Shown here: piece after piece, positions 1 through 64,000 of the stretch | Position numbering within the stretch: position 1 is the first letter of the stretch | How the letters are laid out: every line of letters starts with the position of its first letter | Source of the DNA: Leptolyngbya sp. PCC 6406 | GTDB taxonomy: Bacteria; Cyanobacteriota; Cyanobacteriia; Phormidesmidales; Phormidesmidaceae | Length of the DNA stretch: 64,000 nucleotides | Assembly (NCBI RefSeq): GCF_000332095.2 | Contig: NZ_KI913949.1 | Location: forward strand, 890,633 to 954,632 | Direction: 5' to 3' | Made by a program: the position numbers and the translations under genes | Notes under the pieces: generated by a model | Database searches by the model: none | What the model was told of the DNA's origin: nothing | Seen by the model: only the letters and a program-made list of their open reading frames with translations

Positions 1-208
1 CAAGGGAGGCGTTTGAGATGCGATCGCTGACATACAAGGTGGCGCTTTACCGCTCTGAGGAAGGCTACAGCGTGTCTTGCCCTGGGCTACCGGGGTGTTG
101 GTCCCAGGGAGATACCGAAGAAGCAGCGATCGCAACTATTCAAGTAGCCATTCAAGACTATTTGGCTGTACTCCAGACCACCTAGGGCAGGGCTACACTG
201 ACAATACA
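1..208. repeat. Direct repeat, copy 1 of 2
   Basis: Bases 1 to about 208 recur at 1986 to about 2192 with only scattered substitutions. The repeat covers a whole HicB-like gene, its ribosome-binding region and about 20 bases after its stop. It may begin before the window. The two copies point the same way and enclose about 1.8 kb of small, mostly degraded toxin-antitoxin genes, so recombination between them could delete or amplify that segment. Confidence 0.85.
18..185 (+). CDS. HicB-like antitoxin, orphan (copy 1)
   Basis: A 55-residue protein from the ATG at 18, after the purine-rich AAGGGAGG. The pattern EEGYSVSCPGLPGCWSQGDT is typical of the HicB-like antitoxin fold, whose members neutralise HicA mRNA interferases. 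No HicA gene follows; the next gene is a RelE/ParE toxin on the other strand. A partner upstream of base 1 cannot be excluded. A near-identical copy lies at 2003-2170. Family assignment is fairly sure, but activity as an antitoxin is inferred. It is shorter than full HicB proteins because it lacks a C-terminal DNA-binding domain. Confidence 0.7.
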   Translation: MRSLTYKVALYRSEEGYSVSCPGLPGCWSQGDTEEAAIATIQVAIQDYLAVLQTT

Positions 209-234
209 CCCATTGCAATTTTCTAGAAGTCGCC

Positions 235-516
235 TTATCTGTCGTAGATGTTGCCTCGGTAGTTGATGTCATAGATAAAGATTTCATCGATTTCTCTACG
301 AATTTGGAAAATGATACGAATCTTGCCGACTCGAATCCTAGAGAATCCTGCCAATTCACCTTTGAGCTTCTTGATGTCCAGTTCTTCTGGTGGGTAGATT
401 TTCTGGCTTTCTAGGCAAGTTTTGAGAATGCCAATCTTGTTAATCACAGTTTTTTTGCCGCTGCCATCCAGCTTTTTGAGAAACTTGTCGGCAGGTTTAC
501 TCAGCTTGATTTTCAT
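235..516 (-). CDS. RelE/ParE-family toxin
   Basis: A 93-residue basic protein from the ATG at 516. An in-frame TTG six bases further upstream is a less likely start. The N-terminal helix-rich part (KLSKPADKFLKKL) and the C-terminal RIRVGKIRIIF ... INYRGNIYDR pattern match the RelE/ParE toxin superfamily, which comprises ribosome-dependent mRNA interferases or gyrase inhibitors. It overlaps the end of the upstream antitoxin gene (497-724) by 20 bases, the usual translational coupling of such pairs. Which toxin activity it has cannot be told from sequence. The reading frame is intact. Confidence 0.8.
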   Translation of the reverse strand: MKIKLSKPADKFLKKLDGSGKKTVINKIGILKTCLESQKIYPPEELDIKKLKGELAGFSRIRVGKIRIIFQIRREIDEIFIYDINYRGNIYDR

Positions 517-724
517 GGTCAAACCAGTGAGTAATGTCTACAAAGTCTTCGTCGCTATAGTCGATGGGAGAAAAGGAAGCTTCGATTTCTGCTTGTTCTT
601 GGGTGTCAACGTAGGGAATGAGCAGGTCAAAGAATTTGAACCACTCTTCTCGCATGATTTCTCGGACACTTTCTTTGATCAGGGATTTGAGCGCTTGGAT
701 ATCGAGGGATACGGTGGGTTCCAT
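497..724 (-). CDS. Antitoxin partner of the RelE/ParE toxin
   Basis: A 75-residue acidic protein (C-terminus rich in D and E) encoded just before and overlapping the RelE/ParE toxin. It starts at the ATG at 724. The N-terminus (MEPTVSLDIQALKSLIKESV) resembles small antitoxins found beside ParE-type toxins in cyanobacteria, but I do not recognise a named DNA-binding fold. Function is inferred from order, size, charge and overlap. Together with the toxin it forms an intact type II toxin-antitoxin module. Confidence 0.65.
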   Translation of the reverse strand: MEPTVSLDIQALKSLIKESVREIMREEWFKFFDLLIPYVDTQEQAEIEASFSPIDYSDEDFVDITHWFDHENQAE

Positions 725-894
725 GGGGGTAGGTCATCCAGTTTGGGTAAGCTTGAGTTTATTGTGTACCAGAGAAGGCCAGTGTAGCCATTGGGTAAGC
801 GAGTCGCAGCGAGGATGCGGCAAAGCTGTTGTAAACGATCCCAGATCCCAGGGTTCTGGCGGGGGAGGCTGGGTAGTGCATGGGCTATGCCTAG

Positions 895-935
895 AGAACG
901 AGCCCCCAGCGGAGGTTCCCAGCCGGAAACCTTTT
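895..935. repeat. Dispersed repeat fragment
   Basis: The segment GAGCCCCCAGCGGAGGTTCC continuing to CAGCCGGA at about 900-930 recurs at about 1532-1557 beside the truncated DUF4160 gene. The stretch 725-978 around it holds no gene I can support. Confidence 0.6.
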
Positions 936-978
936 GGGGTGAGTTCGTCAGGGGCCATCGGTCTTTTGCCTTTTGTCT

Positions 979-1233
979 TCAGGCTGTTTGAGAAAGGGAC
1001 TGTCCAATCCCATAGAGAAATTCTGGGGCAAAGTCTGCACCGTTGGGCCATTCAATGGTATTGGTTTCTGGGTTTAAGAAAACCTGTCTAAATTGTTCCC
1101 TATCCTGGAGTGGAGCAAAGATTTCGCCATATAATTCTGGCCATAAATCAACCTCTTTAGTCACCTGATTACTAAAGGTTAGCCTGAGCTTATAGCCTTC
1201 CAGAGACTCTATTTTTGTCACATGAAGAAACAT
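979..1233 (-). CDS. DUF2442 protein
   Basis: An 84-residue protein from the ATG at 1233; an upstream in-frame extension to 1269 overlaps the end of the DUF4160 remnant and is unlikely. VTKIESLEGYKLRLTF followed by VDLWPELYG and IEWPNGADFAPEFLY is the DUF2442 signature. DUF2442 genes commonly follow DUF4160 genes in cyanobacteria and behave like small toxin-antitoxin-type pairs; the biochemical role is not established. Here the DUF4160 partner, ending 13 bases upstream, is truncated, so this copy is probably an orphan. Confidence 0.75.
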   Translation of the reverse strand: MFLHVTKIESLEGYKLRLTFSNQVTKEVDLWPELYGEIFAPLQDREQFRQVFLNPETNTIEWPNGADFAPEFLYGIGQSLSQTA

Positions 1234-1246
1234 GCTAAGTTCCTCA

Positions 1247-1466
1247 CTATGGCAACGGTTGAATTTCATTCAGGGCTTGGCGTTCCCTAGCGCGTTCCCA
1301 ATTCGCGATTAATTCTGCCTGGTGAAGGTCTAGCCACTCAAGCACCATTCTCAAAGCCCGTTTCGACATTCTGCCTTCGACTACGCCAGTTGTGATTTCC
1401 ACAATGACTTCCTGCTCTTGATATCGAGCATGGAAATGAGGGGGCTGATGGTCGTTGTAGTTTTTC
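1247..1466 (-). pseudogene. 5'-truncated DUF4160 gene
   Basis: Reading leftward from about 1466, the frame gives KNYNDHQPPHFHARY, then VVEGRMSKRALRMVLEWL and ends at 1247. This is the DUF4160 core, including the invariant DHxPPHFH segment. The usual first ~15 residues and the start codon are missing. The upstream bases are instead a dispersed repeat (1467-1565) with no suitable ATG in frame. The repeat probably replaced or displaced the 5' end, leaving the downstream DUF2442 gene without an intact partner. Confidence 0.7.
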
Positions 1467-1565
1467 CCTCGTGCCGGGGCTCTGTCTCGACACGCTATAC
1501 CGAGGCTCTGCCTCGATGGGGGGCAGAGCCCCCAGCGGAGGTTCCCAGCCGGAGGCTAGGAACCA
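1467..1565. repeat. Dispersed GC-rich palindromic repeat
   Basis: GAGGCTCTGCCTC and GGGGCTCTG/CAGAGCCCC form nested inverted repeats, followed by the AGCGGAGGTTCCCAGCCGGA block also seen near 905. It abuts the broken end of the DUF4160 gene. Such modular GC-rich repeats are common in filamentous cyanobacteria. Confidence 0.6.
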
Positions 1566-1599
1566 GATAAGGCATCCTACAGCTTACTGTATCGGTGCC

Positions 1600-1774
1600 C
1601 TAGGATTCTGAGGAAAGAATCTCATCGAGGGTGAGGGGGTCGAGCCATTGGGTACGGTCTTTTGTGTAGTCGCCGTGGCCCTGGTCGAACTGCTTAATAA
1701 AACGCACGGCATCAACAGCCTAGGGCATCCACTAACGCCTGAAAGCCTTTATGGGTCAGTTCAGTGGGGGTCAT
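1600..1774 (-). pseudogene. Frameshifted small cyanobacterial ORF
   Basis: From the ATG at 1774 the frame reads MTPTELTHKGFQALVDALGC and then hits TGA. Shifting by one base continues as DAVRFIKQFDQGHGDYTKD and QWLDPLTLDEILSS to a stop at 1600. The composite matches a small conserved cyanobacterial protein often found beside PIN or ParE toxins; I do not know its function. The 175-base length is not a multiple of three, in line with a single-base insertion near GGCTGTTGATG. Confidence 0.55.
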
Positions 1775-1851
1775 GGGGTTGCGATATGATTTGGGTGCAG
1801 CAGTATTAGCTCACTAGGGATCGTGGATTTAATAAAACCGAATTCTTGCGT

Positions 1852-1953
1852 AGGATGTGTATAGCCTGCGGCATGGCTGCGCTAAAGCGACAGCGTAACG
1901 CATCGACTTCAAGGGTTTTGATGCGTTACGGCTACCGCCTAACACATCCTACA
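1852..1953. repeat. MITE-like inverted repeat
   Basis: GTAGGATGTGT at 1852 is mirrored by ACACATCCTAC ending at 1953, and TAACGCATC by GATGCGTTA inside. The ~100-bp unit has no coding capacity. It resembles the small palindromic elements with GTAGG...CCTAC ends that are frequent in cyanobacterial intergenic DNA. Confidence 0.65.
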
Positions 1954-1985
1954 AAAGCAGATCTTGTTTAATTTTCATTTCTAGG

Positions 1986-2192
1986 CAAGGGAGGCGTTTG
2001 AGATGCGATCGCTGACATACAAGGTGGCGCTTTACCGCTCTGAGGAAGGCTACAGCGTGTCTTGCCCTGGGCTACCGGGGTGTTGGTCCCAGGGAGATAC
2101 CGAAGCAGCGGCGATCTCAAATATTCAAGTAGCCATTCAAGAATATTTGGCTGTACTCCAGACCCCCTAGGGCAAGGCTACACTGACCATAC
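1986..2192. repeat. Direct repeat, copy 2 of 2
   Basis: Second copy of the repeat that begins the window (offset 1985). The main differences are GAAGCAGCGGCGATCTC for GAAGAAGCAGCGATCGC and a few point changes near the end. Similarity fades after the ACACCC motif at about 2192. Confidence 0.85.
2003..2170 (+). CDS. HicB-like antitoxin, orphan (copy 2)
   Basis: A 55-residue near-identical twin of the protein at 18-185, from the ATG at 2003 with the same AAGGGAGG upstream. Substitutions (for example EAAAIS for EEAAIA, IQEY for IQDY) are conservative and the frame is open, so the copy may still be functional. No HicA toxin is nearby. Forty-four bases downstream lies a ribbon-helix-helix antitoxin-like gene, with no toxin of its own. 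Confidence 0.65.
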   Translation: MRSLTYKVALYRSEEGYSVSCPGLPGCWSQGDTEAAAISNIQVAIQEYLAVLQTP

Positions 2193-2214
2193 ACCCGTCG
2201 TTGGGGTTGGTCTT

Positions 2215-2574
2215 ATGCAAGTTGATCGATTATCCATCTCATTGCCGCTGTCTTTGCTCACATTTTTGGCAGACTACCAGCAGACCCATGCTGTTAGCTC
2301 ACCCTCTGAAGTGATTACCAAGGCACTGGAGCTTTTGCGTGAGCAGGAGTTGGCGAACCTGACCCAGGCTAAGGAAGCTTCTGACGGGGCTCAGAGCATT
2401 ACGAGTATGGGTGGATCAGCAGCACCGACTCAGCCAACGGTCTTGCAGCGGATGGGTGGCCTCCCTCAGGATCTGCTTTCGGTGGGGGGCTTGTCTGATC
2501 GTGAAACCCGCCGAGCGGTTATCACCGCAAGAATTCAGGCCCGCCACCAAGCGCGGCAGGAACCGGGTTTCTAG
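2215..2574 (+). CDS. Ribbon-helix-helix antitoxin-like protein
   Basis: A 119-residue protein from the ATG at 2215. Earlier in-frame codons run through the HicB repeat and are unlikely to be translated. The first ~45 residues (RLSISLPLSLLTFLADYQQT, then SPSEVITKALELL) have the beta-strand then two-helix pattern of CopG/ParD DNA-binding antitoxins. The remainder is low-complexity, ending in an Arg/Ala-rich helix. The neighbouring gene is the converging TPR pseudogene, so this is an orphan or a partner of a lost toxin. Confidence 0.6.
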   Translation: MQVDRLSISLPLSLLTFLADYQQTHAVSSPSEVITKALELLREQELANLTQAKEASDGAQSITSMGGSAAPTQPTVLQRMGGLPQDLLSVGGLSDRETRRAVITARIQARHQARQEPGF

Positions 2575-2873
2575 GGGCTAGGCGCTGGCGGCGGCGAAGT
2601 GCTGTTGCACCTGGGCGGGGGTGATGTGGAGGCACTGGGCGATGGCGGTGAGGATGAGATCGTCTTGGGTGTTTTGGTATAGGCGGGCCAGAATTTGTAG
2701 AACCATCTCAGCGCTGTGCTGGTCGTTGAATTCGACAAAAATCTCTAGCGCCTTTTGCAAATGCTGCTGAGCCTGGGAATAGTCTTCCTGGGCCTCAGCC
2801 AGTAAGCCAAGCTGACCATAGGTGCGGGCTTGGCTGTAGCGTGAGGCGGAGCCATCCGCGCCAGCGGACTCGC

Positions 2874-3350
2874 CGAACTCGATTTTGATATCGAGGGCCT
2901 GCTGATAGTGCGATCGCGCCTGCTCAAACTCCCGCAGTTCCTGCGCCACGATGCCCAACTGGTGGTAGGTGCTGGCTTGGCTGTAGCGGTCGTTGAACTC
3001 GATTTTGATATCGAGGGCCTGCTGATAGTGCGATCGCGCCTGCTCATATTCCCGCAGCGCTTGCGCCACGATGCCCAACTGGTGGTAGGTGCTGGCTTGG
3101 CTGTAGCGATCGCCGAACTCGATTTTGATATCGAGGGCCTGCTGATAGTGCGATCGCGCCTGCTCATACTCCCGCAGTTCCTCCGCCACATTGCCCAACT
3201 GGTGGTAGGTGCTGGCTTGGCTGTAGCGGTCGTTGAACTCGATTTTGATATCGAGAGCCTGCTGATAGTGCGATCGCGCCTGCTCATACTGCCGCTGCTC
3301 TTGCGCCACATAGCCCAACTGGTGGTAAGTAGAAGCAAGAGAAATATTTT
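2874..3350 (-). repeat. 120-bp tandem repeats encoding TPR units
   Basis: The string GAACTCGATTTTGATATCGA recurs with a 120-base period at about 2875, 2995, 3115 and 3235, with near-identity between units. Each unit encodes one 40-residue TPR (YSQASTYHQLG ... HYQQALDIKIEF). The identity at synonymous sites points to recent expansion or gene conversion rather than selection on the protein alone. Confidence 0.9.
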
Positions 3351-4572
3351 TATGTCTTTTACTATCTTGATCGCCCTCTTCCATCTGCTCAAGTAAGTTG
3401 ACAATCCTGGAGTAAGATAATTGCGCTTGTTGATAGCTTTGCTTGGCGAGATAGCAGTAAGCAAGTCTATCTAATGCCATGGTCATTTCAAATCTAATTT
3501 CACCTTTACAAATCTCTTTTGGATATGAATCATGAGCGTCACAAACAAATTTTGATAATTGTAAACGACCATCAATATCGTTGATCTGCTTTAGATATTC
3601 AGCGAGGCAGAAAAAAATATCAATCGTTTCTCGCTTTCTCAAGCAAATCTGCAACGCCGTATAGAGGTTTTCATACTCCAACCGACAGAACAGCAGCCCC
3701 AGTTGCCGCTGGTTGGGGTCTTTGGAGGCCATCAACTGCTGGTAGCTGCCTGCCAAGCCTTGGTAGTGGGCTTTGAAGCCGTCGTAGAGGGCGTCGCGGG
3801 TGGTGGCCTCCAGGTGATTCAGCTTGGTGCGGAGGAAGTAGGGGAAGATGGGCTGGATGGTCAGCAATCCGGGAAAACCGGATTCGTGGGGGGATAGCAA
3901 ACCCCAGTGGATGGCTTCTTGAATGGCGACATCGAATTGGGCAAAGTCGTAGTCGGCAAAGGGTTCTCGCTGTTGGAGTTGCTTGCCGTAGTTTTCCAAA
4001 GCACCCTGGAAAATAAAGCTGTCAAAAGGAGCCAAACACACCAGCAGCTTCTGCGCCTGGGGCGACAGATTGCTGTGGGAATATTCGACGCATTTCAAAA
4101 TGTTGTTCGTCTTGTCCCCACCCCCCACATTCAGATCCACATCGGCGGCATTCAGCGCCGCCAAAATCTCCTGGGGGCTTTGCCGCGCTAGGTTGGCCAG
4201 CACCACCTCCATCGCCAGGGGGTAGCCCGCCAGCAGTGCCATCAACCGCTTAAAGTCGTCATCTTGGCGCAGGGCGGCGATGCGCTGGCCATCCCCCACC
4301 TGGGCCTCTAGAATTTTTTCCGCCAGCACCGTGCGCGATTCCGGGTCTAGACCGCCCAGGGGGTAGACATTGGCCTTGCCCCCGTGGGTGTAGGCATCCG
4401 TCAGCCACGCCTCATCGCTGCGGGACCCCAGCACCACCTTGGTTTTGCCCCCCACCAGCTTCAGCAAAAACTGCCGCAATTTCTGCTGTTCCCCAGCGGG
4501 CAGCGTATTTTGAATCGCCAGCGCCTGCCCCGTCACCGACTCCAGATTGTCGAGCATGAGTAGGTAGGGCGT

Positions 4573-4581
4573 GTCGCAGAG
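4573..4581. repeat. Target-site duplication, left copy
   Basis: GTCGCAGAG here equals the nine bases at 5904-5912 on the other side of the IS element. Removing the IS and one copy restores the reading frame KTLCDTPYLLMLDNLE across the junction. Confidence 0.9.
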
Positions 4582-5903
4582 CTTAACGGGTGACAAGGGC
4601 ACTCAACGTCATACGGTACAGGGTTTTGAGATAATGGAGGGGACAAAAAAAAGGGAGCCTCAGTACAGCTCCCCCAACCAAATATGTTCCCTACATTCTA
4701 CCAAACTACCCTTCTCACCCATCTCAATGAAAAACAGTACTTGACCTTCCAGTTACTGTTGTTATTGCTACAAGCGCATCGCCAAGTCAAACTCTCCGTC
4801 TTAGCCAGCGTCTTTCCTCAGCCCATTCAGTATCAAAGTCGCAAACGGAACTTACAACGCTTTTTAGCCTTACCCAAACTCACGCTCAAGGTGCTGTGGT
4901 TTCCACTGCTCAAATATTGGATCCGCCAAGTGGAAACGGGACGGGGCTTGAACCGTGACCAACGCCGTCGTCTGAGAACGCTCAAACACCATAAACACGG
5001 CTATTGGATTCTGGCAATGGACCGCACGGAATGGAAAGGGCGAAATATATTCATGGTCAGCGTGGTGTGGGGGACTCATGCTTTACCCGTCTATTGGGAG
5101 CGTTTAGGGCGGGCGGGTACGAGTGACCTGAAAACGCAACGGCGACTGCTGAAAGCGGCCCTGTCCTTGTTTAAGTCCTACCCGGTTCTACTGCTGGGTG
5201 ACCGGGAGTTCCATAGCCCTAAACTGGCGGAATGGTTGGATCAGCGCGGGGTGTCCTTTGCACTCCGACAGAAAAAGGACTTCCATTTCAAGACCGATAC
5301 CGATACCGACTATCAAGTCCTCAAAAACGTTGGCTTCAAACCGGGCCAGTCTCGATTTTATGAGGGAGTTTTGTGCAACAAGGGCGATGGTATGGGCCCG
5401 TTTAATTTAGCGGTGTATTGGAAGCGCTCCTATCGCCAGAAGGGGCCGAAGGAACCGTGGTATATCCTGACTAATCTGCCCACCTTGAAGCAAGCGTTAG
5501 CGGTCTATCGATGTCGCTGGGGCATTGAACAGCTCTTCAAAGACTTTAAGACTGGGGGCTATAACTTGGAGGATACCAAGGTCAATGACACCCGATTCTT
5601 AGCCTTAGTTTTACTGATCGCTCTGGCTTACAGTTTGGCGACTCTCCACGGCCAGTGGATGCAGGAGGCCAAGCTAGCTCAGTATGCCGGACGTCTCCAA
5701 GAGCACCAAGATAAGGCTCCACGGCACAGTGACTTTAGCTTCAGTCTCTATGGCCAACGATGGCTCTATGCCATGGACTTATGGGCCGATTGGGCGCTCA
5801 AGCTGGTGGCCCTTAAACCCCATAAACACCGCTATTTTCAGCGAGGTTTTCACGCTCTATCCCTTATCCAGCAAGCTCTCTAGGGGGGTTGTCACCCTGT
5901 AAG
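4582..5903 (+). mobile_element. IS4-family insertion sequence, complete
   Basis: A 1322-bp element with imperfect terminal inverted repeats: CTTAACGGGTGACAA at 4582-4596 and TTGTCACCCTGTAAG at 5889-5903 (13 of 15 positions pair). It is flanked by the 9-bp duplication GTCGCAGAG. It carries one intact DDE transposase gene on the plus strand. It interrupts the CHAT/NB-ARC/TPR gene, and the intact ends and frame suggest a fairly recent insertion. I assign IS4 from the transposase signature; the subgroup is not determined. Confidence 0.93.
4684..5883 (+). CDS. IS4-family DDE transposase
   Basis: A 399-residue transposase filling the element. DDE catalytic residues are visible in ILAMDRTEW and LLGDREF. 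The IS4-type signature Y-(2)-R-(3)-E-(6)-K is present exactly as YRCRWGIEQLFKDFK. A basic N-terminal region (KRNLQRFLALPKLT) probably binds the terminal repeats. The length is usual for the family and no stop or frameshift breaks it, so it may still be active. The start is the ATG at 4684, about 100 bases inside the left end. Confidence 0.95.
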   Translation: MFPTFYQTTLLTHLNEKQYLTFQLLLLLLQAHRQVKLSVLASVFPQPIQYQSRKRNLQRFLALPKLTLKVLWFPLLKYWIRQVETGRGLNRDQRRRLRTLKHHKHGYWILAMDRTEWKGRNIFMVSVVWGTHALPVYWERLGRAGTSDLKTQRRLLKAALSLFKSYPVLLLGDREFHSPKLAEWLDQRGVSFALRQKKDFHFKTDTDTDYQVLKNVGFKPGQSRFYEGVLCNKGDGMGPFNLAVYWKRSYRQKGPKEPWYILTNLPTLKQALAVYRCRWGIEQLFKDFKTGGYNLEDTKVNDTRFLALVLLIALAYSLATLHGQWMQEAKLAQYAGRLQEHQDKAPRHSDFSFSLYGQRWLYAMDLWADWALKLVALKPHKHRYFQRGFHALSLIQQAL

Positions 5904-7595
5904 GTCGCAGAGGGTTTTAGCCAGTTTTGCCCCCTGGGCAGCGGGTTGCATCGCCAAAAACCGGGCGTGTTCCTCCCGACCATAGAGGCGCTTGCCCAGG
6001 TCATGGATGATTTGCTCAACGGTGTAGGCTTTTTCGTCATAGCCAAAGTAAAAGGCATCGACGACAAAATGGGTGGTCAGCCACCAGCGCCAGAGATAGC
6101 GCAATAGGGTGGTTTTGCCCGTGCCGCCCATGCCTCGCAGCAGCAACACATTGTGCCGCAGCAGCGACTTCTCAATTTTAAGAATCTCTAGGTCGCGCCC
6201 CACAAAGCCATAGAGGGGTGCTTTGAACTCATAGCGGTGATCCAGCGCATCGAGGTCGGCGTAGTAAGCCTCCTCTTCCGTTAAGGTAAACTCCCGCAGC
6301 TTCAGGTCCACCTCGCGGTTGGCGTAGACCACCGGCAGCAGCCAGTCCTCCAGGGGCACCATTTGGTTAAAGTACACCCGCCGCTCCTTGCGGTTGTACA
6401 GTTCCTTGCGCCCCAGCCGAATCGCCTCCGGGATACCCTTTTGGGCAAACAGCTCGGCGTAGAGCTTTTCCATCATCACCGCCGCCGCTGTCACCGTGAC
6501 GGAGTAGCCCATGGCCACCACCATCTGCACCCCCGCCGCCATCAGGCGGCTGCCCAGACTGGTCTCAGTATTTTGGCTAACCTCTGTCCCCTCCTGGGAG
6601 GGGTCGGGGTGGGTTTCTGGCCGAGAGGGGTCGGAGTTGCTCCCCTCCGAACTTTGCATTTTGAATTCTGCATTTTGAATTGCTGACTTCACCTGCTTCG
6701 CCGACTGGCAGGCGTTGAGAATGCAGATGGGAATCCCTTTCGCCGTCAGCAGCGCCGCCAGTTCCTCCGCCTCCACCGGGTCGGCCTTGCCCTTCGTGTC
6801 CCCTTCAAGAAACAAAAAGGCTTTTTGTCCCGTGTAGGGTGCCATCTCAGAACGACCGTAGCGGGCCTTGTAGAGGTACCGATCCTGCGTTACCCCGCCC
6901 TCGAACTGGTCGTAGGTCATCAGTCCACCGTGGGCATCGAAGTGGATGATGTGGTAATGCCCGGCTTTGTTTTCCAAATGCTGAGACAGAGCCTGGAACG
7001 TGCCGGGGCGCAGCAGCTCCACATTGACCCGCAACTGGGCTTGGTGGATAGCGTCGATCAGGGGGCGGGAGATGGTGCGGTAGCCCACATCGGCCTCCTC
7101 GTCGGGGCGGGCGGTGACCACCAGCAGGTTGATCACGGGCGAAGGGGAAAGATCAATGGGTGTGCCCCCAGCGCGGAAGCGCTTGCGGGTGAAGATGGCC
7201 TCGGTGGCCAGGGGGGTGGGGTGATCGGGATCCTTTAGCGCCTCCCAGTGCAGAGCCTGGAAGTCGGGGGATTCCCCCTCGATTTCGATCTGGAGCTGGG
7301 TTAGCCCACCGCTACAGGCGCGGCTGTAGTCGGCGTAGGCGCGGCGATCGGCAAAGATTTGCTCAAACAGGTGCTCACCGTAGGTCTGCACACTGGCAGC
7401 GGCCCGCTGGGCTTTCACTTGGTGGTCGAAGGGAAAGCGGATCCACTGCTCGAAGTAAAATTCCAGATCCTTCTCCTCGCTAGCGGTGAAGGGGTCGCAG
7501 AGGGTAACGGGGTACTGGGTTTGATGATCAATGCTGACGATCGCGGCAAAGCCCGCCTCGGTGGTCTGCTGGTAACGGAGGGTGATGGTGGGCAT
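5892..7595 (-). pseudogene. CHAT/NB-ARC/TPR gene, 5' part, cut off by an IS element
   Basis: The N-terminal 567 residues of the interrupted gene; the last few and the stop come from the IS end. Residues ~100-425 are a CHAT domain (caspase-HetF-associated peptidase) with the catalytic pair in HFDAHG (His222) and LNACQS (Cys296). Residues ~450-567 begin an NB-ARC/STAND ATPase, with FVGRDLEI and a Walker A GMGGTGKTT at 488-496. CHAT-STAND-TPR proteins are regulated proteases of cyanobacterial signalling, programmed cell death or defence. Residues ~304-346 look like an in-frame insertion of dispersed repeat sequence. The start ATG at 7595 is supported by the conserved N-terminus. A truncated CHAT-only product could be translated. 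Confidence 0.88.
5904..5912. repeat. Target-site duplication, right copy
   Basis: GTCGCAGAG, identical to 4573-4581, directly after the right terminal repeat of the IS4-family element. Confidence 0.9.
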
Positions 7596-8087
7596 GGCAA
7601 GGGGGCCAGAATCCTACACTGATATCAATTTTCCCCATCTTGCCCCAAAATCCCCGCCGCCGCCCCCCGCTGGCGGGTCACCCCTGACCCACCCGCCCTT
7701 CGGGCACCCCGAACCCACCCCGCCCTCCGGGCACCCCTCCAAGGAGGGGATTGCTCAGACCCCCTCTTGGGAGGGGCAGAGGTGGGTTCTTCCGGGACAC
7801 CCCTGACCCACCACTAGTAACGCAGGACGTAAATCAGCCCACTATTGTCGCGTCAGCTGTCGCGTCAGCTCAACATTTTCTGGTCCCCTCTCCCCGTGGG
7901 AGAGGGCTAGGGTGAGGGGCCGAGGTGTCCCACGATAGAACGGTTAGGGTATTTACACCGCAGAGTAAAGCCCTGAGGGCGAACAGCCGTTCGCCCCTAC
8001 GGTGGGCGTGCTGGATTGAGATGAATACTGCTATATATGCCAGTCTTCAGGGGATGGCATGATCTCAGTCATTTCCCTGTCAGATCG
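7596..8087. other. Intergenic stretch with repeats
   Basis: No gene is supported here. It holds several GC-rich repeated modules (ACCCACCC...GGGCACCCC between 7670 and 7810, and TCTCCCCGTGGGAGAGGG near 7888) and lies upstream of the CHAT gene, so its promoter should be near 7600-7650. Confidence 0.6.
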
Positions 8088-8771
8088 CTATAGTGCGGCG
8101 CAGTAGGTGGCTACCAGCTTGTCAATACCCGTAATGGCGGTCCCCACCACCACAGCGAAAGCCCCTTTCTCCAAAGCTGTTTTCGCCTCACTGGGCGTGG
8201 CAATGCCCCCCTCGCAAATGCAAGGCACCGTGAGCGCCTGCACCATTTCTGCTAGAAGGTCAAAACTGGGGGGGATGCAGTGCTGGGTGGTCTCCGTGTA
8301 GCCATAGAGGGTCGTGCCGACAATATCGGCCCCCGCTGCCTGGGCCGCTTGGGCCGCTGCCAGGGTATCCACATCGGCCATGACGGGCTTGTGGAGATCA
8401 TCGTGAATGTAGCGGATCAAGTCGGGTAGGGTTTCACCGCCGGGGCGATCGCGATCCGTCGCGTCAATGGCGATAATGTCGGCCCCGGCGTCCGCCACCG
8501 CTTGGGCATGGTGGGCTTGGGGCGTGATGTACACCGAGGAACCGGGCAGCACCTGCTTCCACAGGCCAATGATGGGAACTGTGATCTGCTGCCGCACCGC
8601 CTGGATGTGGGCCGGGGTGTCAATACGGACCCCCATCGCTCCCTGCATGACTGCTGCTTTTGCCATAGCCGCAATCACTATCGGGTCATGCAGTGGAGAG
8701 GCTGCTGGCGCTTGACAGGAGACGATTAGAGCCCCCCGCAGGGTCTCTAATGGGGGGTGAAGACTGGCCAT
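8088..8771 (-). CDS. nanE: N-acylglucosamine-6-phosphate 2-epimerase NanE
   Basis: A 227-residue (beta/alpha)8-barrel enzyme that interconverts ManNAc-6-phosphate and GlcNAc-6-phosphate. Seen: LIVSCQAP near the N-terminus, GVRIDTP, VPIIGLWK, ADIIAIDAT, VMADVDT, DIVGTTLYGYT and ICEGGIATPSEA, which are all family motifs. The length matches the E. coli enzyme. No other sialic-acid or ManNAc genes are nearby, as in many cyanobacteria, so its role is probably in amino-sugar recycling or polysaccharide precursor supply. It is followed by a 316-bp region with no gene before the CHAT gene's leader and preceded by a two-component gene on the same strand. Confidence 0.9.
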   Translation of the reverse strand: MASLHPPLETLRGALIVSCQAPAASPLHDPIVIAAMAKAAVMQGAMGVRIDTPAHIQAVRQQITVPIIGLWKQVLPGSSVYITPQAHHAQAVADAGADIIAIDATDRDRPGGETLPDLIRYIHDDLHKPVMADVDTLAAAQAAQAAGADIVGTTLYGYTETTQHCIPPSFDLLAEMVQALTVPCICEGGIATPSEAKTALEKGAFAVVVGTAITGIDKLVATYCAAL

Positions 8772-8803
8772 CGATGGGGTCCATCCTAGGGATCGAACCC
8801 AGA

Positions 8804-9949
8804 TTACAGGACGACAGCATTTTCTGCTCCAGCAGTTCCGCTGGGAGCAGTGGGCTGGAGGGGGAGGGTCAGCACAAACAGACTGCCCGCCTCGGAACTG
8901 GAATGGAGGGTGAGGTTACCGCCATGGGCGTGGGCAATGCGGCGGGCCAGGTGTAACCCTAGGCCACTCCCCGAGCGCCGATGGTTGCCGGGGCGAAACC
9001 AGGCAAAAACGGTGTCCTGTGCCTCTGGAGCAATGCCTGAACCTGTGTCGTGAACCTCAAGTACCCACTGATGGCCCTGATCGCCTTCGTCTAAATGGAG
9101 CGCAATATGAACGTGGCCCACATCGGTGAATTTGATGGCATTACCGATCAAATTCACCAGCGTCCGGCGGATTTCTAAGCGATCGCCTACCAGACTCCAA
9201 CTAGGCGTCTGGGCTAAGTCCAGCTTCAGGTCCAGTCCCTTGGTTAAAGCTAGGGGTTGTAACTCCGCAGTGACCTCCTTCAACAGTCGGCCTAGATCAA
9301 AGGGGGCAAAGGTCATGGTCTTGCGCCCTGCCTCGTGGCGATAGACCTCCAGCAAGGTGTTTACCATGGCGAGGAGATGTTCATTGTTGCGAATGGTCTG
9401 TGCGATCGCATCCTGAGCTTCTGCTGCCACTGTACCCAAAGCTTCCCTCTGCACCAGGGCTAACATGCGATTAGCCGCCACCAGAGGGGTGCGCAGATCA
9501 TGGGTCAGACGAGAGACAAAATCGTCCCGCTGTTGAGCAATCTCTCGCTCTGCATCCACACTAAATTTGAGCCGCAACAACGCCCGCACTCGGGCCAACA
9601 ATTCCTCAACATCAAAGGGTTTACGGATAAAGTCATCAGCCCCGGCATCCAGACCCTCCACCACATTCGACTGCTCATGGGCCGTCACCAATAGGATGGG
9701 GATAAAGGGTAGTTCAGCTTGTCCCCGCACCCAGCGGGTGACTTCGTATCCGCTCATCCCCGGCATCATCACATCCAGCAAAATCAAGTCTGGAAGCTGC
9801 GCCTCCCCTTTCCCAGCAATGTGATCCAGCGCCTTAGCGCCATTCTCCGCCACTGTAACGATGTAACCTTCATCTTCGAGAAGGGACTGAAGCAAAAAGC
9901 GATTATCTACAGAATCGTCAACGATCAAAACCTGTGCGGGGAGAGACAT
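8804..9949 (-). CDS. Receiver-histidine kinase hybrid
   Basis: A 381-residue cytosolic protein with an N-terminal receiver domain (VDD at 10-12, phospho-acceptor Asp59 in LILLDVMMPG, Lys110 in IRKPFD). A HisKA domain follows (His150 in SRLTHDLRTPL), then a HATPase domain (NLIGNAIKF, DTGSGIA, GSGLGLHLARR). No sensor domain or membrane segment is visible. The input is therefore probably phosphorylation of the receiver by another kinase, as in cyanobacterial 'response regulator/kinase' phosphorelay proteins. The output partner is not encoded beside it. All catalytic residues are present. Confidence 0.9.
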   Translation of the reverse strand: MSLPAQVLIVDDSVDNRFLLQSLLEDEGYIVTVAENGAKALDHIAGKGEAQLPDLILLDVMMPGMSGYEVTRWVRGQAELPFIPILLVTAHEQSNVVEGLDAGADDFIRKPFDVEELLARVRALLRLKFSVDAEREIAQQRDDFVSRLTHDLRTPLVAANRMLALVQREALGTVAAEAQDAIAQTIRNNEHLLAMVNTLLEVYRHEAGRKTMTFAPFDLGRLLKEVTAELQPLALTKGLDLKLDLAQTPSWSLVGDRLEIRRTLVNLIGNAIKFTDVGHVHIALHLDEGDQGHQWVLEVHDTGSGIAPEAQDTVFAWFRPGNHRRSGSGLGLHLARRIAHAHGGNLTLHSSSEAGSLFVLTLPLQPTAPSGTAGAENAVVL

Positions 9950-10030
9950 ACGCCTATGCTGTCACTGTTATCCCAGCCTATGCCAAAGTACCTGGGACTT
10001 AGACACCATCGCAGGATGGATCTTTCCGTA

Positions 10031-10507
10031 TTAGCTCCTATTAGCGGCCCTTAAAAACTGACAAAAGTTTTGCAAATCTGTCCGCAGTTGTGTCAGGCAG
10101 TGAGGCAACATCTCTGCCAGCGCCTCAACTCGTTCGGGAATCAACTCAAACGTGTAGACATTGCGCACTACATGGCGAAAGGCACACAATTCATTCAAGG
10201 ACTTCAGAGTGGCATCCTCTAGCAGCCTAGGCCGAACATCGGGCACCTCTGAGGCCATTTGGCGCAATAGGCGACGGTGCCAGTCAGATCCCTCTGGCAA
10301 TGTGTCATCAATACTGAGGGCAACTTCTCGAAAAATTCGCTCGGCTCCTGAGTAAAAGCCATGGAGATTGAGGGCAATGGTGCCTAAATAATCCCTATCC
10401 CCTGTTGCTTGGACCTTCGCCATCAGGGCTTGGGTATTAGCGAGGATCTGCTCTAGGTCTGCTAAGTCTTGATGGATCTCGCCAATCAGAACAGCGTAGC
10501 GACTCAT
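10031..10507 (-). CDS. HepT-like HEPN toxin
   Basis: A 158-residue all-helical HEPN protein. The motif RHVVRNVY near the C-terminal third matches the R-X4-(H/N)-X-Y active-site pattern of HepT-like proteins, whose relatives act as RNases; the usual His is Asn here. It overlaps the upstream MNT nucleotidyltransferase gene by four bases, the standard HEPN/MNT toxin-antitoxin arrangement. In characterised pairs the MNT antitoxin AMPylates the HEPN tyrosine. This pair appears intact. Confidence 0.82.
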   Translation of the reverse strand: MSRYAVLIGEIHQDLADLEQILANTQALMAKVQATGDRDYLGTIALNLHGFYSGAERIFREVALSIDDTLPEGSDWHRRLLRQMASEVPDVRPRLLEDATLKSLNELCAFRHVVRNVYTFELIPERVEALAEMLPHCLTQLRTDLQNFCQFLRAANRS

Positions 10508-10875
10508 AGATCAACGCCCTGCTGGTGAATGACAGTACGCAGCCTGGGGGAGGCATATTCCCATTGGACCAGATCTACAGAAAAACTGGAGAGGTCAAGC
10601 AATTGGGCTACAGCTTCTAGGTAGCGGCTGTCCGCTAGCCCCTCAACGGCTAAATCTACGTCTGACTCAGCCCGTACCCGTCGCGGGTCAAGCAAGGAAC
10701 CAAACAGACGGACTCGATGGGCTTGGAAATCCTGCTTCAAGACCTGGGCTGCACGCTGTGCCACTTGGAGCCCCTGCTGCTGGCGTTCAAGGCGCTGTTG
10801 CGATCGCGCCTGCTCCCGCTGCTGGGCTGAGGCCCGGTAGCGGGCGAGTTGGTCGGGTGGGATGGGCTGCGCCAT
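10504..10875 (-). CDS. MNT-type nucleotidyltransferase antitoxin
   Basis: A 123-residue protein with a basic, Gln/Arg-rich N-terminal helix (about residues 10-45). A minimal nucleotidyltransferase domain follows: FGSLLDP, then ESDVDLAV, giving the GS...DxD catalytic motif, and FSVDLVQW carries the third acidic residue. It is the partner of the HEPN gene that overlaps it by four bases. The antitoxin role (AMPylation of the toxin) is known for the family and inferred here. The long N-terminal extension is more than the minimal MNT fold needs. Confidence 0.82.
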   Translation of the reverse strand: MAQPIPPDQLARYRASAQQREQARSQQRLERQQQGLQVAQRAAQVLKQDFQAHRVRLFGSLLDPRRVRAESDVDLAVEGLADSRYLEAVAQLLDLSSFSVDLVQWEYASPRLRTVIHQQGVDL

Positions 10876-10940
10876 GGCCTAATTCTGCACTGAATTGGAC
10901 GGGAAAACTGCGCCCAATTCAGCATTTTTATGGACAGAAC

Positions 10941-12242
10941 CTAAAGCGTCGCCATCACCGTGCGGGCAGCGGCCAAGGTCTGCTCAATGTCCGCTGCGGT
11001 ATGGGCTAGGGAGGTAAATCCAGCCTCATACTGGGAGGGGGCAAGGTAAACACCCTGCTCCAACATCCCCCGGTGAAAACGGCTGAACTTATTGAGATCC
11101 GACTGCTTAGCATCCTCGAAATTGTGGACCGGCCCTTCGGTGAAGAACAGGCCAAACATGGCGCTAATACTGCCCCCACAGGCTGCGTGCCCGGTCTCCC
11201 GAGCTACCGCTAGGAGCCCATCGCTCAGGGTTTTGGTCGTGGACTCTAATTGCTCGTAGGTGCCAGGTCGCTTGAGGATTTCCAAGGTCTTGATGCCAGC
11301 GGTCATGGCCAGGGGGTTGCCCGATAGGGTACCGGCCTGGTACACCGGACCTGCCGGGGCAATCATGGACATAATGTCCTTGCGACCACCGTAGGCTCCC
11401 ACCGGAAGTCCGCCACCGATGATTTTGCCCAGGGTGGTGAGGTCGGGGGTAATGCCAAATTTTGCCTGGGCACCGCCGTAGGCAATCCGGAAGCCCGTCA
11501 TCACTTCATCAAAAACCAGGAGGGCATCGTGCTGCTGGGTGAGTTCCCGCAACCCTTCCAGAAAGCCAGGATCGGGGGTGATAAAGCCAGAGTTACCCAC
11601 AACGGGCTCTAGAATGACCCCGGCAATTTCTCCAGGGTTCTCTTCCAGCAAGGCTTTGACCGCTGCCAGATCATTGTAGGGAGCCGTGAGGGTGGTGGCG
11701 GTGGTGGCCTTGGGCACTCCAGGGGAGTCAGGCAAGCCTAGGGTGGCGACCCCAGACCCGGCCTGGACGAGGAACATATCGGCGTGGCCGTGGTAGCAGC
11801 CCTCGAATTTAATAATTTTGTCCCGTCCGGTGAAGGCCCGCATCAACCGCAGTACCGACATACAGGCTTCGGTGCCGGAGTTGACGAAGCGCACCATCTC
11901 AATGCTGGGAACGGCGTCGATCACCATTTCCGCCAGCACGTTTTCCAACTGGCAGGGGGCACCGAAGCTGGTGCCCTTTTCCAGGGCAGCGGCAAGGGCT
12001 TGCAGCACTTCGGGGTGGGCATGGCCGCAGATGGCTGGTCCCCAAGTACCCACGTAGTCAATGTACTGGTTGCCGTCCACATCCCAGATGTAGGCTCCCT
12101 TGACATGGTCGAAGACGATGGGCTGGCCTCCCACAGACTTGAAGGCCCGCACAGGGGAACTCACGCCACCGGGCATCAGATCTTGGGCGGCGGTAAAAAT
12201 GGCTTCAGATTTGCTGGTCTTCAACGGTGCAGTGCTAACCAA
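10941..12242 (-). CDS. hemL: Glutamate-1-semialdehyde 2,1-aminomutase HemL
   Basis: A 433-residue PLP enzyme that makes 5-aminolevulinate from glutamate-1-semialdehyde, the committed step supplying heme, chlorophyll and bilins. Seen: [27 protein letters not shown] and the PLP lysine K273 in [10 protein letters not shown], at the position known from the Synechococcus enzyme. The length is as expected. It lies 35 bases downstream of queG on the same strand, so the two may be cotranscribed. The product feeds HemB, whose gene is in the zinc island of this window. Confidence 0.97.
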
Positions 12243-12277
12243 GATTGCTATCCTCTCCTATGTCTCTCAAAGAGTTA

Positions 12278-13276
12278 TTATCCTATGCTGCCATTGCTCC
12301 CCATCGGTTGCGATGTGTTAAGGAATGTGGAGCCCTGGGCAGCGCGGGCATTGCGTCGCCATTGGGCGGGTTTGATCCGGCGCAGGGCGGAGGCGGGGAA
12401 GCGGCGCTCCCAGTCCGCCTGGGTTAGGGTCGCCAGTTCCCCTAGGTCAGGGGCTTGGTTATCGCCATAGGGCTGGAAGTCGGCCACATCCGTTTCCTGG
12501 GCAAAGCGCTGGTTCCAGGGGCAAACATCTTGGCAAATGTCGCAGCCCGCTACCCAGCCCTGGAGATTTTTTGCGATCGCATCTGGCAATACCTCCTCCC
12601 GGTTCTCAATGGTGTGGTAGGCGATGCAGCGGTTGGCATCTACTACACCAGGGGATGTAATCGCCGCCGTTGGGCAAGCGTCTAGACAGCGGGTGCAGGT
12701 ACCGCAATGGGCGGTATGGGGTGCATCGGCAGCCAGGGGCAGACTGGTCAGAATTTCCCCCAGAAACACCCAGGAGCCATAGTCACGGGTGATGAGGTTG
12801 CCGTTTTTAGCAATCCAGCCCAGACCCGCCTGCTGCGCCCAAAATTTATCCTGCACAGGCCCCGTATCCACGTAATAACGGGTTTGAATATCAGGGCTAT
12901 GGGACTCTAGCCAAGTGGCCAGCGCCTTCAGCCGCGTTGCCATCACCCGATGGTAGTCTCGACCCCAGCCATAGCGAGAGATTTTGCCCTGGTGGGGATG
13001 GTGGGAATGGGCATGGGGCGTGTAGTAGTTCAGGGCGACAGCAATTAGCGATCGCACCTCCGGCATAACAGCGCGAATATCCTGGCGTTTGGGATTGCCC
13101 ATCCAGGCCATGTCCGCTTGATACCCTTGGTCTAGCCAAGATTGGAGAGCCGCCTTACTCTGCTGTTCTGCCTCGGTGGCAATAGAGGGAATAGCCACAA
13201 TACCCACCCGATGAAACCCGAGGGCGATCGCTTGCTGTTTAAGTTGAGCCGCACTGGGGATATCAGCCATGGCCAT
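12278..13276 (-). CDS. queG: Epoxyqueuosine reductase QueG
   Basis: A 332-residue cobalamin and [4Fe-4S] enzyme for the last step of queuosine synthesis in tRNA. Seen: [20 protein letters not shown], the DTGPVQDK segment, and two ferredoxin-type clusters [13 protein letters not shown] and [12 protein letters not shown] chose the ATG at 13276 ([11 protein letters not shown]). The frame remains open to 13456, but that extension is a remnant of an unrelated Uma2-type gene joined in frame. It lies just upstream of hemL. Confidence 0.93.
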
Positions 13277-13384
13277 AGCCCTCAACCTCCTGCCTCGCCT
13301 CCGCCCCCATCCGCCGTCGCACCGGCAGGGGTGCGATCCCGGCCCCCTGGGGTCGCCAGTTGTGCAGGTGCATAGAGGCGCATC

Positions 13385-13456
13385 CCAGCTCACATCATGG
13401 AGCAACAACCGCTGACCGGGCGGCACATCGAGTTGCCGTAGCTGAATCATTACCAT
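13385..13456 (-). pseudogene. Uma2-type nuclease, N-terminal remnant
   Basis: The first ~24 codons from the ATG at 13456 ([20 protein letters not shown]) match the start of Uma2-family putative endonucleases, which are abundant in cyanobacteria. After HDVSW the similarity ends and the sequence runs, still open, into queG. The rest of the Uma2 domain, with its PD-(D/E)XK active site, is missing. The family match rests on memory of a short motif. Confidence 0.5.
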
Positions 13457-13740
13457 CTATGCCCCCCTATCCCCAAAACTGGTTCGGCAATGGTGATGCC
13501 AGCGTTAGAACCTATGATAGACCGCATAAACCACCTTACCGGAGGAGCCCCAAGGTGACCCTAGCGGCATTCCATTCCGGCGCGGGGTAGCAAAGGGCAA
13601 ACCCTATTTGCCCTTTGCCCTGACTCGCAGTCTTTTACGAAAACTTCTCGAAAACTCTGTAGTGGAGTGATATGACCCGCCCAGTTGTGGCCACACTAGT
13701 AATCAGCCGCTCATCAGCCCCGTTCTAAACGCCCCCACCT
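13457..13740. other. Divergent intergenic region with a hairpin
   Basis: Separates queG (minus) from the metalloprotease gene (plus). GCAAAGGGCAA at 13590-13600 and TTGCCCTTTGC at 13608-13618 form an 11-bp stem with a 7-base loop and no T-run after it, so it is more likely a repeat or regulatory hairpin than a terminator. Promoters for both genes should be here but I cannot place them. Confidence 0.5.
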
Positions 13741-16644
13741 ATGTTGCGCTTCCCGCGATCTGCAAAATTTTGGGCCAGTCTCCTCATCGGGCTGGTGCTT
13801 TCGACCCTAGTTACCTTCTCTGCCCAGTTCTCTAGCCATGACTGGTCTCTCGGTCAGGCCATTGCCCAAACTGACCACGAGTCCACCAATGACAATGGCA
13901 AGGAAAATGACCCAGAATTTTTGGGTGACTTCGGCGGTAGCGGCCAACCCTTTGACAGTTTAGTAGCCGGTTTAGAGCGGCACGACGGCCTATTTACCGC
14001 TTATACAGACCTCTCTGAGGGAAAAGCCTATCTAGCGGTGCAGCCCCAACAGCTCAACCGCAATTTCATGTTGCAGGCCACCCTAGAGTCAGGCGTAGGC
14101 GAAGCGGGTCTATTTCGGGGTTGGCCCGTGAATGATGTGGTGTTTCAGTTTCGGGAGACACGGGGCAATCGATTGCAAGTCGTCGTGCCCAACACCTACA
14201 TCCGCAACCCCGATGGCGAAAGTTGGCAACAGCGACTCCTAGATACCTCCTTTAGCGATTCCACCCTCTTTGCCGTAGACATTCTCAGCACCGATCCCAA
14301 CTCTGGGGCCATGGTTATTGACCTCACCTCCCTGATTCTGGATCGCGACTTAGTCAATTCCTTTGCGGCCCTAGGGTCAGCCTTAGGCGGTTATTCCCCC
14401 AACTACGAATTGTCTGGCCTTAGTAGCCTCAATGCCTTTGCCGAAAATGTCGAGGTCGGCACCGATATGGCTTTTATCGGGGGCGGGATATCTACCGATC
14501 CCTTAGCAGGGCTATTTGGCTTTGCCCTCCAGGGACTGGCGGACAGCCGGGGCTTTAGCCTCAAGATCCGCTACAGCCTCTCCCAGTTACCCGTCAATAA
14601 CGGTTACCAGCCCCGCCTTGCCGATGAGCGGGTAGGGTACTTTATCTCCGCCTTTCGCATCCCCTTCCGAGCCGGACAGCCCGAACCCTTTGTCCGCTAC
14701 ATCAACCGTTGGCATCTAGAAAAGGCCGATCCCCAGGCGGCGATGTCTCCCCCCAAGGAGCCGATCGTGCTGTGGATTGAGAATACCGTCCCGCCCCAAT
14801 ATCGGGAGGCGATTCGGGAAGGCATCTTGATGTGGAATGAAGCCTTTGAGCAGGCCGGGTTTGAGAATGCTATCCAGGTGTCCCAGATGCCGGATCGGGC
14901 TGACTGGGATCCCTCCGATGTTCGCTATAACGTCGTGCGCTGGTCTGACTCCCTCTACCCTTGGGCTATTGGTCTAGGGCCATCGCGGGTAAATCCGCTG
15001 ACGGGTCAAATCCTAGACGCTGACATCATTCTGGATGCCAACATCATTCGCTATCTCCAGCAGCAGTACCAAACGCGGGGTCTGGATAATCCCCAGGCTC
15101 AGTTCTATCTACAAACCTGTGGACAGCGATCGCAGATCTGGTATCTGCAATGGTTGGCGATGCAGCGCTACGGGGAAGCAGGGCTAGACCCTAGGCGCTG
15201 GCAAGGGTCCAGACCCGATTACACCTCCAATAACCGCCTCACCGATGACCACTGTGCTGCCTACACCGCCACGGAGCGGATGGCCTTTGGCTCCCTGGCC
15301 CTATCGGTCCTACCCGGCGCTAACTTTAGCCAAGCCCAACTGGATGACTACATCCATCAATACCTAGTATCTGTAACGGCCCACGAAGTCGGTCATATCC
15401 TGGGGCTGCGCCATAACTTTGCGGGCAGCAGTCTCCTCAGTCCTGAGGAAGTAAATGACCCCGCCGTGACCGCCCAGAGGGGAATGCTCAGCTCGTTAAT
15501 GGACTACTTTCCCCCTAATATTGCACCGCCGGGACAGCCCCAGGGAGACTTTTTCCCCAAGCGCCTGGGAGCCTACGACAACTGGGCAATTGAATATGGC
15601 TATCGTGTCTTTGGGCGTTCCCTGGGGCAACGGGAAGAACAGCGGGCCTTGAACGAGTTACTGCGGGAAGGCAGCAGTCGGCCCGAACTGGCCTATGCCC
15701 CCGACGAAGACATCATGGACTTCCTGGATCCCGAAGTGGACGCCTGGGATTTAACCACTGATCCCATGGCCTATGCCCAGATCCAACTCGACAATGCCCA
15801 GGCGGTATGGGGTCGCCTCAACCGTTGGTCTGTAGTGCCAGGAGAAGGCTACGGTAGCCTACGGCGACGGGTAGATATGGTGTTTAACTACTACATGGGC
15901 AATGCCATGACCATTGCCAACTACATTGGAGGCCAACGCTTCCGCCGGATTAATCCCTGGGATTTTGATGGGCGTGTCCCCTTTGAGCCCATTGCCGCCG
16001 ACAAGCAGCGAGACGCTCTAAAGCTACTCACCGACTACGTGTTTGCCGCCGATGCTTTTAGCTTTTCACCGCTTTTACTAAACCAACTCGCGCCCGATCG
16101 CTGGTGGCATTGGGGCACCTCCCTGACGGTATACCCCCTCGACTATCCAGTCTATGAGCGGGTTTTAGCTCTCCAGACCAGTATTTTGAGTGAGCTCATG
16201 TATGCCGACCGCCTCTCTCGCCTCCGAGACGTTGAGTTCAGGACTACGAATGACGATACCCTCACGATTTCCGAACTCTACACTTCCCTCCACGACAGCA
16301 TTTGGACTGAGGTGGTTCAGTCTGGCCCGTCTATGGAAATTTCTAGTCTGCGACGAGGGCTTCAGCGGCACCACCTCAACCAACTCTCGAATCTAGTGCT
16401 GCGCCGGGGCTTCTGGGATGCACTGTCGGCCCAGAGCTTCACGGACTTCATGGCGGTCCTCTCAACCCTTGGGGCTCCCGAGGATGCTCGGGTTCTCGCC
16501 CGTTACCAACTACGGCAGATTCAGCAGGAGGTGCAATCCGCCCTGGGCCGCTCCCGCGACTTGAACCTGACCACCCGCGCTCACCTAGAAGAGATGCGCG
16601 ATCGCATTACCCAAGTCCTCGGGGCACCCCTGATCGGACAATAA
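13741..16644 (+). CDS. Secreted zinc-dependent metalloprotease (DUF4953/DUF5117 type)
   Basis: A 967-residue protein starting with a hydrophobic signal segment (FWASLLIGLVLSTLVTFSAQ), so it is probably exported. Around residue 548 it has TAHEVGHILGLRHNFAGS, the HExxHxxGxxH zinc-binding and catalytic motif of metzincins. The N-terminal half corresponds to the DUF5117/DUF5118 regions typical of these large bacterial metalloproteases, and the end is helical. Substrate unknown. It is a monocistronic gene in a divergent arrangement with queG. Being a large zinc enzyme a few kb from the low-zinc island is probably coincidence. Confidence 0.88.
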   Translation: MLRFPRSAKFWASLLIGLVLSTLVTFSAQFSSHDWSLGQAIAQTDHESTNDNGKENDPEFLGDFGGSGQPFDSLVAGLERHDGLFTAYTDLSEGKAYLAVQPQQLNRNFMLQATLESGVGEAGLFRGWPVNDVVFQFRETRGNRLQVVVPNTYIRNPDGESWQQRLLDTSFSDSTLFAVDILSTDPNSGAMVIDLTSLILDRDLVNSFAALGSALGGYSPNYELSGLSSLNAFAENVEVGTDMAFIGGGISTDPLAGLFGFALQGLADSRGFSLKIRYSLSQLPVNNGYQPRLADERVGYFISAFRIPFRAGQPEPFVRYINRWHLEKADPQAAMSPPKEPIVLWIENTVPPQYREAIREGILMWNEAFEQAGFENAIQVSQMPDRADWDPSDVRYNVVRWSDSLYPWAIGLGPSRVNPLTGQILDADIILDANIIRYLQQQYQTRGLDNPQAQFYLQTCGQRSQIWYLQWLAMQRYGEAGLDPRRWQGSRPDYTSNNRLTDDHCAAYTATERMAFGSLALSVLPGANFSQAQLDDYIHQYLVSVTAHEVGHILGLRHNFAGSSLLSPEEVNDPAVTAQRGMLSSLMDYFPPNIAPPGQPQGDFFPKRLGAYDNWAIEYGYRVFGRSLGQREEQRALNELLREGSSRPELAYAPDEDIMDFLDPEVDAWDLTTDPMAYAQIQLDNAQAVWGRLNRWSVVPGEGYGSLRRRVDMVFNYYMGNAMTIANYIGGQRFRRINPWDFDGRVPFEPIAADKQRDALKLLTDYVFAADAFSFSPLLLNQLAPDRWWHWGTSLTVYPLDYPVYERVLALQTSILSELMYADRLSRLRDVEFRTTNDDTLTISELYTSLHDSIWTEVVQSGPSMEISSLRRGLQRHHLNQLSNLVLRRGFWDALSAQSFTDFMAVLSTLGAPEDARVLARYQLRQIQQEVQSALGRSRDLNLTTRAHLEEMRDRITQVLGAPLIGQ

Positions 16645-16783
16645 TCTCCTTTGGAACGACGCCACCCAAAATTCATTGCTACCCTGGCTTCTTACCTACA
16701 GGAGAACGCTCAGCTTATTTTTGCCGTGCCAGAAAATGTGCAACGGTTGCGTTGGGCCACGGCTACTGTAAAAGTCGAAATGT

Positions 16784-16963
16784 CATTTTAATTATTTGCA
16801 TGACAACCCCGTGAAGCATGGCTTGGTGGATTGCCCGCACCAGTGGGAATTGTCGAGTTTTCGGCGGTTTGTGGCGGCGGGGGTTTATGGGGAGAATTGG
16901 GGCTGCGATGGGGCGGGGCGGAAGCTGGAGTTTGAGGGGAAGGGGTTGGTTGTGGGGGACTGA
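16784..16963 (+). pseudogene. RAYT (Y1 transposase) C-terminal remnant
   Basis: The frame reads HFNYLHDNPVKHGLV, then CPHQWELSSFRRFV and GVYGENWGC, ending at TGA 16961-16963. This is the C-terminal part of REP-associated tyrosine transposases (IS200-like Y1 superfamily), including the YNPVKHGLV block with Tyr replaced by Asp. The catalytic N-terminal part is missing; an in-frame TAA precedes the fragment. A second RAYT fragment lies at 63606-63729. The rest of 16645-17252 shows no gene I can support. Confidence 0.75.
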
Positions 16964-17252
16964 GTTGGGTGGTGGGCATTGCCCACCCTACTTGCTTCCG
17001 CTGCCCTGACTGGCTCATACGGCAACTCCTTCTCTAAGGATATTCCGAACCAAGACACTGATGGAACGGGGACTCTGTTCAAATTGTTGGCGAGAGTATT
17101 TGATAGGGGTTGCTGATTCCAGGTATGAACCGAGTGCTGTAGGTATTGGAACCTTGCTCAAATTTTCGCAAAATCATACCGCTATTCAGCAACGCTAGAT
17201 TTTTGGCCGCATTTGACTCACGCAAGTACTTCGTGAAGCGCGATCGCGAGCA

Positions 17253-17597
17253 TCATATCTGCAATCGACCCGTCGCAAAAAGGCGATAGCCAAAGGTCAT
17301 CGCGATCATCGACACAAAAAATTGCCAGAGGCTAGTCGGGTTTAAGATGGCGCGGCTGCTGATGAAGATGCAGACAACTCCCCCCGCGACAAATACCCAG
17401 CCAAGCTGTTTCATGAAGCCCAACGGCATGAATACCAGTAAGCAAATACCCGCACAAAGCAAAAAGATCGAGGCATCGGCGGCAATACCACGCCACCAGT
17501 AAGGACTCACATTGGTTGTGAAGAAGATATTTTTACCTAAAAAATAGATGCCCAAGAGCATCAGAGCTAGACCAATTAATTGAATGAGTAATCGCAT
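17253..17597 (-). CDS. Small membrane protein of unknown function
   Basis: A 114-residue protein from the ATG at 17597; the frame is open further upstream, but that part is not hydrophobic and lacks a good start. About four hydrophobic segments are visible: LIQLIGLALMLLGIYFLG, the ASIFLLCAGICLLVFMPLG region, VFVAGGVVCIFI and FVSMIAMTFGYRLF. No known motif. Isolated between the RAYT remnant and the lipB region. Confidence 0.6.
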   Translation of the reverse strand: MRLLIQLIGLALMLLGIYFLGKNIFFTTNVSPYWWRGIAADASIFLLCAGICLLVFMPLGFMKQLGWVFVAGGVVCIFISSRAILNPTSLWQFFVSMIAMTFGYRLFATGRLQI

Positions 17598-17773
17598 GGT
17601 GAATAAATCTTTATACCTGATACCTGAACTGTAATCAAGGGGTTGAAAAATCAATTTAAGCCTTGAAAAACCTCTCAAAGCTTCAAAATTGCTTGGCAAA
17701 AGGACTCATGCAGTCATCAAAGGGCTTTTAGACCTCTTAATCAATACAGTACCGATTTTAGGATTCCCGAAAA

Positions 17774-18025
17774 TCATGAGGCCATATACTTCACTAACAC
17801 TTTAATGACTTCACTGGGTCGGCTCTGGAGGGGATGCTCGGCGGTGGGGACGGAGAGGAAGTCAGTCCACTCGAAAATTTCAGCAAACCAACGCTGATGC
17901 AGGCTACGGGGAATGGCGCTGACGGCAGCTTTGGGGCCGATGACGAGGAGTTTGACGGGTTCTTGGTCTGGCTTAGGGTAGCTGTGGAGCTTGAGGGAGA
18001 GTTCGATACCGACGGGTTCAGGGGA
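17774..18025 (-). pseudogene. Small conserved ORF without a start codon
   Basis: Directly after the lipB stop, and in the same frame, about 80 codons read PVGIELSLKLHSYPK, LLVIGPKAAVSAIPRSLHQ, WFAEIFEWTDF and SEVIKVLVKYMAS before TGA at 17774. The stretch looks protein-coding and cyanobacterial, but there is no ATG, GTG or TTG after the lipB TAA in this frame. It is either a gene that lost its start or a remnant. I do not know a function. Confidence 0.45.
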
Positions 18026-18811
18026 TTAAGGGGTACCAGTACGCTGCCCAGTACTAGGGACCAAGGTCAGAGAAAAGTGGGCGGCAAACTGAGCCTCTAG
18101 GACAGGCTGTACCGCCTGGAGGGTGATTCCTGGTAGAAATTGGGCCAGACTACCGACGGGATAGTCAGTAATGCCGCAGGGCACAATGCGCTGAAATCCA
18201 GTTAAGTCAGGGCAAACATTTAGGGCGAAGCCGTGCATCGTGATCCAGCGGCTGACTTTGATGCCGATCGCTGCCACCTTGTAGCCCTGTACCCAGACTC
18301 CGGTCATCGCAGTGTGACGCTCTCCACAGAGTCCAAACTCGGCCAGGGTGGCGATGATAACCGCTTCGAGTTGGCGCAGGTACCAGTGGAGGTCGGGATG
18401 GTGCCGCCGTAAATTGAGGATGGGATAGCCTACCAACTGCCCTGGACAGTGGTAAGTGACTTCGCCGCCGCGCTCTACCCGGATTACGGGCGGATCTTGA
18501 GAGGTGGGGGTGAACTTTACAAAGGTCGGATCGGCCCCCTGCCCCAGGGTGTATACGGCGGGATGTTCCAGTAGCAGCAGCACATCTGCGAGGTCAGGAT
18601 CTTGGCGGCGGGCTTCTAGCAACTGTTGTTGTACGCGCCAAGCCCTATCGTAGGGGACTAAGCCGCAACGGTAGACCCAGCATGGGGCATGGGGTGGGAT
18701 AGCCCTGTTGGGCCGGTCTGTGACGATCGCACGGGTATCTGAGGCTGTAATCCTAGGGGTTTTCTGGAGATTGGCGGGGTTAGAGGACTGGGAGGCGTCA
18801 GATAACGGCAT
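18026..18811 (-). CDS. lipB: Octanoyltransferase LipB
   Basis: A 261-residue enzyme that moves octanoyl groups from acyl carrier protein to lipoyl domains, the first step of protein lipoylation. Seen: [27 protein letters not shown] and [21 protein letters not shown] (the catalytic Cys and Lys motif regions). There is a ~45-residue extension before the usual LipB start. The only ATG compatible with the whole domain is at 18811. It is divergent from hpf across a 155-bp promoter region. Confidence 0.93.
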
Positions 18812-18966
18812 TTCTTATACTGGATTATCCCCAGAGAAACTAAATTCTTGCTGAAGTTGCAATCAAGAATTATCAACTGCTGCAAAGGATCCTAAAGGGC
18901 TCTGTCGCCTAGAATACAAGGTGCTAGGGTGAAGACAGAAACAGAATTTTGTACGGAGGCCGCTCC

Positions 18967-19623
18967 ATGAAGCTTGTGATTCAAGGCAAGAACATTGAGA
19001 TCACAGAAGCCATCCAGGACTATGTCGAGCAGAAAATTTCCAAGGCGGTCAGTCACTTTAAGCATCTCACCAACGAAGTTGACGTAAACCTATCTGTTGC
19101 CCGTAACCACCGCATCACACCCAAACAATCGGCAGAGGTTACGTTGTATATCAATGGTGCGGTCGTCCGGGCAGAGGAAAGTAGCGAAAATCTCTACGCC
19201 AGCATTGACCTAGTCGCCAATAAGATTACGCGCCAACTCCGCCGCTACAAGGAGAAGCGTCAAGATCGTAATTTCTCGCCGGTGAAGCCCAATGATGCTC
19301 TGATTACCCCTGAAACCCCCACTACAAATGTTTCGGAGGTGCTCAAGAGTAAAGCGCCTCAACTTCCAGAGGCGGTGGTGCGCACTAAGTACTTTGCGAT
19401 GCCGCCTATGTCGGTTGAGGATGCCTTGGAACATTTGGAGCTAGTGGACCACGATTTCTATATGTTCCTGAATGGGGAGACGGGGGAAATCAACGTGATC
19501 TATGAGCGCAACCACGGTGGCTACGGTCTACTGCAACCCCGTCAGGCGGAACAGATGAACGGGAATGGTAATGGTAGCCATGCCAAAACCGCGACTAAAC
19601 CCAATCCTGCTACGGTTGGCTAG
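18967..19623 (+). CDS. hpf: Long-form ribosome hibernation factor (LrtA/HPF)
   Basis: A 218-residue protein from the ATG at 18967 with GGAGG eight bases upstream. The N-terminal ~100 residues ([47 protein letters not shown]) are the HPF domain that binds the 30S decoding centre. Residues ~145-195 ([44 protein letters not shown]) are the C-terminal dimerisation domain that joins two ribosomes as 100S particles. In cyanobacteria this gene is called lrtA, known as a light-repressed transcript. Confidence 0.95.
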
Positions 19624-19654
19624 GGTTGGCCTAACCCCTTCTCCTGGTTTCGAC

Positions 19655-19905
19655 TCCGCTCAGCCAACGGCAGAAGGGGGCCGGAAGGTCTTGTCCGGTC
19701 TCCCCCACTTGGCGCTACTGTGTACACATCTTTCTGAAGGGTGCTTATGCCCCTTGCAACCCCTCCTTAATCCCCCCTTGTAAAGGGGGAAAACTCTAGT
19801 CATCTCCCTTTACAAGGGGGAGGACTAGTACTGGGCGGCGGAAATACCCTGACTGTTCCATCAGAGTACTAGAGGGGTTCAGGGCGGGATTCACATGAAA
19901 AAACA
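19655..19905. repeat. Dispersed repeat, copy A
   Basis: The order GTGTACACAT, TTTCTGAAGGGTGC, TGCCCCTTGCAACCC, CTTGTAAAGGGGGA and GGGGGAGGAC recurs at 43560-43770 with point changes. Hairpins form from CTTGTAAAGGGGG/CCCTTTACAAG. It lies downstream of hpf; the rest of 19624-20159 shows no gene. Confidence 0.7.
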
Positions 19906-20159
19906 GTAACTTGTGTGTACACCGTGGGTATCAACGTAAGCCGAGACAATATTGGTTCCGAGGAATTCAGGAGTCAGAATCCAGTACTCTCCTAGATTTT
20001 GGCTCCTAACTCCTAACTCCTCCCCAAGAGATTTGTCCCGCTTTGAGTTGATACCCTACACCGTAGTCCACCCGGCGGGAAGCAAGCTATGCCCATTTTT
20101 GGGAGAGTCTTGTAGATGTAGATAAGGATAGGGAACATCCCATGCCTCCCCGTTTCCGA

Positions 20160-20174
20160 TAATGATTATCATTA
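20160..20174. promoter_or_regulatory. Zur box 1 (COG0523 gene 1)
   Basis: TAATGATTATCATTA is a perfect 7-1-7 inverted repeat of the Zur-box type, 42 bases before the COG0523 start. The same half-site TAATGAT is found at the other Zur-box-like sites of the island. Confidence 0.8.
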
Positions 20175-20216
20175 CAATGTAATGTAGTAATCTTTATTCT
20201 GGTTGAGGTGTTGATC

Positions 20217-21191
20217 ATGATGGCTAGTCCGACCCTAGACTCCATCCCTGTGACCGTGTTGACAGGTTACTTGGGGGCAGGCAAGACCACCCTGCTTAAC
20301 CGTATCCTCACCCACGAACATGGCAAAAAGGTCGCGGTGATCGTTAACGAGTTTGGCGAGGTAGGCATTGACAATCAGTTGGTGGTGGATGCTGATGAAG
20401 AAATTTTTGAAATGAATAACGGCTGCATCTGTTGTACCGTGCGGGGAGATTTGATCCGCATCATTGCCAACTTGATGAAACGGCGGGACAAGTTTGACCA
20501 TTTGGTCATCGAAACCACGGGGCTGGCGGATCCGGCTCCGGTGATTCAAACCTTTTTTGTGGACGACGAGGTGCAGACCCGCACCCATTTGGATGCGGTA
20601 GTGACGGTGGTGGATGCCCGCCACATTCATCAGCACTGGCAGGCGGAGGAAGCGACAGAGCAGATTGCCTTTGCTGATGTGATCTTGTTGAACAAGACCG
20701 ATCTGGTCACGCCAGAGGAGCTGACGGTTCTGGAGCAACGGATCCGGGCTATGAATGCCCTGGCAAAAATCTACTCCACGCAAAACGCCGAGGTGGAGCT
20801 AGGGGCGATTTTAGGGGTGAATGCCTTTGACCTAGATAATGCCCTTAAGGTGGATCCTGATTTTCTATCTGAAACAGCCCATGAGCATGACGATACTGTG
20901 GGCTCTCTAGCCTTAGTGGAGCCAGGGGCGGTGGATGGGGTCAAGCTGAACCAATGGCTGGGGACACTCCTGCGCGATCGCGGTCCTGACATTTTCCGCA
21001 TGAAGGGCATCCTCAATATTGCTGGGGAGGATGATCGCTATGTATTCCAGGGGGTTCACATGCTGTTTGAGGGCCGAGGCGATCGCCCTTGGCGCACCCA
21101 TGAATCCCGTAAGAATGAACTGGTGTTCATTGGCCGCAACCTAGAGGACATGAATCTGCAAGACAGCTTTCGAGCCTGCTTAGTCCCCTAA
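20217..21191 (+). CDS. COG0523 GTPase, putative zinc chaperone (1 of 3)
   Basis: A 324-residue G3E-family GTPase; the start is the ATG at 20217 with GAGGTG upstream. Seen: Walker [10 protein letters not shown] at 17-25, [12 protein letters not shown], the metal-binding GCICCT at 69-74, [10 protein letters not shown], and NKTD for guanine specificity. The C-terminal CobW domain has FRMKGIL and ends RACLVP. Related proteins (ZNG1, YciC/ZigA types) use GTP hydrolysis to deliver or hold zinc. A short acidic-His segment (ETAHEHDD) replaces the long His loop of copy 3. It is preceded by Zur box 1 and followed by a WD40 gene on the same strand, so it is probably induced by zinc shortage. Confidence 0.92.
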
Positions 21192-21221
21192 GCTCCCCCA
21201 TCGACCCTTCTACTGCCTGCC

Positions 21222-21523
21222 TTGGGCGCGGAAACCGCGCCCCTACGGGTAATTCAATTCAAAATTCAAAACTCAAAATTCCTGTCACCCCCTGCATTGG
21301 GCGCGGAAACCGCGCCCCTACCCCAAAACCCTGCATCTGGCGCGGCATCTCTGCGGTGCATTGCTTCGCGAATGCACCCTACGGGATATTTAATTCAAAA
21401 CTCAAAACTCAAAATTCCCATCACTCCCCCACCCCATCACTCCCCCACCCCACCATCCCAATACCCCATCACCCCATCACCCCAATACCCCATCACCCCC
21501 CCCACTCCCTCTCACCCAAATCC
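21222..21523. repeat. Repeat-filled spacer between COG0523 and WD40 genes
   Basis: Contains two copies of the palindrome GGGCGCGGAAACCGCGCCC (near 21222 and 21298). AATTCAAAACTCAAAATTC-type repeats follow, then a CCCCATCACCCCAATA-type tandem tract at about 21412-21510. The same modules recur at 24354-24600, 26573-26751 and 47049-47429. No gene is supported in it. Confidence 0.75.
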
Positions 21524-22618
21524 ATGCCCAGCAAACCGCCCCCCTCTTCCCGTCCAACCCGTGACCACCCGACGGCCCCGAATCAGGACTTACTACAACT
21601 GCGGTGGCGGACGACTTTAGCCGACTATGTCAGTGCGATCGCATGGGCTCCTGATGGTACCTACCTAGCTGCCAGTTCCACCGCTGGGGAGGTGATGCTC
21701 TATGACAGCACTACAGGCACCCCAACCCAGTTACATTCCTGTCCTAATCAGGCGATCAGCACCCTGGCTTTTTCTGCCGATGGTCAGTATTTGGCGGCGG
21801 CGGGGCAGGGGGGCAGGCTGCTAGTGTGGCAGTTGGATGGAAATACTCCTACCCCCATTATTCAAGAAGCCTGGGGACGACATTGGATTGAACAGATAGC
21901 TTGGCATCCCCATCAACCCCAGCTCGCCCTGGGCCTAGGGCGGACGGTGCAACTTTGGGATGTCCAGATTCCAGAAATTCTGGCCACCTTCCCTTTTGAT
22001 TCGTCTTCGATACTGACCCTGGCTTGGCACCCCAGCGGGGAATACCTTTCTGCCGGGGGCAATCAGGCGGTGAAAACCTGGCATTCCCCCGCTTGGGAGG
22101 ATGATCCCCAGGTGCGGGAAACCGGCAGTGCTTCGGGTGCGATCGCATGGTCTCCTGATGGACAGTACCTAGCGGCGGGCAACCACGATCGCACTCTACT
22201 GATTTGGGCTGAGAATAATCCCTACCCTTGGCGTATGCAAGGGTTTCCGGGCAAAGTGCGGCAGTTGAGTTGGGGATACTGCCAGGGACAATCTACGCTC
22301 CCTGTCCTAGCCAGCACCAGCGCTGAGGGGATGGTGATTTGGCTCAAAGACTCTGATCCAGAGGGTAAATGGGATGCCCGTGTATTCGATTTGCACCAGG
22401 GGGATATAACTGCGATCGCGTTTCAACCCCAGGGCCAACTTCTCGCCTCCGCTGCTGAAGATGGCTGGGTCTGCCTGTGGCGGGAAGCTGCCCAAGCGGC
22501 TCAAATTTTGCCCGGAGCCCCCCATGGATTTTCTACCCTGGCTTGGCATCCCCAGGGCCAAGGGCTGGCAGCCGGGGGATTCTGGGGCGAGATCGTAACT
22601 TGGGGGGCGATCACCTGA
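21524..22618 (+). CDS. WD40-repeat protein in the zinc island
   Basis: A 364-residue protein from the ATG at 21524; the frame is open earlier only through the C-rich repeat. About seven WD40 blades are visible, with motifs such as AIAWAPDGTYLAASSTAG, TLAFSADGQYLAAAGQGG, TLAWHPSGEYLSAGG, AIAWSPDGQYLAAGNHD, AIAFQPQGQLLASAAEDG and TLAWHPQGQGLAAGG. It is a single beta-propeller with no catalytic domain, signal peptide or membrane segment. It is probably cotranscribed with the COG0523 gene upstream (332-bp spacer) and so zinc-regulated. Propellers are protein docking platforms; the partner is unknown. Confidence 0.85.
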   Translation: MPSKPPPSSRPTRDHPTAPNQDLLQLRWRTTLADYVSAIAWAPDGTYLAASSTAGEVMLYDSTTGTPTQLHSCPNQAISTLAFSADGQYLAAAGQGGRLLVWQLDGNTPTPIIQEAWGRHWIEQIAWHPHQPQLALGLGRTVQLWDVQIPEILATFPFDSSSILTLAWHPSGEYLSAGGNQAVKTWHSPAWEDDPQVRETGSASGAIAWSPDGQYLAAGNHDRTLLIWAENNPYPWRMQGFPGKVRQLSWGYCQGQSTLPVLASTSAEGMVIWLKDSDPEGKWDARVFDLHQGDITAIAFQPQGQLLASAAEDGWVCLWREAAQAAQILPGAPHGFSTLAWHPQGQGLAAGGFWGEIVTWGAIT

Positions 22619-22674
22619 GGCCAGGGATGGGGATGATGCAAGATGGACAGAAACGGCATCTGGATTTAGAAAAT

Positions 22675-23424
22675 TTAGGCAAATCCCTGACCTCGGGAAC
22701 CATAGCGAACCGTTTTGAACGTGACTTGGTTATTAGCGGGCTGATAGAGGGTGTAGGTGGCCTGCCCCCCCTGGCGACCCACAGTGCCGACCCCCACCAC
22801 TCGGCGGGCCGTTTTACCTTGGTCTTGGGGCGGTTCATCCCCATTGAGGGTGGTAACGGTGGAGCGCAGTCCTTGGGGCTCTACCCAACAGTCAAAGGCA
22901 CTCCCCGATCGCCCGCAGAACAGGGTATTGGCATCGGCTCGAATCAGGCGATCGCACAACTGAATCGCCGGAGTCTCTGGGGTCAACTCATCCCCACAGC
23001 CCGCTGTGCTGCCATGGATGAGCAGACAGTCCAGCTCATGGAAGCCAAAGTCCAGCGATCGCACCCATTGCACCGTCTCCCGCGATATCGACTGCCAGAG
23101 AACCTGCACCGCCTCTAGGCCATACTGCGCCTGCAACTCCGGAGCATCCATCACCGCCCCTAGCCCAGCTAAGCTCAAGACCTGCTCCTCCCACCAGCCC
23201 AGGCAGATTTTGGGAGACAGTTCCCCTGGCAAGTGCGATGGCCGTAGGCCGGTCTTTGACCATCGCACCCGCTGTACCAGCGCCCCATTATCCCCCCGTA
23301 ACCCCACCACATCCCCCAGGATATAGAGGTCAGTAACGGGGTAGCGCTGTCGTTTAATATCCGCCAACACCGCCTCATAGGCCGCCAGATTACCTTCAAT
23401 ACCGCTCAAAATTGCCCAGTGCAT
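22675..23424 (-). CDS. Degenerate metallophosphatase-fold protein
   Basis: A 249-residue relative of the neighbouring phosphatase at 23537-24349, with the same fold order but an eroded metal site. The usual DxHGN motif is SGIEGN (Asp to Gly, His to Glu, residues 7-12). GDVVG is kept. The usual GN(H/W)(D/E) is GWWEE. HGS is kept. The usual GHTH is GRSG. Most metal ligands are gone, so calcineurin-type catalysis is unlikely as such; a binding or regulatory role is possible. Same strand as its paralog, 112 bases downstream, probably one transcript. Confidence 0.7.
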   Translation of the reverse strand: MHWAILSGIEGNLAAYEAVLADIKRQRYPVTDLYILGDVVGLRGDNGALVQRVRWSKTGLRPSHLPGELSPKICLGWWEEQVLSLAGLGAVMDAPELQAQYGLEAVQVLWQSISRETVQWVRSLDFGFHELDCLLIHGSTAGCGDELTPETPAIQLCDRLIRADANTLFCGRSGSAFDCWVEPQGLRSTVTTLNGDEPPQDQGKTARRVVGVGTVGRQGGQATYTLYQPANNQVTFKTVRYGSRGQGFA

Positions 23425-23462
23425 GGTTGCTTAAAACCTAAAACCTATCACCTGTCACCTGC

Positions 23463-23523
23463 CTGCCCCCTGTTCCCTGTCCCCTGTTCCCTGTCCCCTG
23501 TCCCCTGTCCCCTGTCCCCTAAA
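23463..23523. repeat. C-rich tandem tract
   Basis: Short tandem copies of TTCCCTGTCCCCTG/TCCCCTG between the two phosphatase-like genes. Simple-sequence DNA without coding evidence. Confidence 0.7.
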
Positions 23524-23536
23524 ACCCCATCCTTCC

Positions 23537-24349
23537 CTACCGCTCACACACATGGCTCGCATCCTCCGCCCGCTCAGCAAATTCCAGGCCATGGGCTAAG
23601 CGCCAAGCAAAAATCGGGGGCAAGCCTTTTTCGATGATGGCGGCACAGGTTTTCTGGTAGTCATAGGGCACCTCCCGCAGGGTGACTTCGGCATTGTCCG
23701 TGTCGTAGAGAACATAGGTGGCATTGGGGCGACCGTGGCGCGGCTCGCCGACGGAACCGGCATTGACGATCCGCTTCAGGGGGGTGGTCACGGTACGTTC
23801 CGACTGGGGGGCACCGGGCTGCTGAACGCGCACCGCCAGGGTCGCTCCCTCCAGATTCCGCACGTAGGGAACATGGGTATGGCCACAGAATAGAACATCC
23901 GCCTCCGTAGACAAGACTCGCTCTAGGGCGGCAAAGCCATCCATGGAGGGAAGCAGATACTCGTGCTGACTGTTGGGGCTGCCATGGACAAAGCAGAAGT
24001 TATCTTGCCGGAGAGCCATGGGCAACGTGGCTAGGTAGTCCCGTACCTCCGGGTGGATGGCTTGATTTGTCCATTCATGGGCTTGCTTCCCCCGTTTCTC
24101 TGCCAGTAGGGAAGGATAGCTACATTCACAGGCATTCAGCCCTTCCACAATGTCCTCATCCCAACAGCCCTGACAGGTGGGGATATCCAAGGAGCGAATC
24201 ATTTCCACCACTGCATTGGGGAAGGGGCCATAGCCCACCAGATCGCCCAGGCAATAGATCTGGTCAGCATGATGAGCGTCAATATCACTAAGCACCGTGT
24301 TCAGCGCTTCGTAGTTACCGTGGATACAGGAGATGACAGCGAGTTTCAT
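23537..24349 (-). CDS. Metallophosphatase-family protein with Cys-substituted metal site
   Basis: A 270-residue calcineurin-like phosphoesterase of the YfcE/MJ0936 type. The canonical site is partly altered: SDIHGN is SCIHGN (Cys8 for Asp, His10 kept), and GN(H/W)D is TCQGCWDED (Cys62 in the Asn position). GDLVG (Asp36), FVHGSP and FCGHTHVPY are kept. Extra cysteines sit at 59 and in ACECSY (74, 76). The protein looks functional and carefully conserved, so a thiolate-rich metal centre different from the usual Mn/Fe/Zn pair is likely; this is inference. It lies in the zinc island, upstream of its degenerate paralog. Confidence 0.8.
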   Translation of the reverse strand: MKLAVISCIHGNYEALNTVLSDIDAHHADQIYCLGDLVGYGPFPNAVVEMIRSLDIPTCQGCWDEDIVEGLNACECSYPSLLAEKRGKQAHEWTNQAIHPEVRDYLATLPMALRQDNFCFVHGSPNSQHEYLLPSMDGFAALERVLSTEADVLFCGHTHVPYVRNLEGATLAVRVQQPGAPQSERTVTTPLKRIVNAGSVGEPRHGRPNATYVLYDTDNAEVTLREVPYDYQKTCAAIIEKGLPPIFAWRLAHGLEFAERAEDASHVCER

Positions 24350-24353
24350 GGGA

Positions 24354-24620
24354 GGGGGTGATGGGGTATTGGGGTGATGGGGTATTGGGGTGATGGGGTA
24401 TTGGGGTGGTGGGGTAAATCCCGTAGGGGCAATCCCTTGTTGCCGGGTGGCCGATATTGGGGATTAGGGGTAGGGGCGCGGTTTCCGCGCCCAATGCAGG
24501 GGGTGACAGGAATTTTGAATTTTGAATTGAATTACCCGTAGGGGCGTGGTTTCCGCGCTCAATGCAGGGGGTGACAGGGGCGGGGTCGCGCCCAATGCCG
24601 CCGGGAATCGAGGGGGGAGT
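24354..24620. repeat. Tandem and palindromic repeats
   Basis: GGTGATGGGGTATTGG-type tandem repeats (24354-24415), then two copies of GTAGGGGCG(C/T)GGTTTCCGCG followed by C(C/T)CAATGCAGGG, and an AATTTTGAATTTTGAATTG tract. This is the reverse-strand version of the modules at 21222-21523. Confidence 0.8.
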
Positions 24621-24659
24621 GGTGATCTCAAATTTGCTCCAGGGCAGGGTGGGGTTGGA

Positions 24660-25409
24660 TCAAGCAGGGATCAAATTCCGGTAGTGGGCTTGGTATTGGG
24701 TCAGGAGATCATCGGGGAGGCAACTATCCAGCAGGGCGGAGACGATCGCCTCCGTGTCCAATCCCCAGCCCACAACCTCTAGGCCGCTGGGACGCTGGGG
24801 TCGCCCTTCCAACCAGGGGGCCAGGGGCAATTCGCCATACTCGCTGCCTTCTAACCCTTCGACAAAATCCACATAAAAGGCACGACCATCGGGCAATTCA
24901 ACAATGCCCTTGGCCCGTTGCACAGGGCCATAGGCTCCCTGGATAATCTCTGTCCACACCAGGTCTAAACTAGGGGGATCAAACACCCGCCCCGTTAGGG
25001 CGGTGCGCCAGAGCGGGGGCAAAGTATCTGTCTGGGTCGGGGGATGCCCTTGTCCAGGGATGACTTTATCGGCCCAGTTCTGCCAATCAGTGGGGGGATA
25101 CCCTGGGGGCAGTAGGGCAACCCGGTGGCACGGGAGAGAGGCCAAGAGGGGACTGTCTAAACTCAGGTGAAACCCCAGCTCTAGATAGACTTCGGCCTCT
25201 TGCGGTAGGTCAGCCAACACTGCTGGCATCTTGCCCTCGGGAATCACTTGCACCCAGGGGAAGCGATAGCCCAGATAGGGGGTATCAATGCCCTGGGCAC
25301 CACCGGGACAGAGGTAGTACAAGGGGCGATCGCGGTTTTTCAAAAACTGACTAATCCAGGTGGTTTTACCCGCACCGGGAGGCCCAGCAACAGCAATCAA
25401 TTGGGGCAT
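24660..25409 (-). CDS. P-loop GTPase-like protein related to COG0523, lacking the metal motif
   Basis: A 249-residue protein from the ATG at 25409 (MPQLIAVAGPPGAGKTTW). The frame is open to 25541 but that extension is Cys/His-rich junk-like sequence. Walker A GPPGAGKTT is clear at 9-17. The middle lacks the CxCC metal motif and the NKxD of COG0523. The C-terminus (QRAKGIVELPDGRAFYVDFVEG, then RPSGLEVVGWG) resembles the CobW_C domain. I read it as a shortened COG0523 relative. A Zur box lies 155 bp upstream (25564-25578), which places it in the zinc response. The function is unknown. Confidence 0.7.
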   Translation of the reverse strand: MPQLIAVAGPPGAGKTTWISQFLKNRDRPLYYLCPGGAQGIDTPYLGYRFPWVQVIPEGKMPAVLADLPQEAEVYLELGFHLSLDSPLLASLPCHRVALLPPGYPPTDWQNWADKVIPGQGHPPTQTDTLPPLWRTALTGRVFDPPSLDLVWTEIIQGAYGPVQRAKGIVELPDGRAFYVDFVEGLEGSEYGELPLAPWLEGRPQRPSGLEVVGWGLDTEAIVSALLDSCLPDDLLTQYQAHYRNLIPA

Positions 25410-25563
25410 ACAGCAACAATGGCGCGAAAGGACTGGGGAATGCACCCCAAGGAGATGCCAAGGATCGGAATCGGCGCGGTGATGATGCTGGCGAGTTGGA
25501 TTAAGCCAGCACCAATTGCAAATGACCCACCTCAATGACACCCATTAAGGGGCCGACTTAGGG

Positions 25564-25578
25564 TAATGATAATCATTC
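25564..25578. promoter_or_regulatory. Zur box 2 (P-loop gene)
   Basis: TAATGATAATCATTC is a 7-1-7 inverted repeat with one mismatch to the perfect form. It lies between the P-loop gene and the end of znuB, and could control the P-loop gene and the phosphatase genes behind it. Confidence 0.7.
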
Positions 25579-25732
25579 TCGCATCTTTTCCGGCTTGGAG
25601 CAACGTCCCTGGGAATGATGACAGGGAGAAATGGCCATAGCCTCACAATGTCTGTCCGGCTATGGCCTCAGGTAGTCAGCCCACCTGTCCCCTGTCTCCT
25701 CTTCCACAAGCTATTTTGCTATGACAGCTTTG

Positions 25733-26572
25733 CTATGCCAGCAGAGCTTTGGCCCTGGGTAAACCAGCGGCCAGGAGAAAGAAGCCCAGTTGAACCACAA
25801 CAATACTGGGGCCGGAGGGCAGGTCGAAGGCAGCAGATAACAAAATGCCCCCCAGGGCACTGACTGCCCCTAGGGCCGTGGAGAGCAGCACATAGTGGGT
25901 GAAGTGCTGACTGAGTAAGCGGGCGGCACAGGCGGGAATAACCACAAAGGCACTGACCAGCAGTACCCCAATCGCCTTGATCGACACCCCCACTACCAGG
26001 GACAGCAACACAATGAACATAGCCCGATGAGTCGGTACCGCTACACCTCGGGCAATAGCCAAGGATTCATTTAGGGTCAGGAGTAATTGCGATCGCAACG
26101 TCAGCCCCAAAAACACCACACAGATCACCAGCAAGCCACTGCTCAAGAGCAGATCCCCTTGACGCACCGCCAAAATATCCCCAAACAAAATGTTGTTGAT
26201 GCCCCCTTTGTAGCGCCCCACAAAGCTGAGGGTAATCACCCCAAGGGCCAGGGAAGAGGAGTAAATGATATTTAGCAGCGCATCGGTCCAAAGGTTAGTG
26301 CGCTCTAAGAAGTAGTTCACCACCAGGGCAAAGAAAACAGCAAAGGGGAGGAGCACCGTGGAGGGATTCATCCCCACTAGCAGCCCCAAGCTAATACCCA
26401 ACAGGGCTGAGTGGCCTAGGGCATCGCTGAAAAAGGACAATTGCCGCAAAATTGTCAGGCTACCCAGCATTCCCCCCATCAACCCCGTCAAGACTCCCCC
26501 CATCAGCGCCCGTTGCATAAAGGGGAGTTGCAGAAGTTCCAGGATGCGGGTGAGTTCGGTGGCGAGGGACAT
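25733..26572 (-). CDS. znuB: Zinc ABC transporter permease ZnuB
   Basis: A 279-residue inner-membrane permease from the ATG at 26572. Seven to nine hydrophobic segments are visible, with the family motifs QRALMGGVLTGLMGGMLGS, FFSDALGHSALLGI and VGVSIKAIGVLLVSAFVVIPAC typical of the ABC-3 (Zn/Mn) permease family. It pairs with ZnuC (26752-27516) and the binding protein ZnuA (27735-28931) in the same direction. The 180 bases before it are repeats. It forms the membrane channel that takes zinc from ZnuA into the cell. Confidence 0.93.
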   Translation of the reverse strand: MSLATELTRILELLQLPFMQRALMGGVLTGLMGGMLGSLTILRQLSFFSDALGHSALLGISLGLLVGMNPSTVLLPFAVFFALVVNYFLERTNLWTDALLNIIYSSSLALGVITLSFVGRYKGGINNILFGDILAVRQGDLLLSSGLLVICVVFLGLTLRSQLLLTLNESLAIARGVAVPTHRAMFIVLLSLVVGVSIKAIGVLLVSAFVVIPACAARLLSQHFTHYVLLSTALGAVSALGGILLSAAFDLPSGPSIVVVQLGFFLLAAGLPRAKALLA

Positions 26573-26751
26573 GGGGTGGTGGGGTGTGAGGGTGGTGGGG
26601 TGTGAGGGTGATGGGGTAGGGGCGCAGTTTCCGCGCCCAATGCAGGATGTCACCGTAGAGGTACGGTTTGCGCACCCAATGCAGGATATTGAATTCAAAA
26701 CTCAAAATTCAAAACTCAAAACTCCTAAAACCTCTCACCCTCCCCCCTCAA
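26573..26751. repeat. Repeat block between znuC and znuB
   Basis: Holds GGTGGTGGGGTGTGAGG tandem units, two copies of the GTAGGGGCG...GCGCCCAATGCAGGAT palindrome (one degraded) and the AATTCAAAACTCAAAATTC tract. The zinc transporter operon has been invaded by the same repeat family seen elsewhere in the island. Confidence 0.75.
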
Positions 26752-27516
26752 CTAATGGGTATGGCGATAGCGGACAAACTCTGACCCATAGGCCAAAGCC
26801 AGTTGCTCTGGGGCTAGGGCGACATCAGGCGAGCCCTGGCAGAGTAGACGACGATTCATGCAAATAACGCGATCGCAGTGGCGGCGTACCATGTCTAGGT
26901 CATGGGAAATCTGGATAATGGCCCAGCCCTCTTGCCGTTTCAGGTCATAGAGCAACTGATAAAACTCCGACTCCCCCCGCACATCCAATCCTGCCGGGGC
27001 TTCGTCCAAAATCAACAGCTTTCGGGGTTGTGCCAGACAATAGGCCAGCAGCACCCGCTTGGTTTCCCCCCCAGATAATCCCCGAATAGATTGGGTGGCT
27101 AGGTGCAGAGCATCCACCCGCGCCAAGGCTTGACGTACTGCCCGCCGTCGAGCTTGACGCTGCCCCCAAGGCAACTGCGGCCCCATCCGATCCCAGCCCA
27201 GGCCCACCAACTCTTCCACCACTAGGGGAATGCGGCGGTCAAACAAAAATCGCTGGGGTAGATAGGCCACTTGGTCACGGATGCGGGCAGACAGTGCCCC
27301 CTGACGACCCAAGGGTTGCCCCAAGATCCACACCTGCCCCCTCTGTCGGGGCAAGATTCCCAGCAGGGCTTGAATCAACGTGCTTTTACCCGCCCCATTG
27401 GGGCCAACAATGGCGGTATCGGTACCTGCTTCGAGACTAAAGGACATGTCCTCAACGGCCACATAGTTACCATGGCAAACCGTTAGCCCCATCACTGCCA
27501 ATATCGGATCTGACAA
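26752..27516 (-). CDS. znuC: Zinc ABC transporter ATPase ZnuC
   Basis: A 254-residue ABC ATPase. Walker A is GPNGAGKST, the Q-loop LPQRF, the ABC signature LSGGETKR, Walker B LLILDEAPAGLD and the switch His in ISHDLDM. It powers zinc import by ZnuB. It is 218 bases downstream of znuA, a gap filled by a repeat (GTTGGGTTCCGCTAGCGCTG) with no Zur box, so transcription probably comes from the znuA promoter. Confidence 0.93.
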   Translation of the reverse strand: MSDPILAVMGLTVCHGNYVAVEDMSFSLEAGTDTAIVGPNGAGKSTLIQALLGILPRQRGQVWILGQPLGRQGALSARIRDQVAYLPQRFLFDRRIPLVVEELVGLGWDRMGPQLPWGQRQARRRAVRQALARVDALHLATQSIRGLSGGETKRVLLAYCLAQPRKLLILDEAPAGLDVRGESEFYQLLYDLKRQEGWAIIQISHDLDMVRRHCDRVICMNRRLLCQGSPDVALAPEQLALAYGSEFVRYRHTH

Positions 27517-27734
27517 AATTGACCTCCAATGGTACGGCCCAGAGGCAACCCAGCCCCTAGTGTTCCGTCAAATTTACCTTTGTGAGTCTGCGTAGATTGG
27601 GTAGAACGAAGGATCACCCAACAGTGGTGGGCCATGTTGGGTTCCGCTAGCGCTGCACCCAACCTACAAATTTAGGTTTGATAGACCACTAGAGCTGGGG
27701 TAGAGATGACTTGAATAGCAAGATGAACCCAGGG

Positions 27735-28931
27735 TCAAAACCCCAGGCCCAGCCGTTGGGGTACCGTCGCCACAGTGGGGACTCGCCGCAGTCCCGGCGC
27801 GATCGCCTGAAACCGCTGCTGGGGTAGCCACGACTGGGTTTCTCCCTCAAAGGCCGTCACCAAAGCATCCAAGTTCTGGCGCATGGCAATGAAATAATAC
27901 TCAGGTTCTAGAGCCTCTGGGCCACCGGTTTCAATGGGGTCAAAGACACTAATGGCCACCCCCAAATCCCCTGCTAGAGCTGAGAAGGAATCTTCCCCTG
28001 CTTGGGGTTCCGTCAACAGGGTTTTCAGATTCGAGGCGGTTACCGTATCCATGACCCGCTTCACATCCTCTGGAGAAGGATTGTCCTCCGGTACATCCAC
28101 CAAAAATTCCGCCTCTAGACCATAGCTTTCGGCAAAGTAGGGGGCAAAGTCATGGAAGGCCACAAAGGTTTGGCCAGCGTAGGGGGCCAAGCGCTCGGCA
28201 ATTTCCTGATCTAGAGCTTGCAGTTGCTCAATGTAAACCGCCGCATTAGCGGTGTACTCAGGTTCCCCATCGGGGTCTACCGCGATCAGACCGTCTCGAA
28301 TATTTTCGACCTGTTGCACCGCCCGCTTGGGGTCAAGCCAAATATGGGGATTGAACTCCCCATGATGATGGTGACCACCATCGGCATGGTCATGGCCGTG
28401 ATCGTCTTTATCTTCGTGGCCGTGGTCATGGCCGTGATCGTGATCATCGTGCCCGTGCCCGTGATCATCGTGCCCGTGGCCCTCTACCTCTTCATTGCTG
28501 AGGGTGGCAATGCCGATACTGGTGTCAATTACCACGAGGTCAGCATTATCAGCATTGGCAATTAAGTCATCTAGAAAAAACTCCATTTCTAGGCCGTTTT
28601 TCACCAGCACATCAGCAGTGACTAGAGCCTGGGCATCGGTCGGCTTGGCCTGGTAGTCGTGGGGGCCAACATTCGCGGGAATCAGTTGCACCACCTCAGC
28701 GCGATCGCCCACCACCGCCTTGGTGAACTGGGTAATGGGCAGAAAGGTAGTCACCACCTGGATTTCTGAGGTTGGAGTCGTTGCCACTTCCGCGTCTGGA
28801 TCTCCTTCCGTCACTGTGGAAGGAGCACAACTCCCCAAGGCAAAGGTCAGGGAAGAAGCGGTGAACAATAGACCCCGACGCACCTGGGGCTGGAAATTCC
28901 AAGGAAAAGCAAAAGGGCGTAGCGGTAGCAT
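27735..28931 (-). CDS. znuA: Zinc-binding lipoprotein ZnuA
   Basis: A 398-residue cluster A-I solute-binding protein. I chose the ATG at 28931 (MLPLRPFAFPW) because the alternative at 28973 lies inside Zur box 3. A signal peptide ends in the lipobox-like ALGSC, so it is probably lipid-anchored at the plasma membrane. Metal-ligand regions are NVGPHDYQ, HIWLDPKRA and FVAFHDFAPYF, and a loop very rich in His and Asp follows EVEGHGHDD (about 45 residues), as in zinc-specific ZnuA proteins. Two Zur-type boxes precede it. Confidence 0.95.
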   Translation of the reverse strand: MLPLRPFAFPWNFQPQVRRGLLFTASSLTFALGSCAPSTVTEGDPDAEVATTPTSEIQVVTTFLPITQFTKAVVGDRAEVVQLIPANVGPHDYQAKPTDAQALVTADVLVKNGLEMEFFLDDLIANADNADLVVIDTSIGIATLSNEEVEGHGHDDHGHGHDDHDHGHDHGHEDKDDHGHDHADGGHHHHGEFNPHIWLDPKRAVQQVENIRDGLIAVDPDGEPEYTANAAVYIEQLQALDQEIAERLAPYAGQTFVAFHDFAPYFAESYGLEAEFLVDVPEDNPSPEDVKRVMDTVTASNLKTLLTEPQAGEDSFSALAGDLGVAISVFDPIETGGPEALEPEYYFIAMRQNLDALVTAFEGETQSWLPQQRFQAIAPGLRRVPTVATVPQRLGLGF

Positions 28932-28960
28932 ATCGAAGTGGCTCCCAGAAGTCTTATTGA

Positions 28961-28975
28961 GAATAATTATCATTA
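28961..28975. promoter_or_regulatory. Zur box 3 (znuA, proximal)
   Basis: GAATAATTATCATTA, a 7-1-7 inverted repeat with two mismatches, 30 bases before the znuA start. It overlaps an in-frame ATG that was therefore rejected as the start. Confidence 0.75.
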
Positions 28976-29029
28976 GTGCTATGCCATGAGCCTAGCACAG
29001 GAAGTTGCCCGAGATTTCAACGGGAATGG

Positions 29030-29044
29030 GAATTATTATCATTT
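29030..29044. promoter_or_regulatory. Possible Zur box 4 (znuA, distal)
   Basis: GAATTATTATCATTT, a weaker match, 69 bases from box 3 and next to the hemB stop. Tandem operators about seven helical turns apart could allow cooperative repression. Confidence is lower because of three mismatches. Confidence 0.5.
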
Positions 29045-29045
29045 T

Positions 29046-30143
<1,098 letters not shown>

Positions 30144-30173
30144 TCACAAAAGATAAGGTAGGATAAAAGATGA

Positions 30174-30188
30174 TAATGATTATCGTTC
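30174..30188. promoter_or_regulatory. Zur box 5 (hemB/zur divergent promoter)
   Basis: TAATGATTATCGTTC, one perfect and one imperfect half-site in 7-1-7 form, 40 bases from hemB and 24 bases from zur. It is well placed to repress both directions, giving zur autoregulation. Confidence 0.8.
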
Positions 30189-30211
30189 TTGGAATTCTAC
30201 CGTATCTCGTC

Positions 30212-30649
30212 ATGAACGGTGACTCTGTCCAGTCCAATTCCCATCCACTGCCTGAACTGGGCAGTACTGATACCCTCACGGACAATCAAGCCTTGGTGTT
30301 AACGCTCCTGGGTCAACAGTCCATAGCCCTCTCGGCCCAAGAGCTTCATGCCCTGATCCAAGAGCAGCGTCCCATAGGGCTGGCAACGGTATACCGTGCC
30401 CTGGATACCCTCAACCTCTTAGGGCTGATCCAGCGCCGGGTGGGTCAGCGGGGCGAGTCTTTCTACAGTGTGGCCAGCCCAGAACAGTCCCACTTGACCT
30501 GTCTCCGCTGTGGCCATTCCTTGCCGGTTGTCTTGGGTCTAGAGCCGGAGTGGGCCGCTCAGCTTAACCGAGTTGGGATGTTTCAGATCTACTACTACAC
30601 CTTGGAGTTTTTTGGGCTCTGCGACTCCTGTTCCCCTTCCCAAAATTGA
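30212..30649 (+). CDS. zur: Zinc uptake regulator Zur (Fur family)
   Basis: A 145-residue Fur-family repressor; start at the ATG at 30212, since earlier codons run through the Zur box. The winged-helix domain has SAQELHALIQEQ and GLATVYRALDTLNLLGLIQR, the family DNA-recognition helix. The structural zinc pairs are CLRCG and CDSC near the C-terminus; SHLTC carries a conserved His. Its genomic setting with znuABC, hemB and COG0523 genes identifies it as Zur rather than Fur or PerR. It probably heads a plus-strand operon with hisI, the CcmM-like gene and further genes to 35353. Confidence 0.93.
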   Translation: MNGDSVQSNSHPLPELGSTDTLTDNQALVLTLLGQQSIALSAQELHALIQEQRPIGLATVYRALDTLNLLGLIQRRVGQRGESFYSVASPEQSHLTCLRCGHSLPVVLGLEPEWAAQLNRVGMFQIYYYTLEFFGLCDSCSPSQN

Positions 30650-30726
30650 GTTCCAGCCCTCTGAATGATGAATGCTTGACCGCGCCAAGATTTGCAGAAA
30701 CCTTGAACAAGAGAAATGAAACCACC

Positions 30727-31227
30727 ATGGATCGAGAGCGTATGGTTGCCCAATTTGCTGTCCGTGCTTCAGTAGAAGCGGTGGAGGAAGGGGTTTGGTT
30801 AGCGCCCAAGTTTGATGCTGAGGGTTTGATTCCCGTCGTCACCACTGATGCAAAGTCGGGAGAAGTGCTGATGCAGGGCTATATGAATGCGGCAGCGCTG
30901 CTGCGGACGATTGCCACGAGAGAAGCCCACTATTACAGTCGCAGTCGCCAGACCTTATGGCACAAAGGGGCTACCAGTGGGTTAGTGCAGCGGGTACAGC
31001 AGTGTCTGATTGATGATGATCAAGACTGTATATGGTTGCGGGTGACGATAGCAGGGTCGGGGGCAAGTTGCCATGTGGGGTATCGCTCCTGCTTCTATCG
31101 CCAAATCCCTCTAGGTTCGATGGTGATTAGACCGGGAGTAGTCATTCCTCTCACCTTTACGGAAACGGCCAAGGTTTTTGACCCCCAGGCTGTTTATGGT
31201 GATGCTCCTAATCCGACGCGACTCTAA
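30727..31227 (+). CDS. hisI: Phosphoribosyl-AMP cyclohydrolase HisI paralog with altered zinc site
   Basis: A 166-residue enzyme opening the adenine ring of PR-AMP, step 3 of histidine synthesis. The start is the ATG at 30727. Seen: VLMQGYMNAAAL, HYYSRSRQTLWHKGATSG, then the metal region. Known HisI proteins bind catalytic zinc with three Cys, the first in DCDxD. Here that segment is IDDDQDC, so the first Cys is Asp97, while Cys115 (SCHVG) and Cys122 (RSCFY) are kept and an extra Cys101 appears. It is not fused to HisE. HisI paralogs beside COG0523 genes are known from cyanobacterial low-zinc clusters; a lower zinc need is inferred. Confidence 0.92.
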   Translation: MDRERMVAQFAVRASVEAVEEGVWLAPKFDAEGLIPVVTTDAKSGEVLMQGYMNAAALLRTIATREAHYYSRSRQTLWHKGATSGLVQRVQQCLIDDDQDCIWLRVTIAGSGASCHVGYRSCFYRQIPLGSMVIRPGVVIPLTFTETAKVFDPQAVYGDAPNPTRL

Positions 31228-31242
31228 GGGGAACCGATTACT

Positions 31243-32181
31243 ATGCCTTTGCATCATCAATCTGCTCCCCCTACCCCTTGGGATCGGGACTTAGAACAGC
31301 CTCAAATTCAGGATACTGACTATATCCATCCCCAAGCTAGTCTGATTGGAGATGTGCGCTTGGGGCCAAATATTCTCATCGCACCGGGAACTTCAATTCG
31401 GGCGGATGAGGGAGCACCCTTTTTCATCGGGGCCAATACTAATATTCAGGATGGCGTCGTCATCCACGGCTTAGAACAGGGCCGGGTTATGGGGGATGAT
31501 CACCAGCTTTATTCTGTATGGGTGGGGGCAAACACTTGTATTACCCATCTGGCCCTAATCCATGGCCCTGCCTATGTGGGAAATGACTGTTTTATTGGCT
31601 TCCGCTCTACGATTTTCAATGCCAAGGTGGGCCATGGCTGCATCGTGATGATGCATGTCTTAATTCAGGATGTGGAGATTCCACCTGGTAAATATGTGCC
31701 TTCGGGGGCGGTGATCACCACTCAACAGGCGGCAGATCGCTTGTCGGATGCCAATAGCAGTGATCGCGAATTTTCTTCCCATGTGGTGCAGGTTAACCAA
31801 GCTCTGCGGATGGGATACCAATGTGCCGCCGATAGAGTGTGCTTGGCCGCGATGGTAGCAGCCCACCCGCATCATGAGACCGTTCCTCCTTCTCCTTCTA
31901 TCCCTGGCCATTCCACTCTAGTTCTGGGGCCGGAGGTGATGGCACAGGTGCGATCGCAATTGCACCAAGGTCACCGCATTGCCCTGGAATATACAGACCC
32001 CCGCCGTTTCAAAGTTGGCTCCTGGCAGGATGGCCCCATCATCCCATTTCACGAAGAAGCTCAAGTACTAGCTGCCCTGCAACAATTTCTCATCAATCAC
32101 CCCCACCACCATGTTCGGCTACTGGGAATTGATCCCAAAGTCCGTCAACGACATCTAGAACTAATGCTTCAATCCCCCTAA
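31243..32181 (+). CDS. CcmM-like gamma-carbonic anhydrase with one SSUL domain
   Basis: A 312-residue protein 15 bases after hisI. Residues ~25-200 are the left-handed beta-helix gamma-carbonic anhydrase domain, as in carboxysome protein CcmM, with the metal histidines His75, His102 and His107 ([13 protein letters not shown]). The CcmM disulfide cysteines are at 194 and 200 (YQCAADRVC). After a short linker, residues ~228-312 form a Rubisco small-subunit-like domain ([27 protein letters not shown]). Standard CcmM has three or more such domains and sits in the ccm operon; this copy has one and lies in the zinc island. It could be a carbonic anhydrase for zinc shortage that still docks on Rubisco. 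Confidence 0.88.
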
Positions 32182-32258
32182 TTTGCTCTCTAGGCCCCAA
32201 GTCTCAAGGTGCAGAATGACAACCGTCATCATTTCCGTATTCGATAAGGCTATCCCCC

Positions 32259-33251
32259 ATGGACTTCCTATCCATTCCTAAACAGGGGCTCCCTGTCACT
32301 ATCATCACTGGCTTTCTGGGCAGTGGAAAAACCACGCTGCTGAATCATGTTCTTGCCAATATTTCAGGGGTAAAGGTGGCGGTTTTAGTTAACGAATTTG
32401 GAGCCATCAATATTGATAGCCAACTGTTGCTATCCGTGGAGGAAAACACTATTCAACTGAGTAATGGTTGTATTTGCTGCACGATCAATGACAGTCTGAT
32501 CGATGCTGTCTATAGCGTATTAGAACGGGAGGAGCGATTTGATTACTTGATTGTAGAAACCACGGGTTTGGCTGATCCTTTGCCGATTATGATGACATTT
32601 TTAACCACCGAGCTAAAAGCCCTGACCAACCTAGATGCAGTGATTACAGTCGTTGATACAGAAGCCTTTACCCCAGCTCATTTTGAAAGTGAAGTTGCTC
32701 TGCGACAGTTACTCTACGGAGATATCATCCTTCTCAATAAAATTGACCTAGCGGCTCCAGAACAGATCACAGATCTGGAAAATTATCTCTACGACTGTAA
32801 GGAAGGAGTTAGATTTCTGCCCTGCTCCCTCACTGAAACTCCAAATTCATTAAGCTTGTCTGCCTTACTAGATATTGGCCCCACCCTAGAACCTCGTGCC
32901 TTGGTCAACCCGATTCCGGCTCCAGAGACCTTTGGGCGAGAATATCGAGAAGATTTTACTACGGTAAGTTTCCAGAGTGATCGTCCTTTTGATCTCACCA
33001 AGTTTGAGCATTTTCTGATGACCCAAATGCCCATAACGGTTTTCCGCGCCAAGGGGCTGCTGTGGTTTCAGGGGGAACCCCAGGGTTATGTCTTTCAGCT
33101 CAGCGGCAAGCGTTGTCGTCTGACCCCAGATATTCCCACCTTGCATGGTGTTATTCAACTGGTACTAATCGGTCGTCAACTTAATCCATTACAACTCAAT
33201 CAGCAACTCACCAATTGTTTAGCCGGAGACCGTGTGCCGCTGCTGCGATGA
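32259..33251 (+). CDS. COG0523 GTPase, putative zinc chaperone (2 of 3)
   Basis: A 330-residue G3E GTPase from the ATG at 32259. Walker [10 protein letters not shown] at 18-26, [11 protein letters not shown], metal motif GCICCT at 70-75, [10 protein letters not shown], and NKID. The CobW C-terminal domain has [10 protein letters not shown]. No His-rich loop. It is closer in sequence to copy 3 (34214-35353) than to copy 1. It lies between the CcmM-like gene and folE in a plus-strand run starting at zur. Confidence 0.92.
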
Positions 33252-33326
33252 TGCCCACCCTTTCATGGGGCGTATCGGCTAAACCAAAGTTGGCTCTGGG
33301 CCTTGTTATTACAGACCCATCCATCC

Positions 33327-33346
33327 CCTGCACCCTAGGGTGCAGG
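33327..33346. repeat. Perfect 20-bp palindrome before folE
   Basis: CCTGCACCCTAGGGTGCAGG is a perfect palindrome 60 bases upstream of the folE start and 76 bases after the COG0523 stop. It has no T-run, so it could be an operator, a processing hairpin or a repeat. Confidence 0.6.
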
Positions 33347-33406
33347 TTGTTCTGGGGGTACTTCCTCCATTTTCCCTTGTTGTTATTGTCGTTAGGACTG
33401 TTGTTA

Positions 33407-34045
33407 ATGACCCTTTCCATTTCCCGCGAAGATATGCGTACTGGTATCCTTAAGACCGAATCTGAGGCTCCAGTGTCCGATGCCGAAATGCGGCAGGCGG
33501 TGCGAACCCTGCTGCTAGGGTTGGGAGAAGATCCCGATCGCGAAGGATTGCGGGATACCCCCAAGCGCGTAGTCAATGCCCTCAAATTTTTGACCTCCGG
33601 GTACCATCAGTCCCTAGATGAGTTACTCAACGGGGCCGTATTTCACGAAGACACTAATGAAATGGTGTTGGTGCGAGACATTGACTTATTTAGCTCCTGT
33701 GAACACCACATTTTGCCTATTATTGGCCGTGTCCATGTGGCCTATATTCCCAATGGCAAGGTGATTGGTTTGTCAAAAATCGCCCGCATTTGTGAAATGT
33801 ATGCCCGCCGTCTGCAAGTACAGGAACGGCTTACCGCTCAAATTGCTGATGCGGTGGAAGGGTTACTGAAGCCCCAAGGGGTGGCGGTTGTGGTAGAAGC
33901 TGCCCACATGTGTATGGCCATGCGGGGAGTGCAAAAACCTGGCTCTTGGACTGCCAGTAGTGCGATGCGGGGCGTCTTTGCGGATGATCCTAAAACCCGT
34001 CAGGAGTTCATGAGCTTGATTCACCATGCTCCGACCTTTCATTAA
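33407..34045 (+). CDS. folE: GTP cyclohydrolase I FolE, zinc-type
   Basis: A 212-residue type IA GTP cyclohydrolase making dihydroneopterin triphosphate for folate and pterins. I chose the ATG at 33407 (MTLSISRED). The zinc ligands of the family are present: Cys98 and His101 in SSCEHH and Cys169 in [10 protein letters not shown]. So this copy is the zinc-dependent form, unlike the zinc-independent FolE2 found in some low-zinc regulons. It lies between two COG0523 genes, which suggests it may be a chaperone client. Whether a second folE exists elsewhere is unknown. Confidence 0.94.
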
Positions 34046-34213
34046 TACTCCTGCTCTGATGGCTGTTTACAAGCTCTAAAATCCATCCCCTAGGCACCTC
34101 CCCTTGGCAAGGGGAGGTTGGGGAGAGGTAACGGAATAGCCGTGATGGACAAAGCTGATGACAACGCTGTCTAATCTTCTGGAAACCCCTTCTAAAAATC
34201 TCTTCTAAAAACC

Positions 34214-35353
34214 ATGGAAAATTCTCTTGAATCTTTGGATAGTTGCCTCCCTGTTACCATTATTACAGGCTTTCTGGGCAGTGGTAAGACTACGGTTTTG
34301 AATCATATTCTGCAAAACTTTGATGCCTTTCGGGTCGCAGTATTGGTGAATGAATTTGGCGATATCAATATCGATAGCCAGTTCTTGATCACTGTTGAAC
34401 AAGATATGATAGAGCTGACCAATGGATGTATCTGTTGTACCATTAATGATGATTTGATGCAGGCGGTGTATCGAATTCTAGAAAAGCGCGATCGCATCGA
34501 CTATCTCGTCATAGAAACAACAGGAGTTGCAGATCCTTTGCCCATTACTCTCACCTTTTTGGGTACAGAACTGCGAGATCTGACTCGGCTCGACTCAATC
34601 CTAACCGTGGTAGATGCTGAGAGCTTCGAGATTGATTTGTTCAAGAGTCAGGCAGCCTATAGTCAGGTGGCCTACGGTGATATTTTGCTGTTGAATAAAA
34701 CCGACCTAGTATCCCCTGAACGCCTTGACCAAGTTGAAAGAGATCTGCACGTTTTGCGAGAAAATGTCAAAATTCTCCGCAGCCAGAATGGCCAGGTTCC
34801 TCTACCGTTAATTATTGATGTCAAGCTGGGAGACTCGGGCCTCTATCAGGGAGAAGTTGCGGCTGAACTTGAGGCGGCGAGCCATGATCCTGATGCCTCC
34901 GATCATCATGGAGATGAACACCACCATGACGATCATGATCACAGTCATGATCACAGTGTTCATGATCCTAGCCCTCATGGCCATGGTGCTCATGACCATG
35001 GGCACCACGACCATCATGGACATGAACACCATCATCACCATTCGGCTCACTTGGATAATGATGGCTTTATTTCTATGTCATTCCGCAGCGATCAACCCTT
35101 TGGGCTGAAAAAATTCCAACAGTTTCTTGATTTTGAGTTGCCAGAGGAAGTATTTCGGATGAAGGGAATTTTGTGGTTTAAGGAAAGCAAAGCTCGTCAC
35201 TTTTTTCAACTCACGGGTAAACGATTTCAACTAGAGGATCAAGAATGGCAAGGGGCACCGGAGAATCAACTGGTGTGCATTGGCCGGAACTTAGACCTAG
35301 AAGATTTGCGCCGAAAGTTAGAAAATTGCGTTTTAGCAGGGAATGGGGAATAA
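34214..35353 (+). CDS. COG0523 GTPase with His-rich loop (3 of 3)
   Basis: A 379-residue G3E GTPase from the ATG at 34214. Walker [21 protein letters not shown], metal motif GCICCT at 72-77, ETTGVADPLP, NKTD. Between the GTPase and CobW_C domains, residues ~230-278 are almost entirely His, Asp, Gly and Glu, a metal-buffering loop like that in ZnuA. The C-terminal domain has VFRMKGILWF. It is the last gene of the plus-strand run; the 168 bases before it include a CTCCCCTTGGCAAGGGGAG hairpin. Confidence 0.92.
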   Translation: MENSLESLDSCLPVTIITGFLGSGKTTVLNHILQNFDAFRVAVLVNEFGDINIDSQFLITVEQDMIELTNGCICCTINDDLMQAVYRILEKRDRIDYLVIETTGVADPLPITLTFLGTELRDLTRLDSILTVVDAESFEIDLFKSQAAYSQVAYGDILLLNKTDLVSPERLDQVERDLHVLRENVKILRSQNGQVPLPLIIDVKLGDSGLYQGEVAAELEAASHDPDASDHHGDEHHHDDHDHSHDHSVHDPSPHGHGAHDHGHHDHHGHEHHHHHSAHLDNDGFISMSFRSDQPFGLKKFQQFLDFELPEEVFRMKGILWFKESKARHFFQLTGKRFQLEDQEWQGAPENQLVCIGRNLDLEDLRRKLENCVLAGNGE

Positions 35354-35371
35354 CTTTTTAGGGGGAATACG

Positions 35372-37225
35372 CTAGCGCTTCATAAAGCCGCCGTACTCCG
35401 GCATGTAGCGGGCAATGAAGCCTCCCTGGGGGTCGTATAGCTCAATGGGCAACTGGGCGCGATTGCCCAGTTGCATAATGTCTTGGACCAGACTGTGGGC
35501 CTGCTCTACCACCGGGGTGGCCGGGACCACGGTGCCCTGCCCCGAGGGGGGCGAGATGGACTGGCTCAAGGCCCGATCGTAGGGACTCAGCAGGGTGATT
35601 CTAATCTGGCGATTGATGGTGCTGTAGGTGCAGCGATCGCCTCCCAGGGGACAAATGGCGGCAAGGTCGGTTTCTATGGTCTGGAGCGCGACCGCTTGGC
35701 GGAGATTGGTTTGCGCCCGCCGCAGGGCTCCCTCATAGGTGTTACGCAGCACCTGGGCCTCCCCATGGAGGCTGGTATTGGCAGGCACTTGCTGCACTTG
35801 ATCCAGCGCCTCTCGCCAATAGTCCACAGCACGGGTCCATTGGCTTTGCTGCTCTGCCTGCTGGGCCGCTTGGGCCGCCGCGATCGCAGATCGATAGCCC
35901 CGATCCCCCGCCTTCTCCCGATTGACACGGGTGCGAGTTTCTACTAAGTGCACCTGATAGCGCTCCAGTAGGGGGCGGGCATCCTGATGGGCCAGGGTAC
36001 CCTGGGGAATCCGCCGCAGGACATTGACTGCCACCTGCCATTCCTGTTGAGCCAGTTCCCAGGCTCCCAGCGTGGCGGCGGTTTCCTGGCGAGTGGTGGC
36101 GGCTTGGGCCGACTGGAGCGCCTGGTTCAAATTATTTTCAGCAGTCTGCTCCGCCAAAACGCGATCGCCAATCGTAGCTGCATTGGCCTCATAGGTTTCC
36201 CGTTTCGCCGTTGCCAGGATGGCCACCGAACTATCAGCAGGAACCCGATCCAAATCCGCGATCGCGCGCTGCCAGAGAAGCTGAATCTCCACCCAATGGG
36301 CCACCGGATAGGGCGGATTTTGACTCTGATCCGCCGCCGCCATAGCCCGCCTCTGGGCCTGGAGAATCCAATCCACATCCGCCAGTTGAGTCCGGTAGCG
36401 GGTCAGGTCACCCTGGACCCGGTCGTAGTGGGGAGACCAAGGGGGCACCGCCCCCAGCAAGTGGACGGCTTGTAAAAGCTGCTGGTGAGCCCCCAGAACC
36501 TCTGCCCCTGTCGGTTCCTGGCCCAACTGATCTAGGGCTTCGGTACTCAGGTCGTAGGCCACCTGTCGCCGAGAGCAAGCCCCTACTACACAGGGGCGAG
36601 TCAAGGCATAGGCAATGCTACCCAACACCAGACCGCTGGCGGCAAAGACCCCCAGCCGTCGCCAAGGGAGAGGGGGAAGGGAGAAACGGAAGAAAGGCGT
36701 GGGAGCCTGAAGGGGGGTCGGGATCGGGATTGATGCCTGAGGCAGTTCCTCGGAGTTCCCCAGTGGTGGCTGGGGCAGGAGCACAATGGCCCCCTGGGGT
36801 GCAGTTTCCGTGGCGCTAGCAACAGGGGGATCCTCTGGGGGGGCTTGGGTCGCCTCATCAAAGAGATCGGCCAGGTCATCAGCGGGTTTCCAGCCCCAGT
36901 TACGAGCAGCATAGGGGCTGGTCTGGCCCAACTGGCGCAGGTACAGGCGCACGGGCAGATGCCCCTCCACCAGGGGCAGTTCCTCCGGTAACTCCGTCTC
37001 CAGTAGACTCTGACGCACTGCGATCGCAAGGGCACCAAACCGCTGCTGACGACCCGCTTCATCGGTAGCGGGGGTCGTCTCCTCCAGAAGCACCAGTAGC
37101 CGTCCCTGCAACACCCGGCACCGCACACTCCCCAAAGCAGGCGCGATCGCCGCCTGGAGACGGGTTTCCAGAGCCACTAAAAAGGACTCAAAGAATAGAG
37201 AAGGAGGAGCCGGGGTCGAAGACAT
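35372..37225 (-). CDS. Large single-pass membrane protein of unknown function
   Basis: A 617-residue protein from the ATG at 37225. Residues 1-~100 look like a compact cytoplasmic domain (FLVALETRLQAAIAPALG, VRCRVLQGRLLVLLEE). A Pro-rich linker follows, then one membrane helix near residues ~210-230 (RRLGVFAASGLVLGSIAYAL). The remainder is a long helical, Ala/Gln-rich region with repeated WxxAL(D/E)xV patterns suggestive of helical hairpins, plus Cys pairs (CVVGAC; CPLGGDRC). I do not recognise a family with known function; similar cyanobacterial proteins are hypothetical. Convergent with the COG0523 gene and divergent from the response regulator. Confidence 0.7.
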   Translation of the reverse strand: MSSTPAPPSLFFESFLVALETRLQAAIAPALGSVRCRVLQGRLLVLLEETTPATDEAGRQQRFGALAIAVRQSLLETELPEELPLVEGHLPVRLYLRQLGQTSPYAARNWGWKPADDLADLFDEATQAPPEDPPVASATETAPQGAIVLLPQPPLGNSEELPQASIPIPTPLQAPTPFFRFSLPPLPWRRLGVFAASGLVLGSIAYALTRPCVVGACSRRQVAYDLSTEALDQLGQEPTGAEVLGAHQQLLQAVHLLGAVPPWSPHYDRVQGDLTRYRTQLADVDWILQAQRRAMAAADQSQNPPYPVAHWVEIQLLWQRAIADLDRVPADSSVAILATAKRETYEANAATIGDRVLAEQTAENNLNQALQSAQAATTRQETAATLGAWELAQQEWQVAVNVLRRIPQGTLAHQDARPLLERYQVHLVETRTRVNREKAGDRGYRSAIAAAQAAQQAEQQSQWTRAVDYWREALDQVQQVPANTSLHGEAQVLRNTYEGALRRAQTNLRQAVALQTIETDLAAICPLGGDRCTYSTINRQIRITLLSPYDRALSQSISPPSGQGTVVPATPVVEQAHSLVQDIMQLGNRAQLPIELYDPQGGFIARYMPEYGGFMKR

Positions 37226-37308
37226 GGGGAAATTCCCGCTGAGCGAATTGGCTGGGTAAATAGGTATAGGGACAGAGAGAATGCCCCGCATCCTGTGGGT
37301 CACTGAGT

Positions 37309-38157
37309 ATGCTAATTCAAGATCCCGAAACCGATCTCATTTTTGGTTCCCCCATCCGTATGGAAATCCTAGTCCTAGAAGACGAAGTTGAAATTGCCAA
37401 CCTCATCAAGCTTTACCTAGAAAAGGAGGGGTTTAGCTGCCAGACTTGCCGCGATGGGATCCAGGGCTTGGCCCTGGCCCAGAGCACTCAGCCCGATGTG
37501 ATTGTGCTAGACCTAATGTTGCCCGGTCTCGATGGCCTAGAGATTTGCGCCCGTCTACGGCAACAGCCCGGTCCCAAGGATCCCTACATCCTGATGGTGA
37601 CGGCGCGGGGGGAAGAAGTGGATCGAATTGTGGGCCTGTCCACTGGGGCCGATGACTACTTGGTCAAACCCTTTAGCCCGCGAGAGCTGGTGGCACGGGT
37701 GCGGGCCTTACTGCGGCGTAGTCTGCGCCAAGGGGGACAGTCACCCCAGTATCAGAGCCCCCACTTCCAGGTGGATTTGGGTCAGCGCACAGCGACCCGC
37801 CTGAGTCCAACCCAAACGCCGGAAGCCCTGGCACTGACAACTCTGGAGTTTGACCTTTTGTCCACATTCCTGAGCTATCCCGGACGGGTCTGGACGCGAT
37901 CGCAACTGATCGAACGTCTTTGGGGCGACGACTTCTACGGCGACGAGCGCATCGTAGACGCCCACATTGCCCGCCTGAGAAAAAAGGTCGAACCCGATCC
38001 CTCCCAACCCACCTTTATCAAAACCGTGATCGGCGTAGGTTACAAGTTTGAAGATATCCCAGTAGACACAGCAGCAGCAGAGACAGCGGAAGCAATGCCT
38101 GAACCCTGGACAGAACCCCCGACCCCCAACGGTAACGAGCAGACGGGGACTGCATGA
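37309..38157 (+). CDS. OmpR-family response regulator
   Basis: A 282-residue regulator. The receiver domain has LEDEVE, phospho-acceptor Asp68 in VIVLDLMLPG and Lys in LVKPFSP; the winged-helix output domain shows LTTLEFDLLSTFLSYPG, VWTRSQLIERLWG and RIVDAHIARLRKKVE ... VIGVGYKFE. The start may instead be the ATG at 37360 (MEILVLEDE), which fits the family length better; neither has a strong Shine-Dalgarno sequence. A ~30-residue acidic tail follows. It overlaps the histidine kinase gene by four bases, so the two form a two-component pair. Confidence 0.92.
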   Translation: MLIQDPETDLIFGSPIRMEILVLEDEVEIANLIKLYLEKEGFSCQTCRDGIQGLALAQSTQPDVIVLDLMLPGLDGLEICARLRQQPGPKDPYILMVTARGEEVDRIVGLSTGADDYLVKPFSPRELVARVRALLRRSLRQGGQSPQYQSPHFQVDLGQRTATRLSPTQTPEALALTTLEFDLLSTFLSYPGRVWTRSQLIERLWGDDFYGDERIVDAHIARLRKKVEPDPSQPTFIKTVIGVGYKFEDIPVDTAAAETAEAMPEPWTEPPTPNGNEQTGTA

Positions 38158-39287
38158 GTAAACCAAACCTACGGGGACGACTGTTTTGGTCCCATCTGGT
38201 GGTGATGGCGATTGGTATTATTTCCATGGTCACCATCGGCTGGCTCTATTCTCCCCGGTTATTTGTGGTCTATCTGGAGCGGATTGAATCCCGCAACTTC
38301 AGCGCCGCCCAGGTCCGAACCCAACTGGTCCAGGGATTTCACTTTGCCTGGGGCCGCAGTATGGTGTGGGCAGGACTGCTAGGGGGCATTGCCGCCAGCA
38401 GCGCCAGCTACTGGCTCTCCCGTCGCATCATTCAACCCTTATTAGAAATGGAGGCGGTGACACGGGAGTTTGCCTCTGGCAATCTAGATCGCCGCCTGCC
38501 CGCCTACGACATTCAAGAACTCACCCAATTGGCCCAGAGCGTCAACCAAATGGCGACGGAGTTGGCCCAAGTCGAACAGCGACGGCGGGAACTGGTGAGT
38601 GACCTGTCCCATGAACTCCGCACCCCGCTGACCATTCTCAAGGGCTACCTAGAGGCCCTCGCCGATGGCACCGTGGCATCAGAACCCTTGGTATATCAAC
38701 GACTTGCCCGAGAAACCGCCCGACTCCAGCGGTTGGTCAATGACTTGCAGGAACTCTCCCAACTAGAGTCGGGCTATCTGCCCATCCAACCCCAATCCCT
38801 AGCCATCTGCCCCCTGCTACGCTCCTTGGTGGCGCGATTCCAAGGCCAGCGGCTACCAGAGGATCCTGTGCAAATCAAGCTCGACTGTAGCGATGATCTA
38901 CTGCGGGCATGGGCGGATCCAGAACGAATTGAACAGATCGTGGTGAATCTACTGGCCAATGCCCTGCGCTATACCGAGCAGGGTCAGGTGGTGGTATCCG
39001 CTTGGTCTGAGGCCAACCGAGTGTGGATCGCTGTTGCTGATACTGGCGTGGGCATGGCTCCTGAGGATTTAGACTATGTCTTCGATCGTTTTTGGCGGGC
39101 CGATCGCTCCCGCGATCGCACCTCTGGAGGCACAGGCATTGGCCTGACTATCTGTCGTCGTTTGGTCGCCCTCCATGGTGGGCACATTGAAGTAGAGAGT
39201 ACGGTCAGTAAAGGCAGTACCTTTCGGTTCTGGTTACCCAAACCTACGGAGCCAACCACCCCGGCCAAGGGTGTACAGTTGAGGTGA
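38154..39287 (+). CDS. Sensor histidine kinase
   Basis: A 377-residue membrane kinase. Two membrane helices (HLVVMAIGIISMVTIGWLY and VWAGLLGGIAASSASYWL) enclose a short outer loop of ~40 residues, so the ligand-binding part is small. A HAMP region follows (QPLLEMEAVTREFASGNLDR), HisKA with His153 in SDLSHELRTPL, and HATPase motifs NLLANALRY, DTGVGM, GGTGIGLTI. It is arranged like BaeS-type envelope stress sensors. It starts within the stop of the response regulator (ATGA overlap). Confidence 0.93.
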   Translation: MSKPNLRGRLFWSHLVVMAIGIISMVTIGWLYSPRLFVVYLERIESRNFSAAQVRTQLVQGFHFAWGRSMVWAGLLGGIAASSASYWLSRRIIQPLLEMEAVTREFASGNLDRRLPAYDIQELTQLAQSVNQMATELAQVEQRRRELVSDLSHELRTPLTILKGYLEALADGTVASEPLVYQRLARETARLQRLVNDLQELSQLESGYLPIQPQSLAICPLLRSLVARFQGQRLPEDPVQIKLDCSDDLLRAWADPERIEQIVVNLLANALRYTEQGQVVVSAWSEANRVWIAVADTGVGMAPEDLDYVFDRFWRADRSRDRTSGGTGIGLTICRRLVALHGGHIEVESTVSKGSTFRFWLPKPTEPTTPAKGVQLR

Positions 39288-39320
39288 TTTTGGGCAGCCC
39301 CTCAGGGAATTCACGGCTAT

Positions 39321-40418
39321 ATGCAGGACACGCCCCCCGATCTTTCGGCCTATCGTAATAATCCCAAGCGAGATTCTCGGCGGCAAGCCCTCCACCGAGC
39401 AGGCCATCTATTTCGCGATCGCTACAAGGTGATCAAGGTCTTGGCCGCAGGAGGCTTTGGCGTCACCTACCTGGCCCAGGATGGAGCCATCCCCGGTAGT
39501 CCCCTCTGTGTAATCAAGCAACTCTGCCCCAAAGTGCGGAACCAAATGGCCCTAGAACGGGCCAAACGCCGCTTTCGCCAAGAGGCAAGGGTACTCTCCA
39601 AGGTGGGAAGTCATTCACAGATTCCCCGCCTCCTGGACTATTTCACCGTCAACGAAGAGTTTTATCTGGTCCAGGAATACGTGCCAGGGGAGGTCTTGAC
39701 CAAAGAGGTGCGTCGCCTAGGCTGCCAGAGCGAAGCCCAAGTACGGCGGTTTCTGCTAGAACTCTTGCCCGTGATCAAGTTCGTCCACCGCTGTCGTATC
39801 ATTCACCGCGACATCAAGCCCCCCAACATCATCCGTTGCCGGGATGATGGTCGTCTGGTGCTGATCGACTTTGGCGCAGTCCGGGAGTGTCTGGCGGATC
39901 TGGATGTGGCCGGATACCAGAACCCCCTGACCCAGTTTGTGGGCACCCCCGGCTTTGCCCCCCCGGAGCAACGAGCCATGCGCCCCACCTTTGCCAGCGA
40001 TATCTATGCCCTGGGCATGACCTGCCTGTTTCTACTTACGGGCAAAACTCCCCTAGAGTTTGACTCTGCCCCCGCCACTGGGGATATTCTCTGGCGACAT
40101 TTAGTGGAAGTGAGCGACGGATTTGCCCGTCTCCTGGACAAAATGCTGAAGCAGGACCACAGCGATCGTTATCAAAACGTCGATGATATCCTCCGCACCC
40201 TAGCCCTAGAACCCTACGAAACCACCTTTGCTCAGGGGCTCAGCCACCAACGCCGTCCCCAAGCTTCCCCACAGGATGGGGTAACGCCAGACGAGGGTTA
40301 CCTGACCCCGGTCCAGCGGCAGGCCCTCAGCATTCGTCGCTGGCGATCCCATCAGCGTAGCCCCCAACCCCGCACCGGGTTTTCCATGACCACTAGCAAT
40401 GTTTCCCCTGAGCCCTAG
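39321..40418 (+). CDS. Ser/Thr protein kinase
   Basis: A 365-residue Hanks-type kinase from the ATG at 39321. The glycine loop is AAGGFGVTYLA, the ATP lysine is in VIKQLC, the catalytic loop is HRDIKPPN (His162, Asp164), followed by DFGAVRE and the APPEQ activation segment. The C-terminal ~70 residues are basic and disordered, and no membrane helix or sensor domain is seen. It is cytosolic, common in cyanobacteria, and follows the two-component pair by 33 bases, so it may share their transcript. Confidence 0.93.
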   Translation: MQDTPPDLSAYRNNPKRDSRRQALHRAGHLFRDRYKVIKVLAAGGFGVTYLAQDGAIPGSPLCVIKQLCPKVRNQMALERAKRRFRQEARVLSKVGSHSQIPRLLDYFTVNEEFYLVQEYVPGEVLTKEVRRLGCQSEAQVRRFLLELLPVIKFVHRCRIIHRDIKPPNIIRCRDDGRLVLIDFGAVRECLADLDVAGYQNPLTQFVGTPGFAPPEQRAMRPTFASDIYALGMTCLFLLTGKTPLEFDSAPATGDILWRHLVEVSDGFARLLDKMLKQDHSDRYQNVDDILRTLALEPYETTFAQGLSHQRRPQASPQDGVTPDEGYLTPVQRQALSIRRWRSHQRSPQPRTGFSMTTSNVSPEP

Positions 40419-40488
40419 CCGAGTGATGGGGGGGTGGGAGTTTTGAATTTTGAATTTTGAGTTTTGAATTTTGAGTACAGAAGCATAG

Positions 40489-41424
40489 CTATGAGGACTC
40501 CGTGTCGCTGGGGGGGCGCTCTGCCACGACCCGGTAGTAGCCCAAAATGCCGGACTCCAGGACCGTCGGGCACAGCAGCGCCATGATGGCATTGCGGACC
40601 AGATAGGGTTGCACCAGGCGGCTGAGGCGGCGCACTAGGCCATTGGCGTTAAAGTAGCGCTCTGCCATACGGTGGAGGCGGGCGACGTTGGGCATGATGG
40701 CTTCGGTGACATCGGTGACCTCTAGGGTTTGCCACCCTAGTCCGGTGCCGACGGTTTGCCAATGGTCAATGCGGTTCATGCCTCCCCGCACCGCCATGGA
40801 TGCCTCCAGTAGTTTCGCTGCCGTTTGCAACTCCTGGGGAAAGTCTTCAAACCCGGCATTGCGCCAAGCGTCGAAGATGACGAGACGGCCTCCCGGCTTC
40901 AGAACCCGATGGAGTTCTCCAAGGGTCTGGGCATTGTCGAGGGAGTAGCACAGGCACTCGACGCCGAAGACGAGGTCAAACTGAGCCTCTGGCAAGGGAA
41001 TCTGGTTGAAATCTCCCGTTTGAAAGGTGAGGTTGGCCAGATCGGCAGTCTTTTGGCGGGCTAGGTTGATATTTAGGGGGGTGAGGTCGAGTCCGGTGAA
41101 GGTGACTTCGGGAAACTGGCGGGCCAGGTAGTCGAGGTTGAAGCCCTTGCCGCTGCCCACTTCTAGGACGCGCTGGGCTCCAATGGCGGTGATTTGATTG
41201 GCCACGAATCGGGGCTGGGTGTAGTAACCGTCGGGGCTGAAGATGCCATCTTCGTTGATGGCCATGTGGATGCTGCCTGCTTCGGAGTGGTAGCGGCGGT
41301 AGCCCCGTTCTGACTGTTTGTAGTACACCGAGAGGCGATCGCGCTCAAAGTCCTTGAGTACCGCTGCAATGGAAAAGGTGCGGTCGATCTTGTCTAGTGC
41401 CTCTGCCAAGGGCAAGGTTTTCAT
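40489..41424 (-). CDS. SAM-dependent methyltransferase
   Basis: A 311-residue class I methyltransferase from the ATG at 41424. The SAM-binding motif is VLEVGSGKGFNLDYLAR, with GLDLTPLNI, TGDFNQIPLPEAQFD and ELHRVLKPGGRLVIFD as later motifs. The N-terminal ~90 residues and the 'HSEAGSIHMAINEDGIFSP' segment resemble the UbiE/sterol-type group, but the substrate cannot be told. Its start overlaps the stop-start junction with the TPR gene downstream (four bases), so they are translationally coupled. Confidence 0.82.
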   Translation of the reverse strand: MKTLPLAEALDKIDRTFSIAAVLKDFERDRLSVYYKQSERGYRRYHSEAGSIHMAINEDGIFSPDGYYTQPRFVANQITAIGAQRVLEVGSGKGFNLDYLARQFPEVTFTGLDLTPLNINLARQKTADLANLTFQTGDFNQIPLPEAQFDLVFGVECLCYSLDNAQTLGELHRVLKPGGRLVIFDAWRNAGFEDFPQELQTAAKLLEASMAVRGGMNRIDHWQTVGTGLGWQTLEVTDVTEAIMPNVARLHRMAERYFNANGLVRRLSRLVQPYLVRNAIMALLCPTVLESGILGYYRVVAERPPSDTESS

Positions 41425-42335
41425 TGGGCTTTTAGATCTGCGATGCGGTCTAGCTGGGCCTGGGTATTGGCGGCCCATTGGGGATTGTTTTGGGTGATGT
41501 AGAGGGTTTTGGCGTGGCCCAGTACCCCTTCAGCCTCTTCGTAGTCCCCTAGGCGGGTGAAGGCTAGGCCAGCACTGTAGTAGGCGTTGGCGTAGTTGGG
41601 ATTGAGGTCCGTCGTGGTGCGGAAGGATTCTAGGGCTTCTGGGTAGCTGCCCTGGGCGTAGAGGGCAACGCCGAGGTTGTAGTGGGCTTCTACATAGCCG
41701 GAGAAGCGGGTGATGGCCTGCTCAAAGGCCGCGATCGCGGCGGGTAATTGCCGCTGCTGCATGTACAGTCGCCCTAGGTGAAAGTAGGGTTCTGGTGCAG
41801 AGGGGGTGAGTTCCGTCGCCCGGTGGAGAGCGGCACGGGCTGATTCCAGATCACCCCGCGCCATGTGGACCAGCCCCAGGTTGTAGTGGGCGTTACCCAG
41901 ATCGGGCTGAATTTCAATAGCCCGCTCTAGATAGTCCACCGCCTGATCCAGATTTCCCCCTTCCCAGAGGGAGGCTCCTAGGTTGGAGTAGGCCATGGCA
42001 AATTGGGGATCGGCTTGGATGGCCTGCCAGAAGGCACTGGCTGCCCCTTGCAAATCTCCCGTTTGGCGCAGGACTAGGCCCAGGTTGTAGTGGGCTGGAG
42101 CCAAGGCGGGATCTAGGCCAGTAGCCTCTTGAAAGGCTGCGATCGCACTAGCTACCTGCCCCTGCTGAATCAGGGCTAACCCCCGTTCCAGCGCCGCCTC
42201 TGCGGGGGAGAGATTGGGCCTAGCCTGGGTTAGGAAAATCGGCTCGGTGGCATAGGCGACCCCTCCCAGGGAACATCCCACTACCAGTCCTAGGGTTCCT
42301 AGCACTTGCCAGGAATATCTGCGATCGCGCCTCAT
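41421..42335 (-). CDS. Exported TPR protein
   Basis: A 304-residue protein with an N-terminal signal sequence (WQVLGTLGLVVGCSLGGVAYA) and then about seven tetratricopeptide repeats (for example APAHYNLGLVLRQTGDLQGA, FAMAYSNLGASLWEGGNLDQ, VEAHYNLGVALYAQGSYPEA). It probably acts as a periplasmic or thylakoid-lumen scaffold. On the minus strand it is upstream of the methyltransferase, whose ATG overlaps its TGA, so the order is TPR gene then methyltransferase. Confidence 0.85.
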   Translation of the reverse strand: MRRDRRYSWQVLGTLGLVVGCSLGGVAYATEPIFLTQARPNLSPAEAALERGLALIQQGQVASAIAAFQEATGLDPALAPAHYNLGLVLRQTGDLQGAASAFWQAIQADPQFAMAYSNLGASLWEGGNLDQAVDYLERAIEIQPDLGNAHYNLGLVHMARGDLESARAALHRATELTPSAPEPYFHLGRLYMQQRQLPAAIAAFEQAITRFSGYVEAHYNLGVALYAQGSYPEALESFRTTTDLNPNYANAYYSAGLAFTRLGDYEEAEGVLGHAKTLYITQNNPQWAANTQAQLDRIADLKAQ

Positions 42336-42446
42336 ACATCCTTGCTCCTACCGCTACAGTCCCATGCTGGGGAAGACCGCCGGACAAGCCCCACGCCCAA
42401 AATTCTGGGGCCAAGATTCTGGAGTTAGTTATATCGCAGTCCAAGA

Positions 42447-42905
42447 CTAGCTATCCATCATGGCGCGACTCCACTGCCAGAATTTATCCGTATCGGTCCG
42501 AGGACTCAGATCCTCTAGACGACGGACAAAGTCTCGGGCTACATCCATATCCTCCAGAAGAATATGGGCTCTTTTTTCCACCGGCTCTTGCCCAATCTCA
42601 TGGAGCGTGAATTTGATGCCTTGAGACAGGGGGTTCCAGCTACCTGTAGACGGTCTTGTGTACCCTTCCACCTGGGTCAGCCTCGCTAGGGGAAAAGACT
42701 CGCGCTTGGACCGATACACAAAGTCCACGGTTCCGGCTGAGGTTACCTCTACAGCATTGAGTTTGGTGGAGGAGGTGATCGTAACTGCGATCGCAATGCC
42801 GATGACCAAGATGGCAAGCCATACCACCGTGTAGATCCGCTCCTCCGGAGACTGTCTTATGAGACGGAAAAGAATGACGCCCAACAGCACTAACCCCAAG
42901 GGCAC
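42447..42905 (-). CDS. Small membrane protein with PH-like cytoplasmic domain
   Basis: A 152-residue protein with two hydrophobic segments (LGLVLLGVILFRLI and VVWLAILVIGIAIAVTI) and a C-terminal soluble part of beta-strand character (NAVEVTSAGTVDFVYRSKRE). It may be PH-like. No function known. It lies between a DUF4327-like gene and the TPR gene, all on the minus strand. Confidence 0.6.
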   Translation of the reverse strand: MPLGLVLLGVILFRLIRQSPEERIYTVVWLAILVIGIAIAVTITSSTKLNAVEVTSAGTVDFVYRSKRESFPLARLTQVEGYTRPSTGSWNPLSQGIKFTLHEIGQEPVEKRAHILLEDMDVARDFVRRLEDLSPRTDTDKFWQWSRAMMDS

Positions 42906-42966
42906 GATGGGTACCCCAGAGCTGTACTGAGGGCTATAGGAGACAAGGACGTTCGCCAGGGGAAGC

Positions 42967-43203
42967 CTACTCCTCTTCTTCCCAGCTTTCGACCGCTAGC
43001 AAGTCCTCAATCGGATCATGCATGGAGAAGTCAAAATCCTCCATTTCCTTCCGCCAGTGGCTCCACTCATCACCAAATAGGAAGGCAACCTTCCAAATGC
43101 TGTCCGTGGGTTGAACCACCTGCCGCTTCACAAGGGACTTAACTTGACGCTGAAATTTCACCATCGGGTGGGCAACCGTCTGGTTGATCATGGTTTTGCT
43201 CAT
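42967..43203 (-). CDS. DUF4327-like cyanobacterial protein
   Basis: A 78-residue protein: FQRQVKSLVKRQVVQPTDSI followed by EWSHWRKEME and HDPIEDLLAVESWEEEE. This resembles the small cyanobacterial DUF4327 family, though the match is by eye and moderate. No known function. It is 62 bases upstream of the membrane protein gene at 42447-42905 in the same direction. Confidence 0.6.
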   Translation of the reverse strand: MSKTMINQTVAHPMVKFQRQVKSLVKRQVVQPTDSIWKVAFLFGDEWSHWRKEMEDFDFSMHDPIEDLLAVESWEEEE

Positions 43204-43559
43204 ATTCGAGTTTTACAAATGTTCTTCAAAGGGGAGGCCGAAGCTCAACTCGCACGCTTAATCGAAGCGCTGCACCAGTGTGCTTCAGCGAATTCAGTTG
43301 CTTACGATAGCACAGTTTTTTCCAATTACTTGCCAGTCAACAACTGAATTACCGTTCTCAAGGGGCACTCCTCTATCGGTTAACCACCTAGGCCCGGTAA
43401 CTGCCTGGCTACGCTACCATAACACCTTGCCCAGCCATTGACACCCCCTTAGCGGATAAACTTTGTTTGATCTAGACTTCACCCTGGTACAACGCTGCAA
43501 AACGCCCCATTCTGTCCCTATCGTCACCAACGCCCCCTCATCCCCCAGCCCCTGCTACG
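43204..43559. other. Intergenic region
   Basis: No gene is supported. It should contain the promoter of the DUF4327-like gene; I see no clear regulatory motif. Confidence 0.5.
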
Positions 43560-43770
43560 CACGTCCTCTGGCCTACTCCCAAAGGGCGAAGGGGAGTCGG
43601 ATCGGAAGTCCCTCGCCCTTTGGGCTGCTGTGTACACATATTTCTGGAAGGGTGCTGATGCCCCTTGCAACCCCCCCTTAATCCAGGGGGGAAATTCTAG
43701 TCCTCCCCCTTGTAAAGGGGGAGTTAGAGGGGGTCAGGCCGGAATGCACATCAAACAGTGAATCTGCTTG
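43560..43770. repeat. Dispersed repeat, copy B
   Basis: Shares with 19655-19905 the ordered blocks GTGTACACAT, TTTCTGGAAGGGTGC, TGCCCCTTGCAACCC, CTTGTAAAGGGGGA and GTCAGGCCGG, with point changes and a small rearrangement around AATCCAGGGGGGAAA. It lies just upstream of the Ca2+/H+ exchanger gene. Confidence 0.7.
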
Positions 43771-43856
43771 CTCCCTAAGACCACTGCCACTGAGAATAGG
43801 AAAGCACTGGCATGGCTTGCTGCAAGACCATGCTGTCCCCCTTAGGCGGAGCCTGT

Positions 43857-45017
43857 ATGGCGATCAAAAACCTTATCTTTTTTGGGTTGCTGGTGTTTGT
43901 TCCCGTCTCCATTGCCGCCCATCTGTTGGGTTGGGGAGAACTGATCGTATTTATCACAGCGGGCTTGGCCATCATCCCCTTGGCGGGTTGGATGGGCACC
44001 GCCACCGAGGAAATTGCCGTTGTCCTCGGACCCTCTTGGGGTGGCTTGATGAATGCCACCTTTGGCAACGCCACCGAATTAATCATTGCCCTCATCGCTC
44101 TAAACGAAGGACTGGTCAGTGTCGTCAAGGCCAGCATCACCGGATCCATCATTGGCAACTTGCTGCTGGTGATGGGACTTTCGATGTTCTTGGGGGGGCT
44201 GAAATATAAGGAGCAGAGCTTTCAGCCCGTTTTGGCGCGGGTGAATGCGTCCACCATGAATCTCGCTGTGATTGCCATGCTACTGCCTACAGCTTTAGCA
44301 ACCACCTCCGGCGGTATGGCGGAGTTGACCTTAGAAGAACTGTCCTATGCTGTGGCATTTGTGTTGATTGGGGTCTATGGCCTCACCCTCCTCTTTTCCA
44401 TGAAAACCCATGCCTATCTCTACGATGTCGGTGTGGCTGAGGATCTAGACACCGTCAATGCCCCTGATGTCGCTCTCGGAGAAGCCTCCCATGACTCCGG
44501 TACCGCCAGGGAAGAAAGCGAAGCTGGGGAAAGCCATACCCCGAATCTGAAGTTCTGGATTCCCGTGCTACTGGGGGCTACCTTGGTTGTTGCCCTAGAG
44601 TCGGAACTACTGGTGGGGGCGCTAGAGGTGGCAACGGAACAACTGGGCCTGACCCCCCTCTTTACCGGGGTGATTGTGCTGCCCATCATTGGCAATGCCG
44701 CTGAACACGCCACGGCGGTCACGGTGGCCATGAAAAACAAGATGGATCTATCGGTGTCGGTCGCGGTGGGATCTAGCTTGCAAATTGCCCTATTTGTGGC
44801 CCCGATTCTGGTTCTGGCGGGCTGGGTCACGGGGCAGCCGATGGATTTGAACTTCAACCCGTTTGAATTGGTGGCGGTGGCAGTGGCGGTGTTAATCGCG
44901 AACTCCATCAGCTCTGATGGCAAATCCAATTGGCTGGAGGGGGTGCTACTGCTGGCAACTTACGCCATTGTGGCGCTGGTTTTCTATTTCGATCCCTTGA
45001 CCGGACCTTTGGGCTAG
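43857..45017 (+). CDS. Calcium/proton exchanger (CaxA family)
   Basis: A 386-residue antiporter exporting Ca2+ for H+. I chose the ATG at 43857 (MAIKNLIFFG), six bases after AGGCGGA; the frame is open to 43812. Two alpha-repeat motifs are present: GNATELIIALIAL and GNAAEHATAVTVAM, each with the ion-binding Glu. About eleven membrane segments are visible. The hydrophilic middle loop (THAYLYDVGVAEDL ... ESEAGESHTP) is acidic, as in other Cax proteins. Confidence 0.93.
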   Translation: MAIKNLIFFGLLVFVPVSIAAHLLGWGELIVFITAGLAIIPLAGWMGTATEEIAVVLGPSWGGLMNATFGNATELIIALIALNEGLVSVVKASITGSIIGNLLLVMGLSMFLGGLKYKEQSFQPVLARVNASTMNLAVIAMLLPTALATTSGGMAELTLEELSYAVAFVLIGVYGLTLLFSMKTHAYLYDVGVAEDLDTVNAPDVALGEASHDSGTAREESEAGESHTPNLKFWIPVLLGATLVVALESELLVGALEVATEQLGLTPLFTGVIVLPIIGNAAEHATAVTVAMKNKMDLSVSVAVGSSLQIALFVAPILVLAGWVTGQPMDLNFNPFELVAVAVAVLIANSISSDGKSNWLEGVLLLATYAIVALVFYFDPLTGPLG

Positions 45018-45063
45018 ACCTGTCCTCAGGTTGCGGCGGGTTTGCTAAAATGACACCCAGCCT

Positions 45064-45136
45064 GGGGAATTAGCTCAGTTGGTAGAGCGCTGCGATCGCA
45101 CCGCAGAGGTGAGGGGTTCGACTCCCCTATTCTCCA
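45064..45136 (+). tRNA. tRNA-Ala (CGC)
   Basis: A 73-nt cloverleaf. The acceptor stem GGGGAAT pairs with ATTCTCC and contains the G3-U70 wobble that specifies alanine. D-arm TAGCTCAGTTGGTAGAGC; anticodon stem CTGCG/CGCAG with loop ATCGCAC, giving anticodon CGC (reads GCG); T-arm AGGGGTTCGACTCCCCT. No CCA is encoded directly (A then TTTC). The anticodon loop is inside a GCGATCGC HIP1 octamer. Confidence 0.95.
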
Positions 45137-45140
45137 TTTC

Positions 45141-45262
45141 AGGGAATTAGCTCAGTTGGTAGGGCGCTGCGTTGGCAGAGCCTGCCCGGAGGGCAATCGC
45201 ACCGCAGAGGTGAGGGGTTTCTCCTCACGGAGACGCTTCGCGAACGACTCCCCTATTCTCCA
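45141..45262 (+). pseudogene. tRNA-Ala copy 2 with two insertions
   Basis: A 122-nt tandem copy of the preceding tRNA. Relative to the 73-nt gene it has exactly 24 extra bases between CTGCG and ATCGCAC in the anticodon arm (beginning TTGGCAGAGCC) and 25 extra bases in the T loop between GGGGTT and CGACTCCCC (beginning TCTCCTCACGGAG). Position 1 is A instead of G, breaking the 1-72 pair, and D-arm GAGC is GGGC. Unlikely to be a working tRNA unless the inserts are removed. Confidence 0.85.
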
Positions 45263-45266
45263 TTTC

Positions 45267-45439
45267 AGGGAATTAGCTCAGTTGGTAGGGCGCTGCGTAT
45301 AGCCCTCCGGGCAATAGCCTCCGGCATGGCTACGCTAAGGCTAACGCTAGGGCAGAGCCTGCCCGGAGGGCAATCGCACCGCAGAGGTGAGGGGTTTCTC
45401 CTTACGGAGACACTGCGTGAACGACTCCCCTATTCTCCA
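45267..45439 (+). pseudogene. tRNA-Ala copy 3 with two insertions
   Basis: A 173-nt tandem copy with insertions at the same two places: 75 bases in the anticodon arm, ending with the same GGCAGAGCCTGCCCGGAGG block as copy 2, and 25 bases in the T loop (TCTCCTTACGGAGACACTGC...). All other tRNA positions equal copy 2. The inserted blocks are of the palindromic repeat type scattered in cyanobacterial genomes. Confidence 0.85.
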
Positions 45440-45445
45440 TTTCAC

Positions 45446-45487
45446 GCACAAGACCTCCGAGGTTTTTAAACCTCGGAGGTCTTGTGC
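45446..45487. terminator. 42-bp palindrome, possible bidirectional terminator
   Basis: GCACAAGACCTCCGAGGTTT pairs perfectly with AAACCTCGGAGGTCTTGTGC across a two-base loop. It lies between the tRNA array (plus) and the 3' end of psbO (minus), where convergent transcripts end. It also looks like a common cyanobacterial repeat, so the terminator role is inferred. Confidence 0.65.
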
Positions 45488-45524
45488 TTCTCTCTGGCCT
45501 TCAAAGACGAAGAGGTTTTGGCCT

Positions 45525-46361
45525 CTAGGCGGTTTCTAGGTCTTCGACACGACCGTAGAAGATGCCCTGGACCTTGATGTCCACAGGCTCGGCTGTGCCC
45601 ATGTCCGTATCAGAAGGCTGATTTGCCTCAAAGGTTCCGGCAATTTCTCCGGTGTAGCTGTCTACCTTGGAAATTTGGAGAACGATTTCCCCTTCGCCAA
45701 TATCAAACGCCTTGGTGTTTTCCCGGCGTAGTTCCTTGCTATCTCCCCGAGCAGGTAGAGCAACAGCGGTGTCATAGCCCGTGGCCAACCCTCGACCCTT
45801 GGGATCCAGGAAATTGGAGGTGCGGTAAGAGGGCACGCGGTAGCTGCCTTTGAGGTCGGTGTAGGTGGTGACAGCATTCAGCCCAGACTGGGACTTCGCG
45901 GTCAGACCCTTGATAGTAAAGAGAAACGGTTCCTGTTCACCACCGGGGAGCTGAACGGTGATGGCTTGGAAGTCCATGCCATCTTTTTCTGAAAAGGTCA
46001 AACTGCCATCGGATTCCAACACCAGATCGCCCCGCACTTGATTCAGGGAAGAAGTATAGCGAGTTAGGGATTTGCCACGGATGAATTCTGCTGCCCGACG
46101 GCTATTACTGGGTTCTTCTTTCACGAAGTAGGTGGTGGGTTCTAGGCAGAGCCCAGCAATTTGGTACTTCTTGCCCGAAACCAGCTCAATAGTGCCCCGA
46201 CTGGTTTCTGACAGTTGAGGACAGCTATTGGCTAGACCTGTATTACGGATTTGGTCATAGGTCAGCGGAACGTCCGCTGTGGCGACCGGCCCCTCGCTAC
46301 AGGCGGTCAAAAACCCCAGGCAAACTGCCAGGAAGGCAACAATCAGAGCGCGATACCTCAT
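45525..46361 (-). CDS. psbO: Photosystem II manganese-stabilising protein PsbO
   Basis: A 278-residue lumenal extrinsic subunit that shields and stabilises the Mn4CaO5 water-splitting cluster. The start is the ATG at 46361. A signal peptide ends near FLTACSEGPVATA. Family motifs: LTYDQIRNTGLANSCPQL, the second Cys of the structural disulfide in AGLCLEPT, DGMDFQAITVQLPGGE, and GEIVLQISKVD, GTFEANQPSDTD near the end. Monocistronic. Confidence 0.97.
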   Translation of the reverse strand: MRYRALIVAFLAVCLGFLTACSEGPVATADVPLTYDQIRNTGLANSCPQLSETSRGTIELVSGKKYQIAGLCLEPTTYFVKEEPSNSRRAAEFIRGKSLTRYTSSLNQVRGDLVLESDGSLTFSEKDGMDFQAITVQLPGGEQEPFLFTIKGLTAKSQSGLNAVTTYTDLKGSYRVPSYRTSNFLDPKGRGLATGYDTAVALPARGDSKELRRENTKAFDIGEGEIVLQISKVDSYTGEIAGTFEANQPSDTDMGTAEPVDIKVQGIFYGRVEDLETA

Positions 46362-46739
46362 GGTCAACCTCAAAAATTCGGATAAATCGCTATGGAGCTT
46401 CTGTCAGCGCAGATTCTTATTAAATGGCTTTAGGGTCTAGCGCAACGAATGGAGAGAAAAATCCATTCGGTCTAGCCATCCGCCCTAGGCTACATCGGGC
46501 TACCGCAGGCTCTTTTGCCTAGGCCACCTGAATTCCCCAGACAGGGCTGTCTGCATGGCGATTTGCATATCAAAAACGCTAGGAACTCGACAAAAGCCTC
46601 AAGAAGCATTCTACATGGCGCTGTTCCCCGAATAGGCCAGGGGAGAGGGTTGAAGGGGGTTGGACGTGTAACGAATTGTGGCGTTGCAGAGTAAATTGGG
46701 GAGGACCAATGACCCTTCTGGGAAGGAAATCTAGAGCCC
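46362..46739. other. Intergenic region
   Basis: Contains the psbO promoter (not resolved) and nothing else I can support. Confidence 0.5.
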
Positions 46740-47048
46740 ATGGGCGATCGCCGCGCACCCGATTTTGAACATCTATCCCCCGAGCTACAGGCATTAGCCC
46801 GCCGTATTGAGGAGATAGCCCTGGCCCGCAAAGGGGATGAAATTGCCCTACTGGAACTGCTAAGGCTGCTAGAACAGATTCACGGCTATATCCGGGAAGG
46901 ATGGTTTCAGGAGGCGCTACCCACAAATCGCCAACATCTATACGCCCTGCTGAGGGAGATTGAGACGAAGGGGGGCTGGCCCCATATCAAGCGAATGCAA
47001 TTGCGATCGCTACTGGCTTACTTGATGGAGCAGCAGGGGGGAGGGTGA
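46740..47048 (+). CDS. Conserved cyanobacterial protein of unknown function
   Basis: A 102-residue all-helical, charged protein (FEHLSPELQALARRIEEIAL, LLELLRLLEQIHGYIREGWF, TNRQHLYALLREIETKGGWP). The pattern HxxIRExxFxxxLPxNRQxLYxLL is well conserved in cyanobacterial proteins I remember, but no function is known. ATG at 46740 is inside GGGCGATCGCC. No clear operon partner. Confidence 0.65.
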   Translation: MGDRRAPDFEHLSPELQALARRIEEIALARKGDEIALLELLRLLEQIHGYIREGWFQEALPTNRQHLYALLREIETKGGWPHIKRMQLRSLLAYLMEQQGGG

Positions 47049-47429
47049 TGGGGTGTGAGGGTATTGGAGTAAATCCCGTAGGGGCGGGTTTAGCTCGTAT
47101 TGACTGGGAGATCCAGGATGGTAGGCTCAAAACCCGCCCTACCCAGTGCCGGGAAATCCAGGATTGAGGTTAATACCGTAGGGGCAATCCCTTGCCTGTC
47201 CTGTTCGCGTAGCGGCTCCGCAGGAGCAACCTAGTCGTAGGATGGTTGTCCTTGTGCTGGGTGACCCGTGTTGGCGAAGCCTGCCCGTTGGCGAGGAGCC
47301 TGCCTTTGGCATAGGGCTTAGGGGTAGGGACGCGGTTTCCGCGCCCGATGCAGGATGTCACCCATGGACAGGCAATTTTGAATGGATTCCCTTGGGGTTG
47401 CCTATTCCATGGGGAGTCCCGAGGGGTGG
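47049..47429. repeat. Repeat-filled intergenic region
   Basis: Includes GTAGGGACGCGGTTTCCGCG followed by CCCGATGCAGGATGTCACC near 47325, another copy of the palindrome family of the zinc island, plus TTGGCGAAGCCTGCCC/TTGGCGAGGAGCCTGCC modules resembling the inserts in the tRNA copies. No gene supported. Confidence 0.6.
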
Positions 47430-49226
47430 CTAGGGTTGGGCGGTGGCGGCGGCGGGCTTTTTGAAATAGGCGTCCAGGACTTTTTTCACCATGGGAGCCG
47501 CGATCGCGCCACCGCCACTACCGGAGTGCTCACCAAAGGCCACAATGACGATTTCTGGATTGTCAAAGGGAGCGTAGGCTCCAAACCAGGTGTGATTTTC
47601 CCTGGGGGGAGCTTCGGCGGTACCCGTTTTCCCCGCAATGGGAGGAATAGAGGAATCATTTAGCGATCGGGCCGTCCCCGCCGAGATCACCTGCCGTAGC
47701 CCCTCCTGCAACACCGTCACGGTTGTGGGGGCCAATTCTAGGGATTGTCGCCAGTTCCTAGCTTCCTCATTGTCCTTCAGCAGGTGAGGAGTCACGAGGT
47801 AGCCACCATTGGCGGGCACCGCAAACATCACCGCCACCTGCAAGGGTGAGGTCTGCAAAAAGCCCTGGCCGATGGACATATTTACCGTGTCCCCTTGGAA
47901 CCAGCCATAACCAATATTTTCCTGTTTCCAGGCATCGTCAGGCACCAGCCCTGGACTTTCCTCCGCCCCCAGTTCAATCCCGGTTTTAGAGCCAAAGCCA
48001 TAACGTCGGGTCCAGTCTATGAGGGTTTCACCCCCTACTCGCATCCCCACCTGATAGAAAAAAGTGTCGCTGCTCATGGCCATGGCTCCCCGGAAACCCA
48101 AGGGACCAAACCCAGCGTTGTTCCAGTCCCAAAATTGGATGCCGCCAATATTGATCGAAGCAAAGGTGGGCAGGATAGCGTCAGGGGAGAATTTCCCCGA
48201 TTCGATGCCCGCTGTGGTGGTGACAATCTTGAAGGTGCTGGCGGGGGCAAAGCCTTGAAGGGCTCGATTGACAAAGGGAAACTCGGCGCTCTGCAACTCC
48301 GCCCACTGGGCATCGCTGATGTTGCCCGTAAAGATATTGGGGTCAAAGGCAGGACGACTTACCATCGCCAGCACCGCCCCATTGCGGGGGTCGATGGCCA
48401 CAATGGCTCCTCGGGTGTTGCCTAGGGCTGCCTCCGCCGCCCGCTGAATTTCCAAATCAATAGTGAGATGAATATCTTCCCCTGAGACCGCTGGCTTGTT
48501 ACCTAAAATGCGGAGGACTCGACCGGCGCTATCTACCTCTACCTGCTGTCCGCCCCACTGGCCCCGCAATTGGGGTTCAAAGGCAGCCTCTGAACCCAAT
48601 TGGCCTACCACATCCCCAAGGCGATAGTTTTCCTCTGCCCGTGCCGTCAATTCTTCTTCTGTGATTTCCCCGGTATAGCCCAAAACGTGGGCAGCTAAAT
48701 CTCCATGGGGGTAGTTGCGTACTGCTTCCCCCTCTAGGCGCACCCCTGGCAGTTCTGAACTGTATTCCGCTAGGGCAGTGGCTTGGGCGGGGCTAATGCC
48801 TCGGGCCACGGTAATGGACTCGATGGACTCGTAGCCCGCCTGTTCTAAACGCATCTGAATGGATTCGGGGGGCACGTTCAGAATTTCTGCTAGACGGCTG
48901 ACGACTTGGGGCCATTCGGATTGGGGCAGGGCAATAGGCCAAATGGAGACGGAATGGGACAGGCGACTGCCCGCCAATACCTTGCCATTGCGATCCAGAA
49001 TGGCTCCTCGGGCTGGACGCTTGGGCACTAGGCGAATACGGTTGTTTTCGGCAAGCTGGCGGTTGCGATCGCCCTCCACCAACTGCAACTGCACCAGCCG
49101 ACTGCCCATGCCCCCGAGCAAAAGCACCGAGACCACAACCATAAAAACGATCGACTGCAAGGATCGCCCTACGGTACGGTTGCTATCGCGATCGCGGACC
49201 TGAACATTAGGGAAAGTGAGGGCCAT
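47430..49226 (-). CDS. mrdA: Class B penicillin-binding protein (PBP2)
   Basis: A 598-residue peptidoglycan transpeptidase for cell-wall elongation. Start at the ATG at 49226. One N-terminal membrane helix (SIVFMVVVSVLLLGGMGSRL), then the PBP dimer domain (RPARGAILDRNG, LAAHVLGYTGEI) and the transpeptidase domain with SxxK in APASTFK, SxD in MSSDTFF (SxN position) and KTG in AGKTGTAE. The Gly/Ser-rich C-terminal end (EHSGSGGGAIAAPMV) is usual. Confidence 0.93.
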   Translation of the reverse strand: MALTFPNVQVRDRDSNRTVGRSLQSIVFMVVVSVLLLGGMGSRLVQLQLVEGDRNRQLAENNRIRLVPKRPARGAILDRNGKVLAGSRLSHSVSIWPIALPQSEWPQVVSRLAEILNVPPESIQMRLEQAGYESIESITVARGISPAQATALAEYSSELPGVRLEGEAVRNYPHGDLAAHVLGYTGEITEEELTARAEENYRLGDVVGQLGSEAAFEPQLRGQWGGQQVEVDSAGRVLRILGNKPAVSGEDIHLTIDLEIQRAAEAALGNTRGAIVAIDPRNGAVLAMVSRPAFDPNIFTGNISDAQWAELQSAEFPFVNRALQGFAPASTFKIVTTTAGIESGKFSPDAILPTFASINIGGIQFWDWNNAGFGPLGFRGAMAMSSDTFFYQVGMRVGGETLIDWTRRYGFGSKTGIELGAEESPGLVPDDAWKQENIGYGWFQGDTVNMSIGQGFLQTSPLQVAVMFAVPANGGYLVTPHLLKDNEEARNWRQSLELAPTTVTVLQEGLRQVISAGTARSLNDSSIPPIAGKTGTAEAPPRENHTWFGAYAPFDNPEIVIVAFGEHSGSGGGAIAAPMVKKVLDAYFKKPAAATAQP

Positions 49227-49741
49227 GGTTCCATCCTTAGGAGTAGACCAATGCTTCAAACTGTATCAAAAACGATTCCGTAACGATTCAGTCCGCCTAT
49301 CCCTCCCCCCATCTAGGGGTGTGCAGGGTGGTTTCAGGACCGTCAGGAGACCGCTAGAGGGCCGTCATTCAGCCCAAATTGGGACAGAAACCGTTACAGA
49401 CACTACATTTTGCCAGCGCTTTACCTTGAATAGTGGGGGGAATATTTTGCCTAGAGGCTAGAGGATCGCGAACAGGCTCCATCGCCCATTCCATTAAGGG
49501 ACTTGCCGAAAAATAAGGTGCCCGCAGATCCCTAAGACCCTATCCGGAAACCTTCCCCAGCCCTTGATATGCCGGATCTGAAATAGGGTATTCAAATAGA
49601 CCCTAAAATTGGGACATTCTGCTACATTTCAGTGGACCCATGCAGACCTAAAGGGGTCTGTAGCCCTCTAAATTCTCTAGGGAACTTTCTAGATATCTCT
49701 AAAATTGCTCAATCTCAATCTCTCAGAGGGGATGTACTGTG
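49227..49741. other. Divergent promoter region of mrdA and potA
   Basis: About 500 bases with no gene. Several near-repeats of AGGGACTT/CCTAAAATTGGGACA occur (49495-49620) and may be regulatory, but I cannot assign them. Confidence 0.5.
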
Positions 49742-50863
49742 ATGACTCAGACGGTTTCTCCCACCCGCGCCTCTCGGGCCACCACCCTAGATGTCGAGCT
49801 CAAGCAGGTTTCTAAAGTTTTCGAGGGGGAAACCGCTGTAGATAGGGTGGACCTCCAGATTCAACAGGGAGAATTCTTCAGTATTCTTGGTCCCTCGGGT
49901 TGCGGCAAAACCACCACCCTCCGCCTCGTGGCTGGATTTGAACAGCCCACCACGGGTCAAGTCCTGATCCAAGGGCGAGATGTTGGGTTCATGCCTGCCT
50001 ATCGACGCTCGGTGAATACGGTTTTTCAGAGTTACGCCCTGTTTAGCCACCTCTCCGTATGGGACAATATCGCCTTTGGCCTCCGGATTAAAGGATTGCC
50101 CCGTGCCCAGACCCAGGAACGGGTGAACGATGCCCTCAAACTGGTCAAAATGGAAAGTTTTGCCCACCGTCGCCCCGCCCAACTTTCTGGGGGGCAAAAG
50201 CAACGGGTGGCCCTAGCTCGCGCATTGGTCAACCGGCCAGCGGTGATGCTATTAGATGAGCCCTTGGGAGCCCTAGATCTCAAACTCCGCAAGCAGATGC
50301 AGGTGGAATTGTCAAACCTGCACCAGCAGTTGGGGATTACCTTCATCATGGTCACCCATGACCAGGAAGAAGCCCTGTCTCTGTCCGACCGCATTGCGGT
50401 GATGCAGGATGGCCGCATTGAGCAAGTGGGCTCTCCCAGCGACATTTACGAGTATCCCAGAACACCCTTTGTGGCAGATTTCATCGGCGATACTAACCTC
50501 CTGCGGGGGCGCGTAGACTACCGCGACGGCAGTATCCTACGCATCACCACCGAGAGCGGACTCACCGTACTGGTAAAGCGGGGGGTAGAGGCAGAAGCCG
50601 CGCCCTTAGGGGATGTGGTCATTAGTGTGCGCCCAGAGAAAATTCACCTGAGTCAGACGGCCCCTGAAACTTCGGGTAACTGCTATGCCGGTTTTGTTCA
50701 GCACAAGATGTACCTGGGAACCCACGTCCATTGTGTCGTTCAACTCGAAAATGGCGACTGTCTGACGGTCTTCCAGTCCAATCGGGCAGAGCATCAACTG
50801 GAGGCGGAGACCGCTGTATATGTCTACTGGCAGCCTACCGATTGTCTGGCCCTAGCGGCCTAA
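49742..50863 (+). CDS. potA: Polyamine ABC transporter ATPase PotA
   Basis: A 373-residue ABC ATPase from the ATG at 49742 (a GTG directly precedes it). Walker A GPSGCGKTT, Q-loop TVFQSYALF, signature LSGGQKQR, Walker B VMLLDEPLGALD, switch VTHDQEEA; the C-terminal ~120 residues are a TOBE regulatory domain (ISVRPEKIHL). It is the first gene of potA-potD-potB-potC on one strand. Substrate spermidine/putrescine is inferred from the family. Confidence 0.94.
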   Translation: MTQTVSPTRASRATTLDVELKQVSKVFEGETAVDRVDLQIQQGEFFSILGPSGCGKTTTLRLVAGFEQPTTGQVLIQGRDVGFMPAYRRSVNTVFQSYALFSHLSVWDNIAFGLRIKGLPRAQTQERVNDALKLVKMESFAHRRPAQLSGGQKQRVALARALVNRPAVMLLDEPLGALDLKLRKQMQVELSNLHQQLGITFIMVTHDQEEALSLSDRIAVMQDGRIEQVGSPSDIYEYPRTPFVADFIGDTNLLRGRVDYRDGSILRITTESGLTVLVKRGVEAEAAPLGDVVISVRPEKIHLSQTAPETSGNCYAGFVQHKMYLGTHVHCVVQLENGDCLTVFQSNRAEHQLEAETAVYVYWQPTDCLALAA

Positions 50864-50958
50864 CCGGAGATTGTTCAAGCTCCCTAGGTACCGAGGAAGG
50901 GTAGTGTAGACTCGTTTGTGATTTTGGAGTTTAGCCAAGTCTACTGGAGGTAAAAACT

Positions 50959-52107
50959 GTGCCCCGTAAGCGATCTCTGTTGTCAAGTTCATCTCACCAT
51001 TTCGGATCGACCCGTCGCCGATTTTTGCAGGGATCTGCTGCTGCCTTGGCTGGGGTCACACTGTCTAACTGCCGTCGCAATCTGACCAGTGGCCCAGGCG
51101 CAGAGGAGTCCACCTCCGCTACTACTGGCGGCAGCGATGGCCCCCTACGCATCTACACTTGGGCCGACTATACGAGTGATGAACTTGCCGCCCAGTTTAC
51201 TGAGCGCACTGGCATTGAGGTCGTCATCGACATCTACGACTCCAACGAGACGATGTTGGCCAAGATGCAGGCAGGGGGCGGTGACGGCTACAGTATCATC
51301 TACCCCTCCGACTACATGGTGCAGCAGATGCTGGAACTGGAGATGCTGACAGAACTGGATCAGGATCGCCTCCAGGGGTTAGAAAATATGCTGAATCAGT
51401 GGCAAGACCCGGTTTACGACTCGGGTAATGCCCATAGTGTGCCCTTTAGCTGGGGCACGACGGGTCTGCTGTACAACACCGAGGTTGTTTCTGGTACGCC
51501 AGAGGATTGGGACTACCTCTGGGAGAATCAGTCTTCCCTCGCGCGCCAAATTACCCTGCTAGACGATGTGCGGGAGACGATGGGGGCTACCCTGAAGTCC
51601 TTGGGCTATTCCTACAATTCCACTGACCCCGCTGAAATTGAGGAAGCCTATGAACGACTGGTGGAAATCAAGCCTGCCCTGGCTTCCTTTATGTCCTTTG
51701 GTTATGAAGATGCCCTCTTCGGCGGAGACTTGACCGTTGTTATGGCCTACTCCGTGGACGCCATCTCTGCCACCATTGAGGACGATCGGATGGAATACAT
51801 CGTCCCGGCTAGTGGCTCCTCTGTGTGGACGGACACGATGGTGATTCCCACATCGGCCCCTAATGTGGATGCGGCCTATGAATGGATGAACTTCATGCTG
51901 GAGCCGGAGGTATCCACCAGTGCCGTCGAGAGCCTGTTCTTTGCCACTCCCAATGCGGTGTCCCTAGATCTGCTCTCCGATGAGGTGAGGAATAATGAGG
52001 ATCTTTTCCCCTCCGATGAGGTGCTGGCGCGCTGTGAGGGCATTGCTCCCATTGGTGACGCGACGGATCTCTATGACGAGTATTGGACCAGACTTACCAG
52101 CGCATAG
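50959..52107 (+). CDS. potD: Polyamine-binding protein PotD
   Basis: A 382-residue periplasmic binding protein starting at GTG 50959 after GGAGGT. The N-terminus has a twin-arginine motif (STRRRFLQGSA) and LSNC, so it is probably a Tat-exported lipoprotein. The mature part (LRIYTWADYTSDELAAQF, GYSIIYPSDYMVQQML, FSWGTTGLLYNTEVV) is typical of the PotD/PotF family. It precedes potB by eight bases. Confidence 0.92.
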   Translation: MPRKRSLLSSSSHHFGSTRRRFLQGSAAALAGVTLSNCRRNLTSGPGAEESTSATTGGSDGPLRIYTWADYTSDELAAQFTERTGIEVVIDIYDSNETMLAKMQAGGGDGYSIIYPSDYMVQQMLELEMLTELDQDRLQGLENMLNQWQDPVYDSGNAHSVPFSWGTTGLLYNTEVVSGTPEDWDYLWENQSSLARQITLLDDVRETMGATLKSLGYSYNSTDPAEIEEAYERLVEIKPALASFMSFGYEDALFGGDLTVVMAYSVDAISATIEDDRMEYIVPASGSSVWTDTMVIPTSAPNVDAAYEWMNFMLEPEVSTSAVESLFFATPNAVSLDLLSDEVRNNEDLFPSDEVLARCEGIAPIGDATDLYDEYWTRLTSA

Positions 52108-52115
52108 GCATTGCC

Positions 52116-53069
52116 ATGGCCCTATCTTCTCCGCCGCCTACTGTTTCCCCCCGTCCGTCCCAGAGCCCGTGGCTGCAAAGACTGCGGGGGGCCATTGGCC
52201 CGGTCACTCTGTTGGGTCCCCCTGGCATTTGGCTCGTGTTGTTTTTGGTCTTACCCACCCTGCTGATCTTGGACATCAGCTTTGTGCCGGGGTTGCGACC
52301 GGGACAGGCGACGGATGGCTATGGCCTGGGCAACTATTTCCAGATTTTTAATCCCCTATCGGAGGTCTTTGATCCGGTTTTTCTTCAGGTGATTGGGCGA
52401 TCGCTGTTTTACGCCATCGGCACTACTCTGTCCTGTCTGGTGGTGGGGTTTCCGGTGGCCTACTGGCTGGCGATCATGGCTCCGGCCCGCTGGCGCAATA
52501 TCCTGGTGGTGGCCTTTGTGTTGCCCCTGTGGACTTCGTCGTTGCTACGGGCCTATGCCTGGATTAGTATTCTGCGTCCTACGGGACTGTTGAATAGTTT
52601 GATCACTTGGCTTAGTGCGGGTCTTGGGGTTCCCCTACCTACCCAAAACTGGCTCTACACCTCGACGGCGGTGCTCATTGGACTGACCTATAGCTTTCTG
52701 CCCTACATGGTGCTGATTCTCTATGCCTCTTTGGAAAAGCTGGATCGATCGCTACTGGAGGCTGCTGCTGACTTGGGGGCGGTGCCCAGTCAAACCTTTT
52801 GGAAGGTGACGGTGCCCCAGAGTTTGCCGGGGATTGCGGCGGGCTGTTTGCTGGTGTTTATCACTAGCATGGGGGATTTTGTGGTGCCGACGTTGCTGGG
52901 GGGAGCCTCTAGCATGACTATTGCCCGACTAATCTACAACCAATTTTTGGGCATTACTCGCAATTGGGGTTTGGGCTCAGCCCTGAGTATGGTGCTAATC
53001 TTTGCGGTGAGTTTGGGGATTGCTCTACTGCTGAAGTATGGCGATCGCAGTTCTGTGTCGGAAACCTAG
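52116..53069 (+). CDS. potB: Polyamine ABC permease PotB
   Basis: A 317-residue permease from the ATG at 52116 (MALSSPPPT). Six membrane segments. The permease-ATPase contact loop is EAAADLGAVPSQTFWKVTVPQSLPGI. An open frame from a TTG inside potD (52083) is not needed. It pairs with PotC. Confidence 0.92.
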   Translation: MALSSPPPTVSPRPSQSPWLQRLRGAIGPVTLLGPPGIWLVLFLVLPTLLILDISFVPGLRPGQATDGYGLGNYFQIFNPLSEVFDPVFLQVIGRSLFYAIGTTLSCLVVGFPVAYWLAIMAPARWRNILVVAFVLPLWTSSLLRAYAWISILRPTGLLNSLITWLSAGLGVPLPTQNWLYTSTAVLIGLTYSFLPYMVLILYASLEKLDRSLLEAAADLGAVPSQTFWKVTVPQSLPGIAAGCLLVFITSMGDFVVPTLLGGASSMTIARLIYNQFLGITRNWGLGSALSMVLIFAVSLGIALLLKYGDRSSVSET

Positions 53070-53081
53070 GGGATTAAGGGT

Positions 53082-53891
53082 GTGAGAGGCAGTCAGTTCC
53101 AATTTCGATTCCCTTTCTCGTGGCAGGGTTTCCTCACGGTGGGGATGTACGGGTTTATGTACATCCCCATTTTGGTACTGGCGATTTACAGTTTCAACGA
53201 TTCCCAGCGCTATACCTCTGTATGGCAGGGTTTTAGCCTGCGCTGGTACCAAACGCTGTTACAGGACAGTCGTATTTTCAATGCCCTCCAGGACACCCTA
53301 TTCATTGCCTGTGTGGCGGTGGGCATTTCCGCTGTGCTGGGGACGTTGATGGCTCTGGGGCTGGCGAAGTATCGGTTTTGGGGCAAGCCCCTGTATCGGG
53401 GTATTTCCTATCTACCGTTGATTATTCCTGATATTGCGATCGCAGTTGCTACCTTGGTCTTTCTGGCCTCCATGGCGGTGCCCCTGAGTATTTGGACTGT
53501 AATCGCCGCCCACATGGTGTTTTGTCTGGCCTACATTGCGGTGGTGGTGTCTAGTCGCCTGAGCGGCCTTGACCCCAATCTGGAAGAAGCAGCCCTAGAT
53601 CTGGGGGCCAATCCGGTTCAAGCGCTCATTAAGGTGCTTTTGCCGGAGCTTATGCCCGCCATTGTCTCCGGCTGTCTGCTGGCCTTTGTCCTCAGCGTGG
53701 ACGATCTGCTGATTTCTAGCTTCACCGCCGGGAGCGGAGCCAATCCTCTGCCCATTGAAATTTTTAGCCGCATCCGCACCGGGGTTAAACCCGATATGAA
53801 TGCCCTCAGTGTGCTGCTGATTATGGGCTCGGGTTTGATTGCCGCCCTAGCGGAATATTTACGCTACAAGGGCACCCAGCGGCAAGGGTAA
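53082..53891 (+). CDS. potC: Polyamine ABC permease PotC
   Basis: A 269-residue permease starting at GTG 53082, 12 bases after potB. Six membrane segments. The EAA loop is EEAALDLGANPVQALIKVLLPELMPAI. It is the last gene of the pot operon. Confidence 0.92.
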   Translation: MRGSQFQFRFPFSWQGFLTVGMYGFMYIPILVLAIYSFNDSQRYTSVWQGFSLRWYQTLLQDSRIFNALQDTLFIACVAVGISAVLGTLMALGLAKYRFWGKPLYRGISYLPLIIPDIAIAVATLVFLASMAVPLSIWTVIAAHMVFCLAYIAVVVSSRLSGLDPNLEEAALDLGANPVQALIKVLLPELMPAIVSGCLLAFVLSVDDLLISSFTAGSGANPLPIEIFSRIRTGVKPDMNALSVLLIMGSGLIAALAEYLRYKGTQRQG

Positions 53892-53997
53892 TATCAAGTT
53901 GCGCCCCTATTTCACTGATCATTCATCGTATTCAAAACTACAAAACAATTTCGAGACCTACTGTATCCAGGCATAAGGTCATTTTTATCCTCCCCCC

Positions 53998-55011
53998 ATG
54001 CTAGTCACTCAGCAGCCTGTGTTCCGCCGCTTTTGGTATCCGGTGATGCCCCGTCAGCGTCTAGCCGAAGGGCCACAAACCTTTGAACTGCTGGGAGAAT
54101 CCTTAGTCCTTTGGCTAGATCAGCAGGGACAGCCCGCCGCAGTCCGAGATCGCTGTTGTCACCGCACTGCAAAACTCTCCCTGGGCCGCGTAGATCAAGG
54201 GCGCATCTGTTGTCCCTATCACGGCTGGGAGTTTGACCCCTCAGGGGCCTGTGTGCGGGTGCCCCAGCTTAAGGCAGATGCAGCAATTCCGGCCCATTAT
54301 CGAGTGGCAGCCTATCGCTGCACAGAACGCTACGGCTATGTTTGGGTCTGTCTAGAAGATCCCCTCCTGGATGTTCCTCAGATTGACGAAGCCGAAGATC
54401 CTAACTACCGGCTGATCCAGGAATTTTATGAGCCTTGGCAATGCGCGGGGCTCCGGGTTATGGAGAACGAACTGGATCTGGCCCATCCCACCTTTGTCCA
54501 TACCGAAACCTTTGGCAGCGAAGACCACCCCACCCCAGACAAGCTGGAGATCACCGAAACAGACTGGGGCATCCATGTCTATGGCACCTTGGGGGTGGTG
54601 AACCCCGAACTGCAACAGCAAAACCTCAAGATGGCTGAGGCCCAGACCCTCCGTACCCTAGAAATGGACTGGCTGATGCCCTTCACCATCAAGCTCAAAA
54701 TCACCTATCCCAATGGCCTGGTGCACATTGTTGTGAACACCATGACCCCCATTAGTGATGGCTGCTCCCAGATGGTGCAGTTCTGTGTCCGCAATGATAC
54801 CGAAGTCGATACCCCTGCCGCTGCGGTGATTGCTTTTGATCGGGCCGTCACCCTAGAAGACAAGCACATCCTAGAATCCACCGATGATGATGTGCCCCTT
54901 AGCCTCAGCCAAGAGGAGCATATGTTTACCGATCGCCCCGGCATTATGATTCGCAAAAAGGTGGCTGCTCTGCTCAAAACCCAGGGGGAAGCTGCCCTCC
55001 AAACCCATTAG
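53998..55011 (+). CDS. Rieske non-heme iron oxygenase
   Basis: A 337-residue oxygenase. The Rieske [2Fe-2S] ligands are CCH (C-x-H) at about residue 53 and CPYH (C-x2-H) about 18 residues later. The mononuclear iron site is NELDLAHPTFVH. No C-terminal membrane helices are evident, unlike PaO/Tic55-type proteins, so the substrate is unclear; aromatic or tetrapyrrole-derived compounds are possible. Convergent with the carboxypeptidase gene, overlapping by four bases. Confidence 0.88.
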   Translation: MLVTQQPVFRRFWYPVMPRQRLAEGPQTFELLGESLVLWLDQQGQPAAVRDRCCHRTAKLSLGRVDQGRICCPYHGWEFDPSGACVRVPQLKADAAIPAHYRVAAYRCTERYGYVWVCLEDPLLDVPQIDEAEDPNYRLIQEFYEPWQCAGLRVMENELDLAHPTFVHTETFGSEDHPTPDKLEITETDWGIHVYGTLGVVNPELQQQNLKMAEAQTLRTLEMDWLMPFTIKLKITYPNGLVHIVVNTMTPISDGCSQMVQFCVRNDTEVDTPAAAVIAFDRAVTLEDKHILESTDDDVPLSLSQEEHMFTDRPGIMIRKKVAALLKTQGEAALQTH

Positions 55012-55766
55012 GGATTGCGATAAAAGGTCTCTAGGCTGGCGGAATCCCCCACGAAGCGCCAGTGCCAGGGTTCGTACTGGATATTTTGGGGATTGTTGAG
55101 GGGGAAAGACAGCTCAAAACTGTAGCGGGTGGCGTTTTGTTGCAGCCAACGGAAAGCCGCAGTTTCCTCGAAATTGATCTGCACATTAGTTTCAGGGGCA
55201 TTGGCGTCGCCAAGATCAACGGCATAGCCCGTGTGGTGCTCACTGTAGCCCGGTGGGGCGCTAACCTCAGCGCGAGTAGTGGCGTCTTGGCCCCGCTCTG
55301 CCTTGATACTAAAGAACAAATACTGCTGATCTTGCACCGATCGAAAGCCCGAGAGGGGCATCAGGGTGACGCCCTCGACTCGTGCTGCCGCCATCATGTT
55401 CTCCAGTGCCTCAGCGGCGGCGACGTGGAGTTGAATCTCGGGGGCAGAGGGTAGGGGGACGAGGGATTCCGGGGGCGCTTCAGCGTAGGGGCGATGACCC
55501 AGCAGGGTGCCGCTGCCCTCGGGAATGGCGGCGGAAGGGGGAACACTCAGGGTCGTCACTGCTGGCCGGAAGGATAGGGGCTCTAGGGAGCCCACTTGGT
55601 AGGTGACCCAAGAAACCATCAGCCCTGCTAGGGCGCTGAGGAGGCCAACACTAAACCACAAGACCCAGCGCTGAGTCCCCCGCTGGCCCCCAGGACGATT
55701 GGGGGTGAGGCTATCTCGTTGGGCCTCAGGCACATCGTCAATAGATCTAAAGGAGTTGGGAGCCAC
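55008..55766 (-). CDS. D-alanyl-D-alanine carboxypeptidase (M15B, VanY-like)
   Basis: A 252-residue membrane-anchored peptidase trimming peptidoglycan. One N-terminal membrane helix (WVLWFSVGLLSALAGLMVSW), a Pro-rich linker, then the M15 catalytic domain: SGFRSVQDQQYLFF, zinc ligands in SEHHTGYAVDLGD (SxHxxGxAxD) and PWHWRFVG. The start is the ATG at 55766. All zinc ligands are present. Confidence 0.9.
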   Translation of the reverse strand: MAPNSFRSIDDVPEAQRDSLTPNRPGGQRGTQRWVLWFSVGLLSALAGLMVSWVTYQVGSLEPLSFRPAVTTLSVPPSAAIPEGSGTLLGHRPYAEAPPESLVPLPSAPEIQLHVAAAEALENMMAAARVEGVTLMPLSGFRSVQDQQYLFFSIKAERGQDATTRAEVSAPPGYSEHHTGYAVDLGDANAPETNVQINFEETAAFRWLQQNATRYSFELSFPLNNPQNIQYEPWHWRFVGDSASLETFYRNP

Positions 55767-56177
55767 TCGCCACCGTCCGTAGGAATCTTGTGCAGAACAA
55801 TAGTCTAGAATCAGCGATTGGCTCTAGGTCTAGGGTAAACCGTGACCTCTATCACCTGACCGCCGGGAAGATGCCTGTAGTCTTTTTTATAATCTGTCGG
55901 TAGATTACCCTACTGCTGAGGCATCTGTGTGATGTTCCCTGGAGAATGTTCCATAGGATGCGAGGGTCATTGGTGTAACCGCCCCGAAGGAGCTAGACCG
56001 GCCCCAAGGGGCAATCGCAGTTAGAGCTACCGTTTTTCAGGGTCGGAAACCATGGGACGGGTGCATTTTTTCAGGGTCGGAAACCATGGGACGGGTGCAT
56101 TGTATTGAGTCCGCCATAGCTTCCCCTACAGCTTTAAATTACACCTCCATCCCCTGACCGTAGAGGATGGGGAGATA
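55767..56177. other. Intergenic region
   Basis: No gene supported. It includes a 34-bp tandem duplication at 56033-56100 and GC-rich fragments. Confidence 0.6.
56033..56100. repeat. 34-bp tandem duplication
   Basis: TTTTTCAGGGTCGGAAACCA followed by TGGGACGGGTGCAT occurs twice in a row with a 34-base period and no differences. Confidence 0.9.
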
Positions 56178-56286
56178 TATAGCGGTTCCCTAATGTATGA
56201 GGTACAACACCTCAACTTAATCACCCTTCGGCGAACAAGGGGCTTAAGCCCCTTGTTCGCACTTAACCCGAGTGAGAACCGCTATA
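56178..56286. repeat. MITE-like element with central 30-bp palindrome
   Basis: Ends TATAGCGGTTC (56178-56188) and GAACCGCTATA (56276-56286) are inverted repeats. Inside, GCGAACAAGGGGCTT and AAGCCCCTTGTTCGC (56231-56260) form a perfect palindrome. 109 bp, non-coding, upstream of the LarA-like gene. It resembles non-autonomous elements mobilised by an IS elsewhere in the genome; that is inference. Confidence 0.75.
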
Positions 56287-56395
56287 AGAGCACGATCTCT
56301 ACCTGCCCCTCACAAGCGTTCTCCTGGACGCTGTGGATATCATTTGGGCTAGGGACTATTGTCCGATTCGTCACTCAGTAGGAAACAGACAGGTT

Positions 56396-58666
56396 ATGAG
56401 TAATGGGTCTCCCCCGTCCGTGTGCAGTGAAGCCATTTCCCCGTCGGCCCTGACCGGCACCTCTCTGTCCCTCCGCAGTTTTCCTGAAACCACGATTCAA
56501 CTGCCAGCCCAGGCCCAAGTGCTGCAACCCCAGGCCCAAGGGCTAACGGTTCAACCCCGGTCAGTCCTGCTGGAGCAGGCGATGGCTGCACTGAAGGGGG
56601 CGATGTGGGGGGCTGCAACCCAATTGCAGCGTCCGGTGGAGCGACTGTTGTTGGTGCTGCCAGATAAGACCCGCACCCAGATGGCGGCCAATTTACTCCT
56701 AGACAGTGTGTTGGCCTTGGCCCCAGCCCAGGGGGTTTCCACCATCACCTTGCTCTACGGTTTGGGCACTCATCCTCTGATGGAGCCGGAGGAAATCCGG
56801 CGGCTTATGTCTCCTGCACGGGCTCAGGGGTTAGCGGATTTGGGTGCCCATATTCATCAGCAGACGACCAAGACAGTGACCAATCCCATGACTTTTGTCA
56901 CCGTGTGGCAGGATCAGTCCGGCCCAGAGGTGGCGGTGGCGGATCTATGGGGGCTGCGGGAGCCCCTGCTCATGGCCTGGGCTGCGGCCCATCAGCGGGA
57001 TGCTTCCCTGTGGCTGGGCTGTTTTCCCGCCGTGGCCCAGGCGGAACGGGCGGGCTTGGTGGGGCTGCTGCGATCGCTGCACCAAGCCCGTCCTGCTGCT
57101 TCCCATCCCTTGGTGGTGGATTGCCGAGATCCCCGTTTGAACCACTGGCTCCAGACCCAATTGGGGGCGTCGGTGGCGACCTCGATCCACATCCACACCA
57201 CACTGCCGGATCTGGGGCAGGAGCCGGAGACTGGGCGGGAGATTCGCTTTCTGGATCGCAATCGCCAGGGACAGTTTTGCCTACGCCAGGGGGATCGCTA
57301 CACGATTGAAGTCCCGGAACTGCTTTTTACCCACGATCTGATTGTGGTGGCGGGGGATACTCGCATCCACCCCTACGAGGGGCGCTTTGGCAGCGGCGGC
57401 ATTAACAAAATGTTGGCGGTGGGTATTGCCAGTCTCAACGAAATTCGCCGTAGCCACAGTACCCGCATTCTCATGGACCCCCTGACACGGGTGGGGGAAG
57501 GTCGCAGCCCCTTTGTTCATCGGGTGGCGGCTACTGCCCGCAGCATCCGCGATACCCTCCGCACCCGCCCCGACAGTCGGGCCATGGTGGATCCCTATGG
57601 CCTCACGGTTATCGGTCAGTCGGAGGATGCTATCTGGCGCATGGCCTTTGGTCAGGAGGAACAGATTCGTCAGCCCCTAGCCCAAACCCTGACTCAGCGC
57701 TACACCGTCTCTGTTCGCAAGCCGTTGGACGTGGTGATTAGTGATGTGGAACGGCATAAGGGTACGGATATTACGGCGGGGGCGCGGGCACTGCAATACC
57801 TCTGCGACTGGCATCGTCCCAGTAATCTGCTGCTGAACCATCCTGAGCAGGGGTGTGTGGCGCTATTGTTCAACCCCTGCGGCGAACCGAAGAACAATAA
57901 TGGTATTGGCAATGATGGCACTAAGCTGCACATGGATGTGCTGGGGGATCTGCTCCAACGTCTGCGGCCCCAACTGACCCGCAGCCTGACTCAGGCGACG
58001 ACGCCGGACTCGGCGCGGCAACTCTTGACCTTGACTCGCCAGACTGTGTTGGGCCGTTGGCAGCAGCACCTATGCAGCATCAGTGAAGCGACGGAATGGC
58101 TGGTGGACCTCCAGCGTATTGCCCGCACGGGCTATCACCAGACGCGCCAGGGGAAGGTGACTCGGGATTTCACCAAGTATCTCCAGGAACGCCTGGAACG
58201 CTATGGGCGGGGACCGAACCATGTGAATCGTGCGATCGCGGCAATCGACTATCGATTTCAGCACACGGGGGACTGGCAGGCGTTGTTAGCGGCGCTGACG
58301 GATACTGCTACCCTTTACCAGGAGCATGAGGGGTTAGGCGAAGGGGGCCAGCGGACCCTGCGACTGCTGCGGTTATGTCGGACTTTTATGACACTTGCGA
58401 TCGCAACTCAGCAGCGAGCAGTGCTGGACTATTTGAACTGGCTCGACCCAGATATTACCGCAGACCTGCCAGAAACGGTGCAGATCGCCTATCGCCAGCA
58501 GGGACTTCGGGCCAGTGTGCTGGGATTGGTTCCTATTGACTTGAACCATCAGTCTCCCACCGATGCCACCGCCCTGGCCCTGCGCTATTGCCAATGGCAT
58601 AAGCCCGAGGCATCAGAAATCAATACAGGGTTTCTTAGCCATCCCCTGATCCTCCGGCGGGTGTGA
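56396..58666 (+). CDS. Large LarA-like (lactate racemase fold) protein
   Basis: A 756-residue protein from the ATG at 56396. Residues ~50-430 follow the LarA/DUF2088 fold: LVLPDKTRTQMAANLL, THPLMEPEEI, DLIVVAGDTRIHPYEGRFG and GGINKMLAVGIASLNEIRRSH. LarA proteins are nickel-pincer-dependent racemases. The conserved GxxKxxxxGIA segment is present, but it is too diverged to assign a substrate. The long C-terminal part (~300 residues, from DVERHKGTDITAG on) is helical and has no counterpart in standard ~425-residue LarA. No nickel-pincer genes (larB, larC, larE) are in this window. Confidence 0.75.
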   Translation: MSNGSPPSVCSEAISPSALTGTSLSLRSFPETTIQLPAQAQVLQPQAQGLTVQPRSVLLEQAMAALKGAMWGAATQLQRPVERLLLVLPDKTRTQMAANLLLDSVLALAPAQGVSTITLLYGLGTHPLMEPEEIRRLMSPARAQGLADLGAHIHQQTTKTVTNPMTFVTVWQDQSGPEVAVADLWGLREPLLMAWAAAHQRDASLWLGCFPAVAQAERAGLVGLLRSLHQARPAASHPLVVDCRDPRLNHWLQTQLGASVATSIHIHTTLPDLGQEPETGREIRFLDRNRQGQFCLRQGDRYTIEVPELLFTHDLIVVAGDTRIHPYEGRFGSGGINKMLAVGIASLNEIRRSHSTRILMDPLTRVGEGRSPFVHRVAATARSIRDTLRTRPDSRAMVDPYGLTVIGQSEDAIWRMAFGQEEQIRQPLAQTLTQRYTVSVRKPLDVVISDVERHKGTDITAGARALQYLCDWHRPSNLLLNHPEQGCVALLFNPCGEPKNNNGIGNDGTKLHMDVLGDLLQRLRPQLTRSLTQATTPDSARQLLTLTRQTVLGRWQQHLCSISEATEWLVDLQRIARTGYHQTRQGKVTRDFTKYLQERLERYGRGPNHVNRAIAAIDYRFQHTGDWQALLAALTDTATLYQEHEGLGEGGQRTLRLLRLCRTFMTLAIATQQRAVLDYLNWLDPDITADLPETVQIAYRQQGLRASVLGLVPIDLNHQSPTDATALALRYCQWHKPEASEINTGFLSHPLILRRV

Positions 58667-58817
58667 GACGCTTGGCTCAGTTCAACCCTACCCTTATCGC
58701 CAACGGTAGCTTTGGCGGAATTCTACCCCTGAGACACCACGCCTCGGCCCTCATCCCCGGTTTCCCTGCTGGTAATCACCTGCTATAACTCAAACGTGCG
58801 AGCTACAGGGGACATCT

Positions 58818-59858
58818 ATGGCCAACTACAGCGACATCATCCGAGTCTTACAGCGGGATCTGCCCACCCGCGAAGCTGCCTATCCTCTAATGGATCTGGC
58901 CTGCCGCAGCCGTCTCTGGCTCCATCCTCAGCCCACCGGACGGGTGTGTCTGTTTTTCCACGGCTTCACCGCTGGTCCCTACCAATTTGAGCCCTTGGGG
59001 GAACGGCTGCACCGGGCAGGCTACAACGTGTTGGCCCCCCTGCTACCGGGCCATGGACGGGCGGGAACCTGGGATGCCCAGACGCCGTCGCCCTTACCCG
59101 ACGATCCTAAAACTTATCTACAATTCGCCCTGCAATGGTTCAACCTGGCACGACAAATGGGGGATCGTGTGGTGGTAGGGGGGCTGTCGGGGGGGGGAAC
59201 CCTGGCGGCATGGCTGGCCTTTGAGCAGGCGGCGGCGATTGATCGAGCCTTGCTGTTTGCCCCCTATCTCAGCGCCAGTCGTCGGGTGGTGGATCTGTTT
59301 GTAAAAACCTTCGACAGCTACTACGCTTGGGACCAGACCGGTAGTTCGGGCTACCCCGGTTTTGAGTTCAAGGCCCTGCGGGCCATCCTCACCATCGGCG
59401 AATACGTGATGGCAAAATCCCGCCAAGGCCCCAGCGCTCCCCTCTTTGTCATCTCTAGTGAGAGTGACAAGGCGGTCAATAATATGGACCACCAGACTCT
59501 CTTTGAGCGGGGGCTGACCTACCAACCTAAGTGCTGGTACAACCGCTTTGGCCGAGTACTAGACATTCCCCACACGATGATGACCGCCGCTGAGGGCAAT
59601 ACCTACCAGGATTTGCTAAATAGCATGGCCCAAGCCTTCATTGAGAGTGATCTGACCTGGGCAGAGGTGGAGGAAATCGCCTTCCGCATGACCCAGGGCC
59701 GGACTTTCCCCACGGTGATACAGGAGTTGGGCTGGGCCAATCGCGCCTCTCGGGATATGCCCGCCATGATTACGATGGTGGATAAATGGGCCATTGTGGT
59801 TAAACGGCAGCAGGGCAATCGTCGGGGTGCCCATGGTCGCCGAGGGCGCGATCGCTAA
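58818..59858 (+). CDS. Alpha/beta-hydrolase
   Basis: A 346-residue hydrolase from the ATG at 58818. FFHGFTAGPYQFEPLGERL gives the oxyanion region, LLPGHGRAG follows, the nucleophile elbow is GGLSGGGTLA (Ser), and a catalytic Asp/His pair is likely in SSESDKAVN and DIPHTMM. The C-terminus is very basic (GNRRGAHGRRGRDR). Substrate unknown. Confidence 0.82.
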   Translation: MANYSDIIRVLQRDLPTREAAYPLMDLACRSRLWLHPQPTGRVCLFFHGFTAGPYQFEPLGERLHRAGYNVLAPLLPGHGRAGTWDAQTPSPLPDDPKTYLQFALQWFNLARQMGDRVVVGGLSGGGTLAAWLAFEQAAAIDRALLFAPYLSASRRVVDLFVKTFDSYYAWDQTGSSGYPGFEFKALRAILTIGEYVMAKSRQGPSAPLFVISSESDKAVNNMDHQTLFERGLTYQPKCWYNRFGRVLDIPHTMMTAAEGNTYQDLLNSMAQAFIESDLTWAEVEEIAFRMTQGRTFPTVIQELGWANRASRDMPAMITMVDKWAIVVKRQQGNRRGAHGRRGRDR

Positions 59859-59945
59859 CATTGCCCATCACCTGCCGTAGATCATCTCGAACGCTTAACA
59901 GACAACCCTCGGCAGTCGGGTGCATGGGCGTTGGTATACAGCGTT

Positions 59946-60170
59946 TCAGCAATGTTCTTTCGGCAAATCCAACTCATCACGCATTAATTGATCAGTTGTC
60001 ACGTCAAAAGTATCTGCCACTCTAAGAATCATTTCAGCGTTAGGAACCTTCCTTCCCTTCTCTAACTGCGATACAAATGTATTGTGAACACTTAGCAAAT
60101 TACCTAGTTCTGTCAGTGTCAAGCCTCGCCGAATTCTTAGTTGATATAGCTTTTCCCCAAATCGCCTCAT
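59946..60170 (-). CDS. XRE-family controller-like regulator
   Basis: A 74-residue single-domain helix-turn-helix protein (MRRFGEKLYQLRIRRGLTLT, then ELGNLLSVHNTFVSQLEKGR), the size of the controller (C) proteins that time restriction-modification genes. It is divergent from the methyltransferase gene at 60260, and the 89-bp gap contains a three-half-site operator (60201-60226). The base composition is more AT-rich than the genes to the left, marking the start of an acquired segment. Confidence 0.82.
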   Translation of the reverse strand: MRRFGEKLYQLRIRRGLTLTELGNLLSVHNTFVSQLEKGRKVPNAEMILRVADTFDVTTDQLMRDELDLPKEHC

Positions 60171-60200
60171 AAATTTAGTTGACTCAGCAATAAGGATGGC

Positions 60201-60226
60201 GCTATGCTTTCATAGCAATAGCTATG
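60201..60226. promoter_or_regulatory. Operator-like three half-sites (XRE/methyltransferase)
   Basis: GCTATG (60201-60206), CATAGC (60211-60216) and GCTATG (60221-60226) are alternating inverted half-sites with exact 10-base spacing, one helical turn. They lie 30 to 60 bases from both divergent starts. This is the layout expected for cooperative binding by a small dimeric controller. Confidence 0.75.
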
Positions 60227-60259
60227 AATTTGCGCTTGTAAATTGGTGACGTAAGCACT

Positions 60260-61453
60260 ATGCCCCTTTCGGTGATGAAAAACAAGGCTCTAGTTGGCGG
60301 AAAAGAGGCTGCAAGTCTTTATGGTCACTTAACCTGTGCAGAGTACTTTGCAGGAATCGGTCTAGTCAGATTAGGACTAGAGCAATTAGGTTGGAACGTT
60401 GTCTTCGCTAATGACTGGGCGCATAGCAAGTTCGAAATGTACTCAGCCCACTTTAAAGATGCGAATAAACATTATAAGGTTCAAGATATTTTTTCCATTT
60501 GTCCTGCCGATATTCCTGACACGATACTTGCAACAGCATCATTTCCTTGTATTGATTTGTCTTTAGCAGGTAATTTAGAAGGTATTGATGGACGGCATTC
60601 CAGCGCTTTTTGGGGGTTCACCCAAATTCTTGATAGTCAAGCAAATAAGCCTAAGATTGTGATGCTTGAAAATGTAGCTGGTTGGCTCACATCAAACAGC
60701 GGAAAAGACTTCCGAATCACAGTTAAAGAATTGAATCGACTAGGTTATGCTTGTGATATTTTCACTATTGATGCGGCTCATTTTGTACCTCAAAGTAGAC
60801 CAAGAGTATTCGTAGTTGGAATACAAATATCTAATGTCAATCAGGATATATTCGTTTTCTCTAAGCGCTCTTCCTCACTTAAAACGCAAACACTCGAAAA
60901 GGCCGTTATAACTAATCTCGATCTATGCTGGCACTTTTTGGATATTCCATCACTGCCAGACAAGATAAAAGCTGACTTGAGTTTTGTCATAGAAAATATT
61001 TTAGATGACGATGATCGCTGGTGGTCTGATGATGAAGTAAAGCGTCATTTGAATATGATGTCGCCCATCAATCTCTCATACTTACAAGGGCTACAGGAGT
61101 TATCAATATATTCTTACTGTCCTATGTATAGGCGGGTTCGCGGAGGCAAGCAAAGGGCAGAACTTAGAAAAGATGGTTTTGCAGGTTGCCTAAGAACTGC
61201 AAGAGGTGGTAGTAGTCGGCAAATGCTTGTTAGAGTTGGGCAAGGAACTATTAAAATGCGCCTAATGACACCTCGGGAATATGCGAGGCTGCAAGGTGTT
61301 CCAGATGATTATCCACTTCCACTACAAATCAATCAAGCTTTGACAGGGTTTGGTGATGCTGTTTGTGTACCTGTTATTGTCTGGATTGCTGAAAATATCT
61401 TGAATCCTTTAGCTAAGTCGCTTCGAGAAAGTAGCTTAGTTCTCCACTCGTAA
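60260..61453 (+). CDS. DNA cytosine-C5 methyltransferase
   Basis: A 397-residue methyltransferase from the ATG at 60260. Motif I is EYFAGIGLVRLGLEQLG (SAM site); motif IV SFPCIDLS has the catalytic Cys97; motif VI LENVAG (Glu137); motif VIII QSRPRVFVVG; motif X near RLQGVPDDYPLP and FGDAVCVPV. It is likely the modification half of a type II system. It converges on the nuclease candidate at 61413 with a 41-base overlap and is AT-rich relative to the chromosome. Confidence 0.93.
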   Translation: MPLSVMKNKALVGGKEAASLYGHLTCAEYFAGIGLVRLGLEQLGWNVVFANDWAHSKFEMYSAHFKDANKHYKVQDIFSICPADIPDTILATASFPCIDLSLAGNLEGIDGRHSSAFWGFTQILDSQANKPKIVMLENVAGWLTSNSGKDFRITVKELNRLGYACDIFTIDAAHFVPQSRPRVFVVGIQISNVNQDIFVFSKRSSSLKTQTLEKAVITNLDLCWHFLDIPSLPDKIKADLSFVIENILDDDDRWWSDDEVKRHLNMMSPINLSYLQGLQELSIYSYCPMYRRVRGGKQRAELRKDGFAGCLRTARGGSSRQMLVRVGQGTIKMRLMTPREYARLQGVPDDYPLPLQINQALTGFGDAVCVPVIVWIAENILNPLAKSLRESSLVLHS

Positions 61454-61955
61454 TTTCTAGAAGCCGAACGCCTTGGTTCTTAACAAAACCATACGTTACT
61501 GAACGCCGAAATCTTTGCCTGTCTGCGGCTTCATAATTTTGAAGGAGTTCGGGTAGCCACCTATCAAATGTAGCAATCATTTTGGTACGTTCAACCAACC
61601 AAACTTCAACATTCATATAGGTTTCGCTTCTGGCAACAAAAATGTGATCTACATCCCTGTCATCGGCTAGTTTATTTAGTCTACGATTTCTATGGTACTG
61701 GTATTCAAAACTACTTCCAAGTGTGGCAGATTTCACTTCGTAGTTCACCAAATCCGCCCCATCTCCTTTTCTTGCTCTATCGTTCACTAAAATTGCTGCA
61801 AACACTTCCCAATCTTTTGAACCTACGCTACCTTGCAAGGAAAAACCGTACTGTTCATAAATTTCGGCTTTATTCCGGCTGTACTCGAGGATGTATGTTC
61901 TGTAGAAAGAGTAAGCTTCTTGGGCTTGAAGCGTTGGCACGCGAATCACCCTCAC
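61413..61955 (-). CDS. Candidate PD-(D/E)XK restriction endonuclease
   Basis: About 180 residues with the frame open to 62063, but that extension runs through a terminator-like hairpin; the GTG at 61955 or 61949 (MRVIRVPTLQ) is a more likely start. GDGADLVNYEVKSAT has the D...ExK spacing of PD-(D/E)XK nucleases. No close family is recognised. Its convergent overlap with the cytosine methyltransferase makes it the most likely restriction partner. Specificity cannot be read from sequence. Confidence 0.6.
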   Translation of the reverse strand: MRVIRVPTLQAQEAYSFYRTYILEYSRNKAEIYEQYGFSLQGSVGSKDWEVFAAILVNDRARKGDGADLVNYEVKSATLGSSFEYQYHRNRRLNKLADDRDVDHIFVARSETYMNVEVWLVERTKMIATFDRWLPELLQNYEAADRQRFRRSVTYGFVKNQGVRLLEITSGELSYFLEAT

Positions 61956-62020
61956 AAGGACTGCACGTCGAGGATGAGTATACGAAAGAATGCAGCCTGT
62001 ATAACTATGTACCAAGTATA

Positions 62021-62067
62021 AAAAATGACGGATAAGTCTAGCCTTGGGGGTGTTATCCGTCATTTTT
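62021..62067. terminator. Bidirectional terminator-like hairpin
   Basis: AAAAATGACGGATAA and TTATCCGTCATTTTT are a perfect 15-bp inverted repeat around a 17-base loop, giving an A-run and a T-run on each strand. It separates the HNH gene (ending 62103) from the nuclease gene to its left. A partial repeat (GATAAGTCCGGTGCTGGGGGTG) follows. Confidence 0.75.
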
Positions 62068-62102
62068 GACAGATAAGTCCGGTGCTGGGGGTGTATCCTA
62101 AT

Positions 62103-62972
62103 TTAGATTGATGTGGTATCGCATTGATCGTCATCTGAATCGGGGTCAGAACTTCGAGGGAATAATTCATTAACGATCCGGATATATCTCGCTGCTAGGG
62201 ATGCCACCTCTTTGTGAGCCATGTCTAAAATCATCCGCATCTGCTCACTATCTTCTAGGGGAACATAGTTTCGACTGTCCATGTATGCCTCTATCTTTTG
62301 AATTGCCTCTAAGTCATCTCCTAGAAATTCTCTAAAGTCCAATCCTCTTTTTTTGCTGTTACAAGGCTTACAGCTAGGGACTAGATTGCCAAGTCTATGC
62401 TCTCCTAACTTTTCTTTGTTGATGGGAATTGCATGTTCGATAAGCAAGTCCGCGTCAGCATTGCAATAGGCACATCTTCGTGAAAAGTAATCCTTTGTGT
62501 TTTCCCAATCTTTTTCACTAAAGGATTCATTTCCTAATCTACTTAGAATATTTCTGACAAATAAGTTCTGAGCATTACCGATGGCGTTGCCACGATAACG
62601 GCTGTTCGATCTGGCTGTAAAAACCTTATTGCCGGAATCACTGCTAGTCAATGTTGGATTGTAATTTTCCAGTTTTGACTTGGGTTCAATATTCTTGGAC
62701 TTTAGATATTGGAAAAATAAGGGTCTACTTGATTCAAACCACTGACTGGTTACCCGTACCCTTGTGCCCCTAACCAAATAAACATCAGTCCAATATCGCT
62801 TTGATTCAGTTTTTTCAATGTCTTCAACAGCAGCACAAAAAGGAAAGTTTACTCCAAATGTGCGCTTTGAGTAAGCAGGATCAAGAAGAAAATCGATTTC
62901 ATTATGATCGCCAGTATCACAATGGGAAAATATTTCTCTAATGTGTGCTTTTACGAATTGGCCAATTTTCAT
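62103..62972 (-). CDS. HNH endonuclease with zinc-finger cysteines
   Basis: A 289-residue protein from the ATG at 62972 (MKIGQFVKAH). The C-terminal part is an HNH domain framed by CAYCNAD (Cys167, Cys170) and CKPCNSKKRG (Cys201, Cys204), with IEHAIPI in between and the Asn in RLGNLVP. The N-terminal ~150 residues (FLLDPAYSKRTFGVNFPF, RGTRVRVTSQWF) are not recognised and may read DNA sequence or modification. It could be a second restriction enzyme, or a modification-dependent nuclease, of the acquired segment. AT-rich. Confidence 0.78.
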   Translation of the reverse strand: MKIGQFVKAHIREIFSHCDTGDHNEIDFLLDPAYSKRTFGVNFPFCAAVEDIEKTESKRYWTDVYLVRGTRVRVTSQWFESSRPLFFQYLKSKNIEPKSKLENYNPTLTSSDSGNKVFTARSNSRYRGNAIGNAQNLFVRNILSRLGNESFSEKDWENTKDYFSRRCAYCNADADLLIEHAIPINKEKLGEHRLGNLVPSCKPCNSKKRGLDFREFLGDDLEAIQKIEAYMDSRNYVPLEDSEQMRMILDMAHKEVASLAARYIRIVNELFPRSSDPDSDDDQCDTTSI

Positions 62973-63001
62973 GATACTTCGTACTGACAGGACGATTGAC
63001 T

Positions 63002-63331
63002 TTATCTGCAAATCCAAATGCCTTCGTTACGGATATTTTGGAGAAAAGGGTTGTTAGCGTTTTTGAACTTGTCAGATGAAATGAAGTGCCGAGAAATAAC
63101 GATATCGTTATCCAAACAAATTTGAGCGATGAATTCGCTGCTGCGATCGATTTCTCGATACGGATTAATCGGGGCATCTAAAACCACAAGAATATCAATA
63201 TCTGAAAACTCATGGGCATCTTCTCTTGCCTGTGAACCGTAAAGGATTACCGCTTTCAGTTGCTCACGATAAAGCGCCTGAAGGTACTGCTTCACGCTTT
63301 TTAGAATGGCGTTTCGTCGCGTGTGCTTCAT
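63002..63331 (-). CDS. MNT-type nucleotidyltransferase without HEPN partner
   Basis: A 109-residue minimal nucleotidyltransferase: LYGSQAREDAHEFSDIDILVV has the GS...DxD motif and VISRHFISS the later strand. Such genes normally sit beside a HEPN toxin gene. Here the next gene downstream (30 bases) is the HNH nuclease, and no HEPN gene is in view. Either the partner was lost or the pair has been reassembled. Confidence 0.8.
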   Translation of the reverse strand: MKHTRRNAILKSVKQYLQALYREQLKAVILYGSQAREDAHEFSDIDILVVLDAPINPYREIDRSSEFIAQICLDNDIVISRHFISSDKFKNANNPFLQNIRNEGIWICR

Positions 63332-63605
63332 GGCTTGGGCCGATCGCGCGTCTATCCAATACTGTAGTCTCTATGTTGAAGGATCGCGCATCAGAGACAC
63401 CCCGAAAGCAACGCGATCGCAGATCTCCCCGCCATCCCACCTCACCAAGCTGCGATCGCGCTCTCTCCCAATCACCCCATCGCCACTGGACGCCCCTCTA
63501 CAGCAGCGCACCAGCAACGCGATCGCTGTCCCAAAAGGTCAAAGCATAATTTGCAGGGGTCTCAGCTTCGCGATCGCGGCCAGTAGCAGGGGAGCACAGG
63601 CGGTT
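63332..63605. other. HIP1-dense non-coding stretch
   Basis: GCGATCGC or near-matches occur at about 63410, 63452, 63520 and 63570. No gene supported. It marks the return from the AT-rich acquired segment to ordinary genome composition. Confidence 0.6.
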
Positions 63606-63729
63606 TGGCAACGCCGCTCTTGGGAAACATCAAGCCCGCAATGAAACCGATTTTGCCCAACCTGTCGCATACATCTACTACAACCCCGTCAAGCATGGCT
63701 TGGTCGCAGTCCCCAAGGCTTGGCCGTAA
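63606..63729 (+). pseudogene. RAYT (Y1 transposase) remnant, frameshifted
   Basis: WQRRSWE, then after a one-base shift HQARNETDFAQPVAYIYYNP and VKHGLVAVPKAWP before TAA. This is the middle-to-C-terminal part of a REP-associated tyrosine transposase, broken by a frameshift. It has no catalytic N-terminal part. Bases 63730-63855 hold nothing recognisable. Confidence 0.75.
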
Positions 63730-63855
63730 CCATCCCCTGAACGGATTCCCTGGAACGGCTACGATTGGCCGGACTCTGGATCGTCCACGACTCCCTTATC
63801 AACTCACTCAAGGTCGAACTAGAATAAGCAACAGAACGCTAATAGAGGCGGGTAA

Positions 63856-64000
63856 ATGCAGGTAGAAGAATTGAAGCAAAAGCTTGATGCCCTTAGCGCC
63901 GAACATTTACAGCAAGTTGCGACTTTCATAACGTTGCTGGAGTTGCGGCAGCATCGAACGATATCACCGACTCCTTTATGGCATCGGCTCAGTTATATCG
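63856..64000 (+). CDS. Start of a small antitoxin-like gene (cut by window end)
   Basis: From the ATG at 63856, 48 codons are open to the window end: MQVEELKQKLDALSAEHLQQ, then VATFITLLELR. The amphipathic start resembles DUF2281-type small proteins that accompany PIN or RelE toxins in cyanobacteria. The rest is outside the window. Confidence 0.5.
   Translation, partial: MQVEELKQKLDALSAEHLQQVATFITLLELRQHRTISPTPLWHRLSYI

Follow-up and report, generated by a model that had tools for sequence, protein, structure and literature searches.

A calcineurin-like phosphoesterase with cysteines at two metal-ligand positions, linked to a COG0523-like protein in cyanobacterial zinc-starvation loci

Calcineurin-like metallophosphoesterases (MPEs) hold their metals with a set of ligands that we take to be the Asp and His of a DxH motif, the Asp of GDxxG, the Asn of GNxD, the His of HGS, and both His of GHTH. 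The Asn contacts phosphate, and its replacement should harm hydrolysis. One branch of the fold is found in arsenic (ars) operons: Car1, an MPE of Rufibacter tibetensis that acts as an arsenate reductase, is reportedly coupled to thioredoxin and is said to use a mechanism that involves a C74-C76 disulfide. Both C74 and C76 of Car1 are reported to be essential (PMC12124457). COG0523 GTPases such as YjiA combine a P-loop and a CobW_C domain and occur in a zinc-starvation context, and it has long been asked which proteins they serve. In this work, we describe a cyanobacterial locus in which a COG0523-like protein is linked to an MPE with two of its metal ligands replaced by cysteines. The locus lies in a 64,000-nucleotide stretch of the genome of Leptolyngbya sp. 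PCC 6406, the whole of which we call the window. The MPE, named Cys-MPE, and its most relevant codons are as follows:

23537..24349, minus strand (read from 24349 to 23537): Cys-MPE, calcineurin-like metallophosphoesterase of 270 amino acids
24326-24328: codon of C8, which replaces the Asp of DxH
24164-24166: codon of C62, which replaces the Asn of GN(H/Y)D
24122-24130: codons of C74 and C76
23546-23548: codon of C268, in the C-terminal tail

Cys-MPE belongs to the calcineurin-like MPE fold family. It matches the Pfam models Metallophos_2 (PF12850; 83 bits, cut-off 27) and Metallophos (PF00149; 44.8 bits, cut-off 21.5), and it matches PDB entry 3rqz from Sphaerobacter both by sequence (E 7e-30) and in a Foldseek search with the predicted fold (E 3.7e-20). 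The nearest solved folds are MPEs and include the Ap4A hydrolase SapH (3qfm); Cys-MPE differs from such MPEs in having Cys for the DxH Asp and the GNxD Asn. An earlier sequence-only reading of the window had placed cysteines at positions 8, 59, 62, 74, and 76 beside an otherwise intact frame, and indeed we find these five residues there, together with H10, D36, H122 of HGS, and H157/H159 of GHTH. In the AlphaFold model, pLDDT falls below 50 at residues 64-80 and 257-270, the parts that bear C74/C76 and C268. Both might become ordered once a metal is bound, which is a guess.

The cysteines are strictly conserved. A first ortholog set, made of the best 80 of 212 and aligned with the window protein (81 rows), has C8, C62, C74, C76, C155, and C268 in every row. 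One of the six peptides used in that scan contained CQGC, a possible source of selection bias, and as a control we ran a whole-protein search, independent of this peptide, over 194 genomes of the phylum. Matches of at least 60% identity were found in 41 genomes (the other matches listed reach at most 42%) and retained the cysteines. In the pooled set of 120 unique Cys-MPE sequences, the window's own included and with identities down to 60%, the same six cysteines are invariant, as are H10, D36, D64, H122, H157, and H159; overall, 79 of the 270 positions do not vary. The lower end of the range includes three members with 60-64% identity, from genomes of 1.8, 1.9, and 2.9 Mb. Other cysteines are less fixed: C33 is present in 118 of the 120 sequences, C235 in 115, C59 in 101, and C119 in 69. 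The strict conservation expected by the sequence-only reading was therefore borne out for C8, C62, C74, and C76 but not for C59, which we dropped as a ligand; the reading had also left out C155 and C268, as constant as C8, and the nearly constant C33. Neither C33 nor C155 was retained as distinctive, both being common in ordinary MPEs as well.

Could Cys-MPE be a decaying pseudo-enzyme whose cysteines have no role? The loss of two canonical ligands fits such a view, but the replacements and all of the other ligands are conserved in 120/120 sequences, and the adjoining paralog MPE2, described below, illustrates what ligand loss looks like in this family. We regard decay as highly improbable: with C8, C62, and the five remaining ligands invariant throughout, the pattern is the product of neither chance nor decay. 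Nor does Cys-MPE look like an ordinary phosphatase: two canonical ligands of the binuclear site, the DxH Asp and the GN(H/Y)D Asn, are missing from every member.

To place these changes among MPEs, we tabulated ligand and cysteine positions in 44 rows, comprising 14 Cys-MPEs and 24 relatives outside both the Cys-MPE and the MPE2 groups (8 from plasmid ars or ars-like loci, 7 others from plasmids, 5 belonging to a different class of the phylum, the MPEs of loci L127 and L128, and two from viral contigs). C8 and C62 are present in 14/14 Cys-MPE rows, whereas the 24 relatives have N62 without exception and D8 in all but one (L128, with G8). The ligands H10, D36, H122, H157, and H159 also occur in the ordinary relatives tabulated. 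A search for the Cys form in phages and viral contigs returned one distant phage match and the two viral-contig relatives, the latter with D8/N62. The exceptional MPE (L128, 934-1647) comes from a cyanobacterial genome in the same family as the window. It lacks DxH (GPY) and GHTH (THTG) while keeping GNYD and CGC, and appears from its motifs to be a second route to an altered MPE site.

The distribution of C74-x-C76 is different. Of the 24 relatives, L128 and all but one of the 8 ars-type proteins have this motif, and the rest do not. Across the N-terminal half, it aligns without gaps between Cys-MPE and an ars-operon MPE; the Adhaeribacter protein shares 37% identity with Cys-MPE. An ars context is annotated for the relatives from Adhaeribacter (arsM, ACR3) and Paraclostridium (ArsR, arsM), and also for those from Rubrobacter tropicus, Mucilaginibacter, R. 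radiotolerans, and Pontibacter; in Hymenobacter, an ArsR-type regulator is nearby. In a Mucilaginibacter ars operon with two MPEs in tandem (L140, 3759-4493), the first has CxC and the second SxS. Thus, C74/C76 is a pair shared with ars-operon MPEs and no cyanobacterial novelty, and by analogy with Car1 it probably has a redox function. The earlier proposal, if it takes the nearby cysteine cluster as one new metal site, is not supported in this respect, and the part of the set that is reported to be essential for the redox reaction of Car1 suggests redox chemistry rather than metal storage. The derived changes that mark the cyanobacterial form are, judging from the alignments, C8, C62, and the tail C268: the ars-operon MPEs tabulated, among which the Car1 sequence itself does not figure, have D8/N62, lack C268, and sit in ars operons, while Cys-MPE has the three cysteines and sits in a zinc operon.

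These similarities raise the possibility that Cys-MPE works mainly by thiol redox chemistry, as Car1 does: C74/C76 would reduce an oxyanion or disulfide and form a disulfide themselves, to be reset by thioredoxin, with C8 and C62 as extra redox or substrate thiols and the metal secondary. The gapless alignment, the six invariant cysteines, and the essential role reported for both residues in Car1 (PMC12124457) all point this way. However, the genomic context is one of zinc, and the five invariant His/Asp ligands would be needless in a thiol-only enzyme. The tree does not recover a supported clade of Cys-MPE with the ars MPEs, and the AU test does not reject such a clade (p 0.461). The tree joins Cys-MPE to MPE2 with support of 100/100, but the MPE2 branch is long (2.84). 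We consider a mainly thiol-based enzyme unlikely, if worth keeping in mind. Among the annotated neighbors of Cys-MPE there are zinc-island genes and no ars genes; for loci L001-L080, the search covered relatives of window proteins. In this locus, zinc starvation is joined to an MPE branch with the same cysteine pair as an arsenate reductase.

Cys-MPE is flanked by two conserved partners:

24660..25409, minus strand: CobWC, COG0523-like P-loop protein (GPPGAGKTTW) with a CobW_C domain and no CxCC
22675..23424, minus strand: MPE2, degenerate paralog with SGIEGN, GWWEEQ, and HGS kept, and GRSG in place of GHTH

The listed CobWC reading frame extends to 25541; its likely start is the ATG at 25409. 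The P-loop residues G12, G14, K15, and T16 are invariant, and at a threshold of E 0.01 the CobW_C domain is recognized in 46 of the 52 proteins, the window member scoring 21.4 bits, just under the cut-off of 22. Of the PDB matches to the CobWC model (pLDDT 92) with E below 0.001, all are to YjiA, two of the three entries being zinc bound. CobWC nevertheless differs from YjiA-type COG0523 proteins: it is shorter, the alignment of its members contains no conserved CxCC zinc motif, the cobW nucleotide-binding model matches only 7 of the 52, and the overall match to YjiA is weak (TM score of 0.33 on the query). The window MPE2 has no match in Pfam or NCBIfam. Over 103 rows, MPE2 proteins have G at the position of D8, E (once K) at that of H10, W, A, or L at that of N62, and GRSG (once AHST) at GHTH, with the His of HGS kept in 103/103; such a residue pattern makes MPE2 a probable pseudo-enzyme partner. 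It is reminiscent of the archaeal PH1004 / Pfu-1218608 proteins (PDB IDs 2gju and 1nnw), which have the MPE fold and altered start ligands (ANIAGN).

The three genes form a module of fixed order. CobWC is directly upstream of Cys-MPE on the same strand in 80/80 loci, with a median overlap of 4 nt and a distance within 200 nt in 74 of them. MPE2 is on the same strand as Cys-MPE in 71 of the 80, at most 1,000 nt downstream in 67; of the nine loci without it, five reach a contig end within 400 nt, and in the other four (L013, L016, L019, and L078) MPE2 is missing despite room on the contig. No fusion of CobWC with MPE or of MPE with MPE2 exists in the 80 loci; an apparent 658-amino-acid fusion frame in G129 proved to be an ordinary MPE2 of 240 amino acids. 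Of the 194 genomes searched above, 41 have Cys-MPE, 43 CobWC, 44 MPE2, and 41 all three (in G187, the CobWC match is about 19 kb from Cys-MPE). The three genes are nearly always either retained together or lost together, and the absence of the module from 153 of the 194 genomes indicates that it is dispensable.

Five CobWC or MPE2 matches fall outside complete modules, of which four are fragments, and G005 has CobWC alone. In G080 (C73:41036-41840), a 134-amino-acid CobWC frame runs into a piece of MPE2; G139 (C1:1163352-1163747) has a piece of MPE2 in a 170-amino-acid frame with a stop, and G145 (C1:3128070-3128411) one in a 127-amino-acid frame. None of these three genomes has Cys-MPE, and their sequences look as if the module had decayed as a unit.

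A broken module may also account for published expression data. In Picosynechococcus PCC 7002, plasmid pAQ7 (L161, 23717-25488) carries a CobWC reduced to its first 147 residues and an MPE2 reduced to its last 130, with Cys-MPE absent and an unrelated ORF between them; in PCC 7117 and PCC 73109, the same stretch is whole. In published RNA data, hemB-II, folE-II, G0131, and G0132 of PCC 7002 are upregulated in a zur mutant and with TPEN, while G0129 (a phosphoesterase) and G0130 are not upregulated in the mutant (PMC4628125). We equated G0129-G0131 with the module genes by their order, not by a locus tag table, which makes G0131 the CobWC remnant. On this reading, the promoter in PCC 7002 would still respond to Zur, while the part behind the break would not, and the broken copy would explain why the Zur cluster of this popular laboratory strain has an unexpected gap. 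Since PCC 7002 has lost Cys-MPE, the published response bears on the promoter and not on Cys-MPE.

The surroundings of the module in the window are those of a zinc-starvation island:

20208..21191, plus strand: CxCC-bearing COG0523 GTPase, preceded by a Zur-box-like site (20157-20171)
25561..25581: pair of Zur-box-like sites that overlap each other, in front of the CobWC-MPE-MPE2 operon (3 and 2 mismatches to TGATAATNATTATCA)
25733..28973, minus strand: zinc ABC transporter (ZnuB, ZnuC, ZnuA-like), the ZnuA-like subunit assigned by NCBIfam, ZnuB and ZnuC by ORF and position
29046..30143, minus strand: HemB paralog, second copy elsewhere, 57% identical
30170..30649, plus strand: FUR-family regulator, probably Zur, with a Zur-box-like site at 30171-30185
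30646..31227, plus strand: HisI paralog, second copy elsewhere, 45% identical
33215..34045, plus strand: FolE paralog, second copy elsewhere, 70% identical

The island has three COG0523-type GTPases, two recognized by profile and a third (32259-33251) from its ORF. The placement of Cys-MPE in such an island, among a zinc transporter, a FUR-family regulator, COG0523 proteins, second HemB, FolE, and HisI copies, and Zur-box-like sites, agrees with the sequence-only reading, which had overlooked that CobWC and MPE2 are its linked partners. Since the start listed for the FUR-family gene lies under the Zur-box-like site at 30171-30185, translation probably begins deeper in the reading frame, near MNGDSVQ.

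Our scans used TGATAATNATTATCA, a consensus that we take to represent the Zur box. The window contains nine sites with at most three mismatches, with 1.46 expected and none of 100 shuffles reaching nine. Across the module loci, the region upstream of CobWC could be scanned in 77 of the 80 (L002, L059, and L066, which lack upstream sequence, were dropped). A site with at most two mismatches is present in 45/77 loci versus 5/1,536 shuffles, and one with at most three in 59/77 versus 54/1,536; coding controls, taken after the CobWC match, gave 0/77 and 6/77, respectively. Of the 18 loci that lack a box at three mismatches or fewer, 13 are, by our reading, closely preceded on the same strand by another gene of the zinc island or of the module. 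As for the marine-type loci L120 and L121, we recognized no zinc gene when reading through the listed ORFs. L120 has a three-mismatch box immediately ahead of CobWC (one or more matches of this quality also arise in 40 of 200 shuffles of the locus), and L121 has none directly before CobWC. Judging by these sites, the CobWC-MPE-MPE2 operon is apparently under Zur control and switched on when zinc is low.

Two further roles are conceivable. Cys-MPE could be an MPE hydrolase, acting on a nucleotide or phosphodiester, whose two ligands were exchanged to retain zinc at very low concentrations. It would then resemble the second HemB, FolE, and HisI copies of the island, and H10, D36, H122, H157, and H159 are intact, with MPEs, SapH included, as the nearest solved folds. 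Against this, the loss of the Asn should impair hydrolysis, and the host genome holds no ordinary close paralog that Cys-MPE might replace, its paralogs being MPE2 and one weak match; we find the hydrolase rather unlikely. The sequence-only reading had named a zinc store or sensor among its options; Cys-MPE would then have no catalysis, and a cysteine-rich site in a Zur-box-linked operon would suit that role. Yet a store made only at low zinc would be of little use, Cys-MPE has no DNA-binding or output domain through which a sensor might act, and its conservation far exceeds that of CobWC (mean column identity of 81% versus 41%), which suggests a defined active site. A store or sensor therefore seems quite improbable to us.

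We tentatively prefer another explanation, in which the module is Zur repressed and made when zinc is scarce. Cys-MPE keeps the five His/Asp ligands of the binuclear site, and C8 and C62 would stand in for the Asp and Asn that were lost. The resulting site, with thiolate, His, and Asp ligands, should bind zinc or some other thiophilic metal with higher affinity than the site of an ordinary MPE. CobWC would load or unload this site in a nucleotide-dependent manner, and MPE2, with most of its ligands lost, may be a structural partner or scaffold. Beside the site, C74/C76 would act as a redox pair as in Car1, serving either a reductive reaction or the oxidative release of the metal. The parts of this proposal are not equally secure. 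A contact between CobWC and Cys-MPE is the part in which we have the most confidence and seems fairly likely; metal binding by C8 and C62 in vivo is also fairly likely, if a little less so; and redox activity of C74/C76, argued from Car1, is somewhat favored. The complete chain, a Zur-controlled and GTPase-served thiolate metal site with a redox cysteine pair, is less probable than any of these, and we would put it at rather below an even chance. Several points count against it: making a high-affinity zinc site during zinc starvation could be wasteful, the matches of CobWC to YjiA overall and to the cobW nucleotide-binding model are both weak, the AlphaFold model has low confidence at just the residues of interest, and the four loci without MPE2, the 18 without a box, and the many genomes without the module also weigh on this side.

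A bolder version, which we hold to be unlikely, is a zinc-allocation machine in which the thiols of a CxCC-type motif are supplied by a separate, rebuilt MPE and gated by C74/C76. If true, it would couple metal transfer to both nucleotide and the cellular redox state, and to our knowledge, its site would be the first thiolate-ligated one in the calcineurin-like superfamily. The fold, the ligand frame, and the CxC motif are already known. In the open-access papers that we searched, we found no calcineurin-like site with cysteines at two ligand places that is fixed in a clade and linked to a COG0523-like protein, and the one paper among them that we saw to mention the locus is the PCC 7002 study (PMC4628125). 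Across much of the cyanobacterial class, CobWC lacks the zinc motif and goes with a single candidate partner in a nearly all-or-none manner, and the invariant cysteines of the latter make the partner, the metal, and the redox role directly testable.

Some minor features of the loci deserve mention. In the window, CobWC and Cys-MPE, which overlap in most relatives, are parted by 310 nt; this gap (24350-24660) and that at 21220-21520 are occupied by short repeats of the GGGTGATGGGGTATTG and GGGCGCGGTTTCCGCGCC types. In L020 (6090-7060), a second, partial CobWC-MPE copy is located directly upstream of the whole copy. Finally, the zinc island of the window includes, at 31243-32181 on the plus strand, a short CcmM-like protein made of a gamma carbonic anhydrase part and one RbcS-like domain.

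Follow-up and report, generated by a model that had tools for sequence, protein, structure and literature searches.

Background

The SDR5 repeats of Nostoc and its relatives, the closest described counterpart of the sequences analyzed here, reportedly fall in a size class of 21-27 nt, form a two-hairpin structure backed by compensatory changes, and are said to be found only within the HIP1 octamer. Short cyanobacterial repeats also lie inside genes for structured RNAs, namely STRR repeats in the cyanobacterial RNase P RNA gene and heptanucleotide repeats in the tRNA-Leu intron. To our knowledge, no HIP1 targeting has been described for the palindromic REP/REPIN repeats. The insertion site of SDR5 (Elhai et al. 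2008, as cited in PMC4390886) lies between nucleotides 3 and 4 of the octamer. Searches of the open-licence literature turned up no description of elements like these inside tRNA genes.

We analyzed a stretch of 64,000 nucleotides (the window) from the genome of Leptolyngbya sp. PCC 6406 (5.78 Mb, 3 contigs), where an intact tRNA-Ala(CGC) gene (copy 1) is followed by two interrupted copies (copies 2 and 3). The interrupted copies are, with high probability, tandem pseudogenes of the adjacent tRNA gene that were invaded by SDR5-type elements, are old and inherited, and are kept as an untranslated leader or trailer.

The tRNA-Ala(CGC) array

The array is placed between a gene for a sodium/calcium exchanger-type antiporter upstream (43812..45014, + strand; Pfam PF01699) and psbO, which encodes the manganese-stabilising protein and converges on the array from the opposite strand (45528..46373, - strand; Pfam PF01716, E 6.7e-113). 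Copy 1 (45064..45136, + strand) is a 73-nt tRNA that scores 63.4 bits with Rfam RF00005, and it is the sole ARAGORN call in the array. A genome search with the anticodon core of tRNA-Ala(CGC) returned a single match, which is copy 1 itself. The HIP1 octamer GCGATCGC sits in its anticodon arm. A TGCTAAAAT sequence stands 5' of copy 1 despite the result of a simple sigma-70 scan, which gave no match in the window. Between the array and psbO, a terminator scan detected a perfect long hairpin with a T-rich tail (45446..45487, + strand), a probable terminator. A link of the array to its neighbouring genes was rejected, as the flanks differ between relatives. Elsewhere in the window, we observed a 120-base tandem repeat of 3.8 copies (2875-3327) and a perfect 34-base tandem duplication (56033-56101).

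Copy 2 (45141..45262, + strand, 122 nt) consists of a 73-nt tRNA body with inserts of 24 and 25 nt, and copy 3 (45267..45439, + strand, 173 nt) consists of the same body with inserts of 75 and 25 nt; the spacer TTTC separates copies 1 and 2 as well as copies 2 and 3. These script-derived coordinates reproduce the array of exact insertions described in the initial annotation, including the identical positions of the inserts in the two copies (at HIP1 in the anticodon arm, and after TT in the T loop). Freed of the inserts, the two bodies are identical at 73/73 positions, and two changes set them apart from copy 1, namely G1->A and A23->G (GAGC->GGGC), the second of which turns the U12-A23 pair into a U-G wobble. 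Since these differences, which the initial annotation had already recorded as A1 and GGGC, are shared by copies 2 and 3, the two have a common origin after their split from copy 1. The derivation of copy 3 from copy 2, or the reverse, is likewise supported by the identity of the bodies.

Both bodies keep 6/7 acceptor pairs and the G3-U70 alanine identity pair. The uninterrupted anticodon and T arms of a tRNA-Ala(CGC) that forms a cloverleaf are seen in copy 1 and are absent from copies 2 and 3. In structure prediction, copy 1 folds as a cloverleaf and the minimum-energy folds of copies 2 and 3 are not cloverleaves. The Rfam tRNA score of copy 2 is 30.9 bits, barely over the 29-bit cut-off. Near-matches to other Rfam families (YrlA, Tymo tRNA-like, miRNAs) were rejected; they lie below the cut-offs and stem from tRNA similarity or from the terminator hairpin.

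The inserted elements

The anticodon-arm inserts split the octamer (GCG^ATCGC) where the 5' strand of the stem meets the loop, and the T-loop inserts are placed after the TT of TTCGACT. The 24-nt insert of copy 2, TTGGCAGAGCCTGCCCGGAGGGCA, contains two mini-hairpins (GGC-AGA-GCC and TGCCC-GGA-GGGCA). A covariance model (R2) was built from 38 HIP1-borne elements outside tRNA arrays. Run unfiltered on the window, R2 placed three of the inserts at the top: the anticodon insert of copy 2 (45172..45195, + strand; 31.1 bits, the best match) and the 25-nt T-loop inserts of copy 2 (45220..45244, - strand; 28.9 bits) and copy 3 (45397..45421, - strand; 25.0 bits). The 75-nt insert in the HIP1 octamer of copy 3 (45298..45372, + strand) is matched with 18.9 bits in its segment 45351-45372. 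Because R2 matches both strands in this way, all four inserts contain one element type and the T-loop inserts carry it in the opposite orientation, which refines the initial account of the array. The same model also matches the inserts of relatives. Two more weak SDR5-type elements, with starts 67 bases apart, lie at 47204-47294 (21.6 and 19.1 bits).

The T-loop elements of copies 2 and 3 differ at 4 of 25 positions (a stem pair changed with compensation, plus two bases in loops), while their 73-nt bodies differ at none; were four differences scattered randomly over these 98 bases, the chance that all would fall in the element is ~0.0035. The 75-nt insert of copy 3 is compound. By BLAST against its own genome, it matches a dispersed repeat of ~77 nt with up to 99% identity, and sequence searches count tens of full or partial matches of this repeat in the same genome. 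Its final 22 nt (45351-45372) are the same as those that close the copy-2 element. The insert may thus be a larger repeat that acquired an element of the copy-2 type through recombination, or else the parent from which a shortened element derives.

Elements of this type are dispersed well beyond the array. A pattern for the 24-nt element inside HIP1, in which the two halves of HIP1 and a few bases of the element are the sole fixed positions, has matches in 87/291 genomes of the cyanobacterial class and in 52/65 genomes of the family, and the reversed control pattern has none among the matches listed for the same genomes. The element-in-HIP1 pattern is thus not due to chance; nor are the inserts, given this difference and the relatives with the same insert positions. 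In its own genome, the strict 24-nt pattern occurs in copy 2 only, so that no local source of the element is apparent. Among distinct dispersed elements of the family, the pairs left free by the pattern are standard in 92-99%. Pair cells are paired in 98.7% of cases in dispersed elements and in 97.0% in array elements, and the covariation measure is 0.614 for dispersed and 0.443 for array elements (0.139 and 0.112 after shuffling). Conservation of hairpins within supposed pseudogenes could reflect either selection on RNA or correction of near-palindromes in DNA by template switching.

We call the inserts SDR5-type rather than SDR5 because the T-loop inserts lie outside HIP1, a misfit with an element said to be confined to that octamer; the label is given solely for their site, size and structure. 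On the element strand, the T-loop site TT^CGA has only the CG^A core in common with HIP1, which suggests a second target for the element, distinct from HIP1 and sharing this core alone. Invasion of a tRNA by a repeat, one of the possibilities raised by the initial annotation, is well supported, since the inserts are of an element type that is dispersed in genomes and targets HIP1.

Distribution of the arrays in relatives

The initial annotation had proposed a search of other cyanobacteria for the same inserts in tRNA genes. We surveyed the relatives by BLAST of 59 genomes, by reading the tRNA regions, and by pattern searches, and found relatives with the same structure, so the array is not a private accident of one genome. 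In about 25 of the 65 family genomes, interrupted copies of tRNA-Ala(CGC) lie beside the intact gene, with inserts at the same positions. This count comprises 19 real matches to an exact pattern and six further genomes (G013, G028, G032, G440, G444, G456); five other exact-pattern matches in the family were left out as chance-like. The carriers include, among the matches listed, Nodosilinea sp. P-1105, Shackletoniella antarctica ULC041bin1, Halomicronema sp. CCY15110, Leptolyngbya sp. RL_3_1 and the filamentous cyanobacterium CCP3. Among the matches listed by the exact-pattern scan of contigs, chance and unrelated tRNA matches prevail, and the scan serves to name organisms, not to measure frequency. 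An assembly artefact was rejected, as independent assemblies of relatives have the same layout. A phage origin was rejected as well: a scan of viral contigs gave 12 matches, none of which had an adjacent intact tRNA-Ala core in a script check.

Two layouts can be distinguished. Upstream units consist of the 5' tRNA half, a 24-nt element and usually a CGCACC...GGTGC hairpin, and they have no T arm; G010 has eight of them spaced 104 nt apart, Shackletoniella has three spaced 77 nt apart, and G287 has five. Downstream copies retain the 3' tRNA half, including the anticodon element and, as a rule, the T-loop element in reverse, and in most relatives their 5' acceptor strand is decayed. The window array has the downstream layout only. 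Several downstream-type copies (L082, L079, L109, L207) have a 5' end of about GGTGCGA..GCAGCGC, close to an inverted anticodon arm, and look as if made by template switching.

The arrays vary among close relatives. Among four genomes of one genus, G026 has one unit, G021 has none, and G014 and G034 retain only a remnant, and the promoter-like sequence TTTGGTAGAATACTG precedes the tRNA region in each. Because TTTGGTAGAATACTG precedes all four regions and the units vary, the upstream units appear to sit in a probable transcribed leader and can be lost. In G012 and G020, the tRNA-Ala(CGC) has GGATCGC in place of GCGATCGC, and there is no array, as expected if the insertions require HIP1. No HIP1-bearing tRNA-Ala(CGC) core with <=3 mismatches was found in eight genomes of genus g3 and seven of genus g13 (noted together with G008), which suggests loss or strong change of this tRNA in the two genera.

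In a class-wide covariance search, strong insert-bearing copies outside the family were found only in G287 (family f16) and in Petrachloros mirabilis ULC683 (G526), the latter being added by the covariance model to the carriers from the phylum-wide exact pattern, which misses degenerate copies and sampled few genomes per family. The presence of the copies in these two genomes of other families needs horizontal transfer or a wider ancestry. At the loci concerned (L338 in G287 and L324 in P. mirabilis), the element of G287 is identical to that of Shackletoniella, which hints at horizontal transfer. Phage-type tyrosine integrase genes lie downstream of tRNA-Ala(CGC) at L076:8627-9739 and at L197, L292, L304, L305, L078 and L128, with identities among relatives of about 94-100% in most and 41% in Shackletoniella; the gene looks like an integration hot spot.

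Probable origin and inheritance of the interrupted copies

We infer the following order of events. A duplicate of tRNA-Ala(CGC) would have been targeted, because its anticodon arm holds HIP1, by an SDR5-type element of ~24 nt inserting between bases 3 and 4 of the octamer, and a second element of the same type would have entered the T loop in the opposite orientation. Presumably, only duplicates tolerate such inserts, and the single intact copy keeps the tRNA function. The doubly interrupted form would then be old and inherited, with arrays growing and shrinking by unequal recombination between repeats, becoming partly homogenised with the intact neighbour, and gathering further repeats, such as the 75-nt insert of copy 3 and a nested element in G001. 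The latter is a + strand element within the T-loop element of a downstream copy (L080:1052-1075), at GCG^AACG, near a HIP1 half-site.

According to a different account, which we regard as unlikely, each lineage re-duplicated its tRNA-Ala(CGC) and local elements independently hit the same two hot spots. The wide dispersal of the elements among cyanobacteria would allow this, and both the change of arrays between close relatives and the continuing activity seen in the nested element of G001 are in its favor, as is the occurrence of stem 1 as GGC/GCC in some arrays and CCC/GGG in others. However, within the family, the array elements stand apart from the dispersed ones as a subset of their own. 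The stem-2 sequence CTCC, the commonest among dispersed elements, is found in 0/21 distinct array elements versus 44/104 dispersed ones (p 7e-5), and stem-1 CCC in 10/21 versus 1/104 (p 2e-8), both p values being optimistic owing to kinship of the rows. Array membership was marked by hand for this comparison, and two rows of unclear status were left out. Recurrent insertion also fits poorly with the same two positions and opposite orientations in the downstream copies of several genera, and with the many genomes outside the family that have a HIP1-bearing tRNA and dispersed elements, yet no array. Taken together, the distinctness of the array elements, the many array-free genomes, and the fixed positions and orientations favor old insertions followed by inheritance and local duplication, with continued local change, over repeated invasion.

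Partial homogenisation fits the state of a C/T base in the D loop, at which upstream units agree with the intact tRNA of their own genome in 19/19 distinct cases parsed by script; the exception, L131, disagrees and was merged and left out of that parse. Shared ancestry contributes to this agreement.

The tandem copies might instead be attachment-site remnants of integrative elements that use the tRNA-Ala(CGC) gene, a reading to which we give little credence. A phage-type integrase (Pfam PF00589) just downstream of the tRNA in several relatives would suit it, and so would the downstream copies in several relatives that keep mainly the 3' part of the tRNA. At the window array, however, there is no integrase; the array is followed by the terminator-like hairpin and then psbO. 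Moreover, remnants of attachment sites leave both the fixed insert positions and the upstream arrays of 5' halves unexplained.

Transcription and function

As copies 2 and 3 follow the promoter region of the tRNA and precede the next terminator, they are probably co-transcribed with the tRNA as an inert leader or trailer. Their folding energies are ordinary for the most part, with z-scores of -1.0 for copy 2 and -0.7 to -1.4 for copy 2 together with two upstream-type units. The score of -2.8 for copy 3, computed on a stretch offset by two bases, is driven by the stem of the dispersed 75-nt repeat.

It is improbable that the interrupted copies are functional structured RNAs, such as a leader or trailer that would control the folding or processing of the adjacent tRNA, or stable tRNA-like regulators. 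The hairpins do covary inside the arrays, the upstream units of many genomes keep a third hairpin (GCACC-n-GGTGC), the number of tandem units reaches eight in G010, and the upstream units stand between a promoter-like sequence and the intact tRNA. But the covariation belongs to the dispersed element itself, the folding energies of copy 2 and of the upstream-type units are ordinary, the stem of copy 3 comes from a dispersed repeat, and the arrays are absent or decayed in close relatives. Just as doubtful, in our view, is a reading of the tandem leader and trailer units, each composed of one tRNA and hairpin modules, as a class of structured RNAs found throughout the family, which would be under selection to tune how tRNA-Ala(CGC) is transcribed or processed, or would provide the RNA through which the element moves.

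Removal of the inserts in the manner of introns, yielding a functional tRNA-Ala from copies 2 and 3, is extremely improbable: although the inserts are exact and the 73-nt bodies nearly intact, with the acceptor and G3-U70 pairs noted above, most downstream copies in relatives have lost the 5' acceptor strand and still carry the inserts, so that splicing would not restore a tRNA, and we know of no bacterial tRNA splicing for such elements in a T loop. The initial suggestion that the inserts are removed or used as a structured RNA therefore finds no support, given the lost cloverleaf, the decayed 5' acceptor strand and the loss of arrays in relatives. As far as sequence data can indicate, none of the tests speaks for a functional product from copies 2 and 3, whether by splicing or as a selected RNA.

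Under the preferred reading of the copies as invaded pseudogenes, a very small cyanobacterial repeat of the mobile type owes its invasion of a tRNA gene to its own target octamer, which the tRNA contains, and the interrupted duplicates have been carried through several genera. With the intact sequence alongside for comparison, each insertion site, the limits of each element and the changes in its hairpins can be followed at single-base resolution, so that ideas on how such repeats move and choose their targets become testable.

Comparison with known systems

Tandem tRNA genes in a cyanobacterium are also present in the long tRNA operon of Anabaena PCC 7120, which comprises 26 tRNA genes, in contrast to the interrupted copies of one tRNA found here (PMC10272220). 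REP/REPIN palindromic repeats resemble the array elements in being short, palindromic and dispersed, but belong to other sequence families and have another target preference (PMC3116915). The repeats in the RNase P RNA gene and the tRNA-Leu intron share with the window the location of short cyanobacterial repeats inside structured-RNA genes. Their hosts, however, are functional and the repeats occupy tolerant places, whereas in the window the tRNA core is broken in dispensable duplicates.

The anticodon inserts of copies 2 and 3 lie at GCG^ATCGC, the SDR5 site as cited in PMC4390886. The array elements are ~24 nt long with two stacked mini-hairpins and compensatory changes, and their type is dispersed in many places of cyanobacterial genomes. 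In contrast to SDR5, the T-loop elements of the window are reversed and lie at the non-HIP1 site TT^CGA, and the elements as a whole sit in tandem tRNA pseudogenes and appear to be inherited in place across genera.
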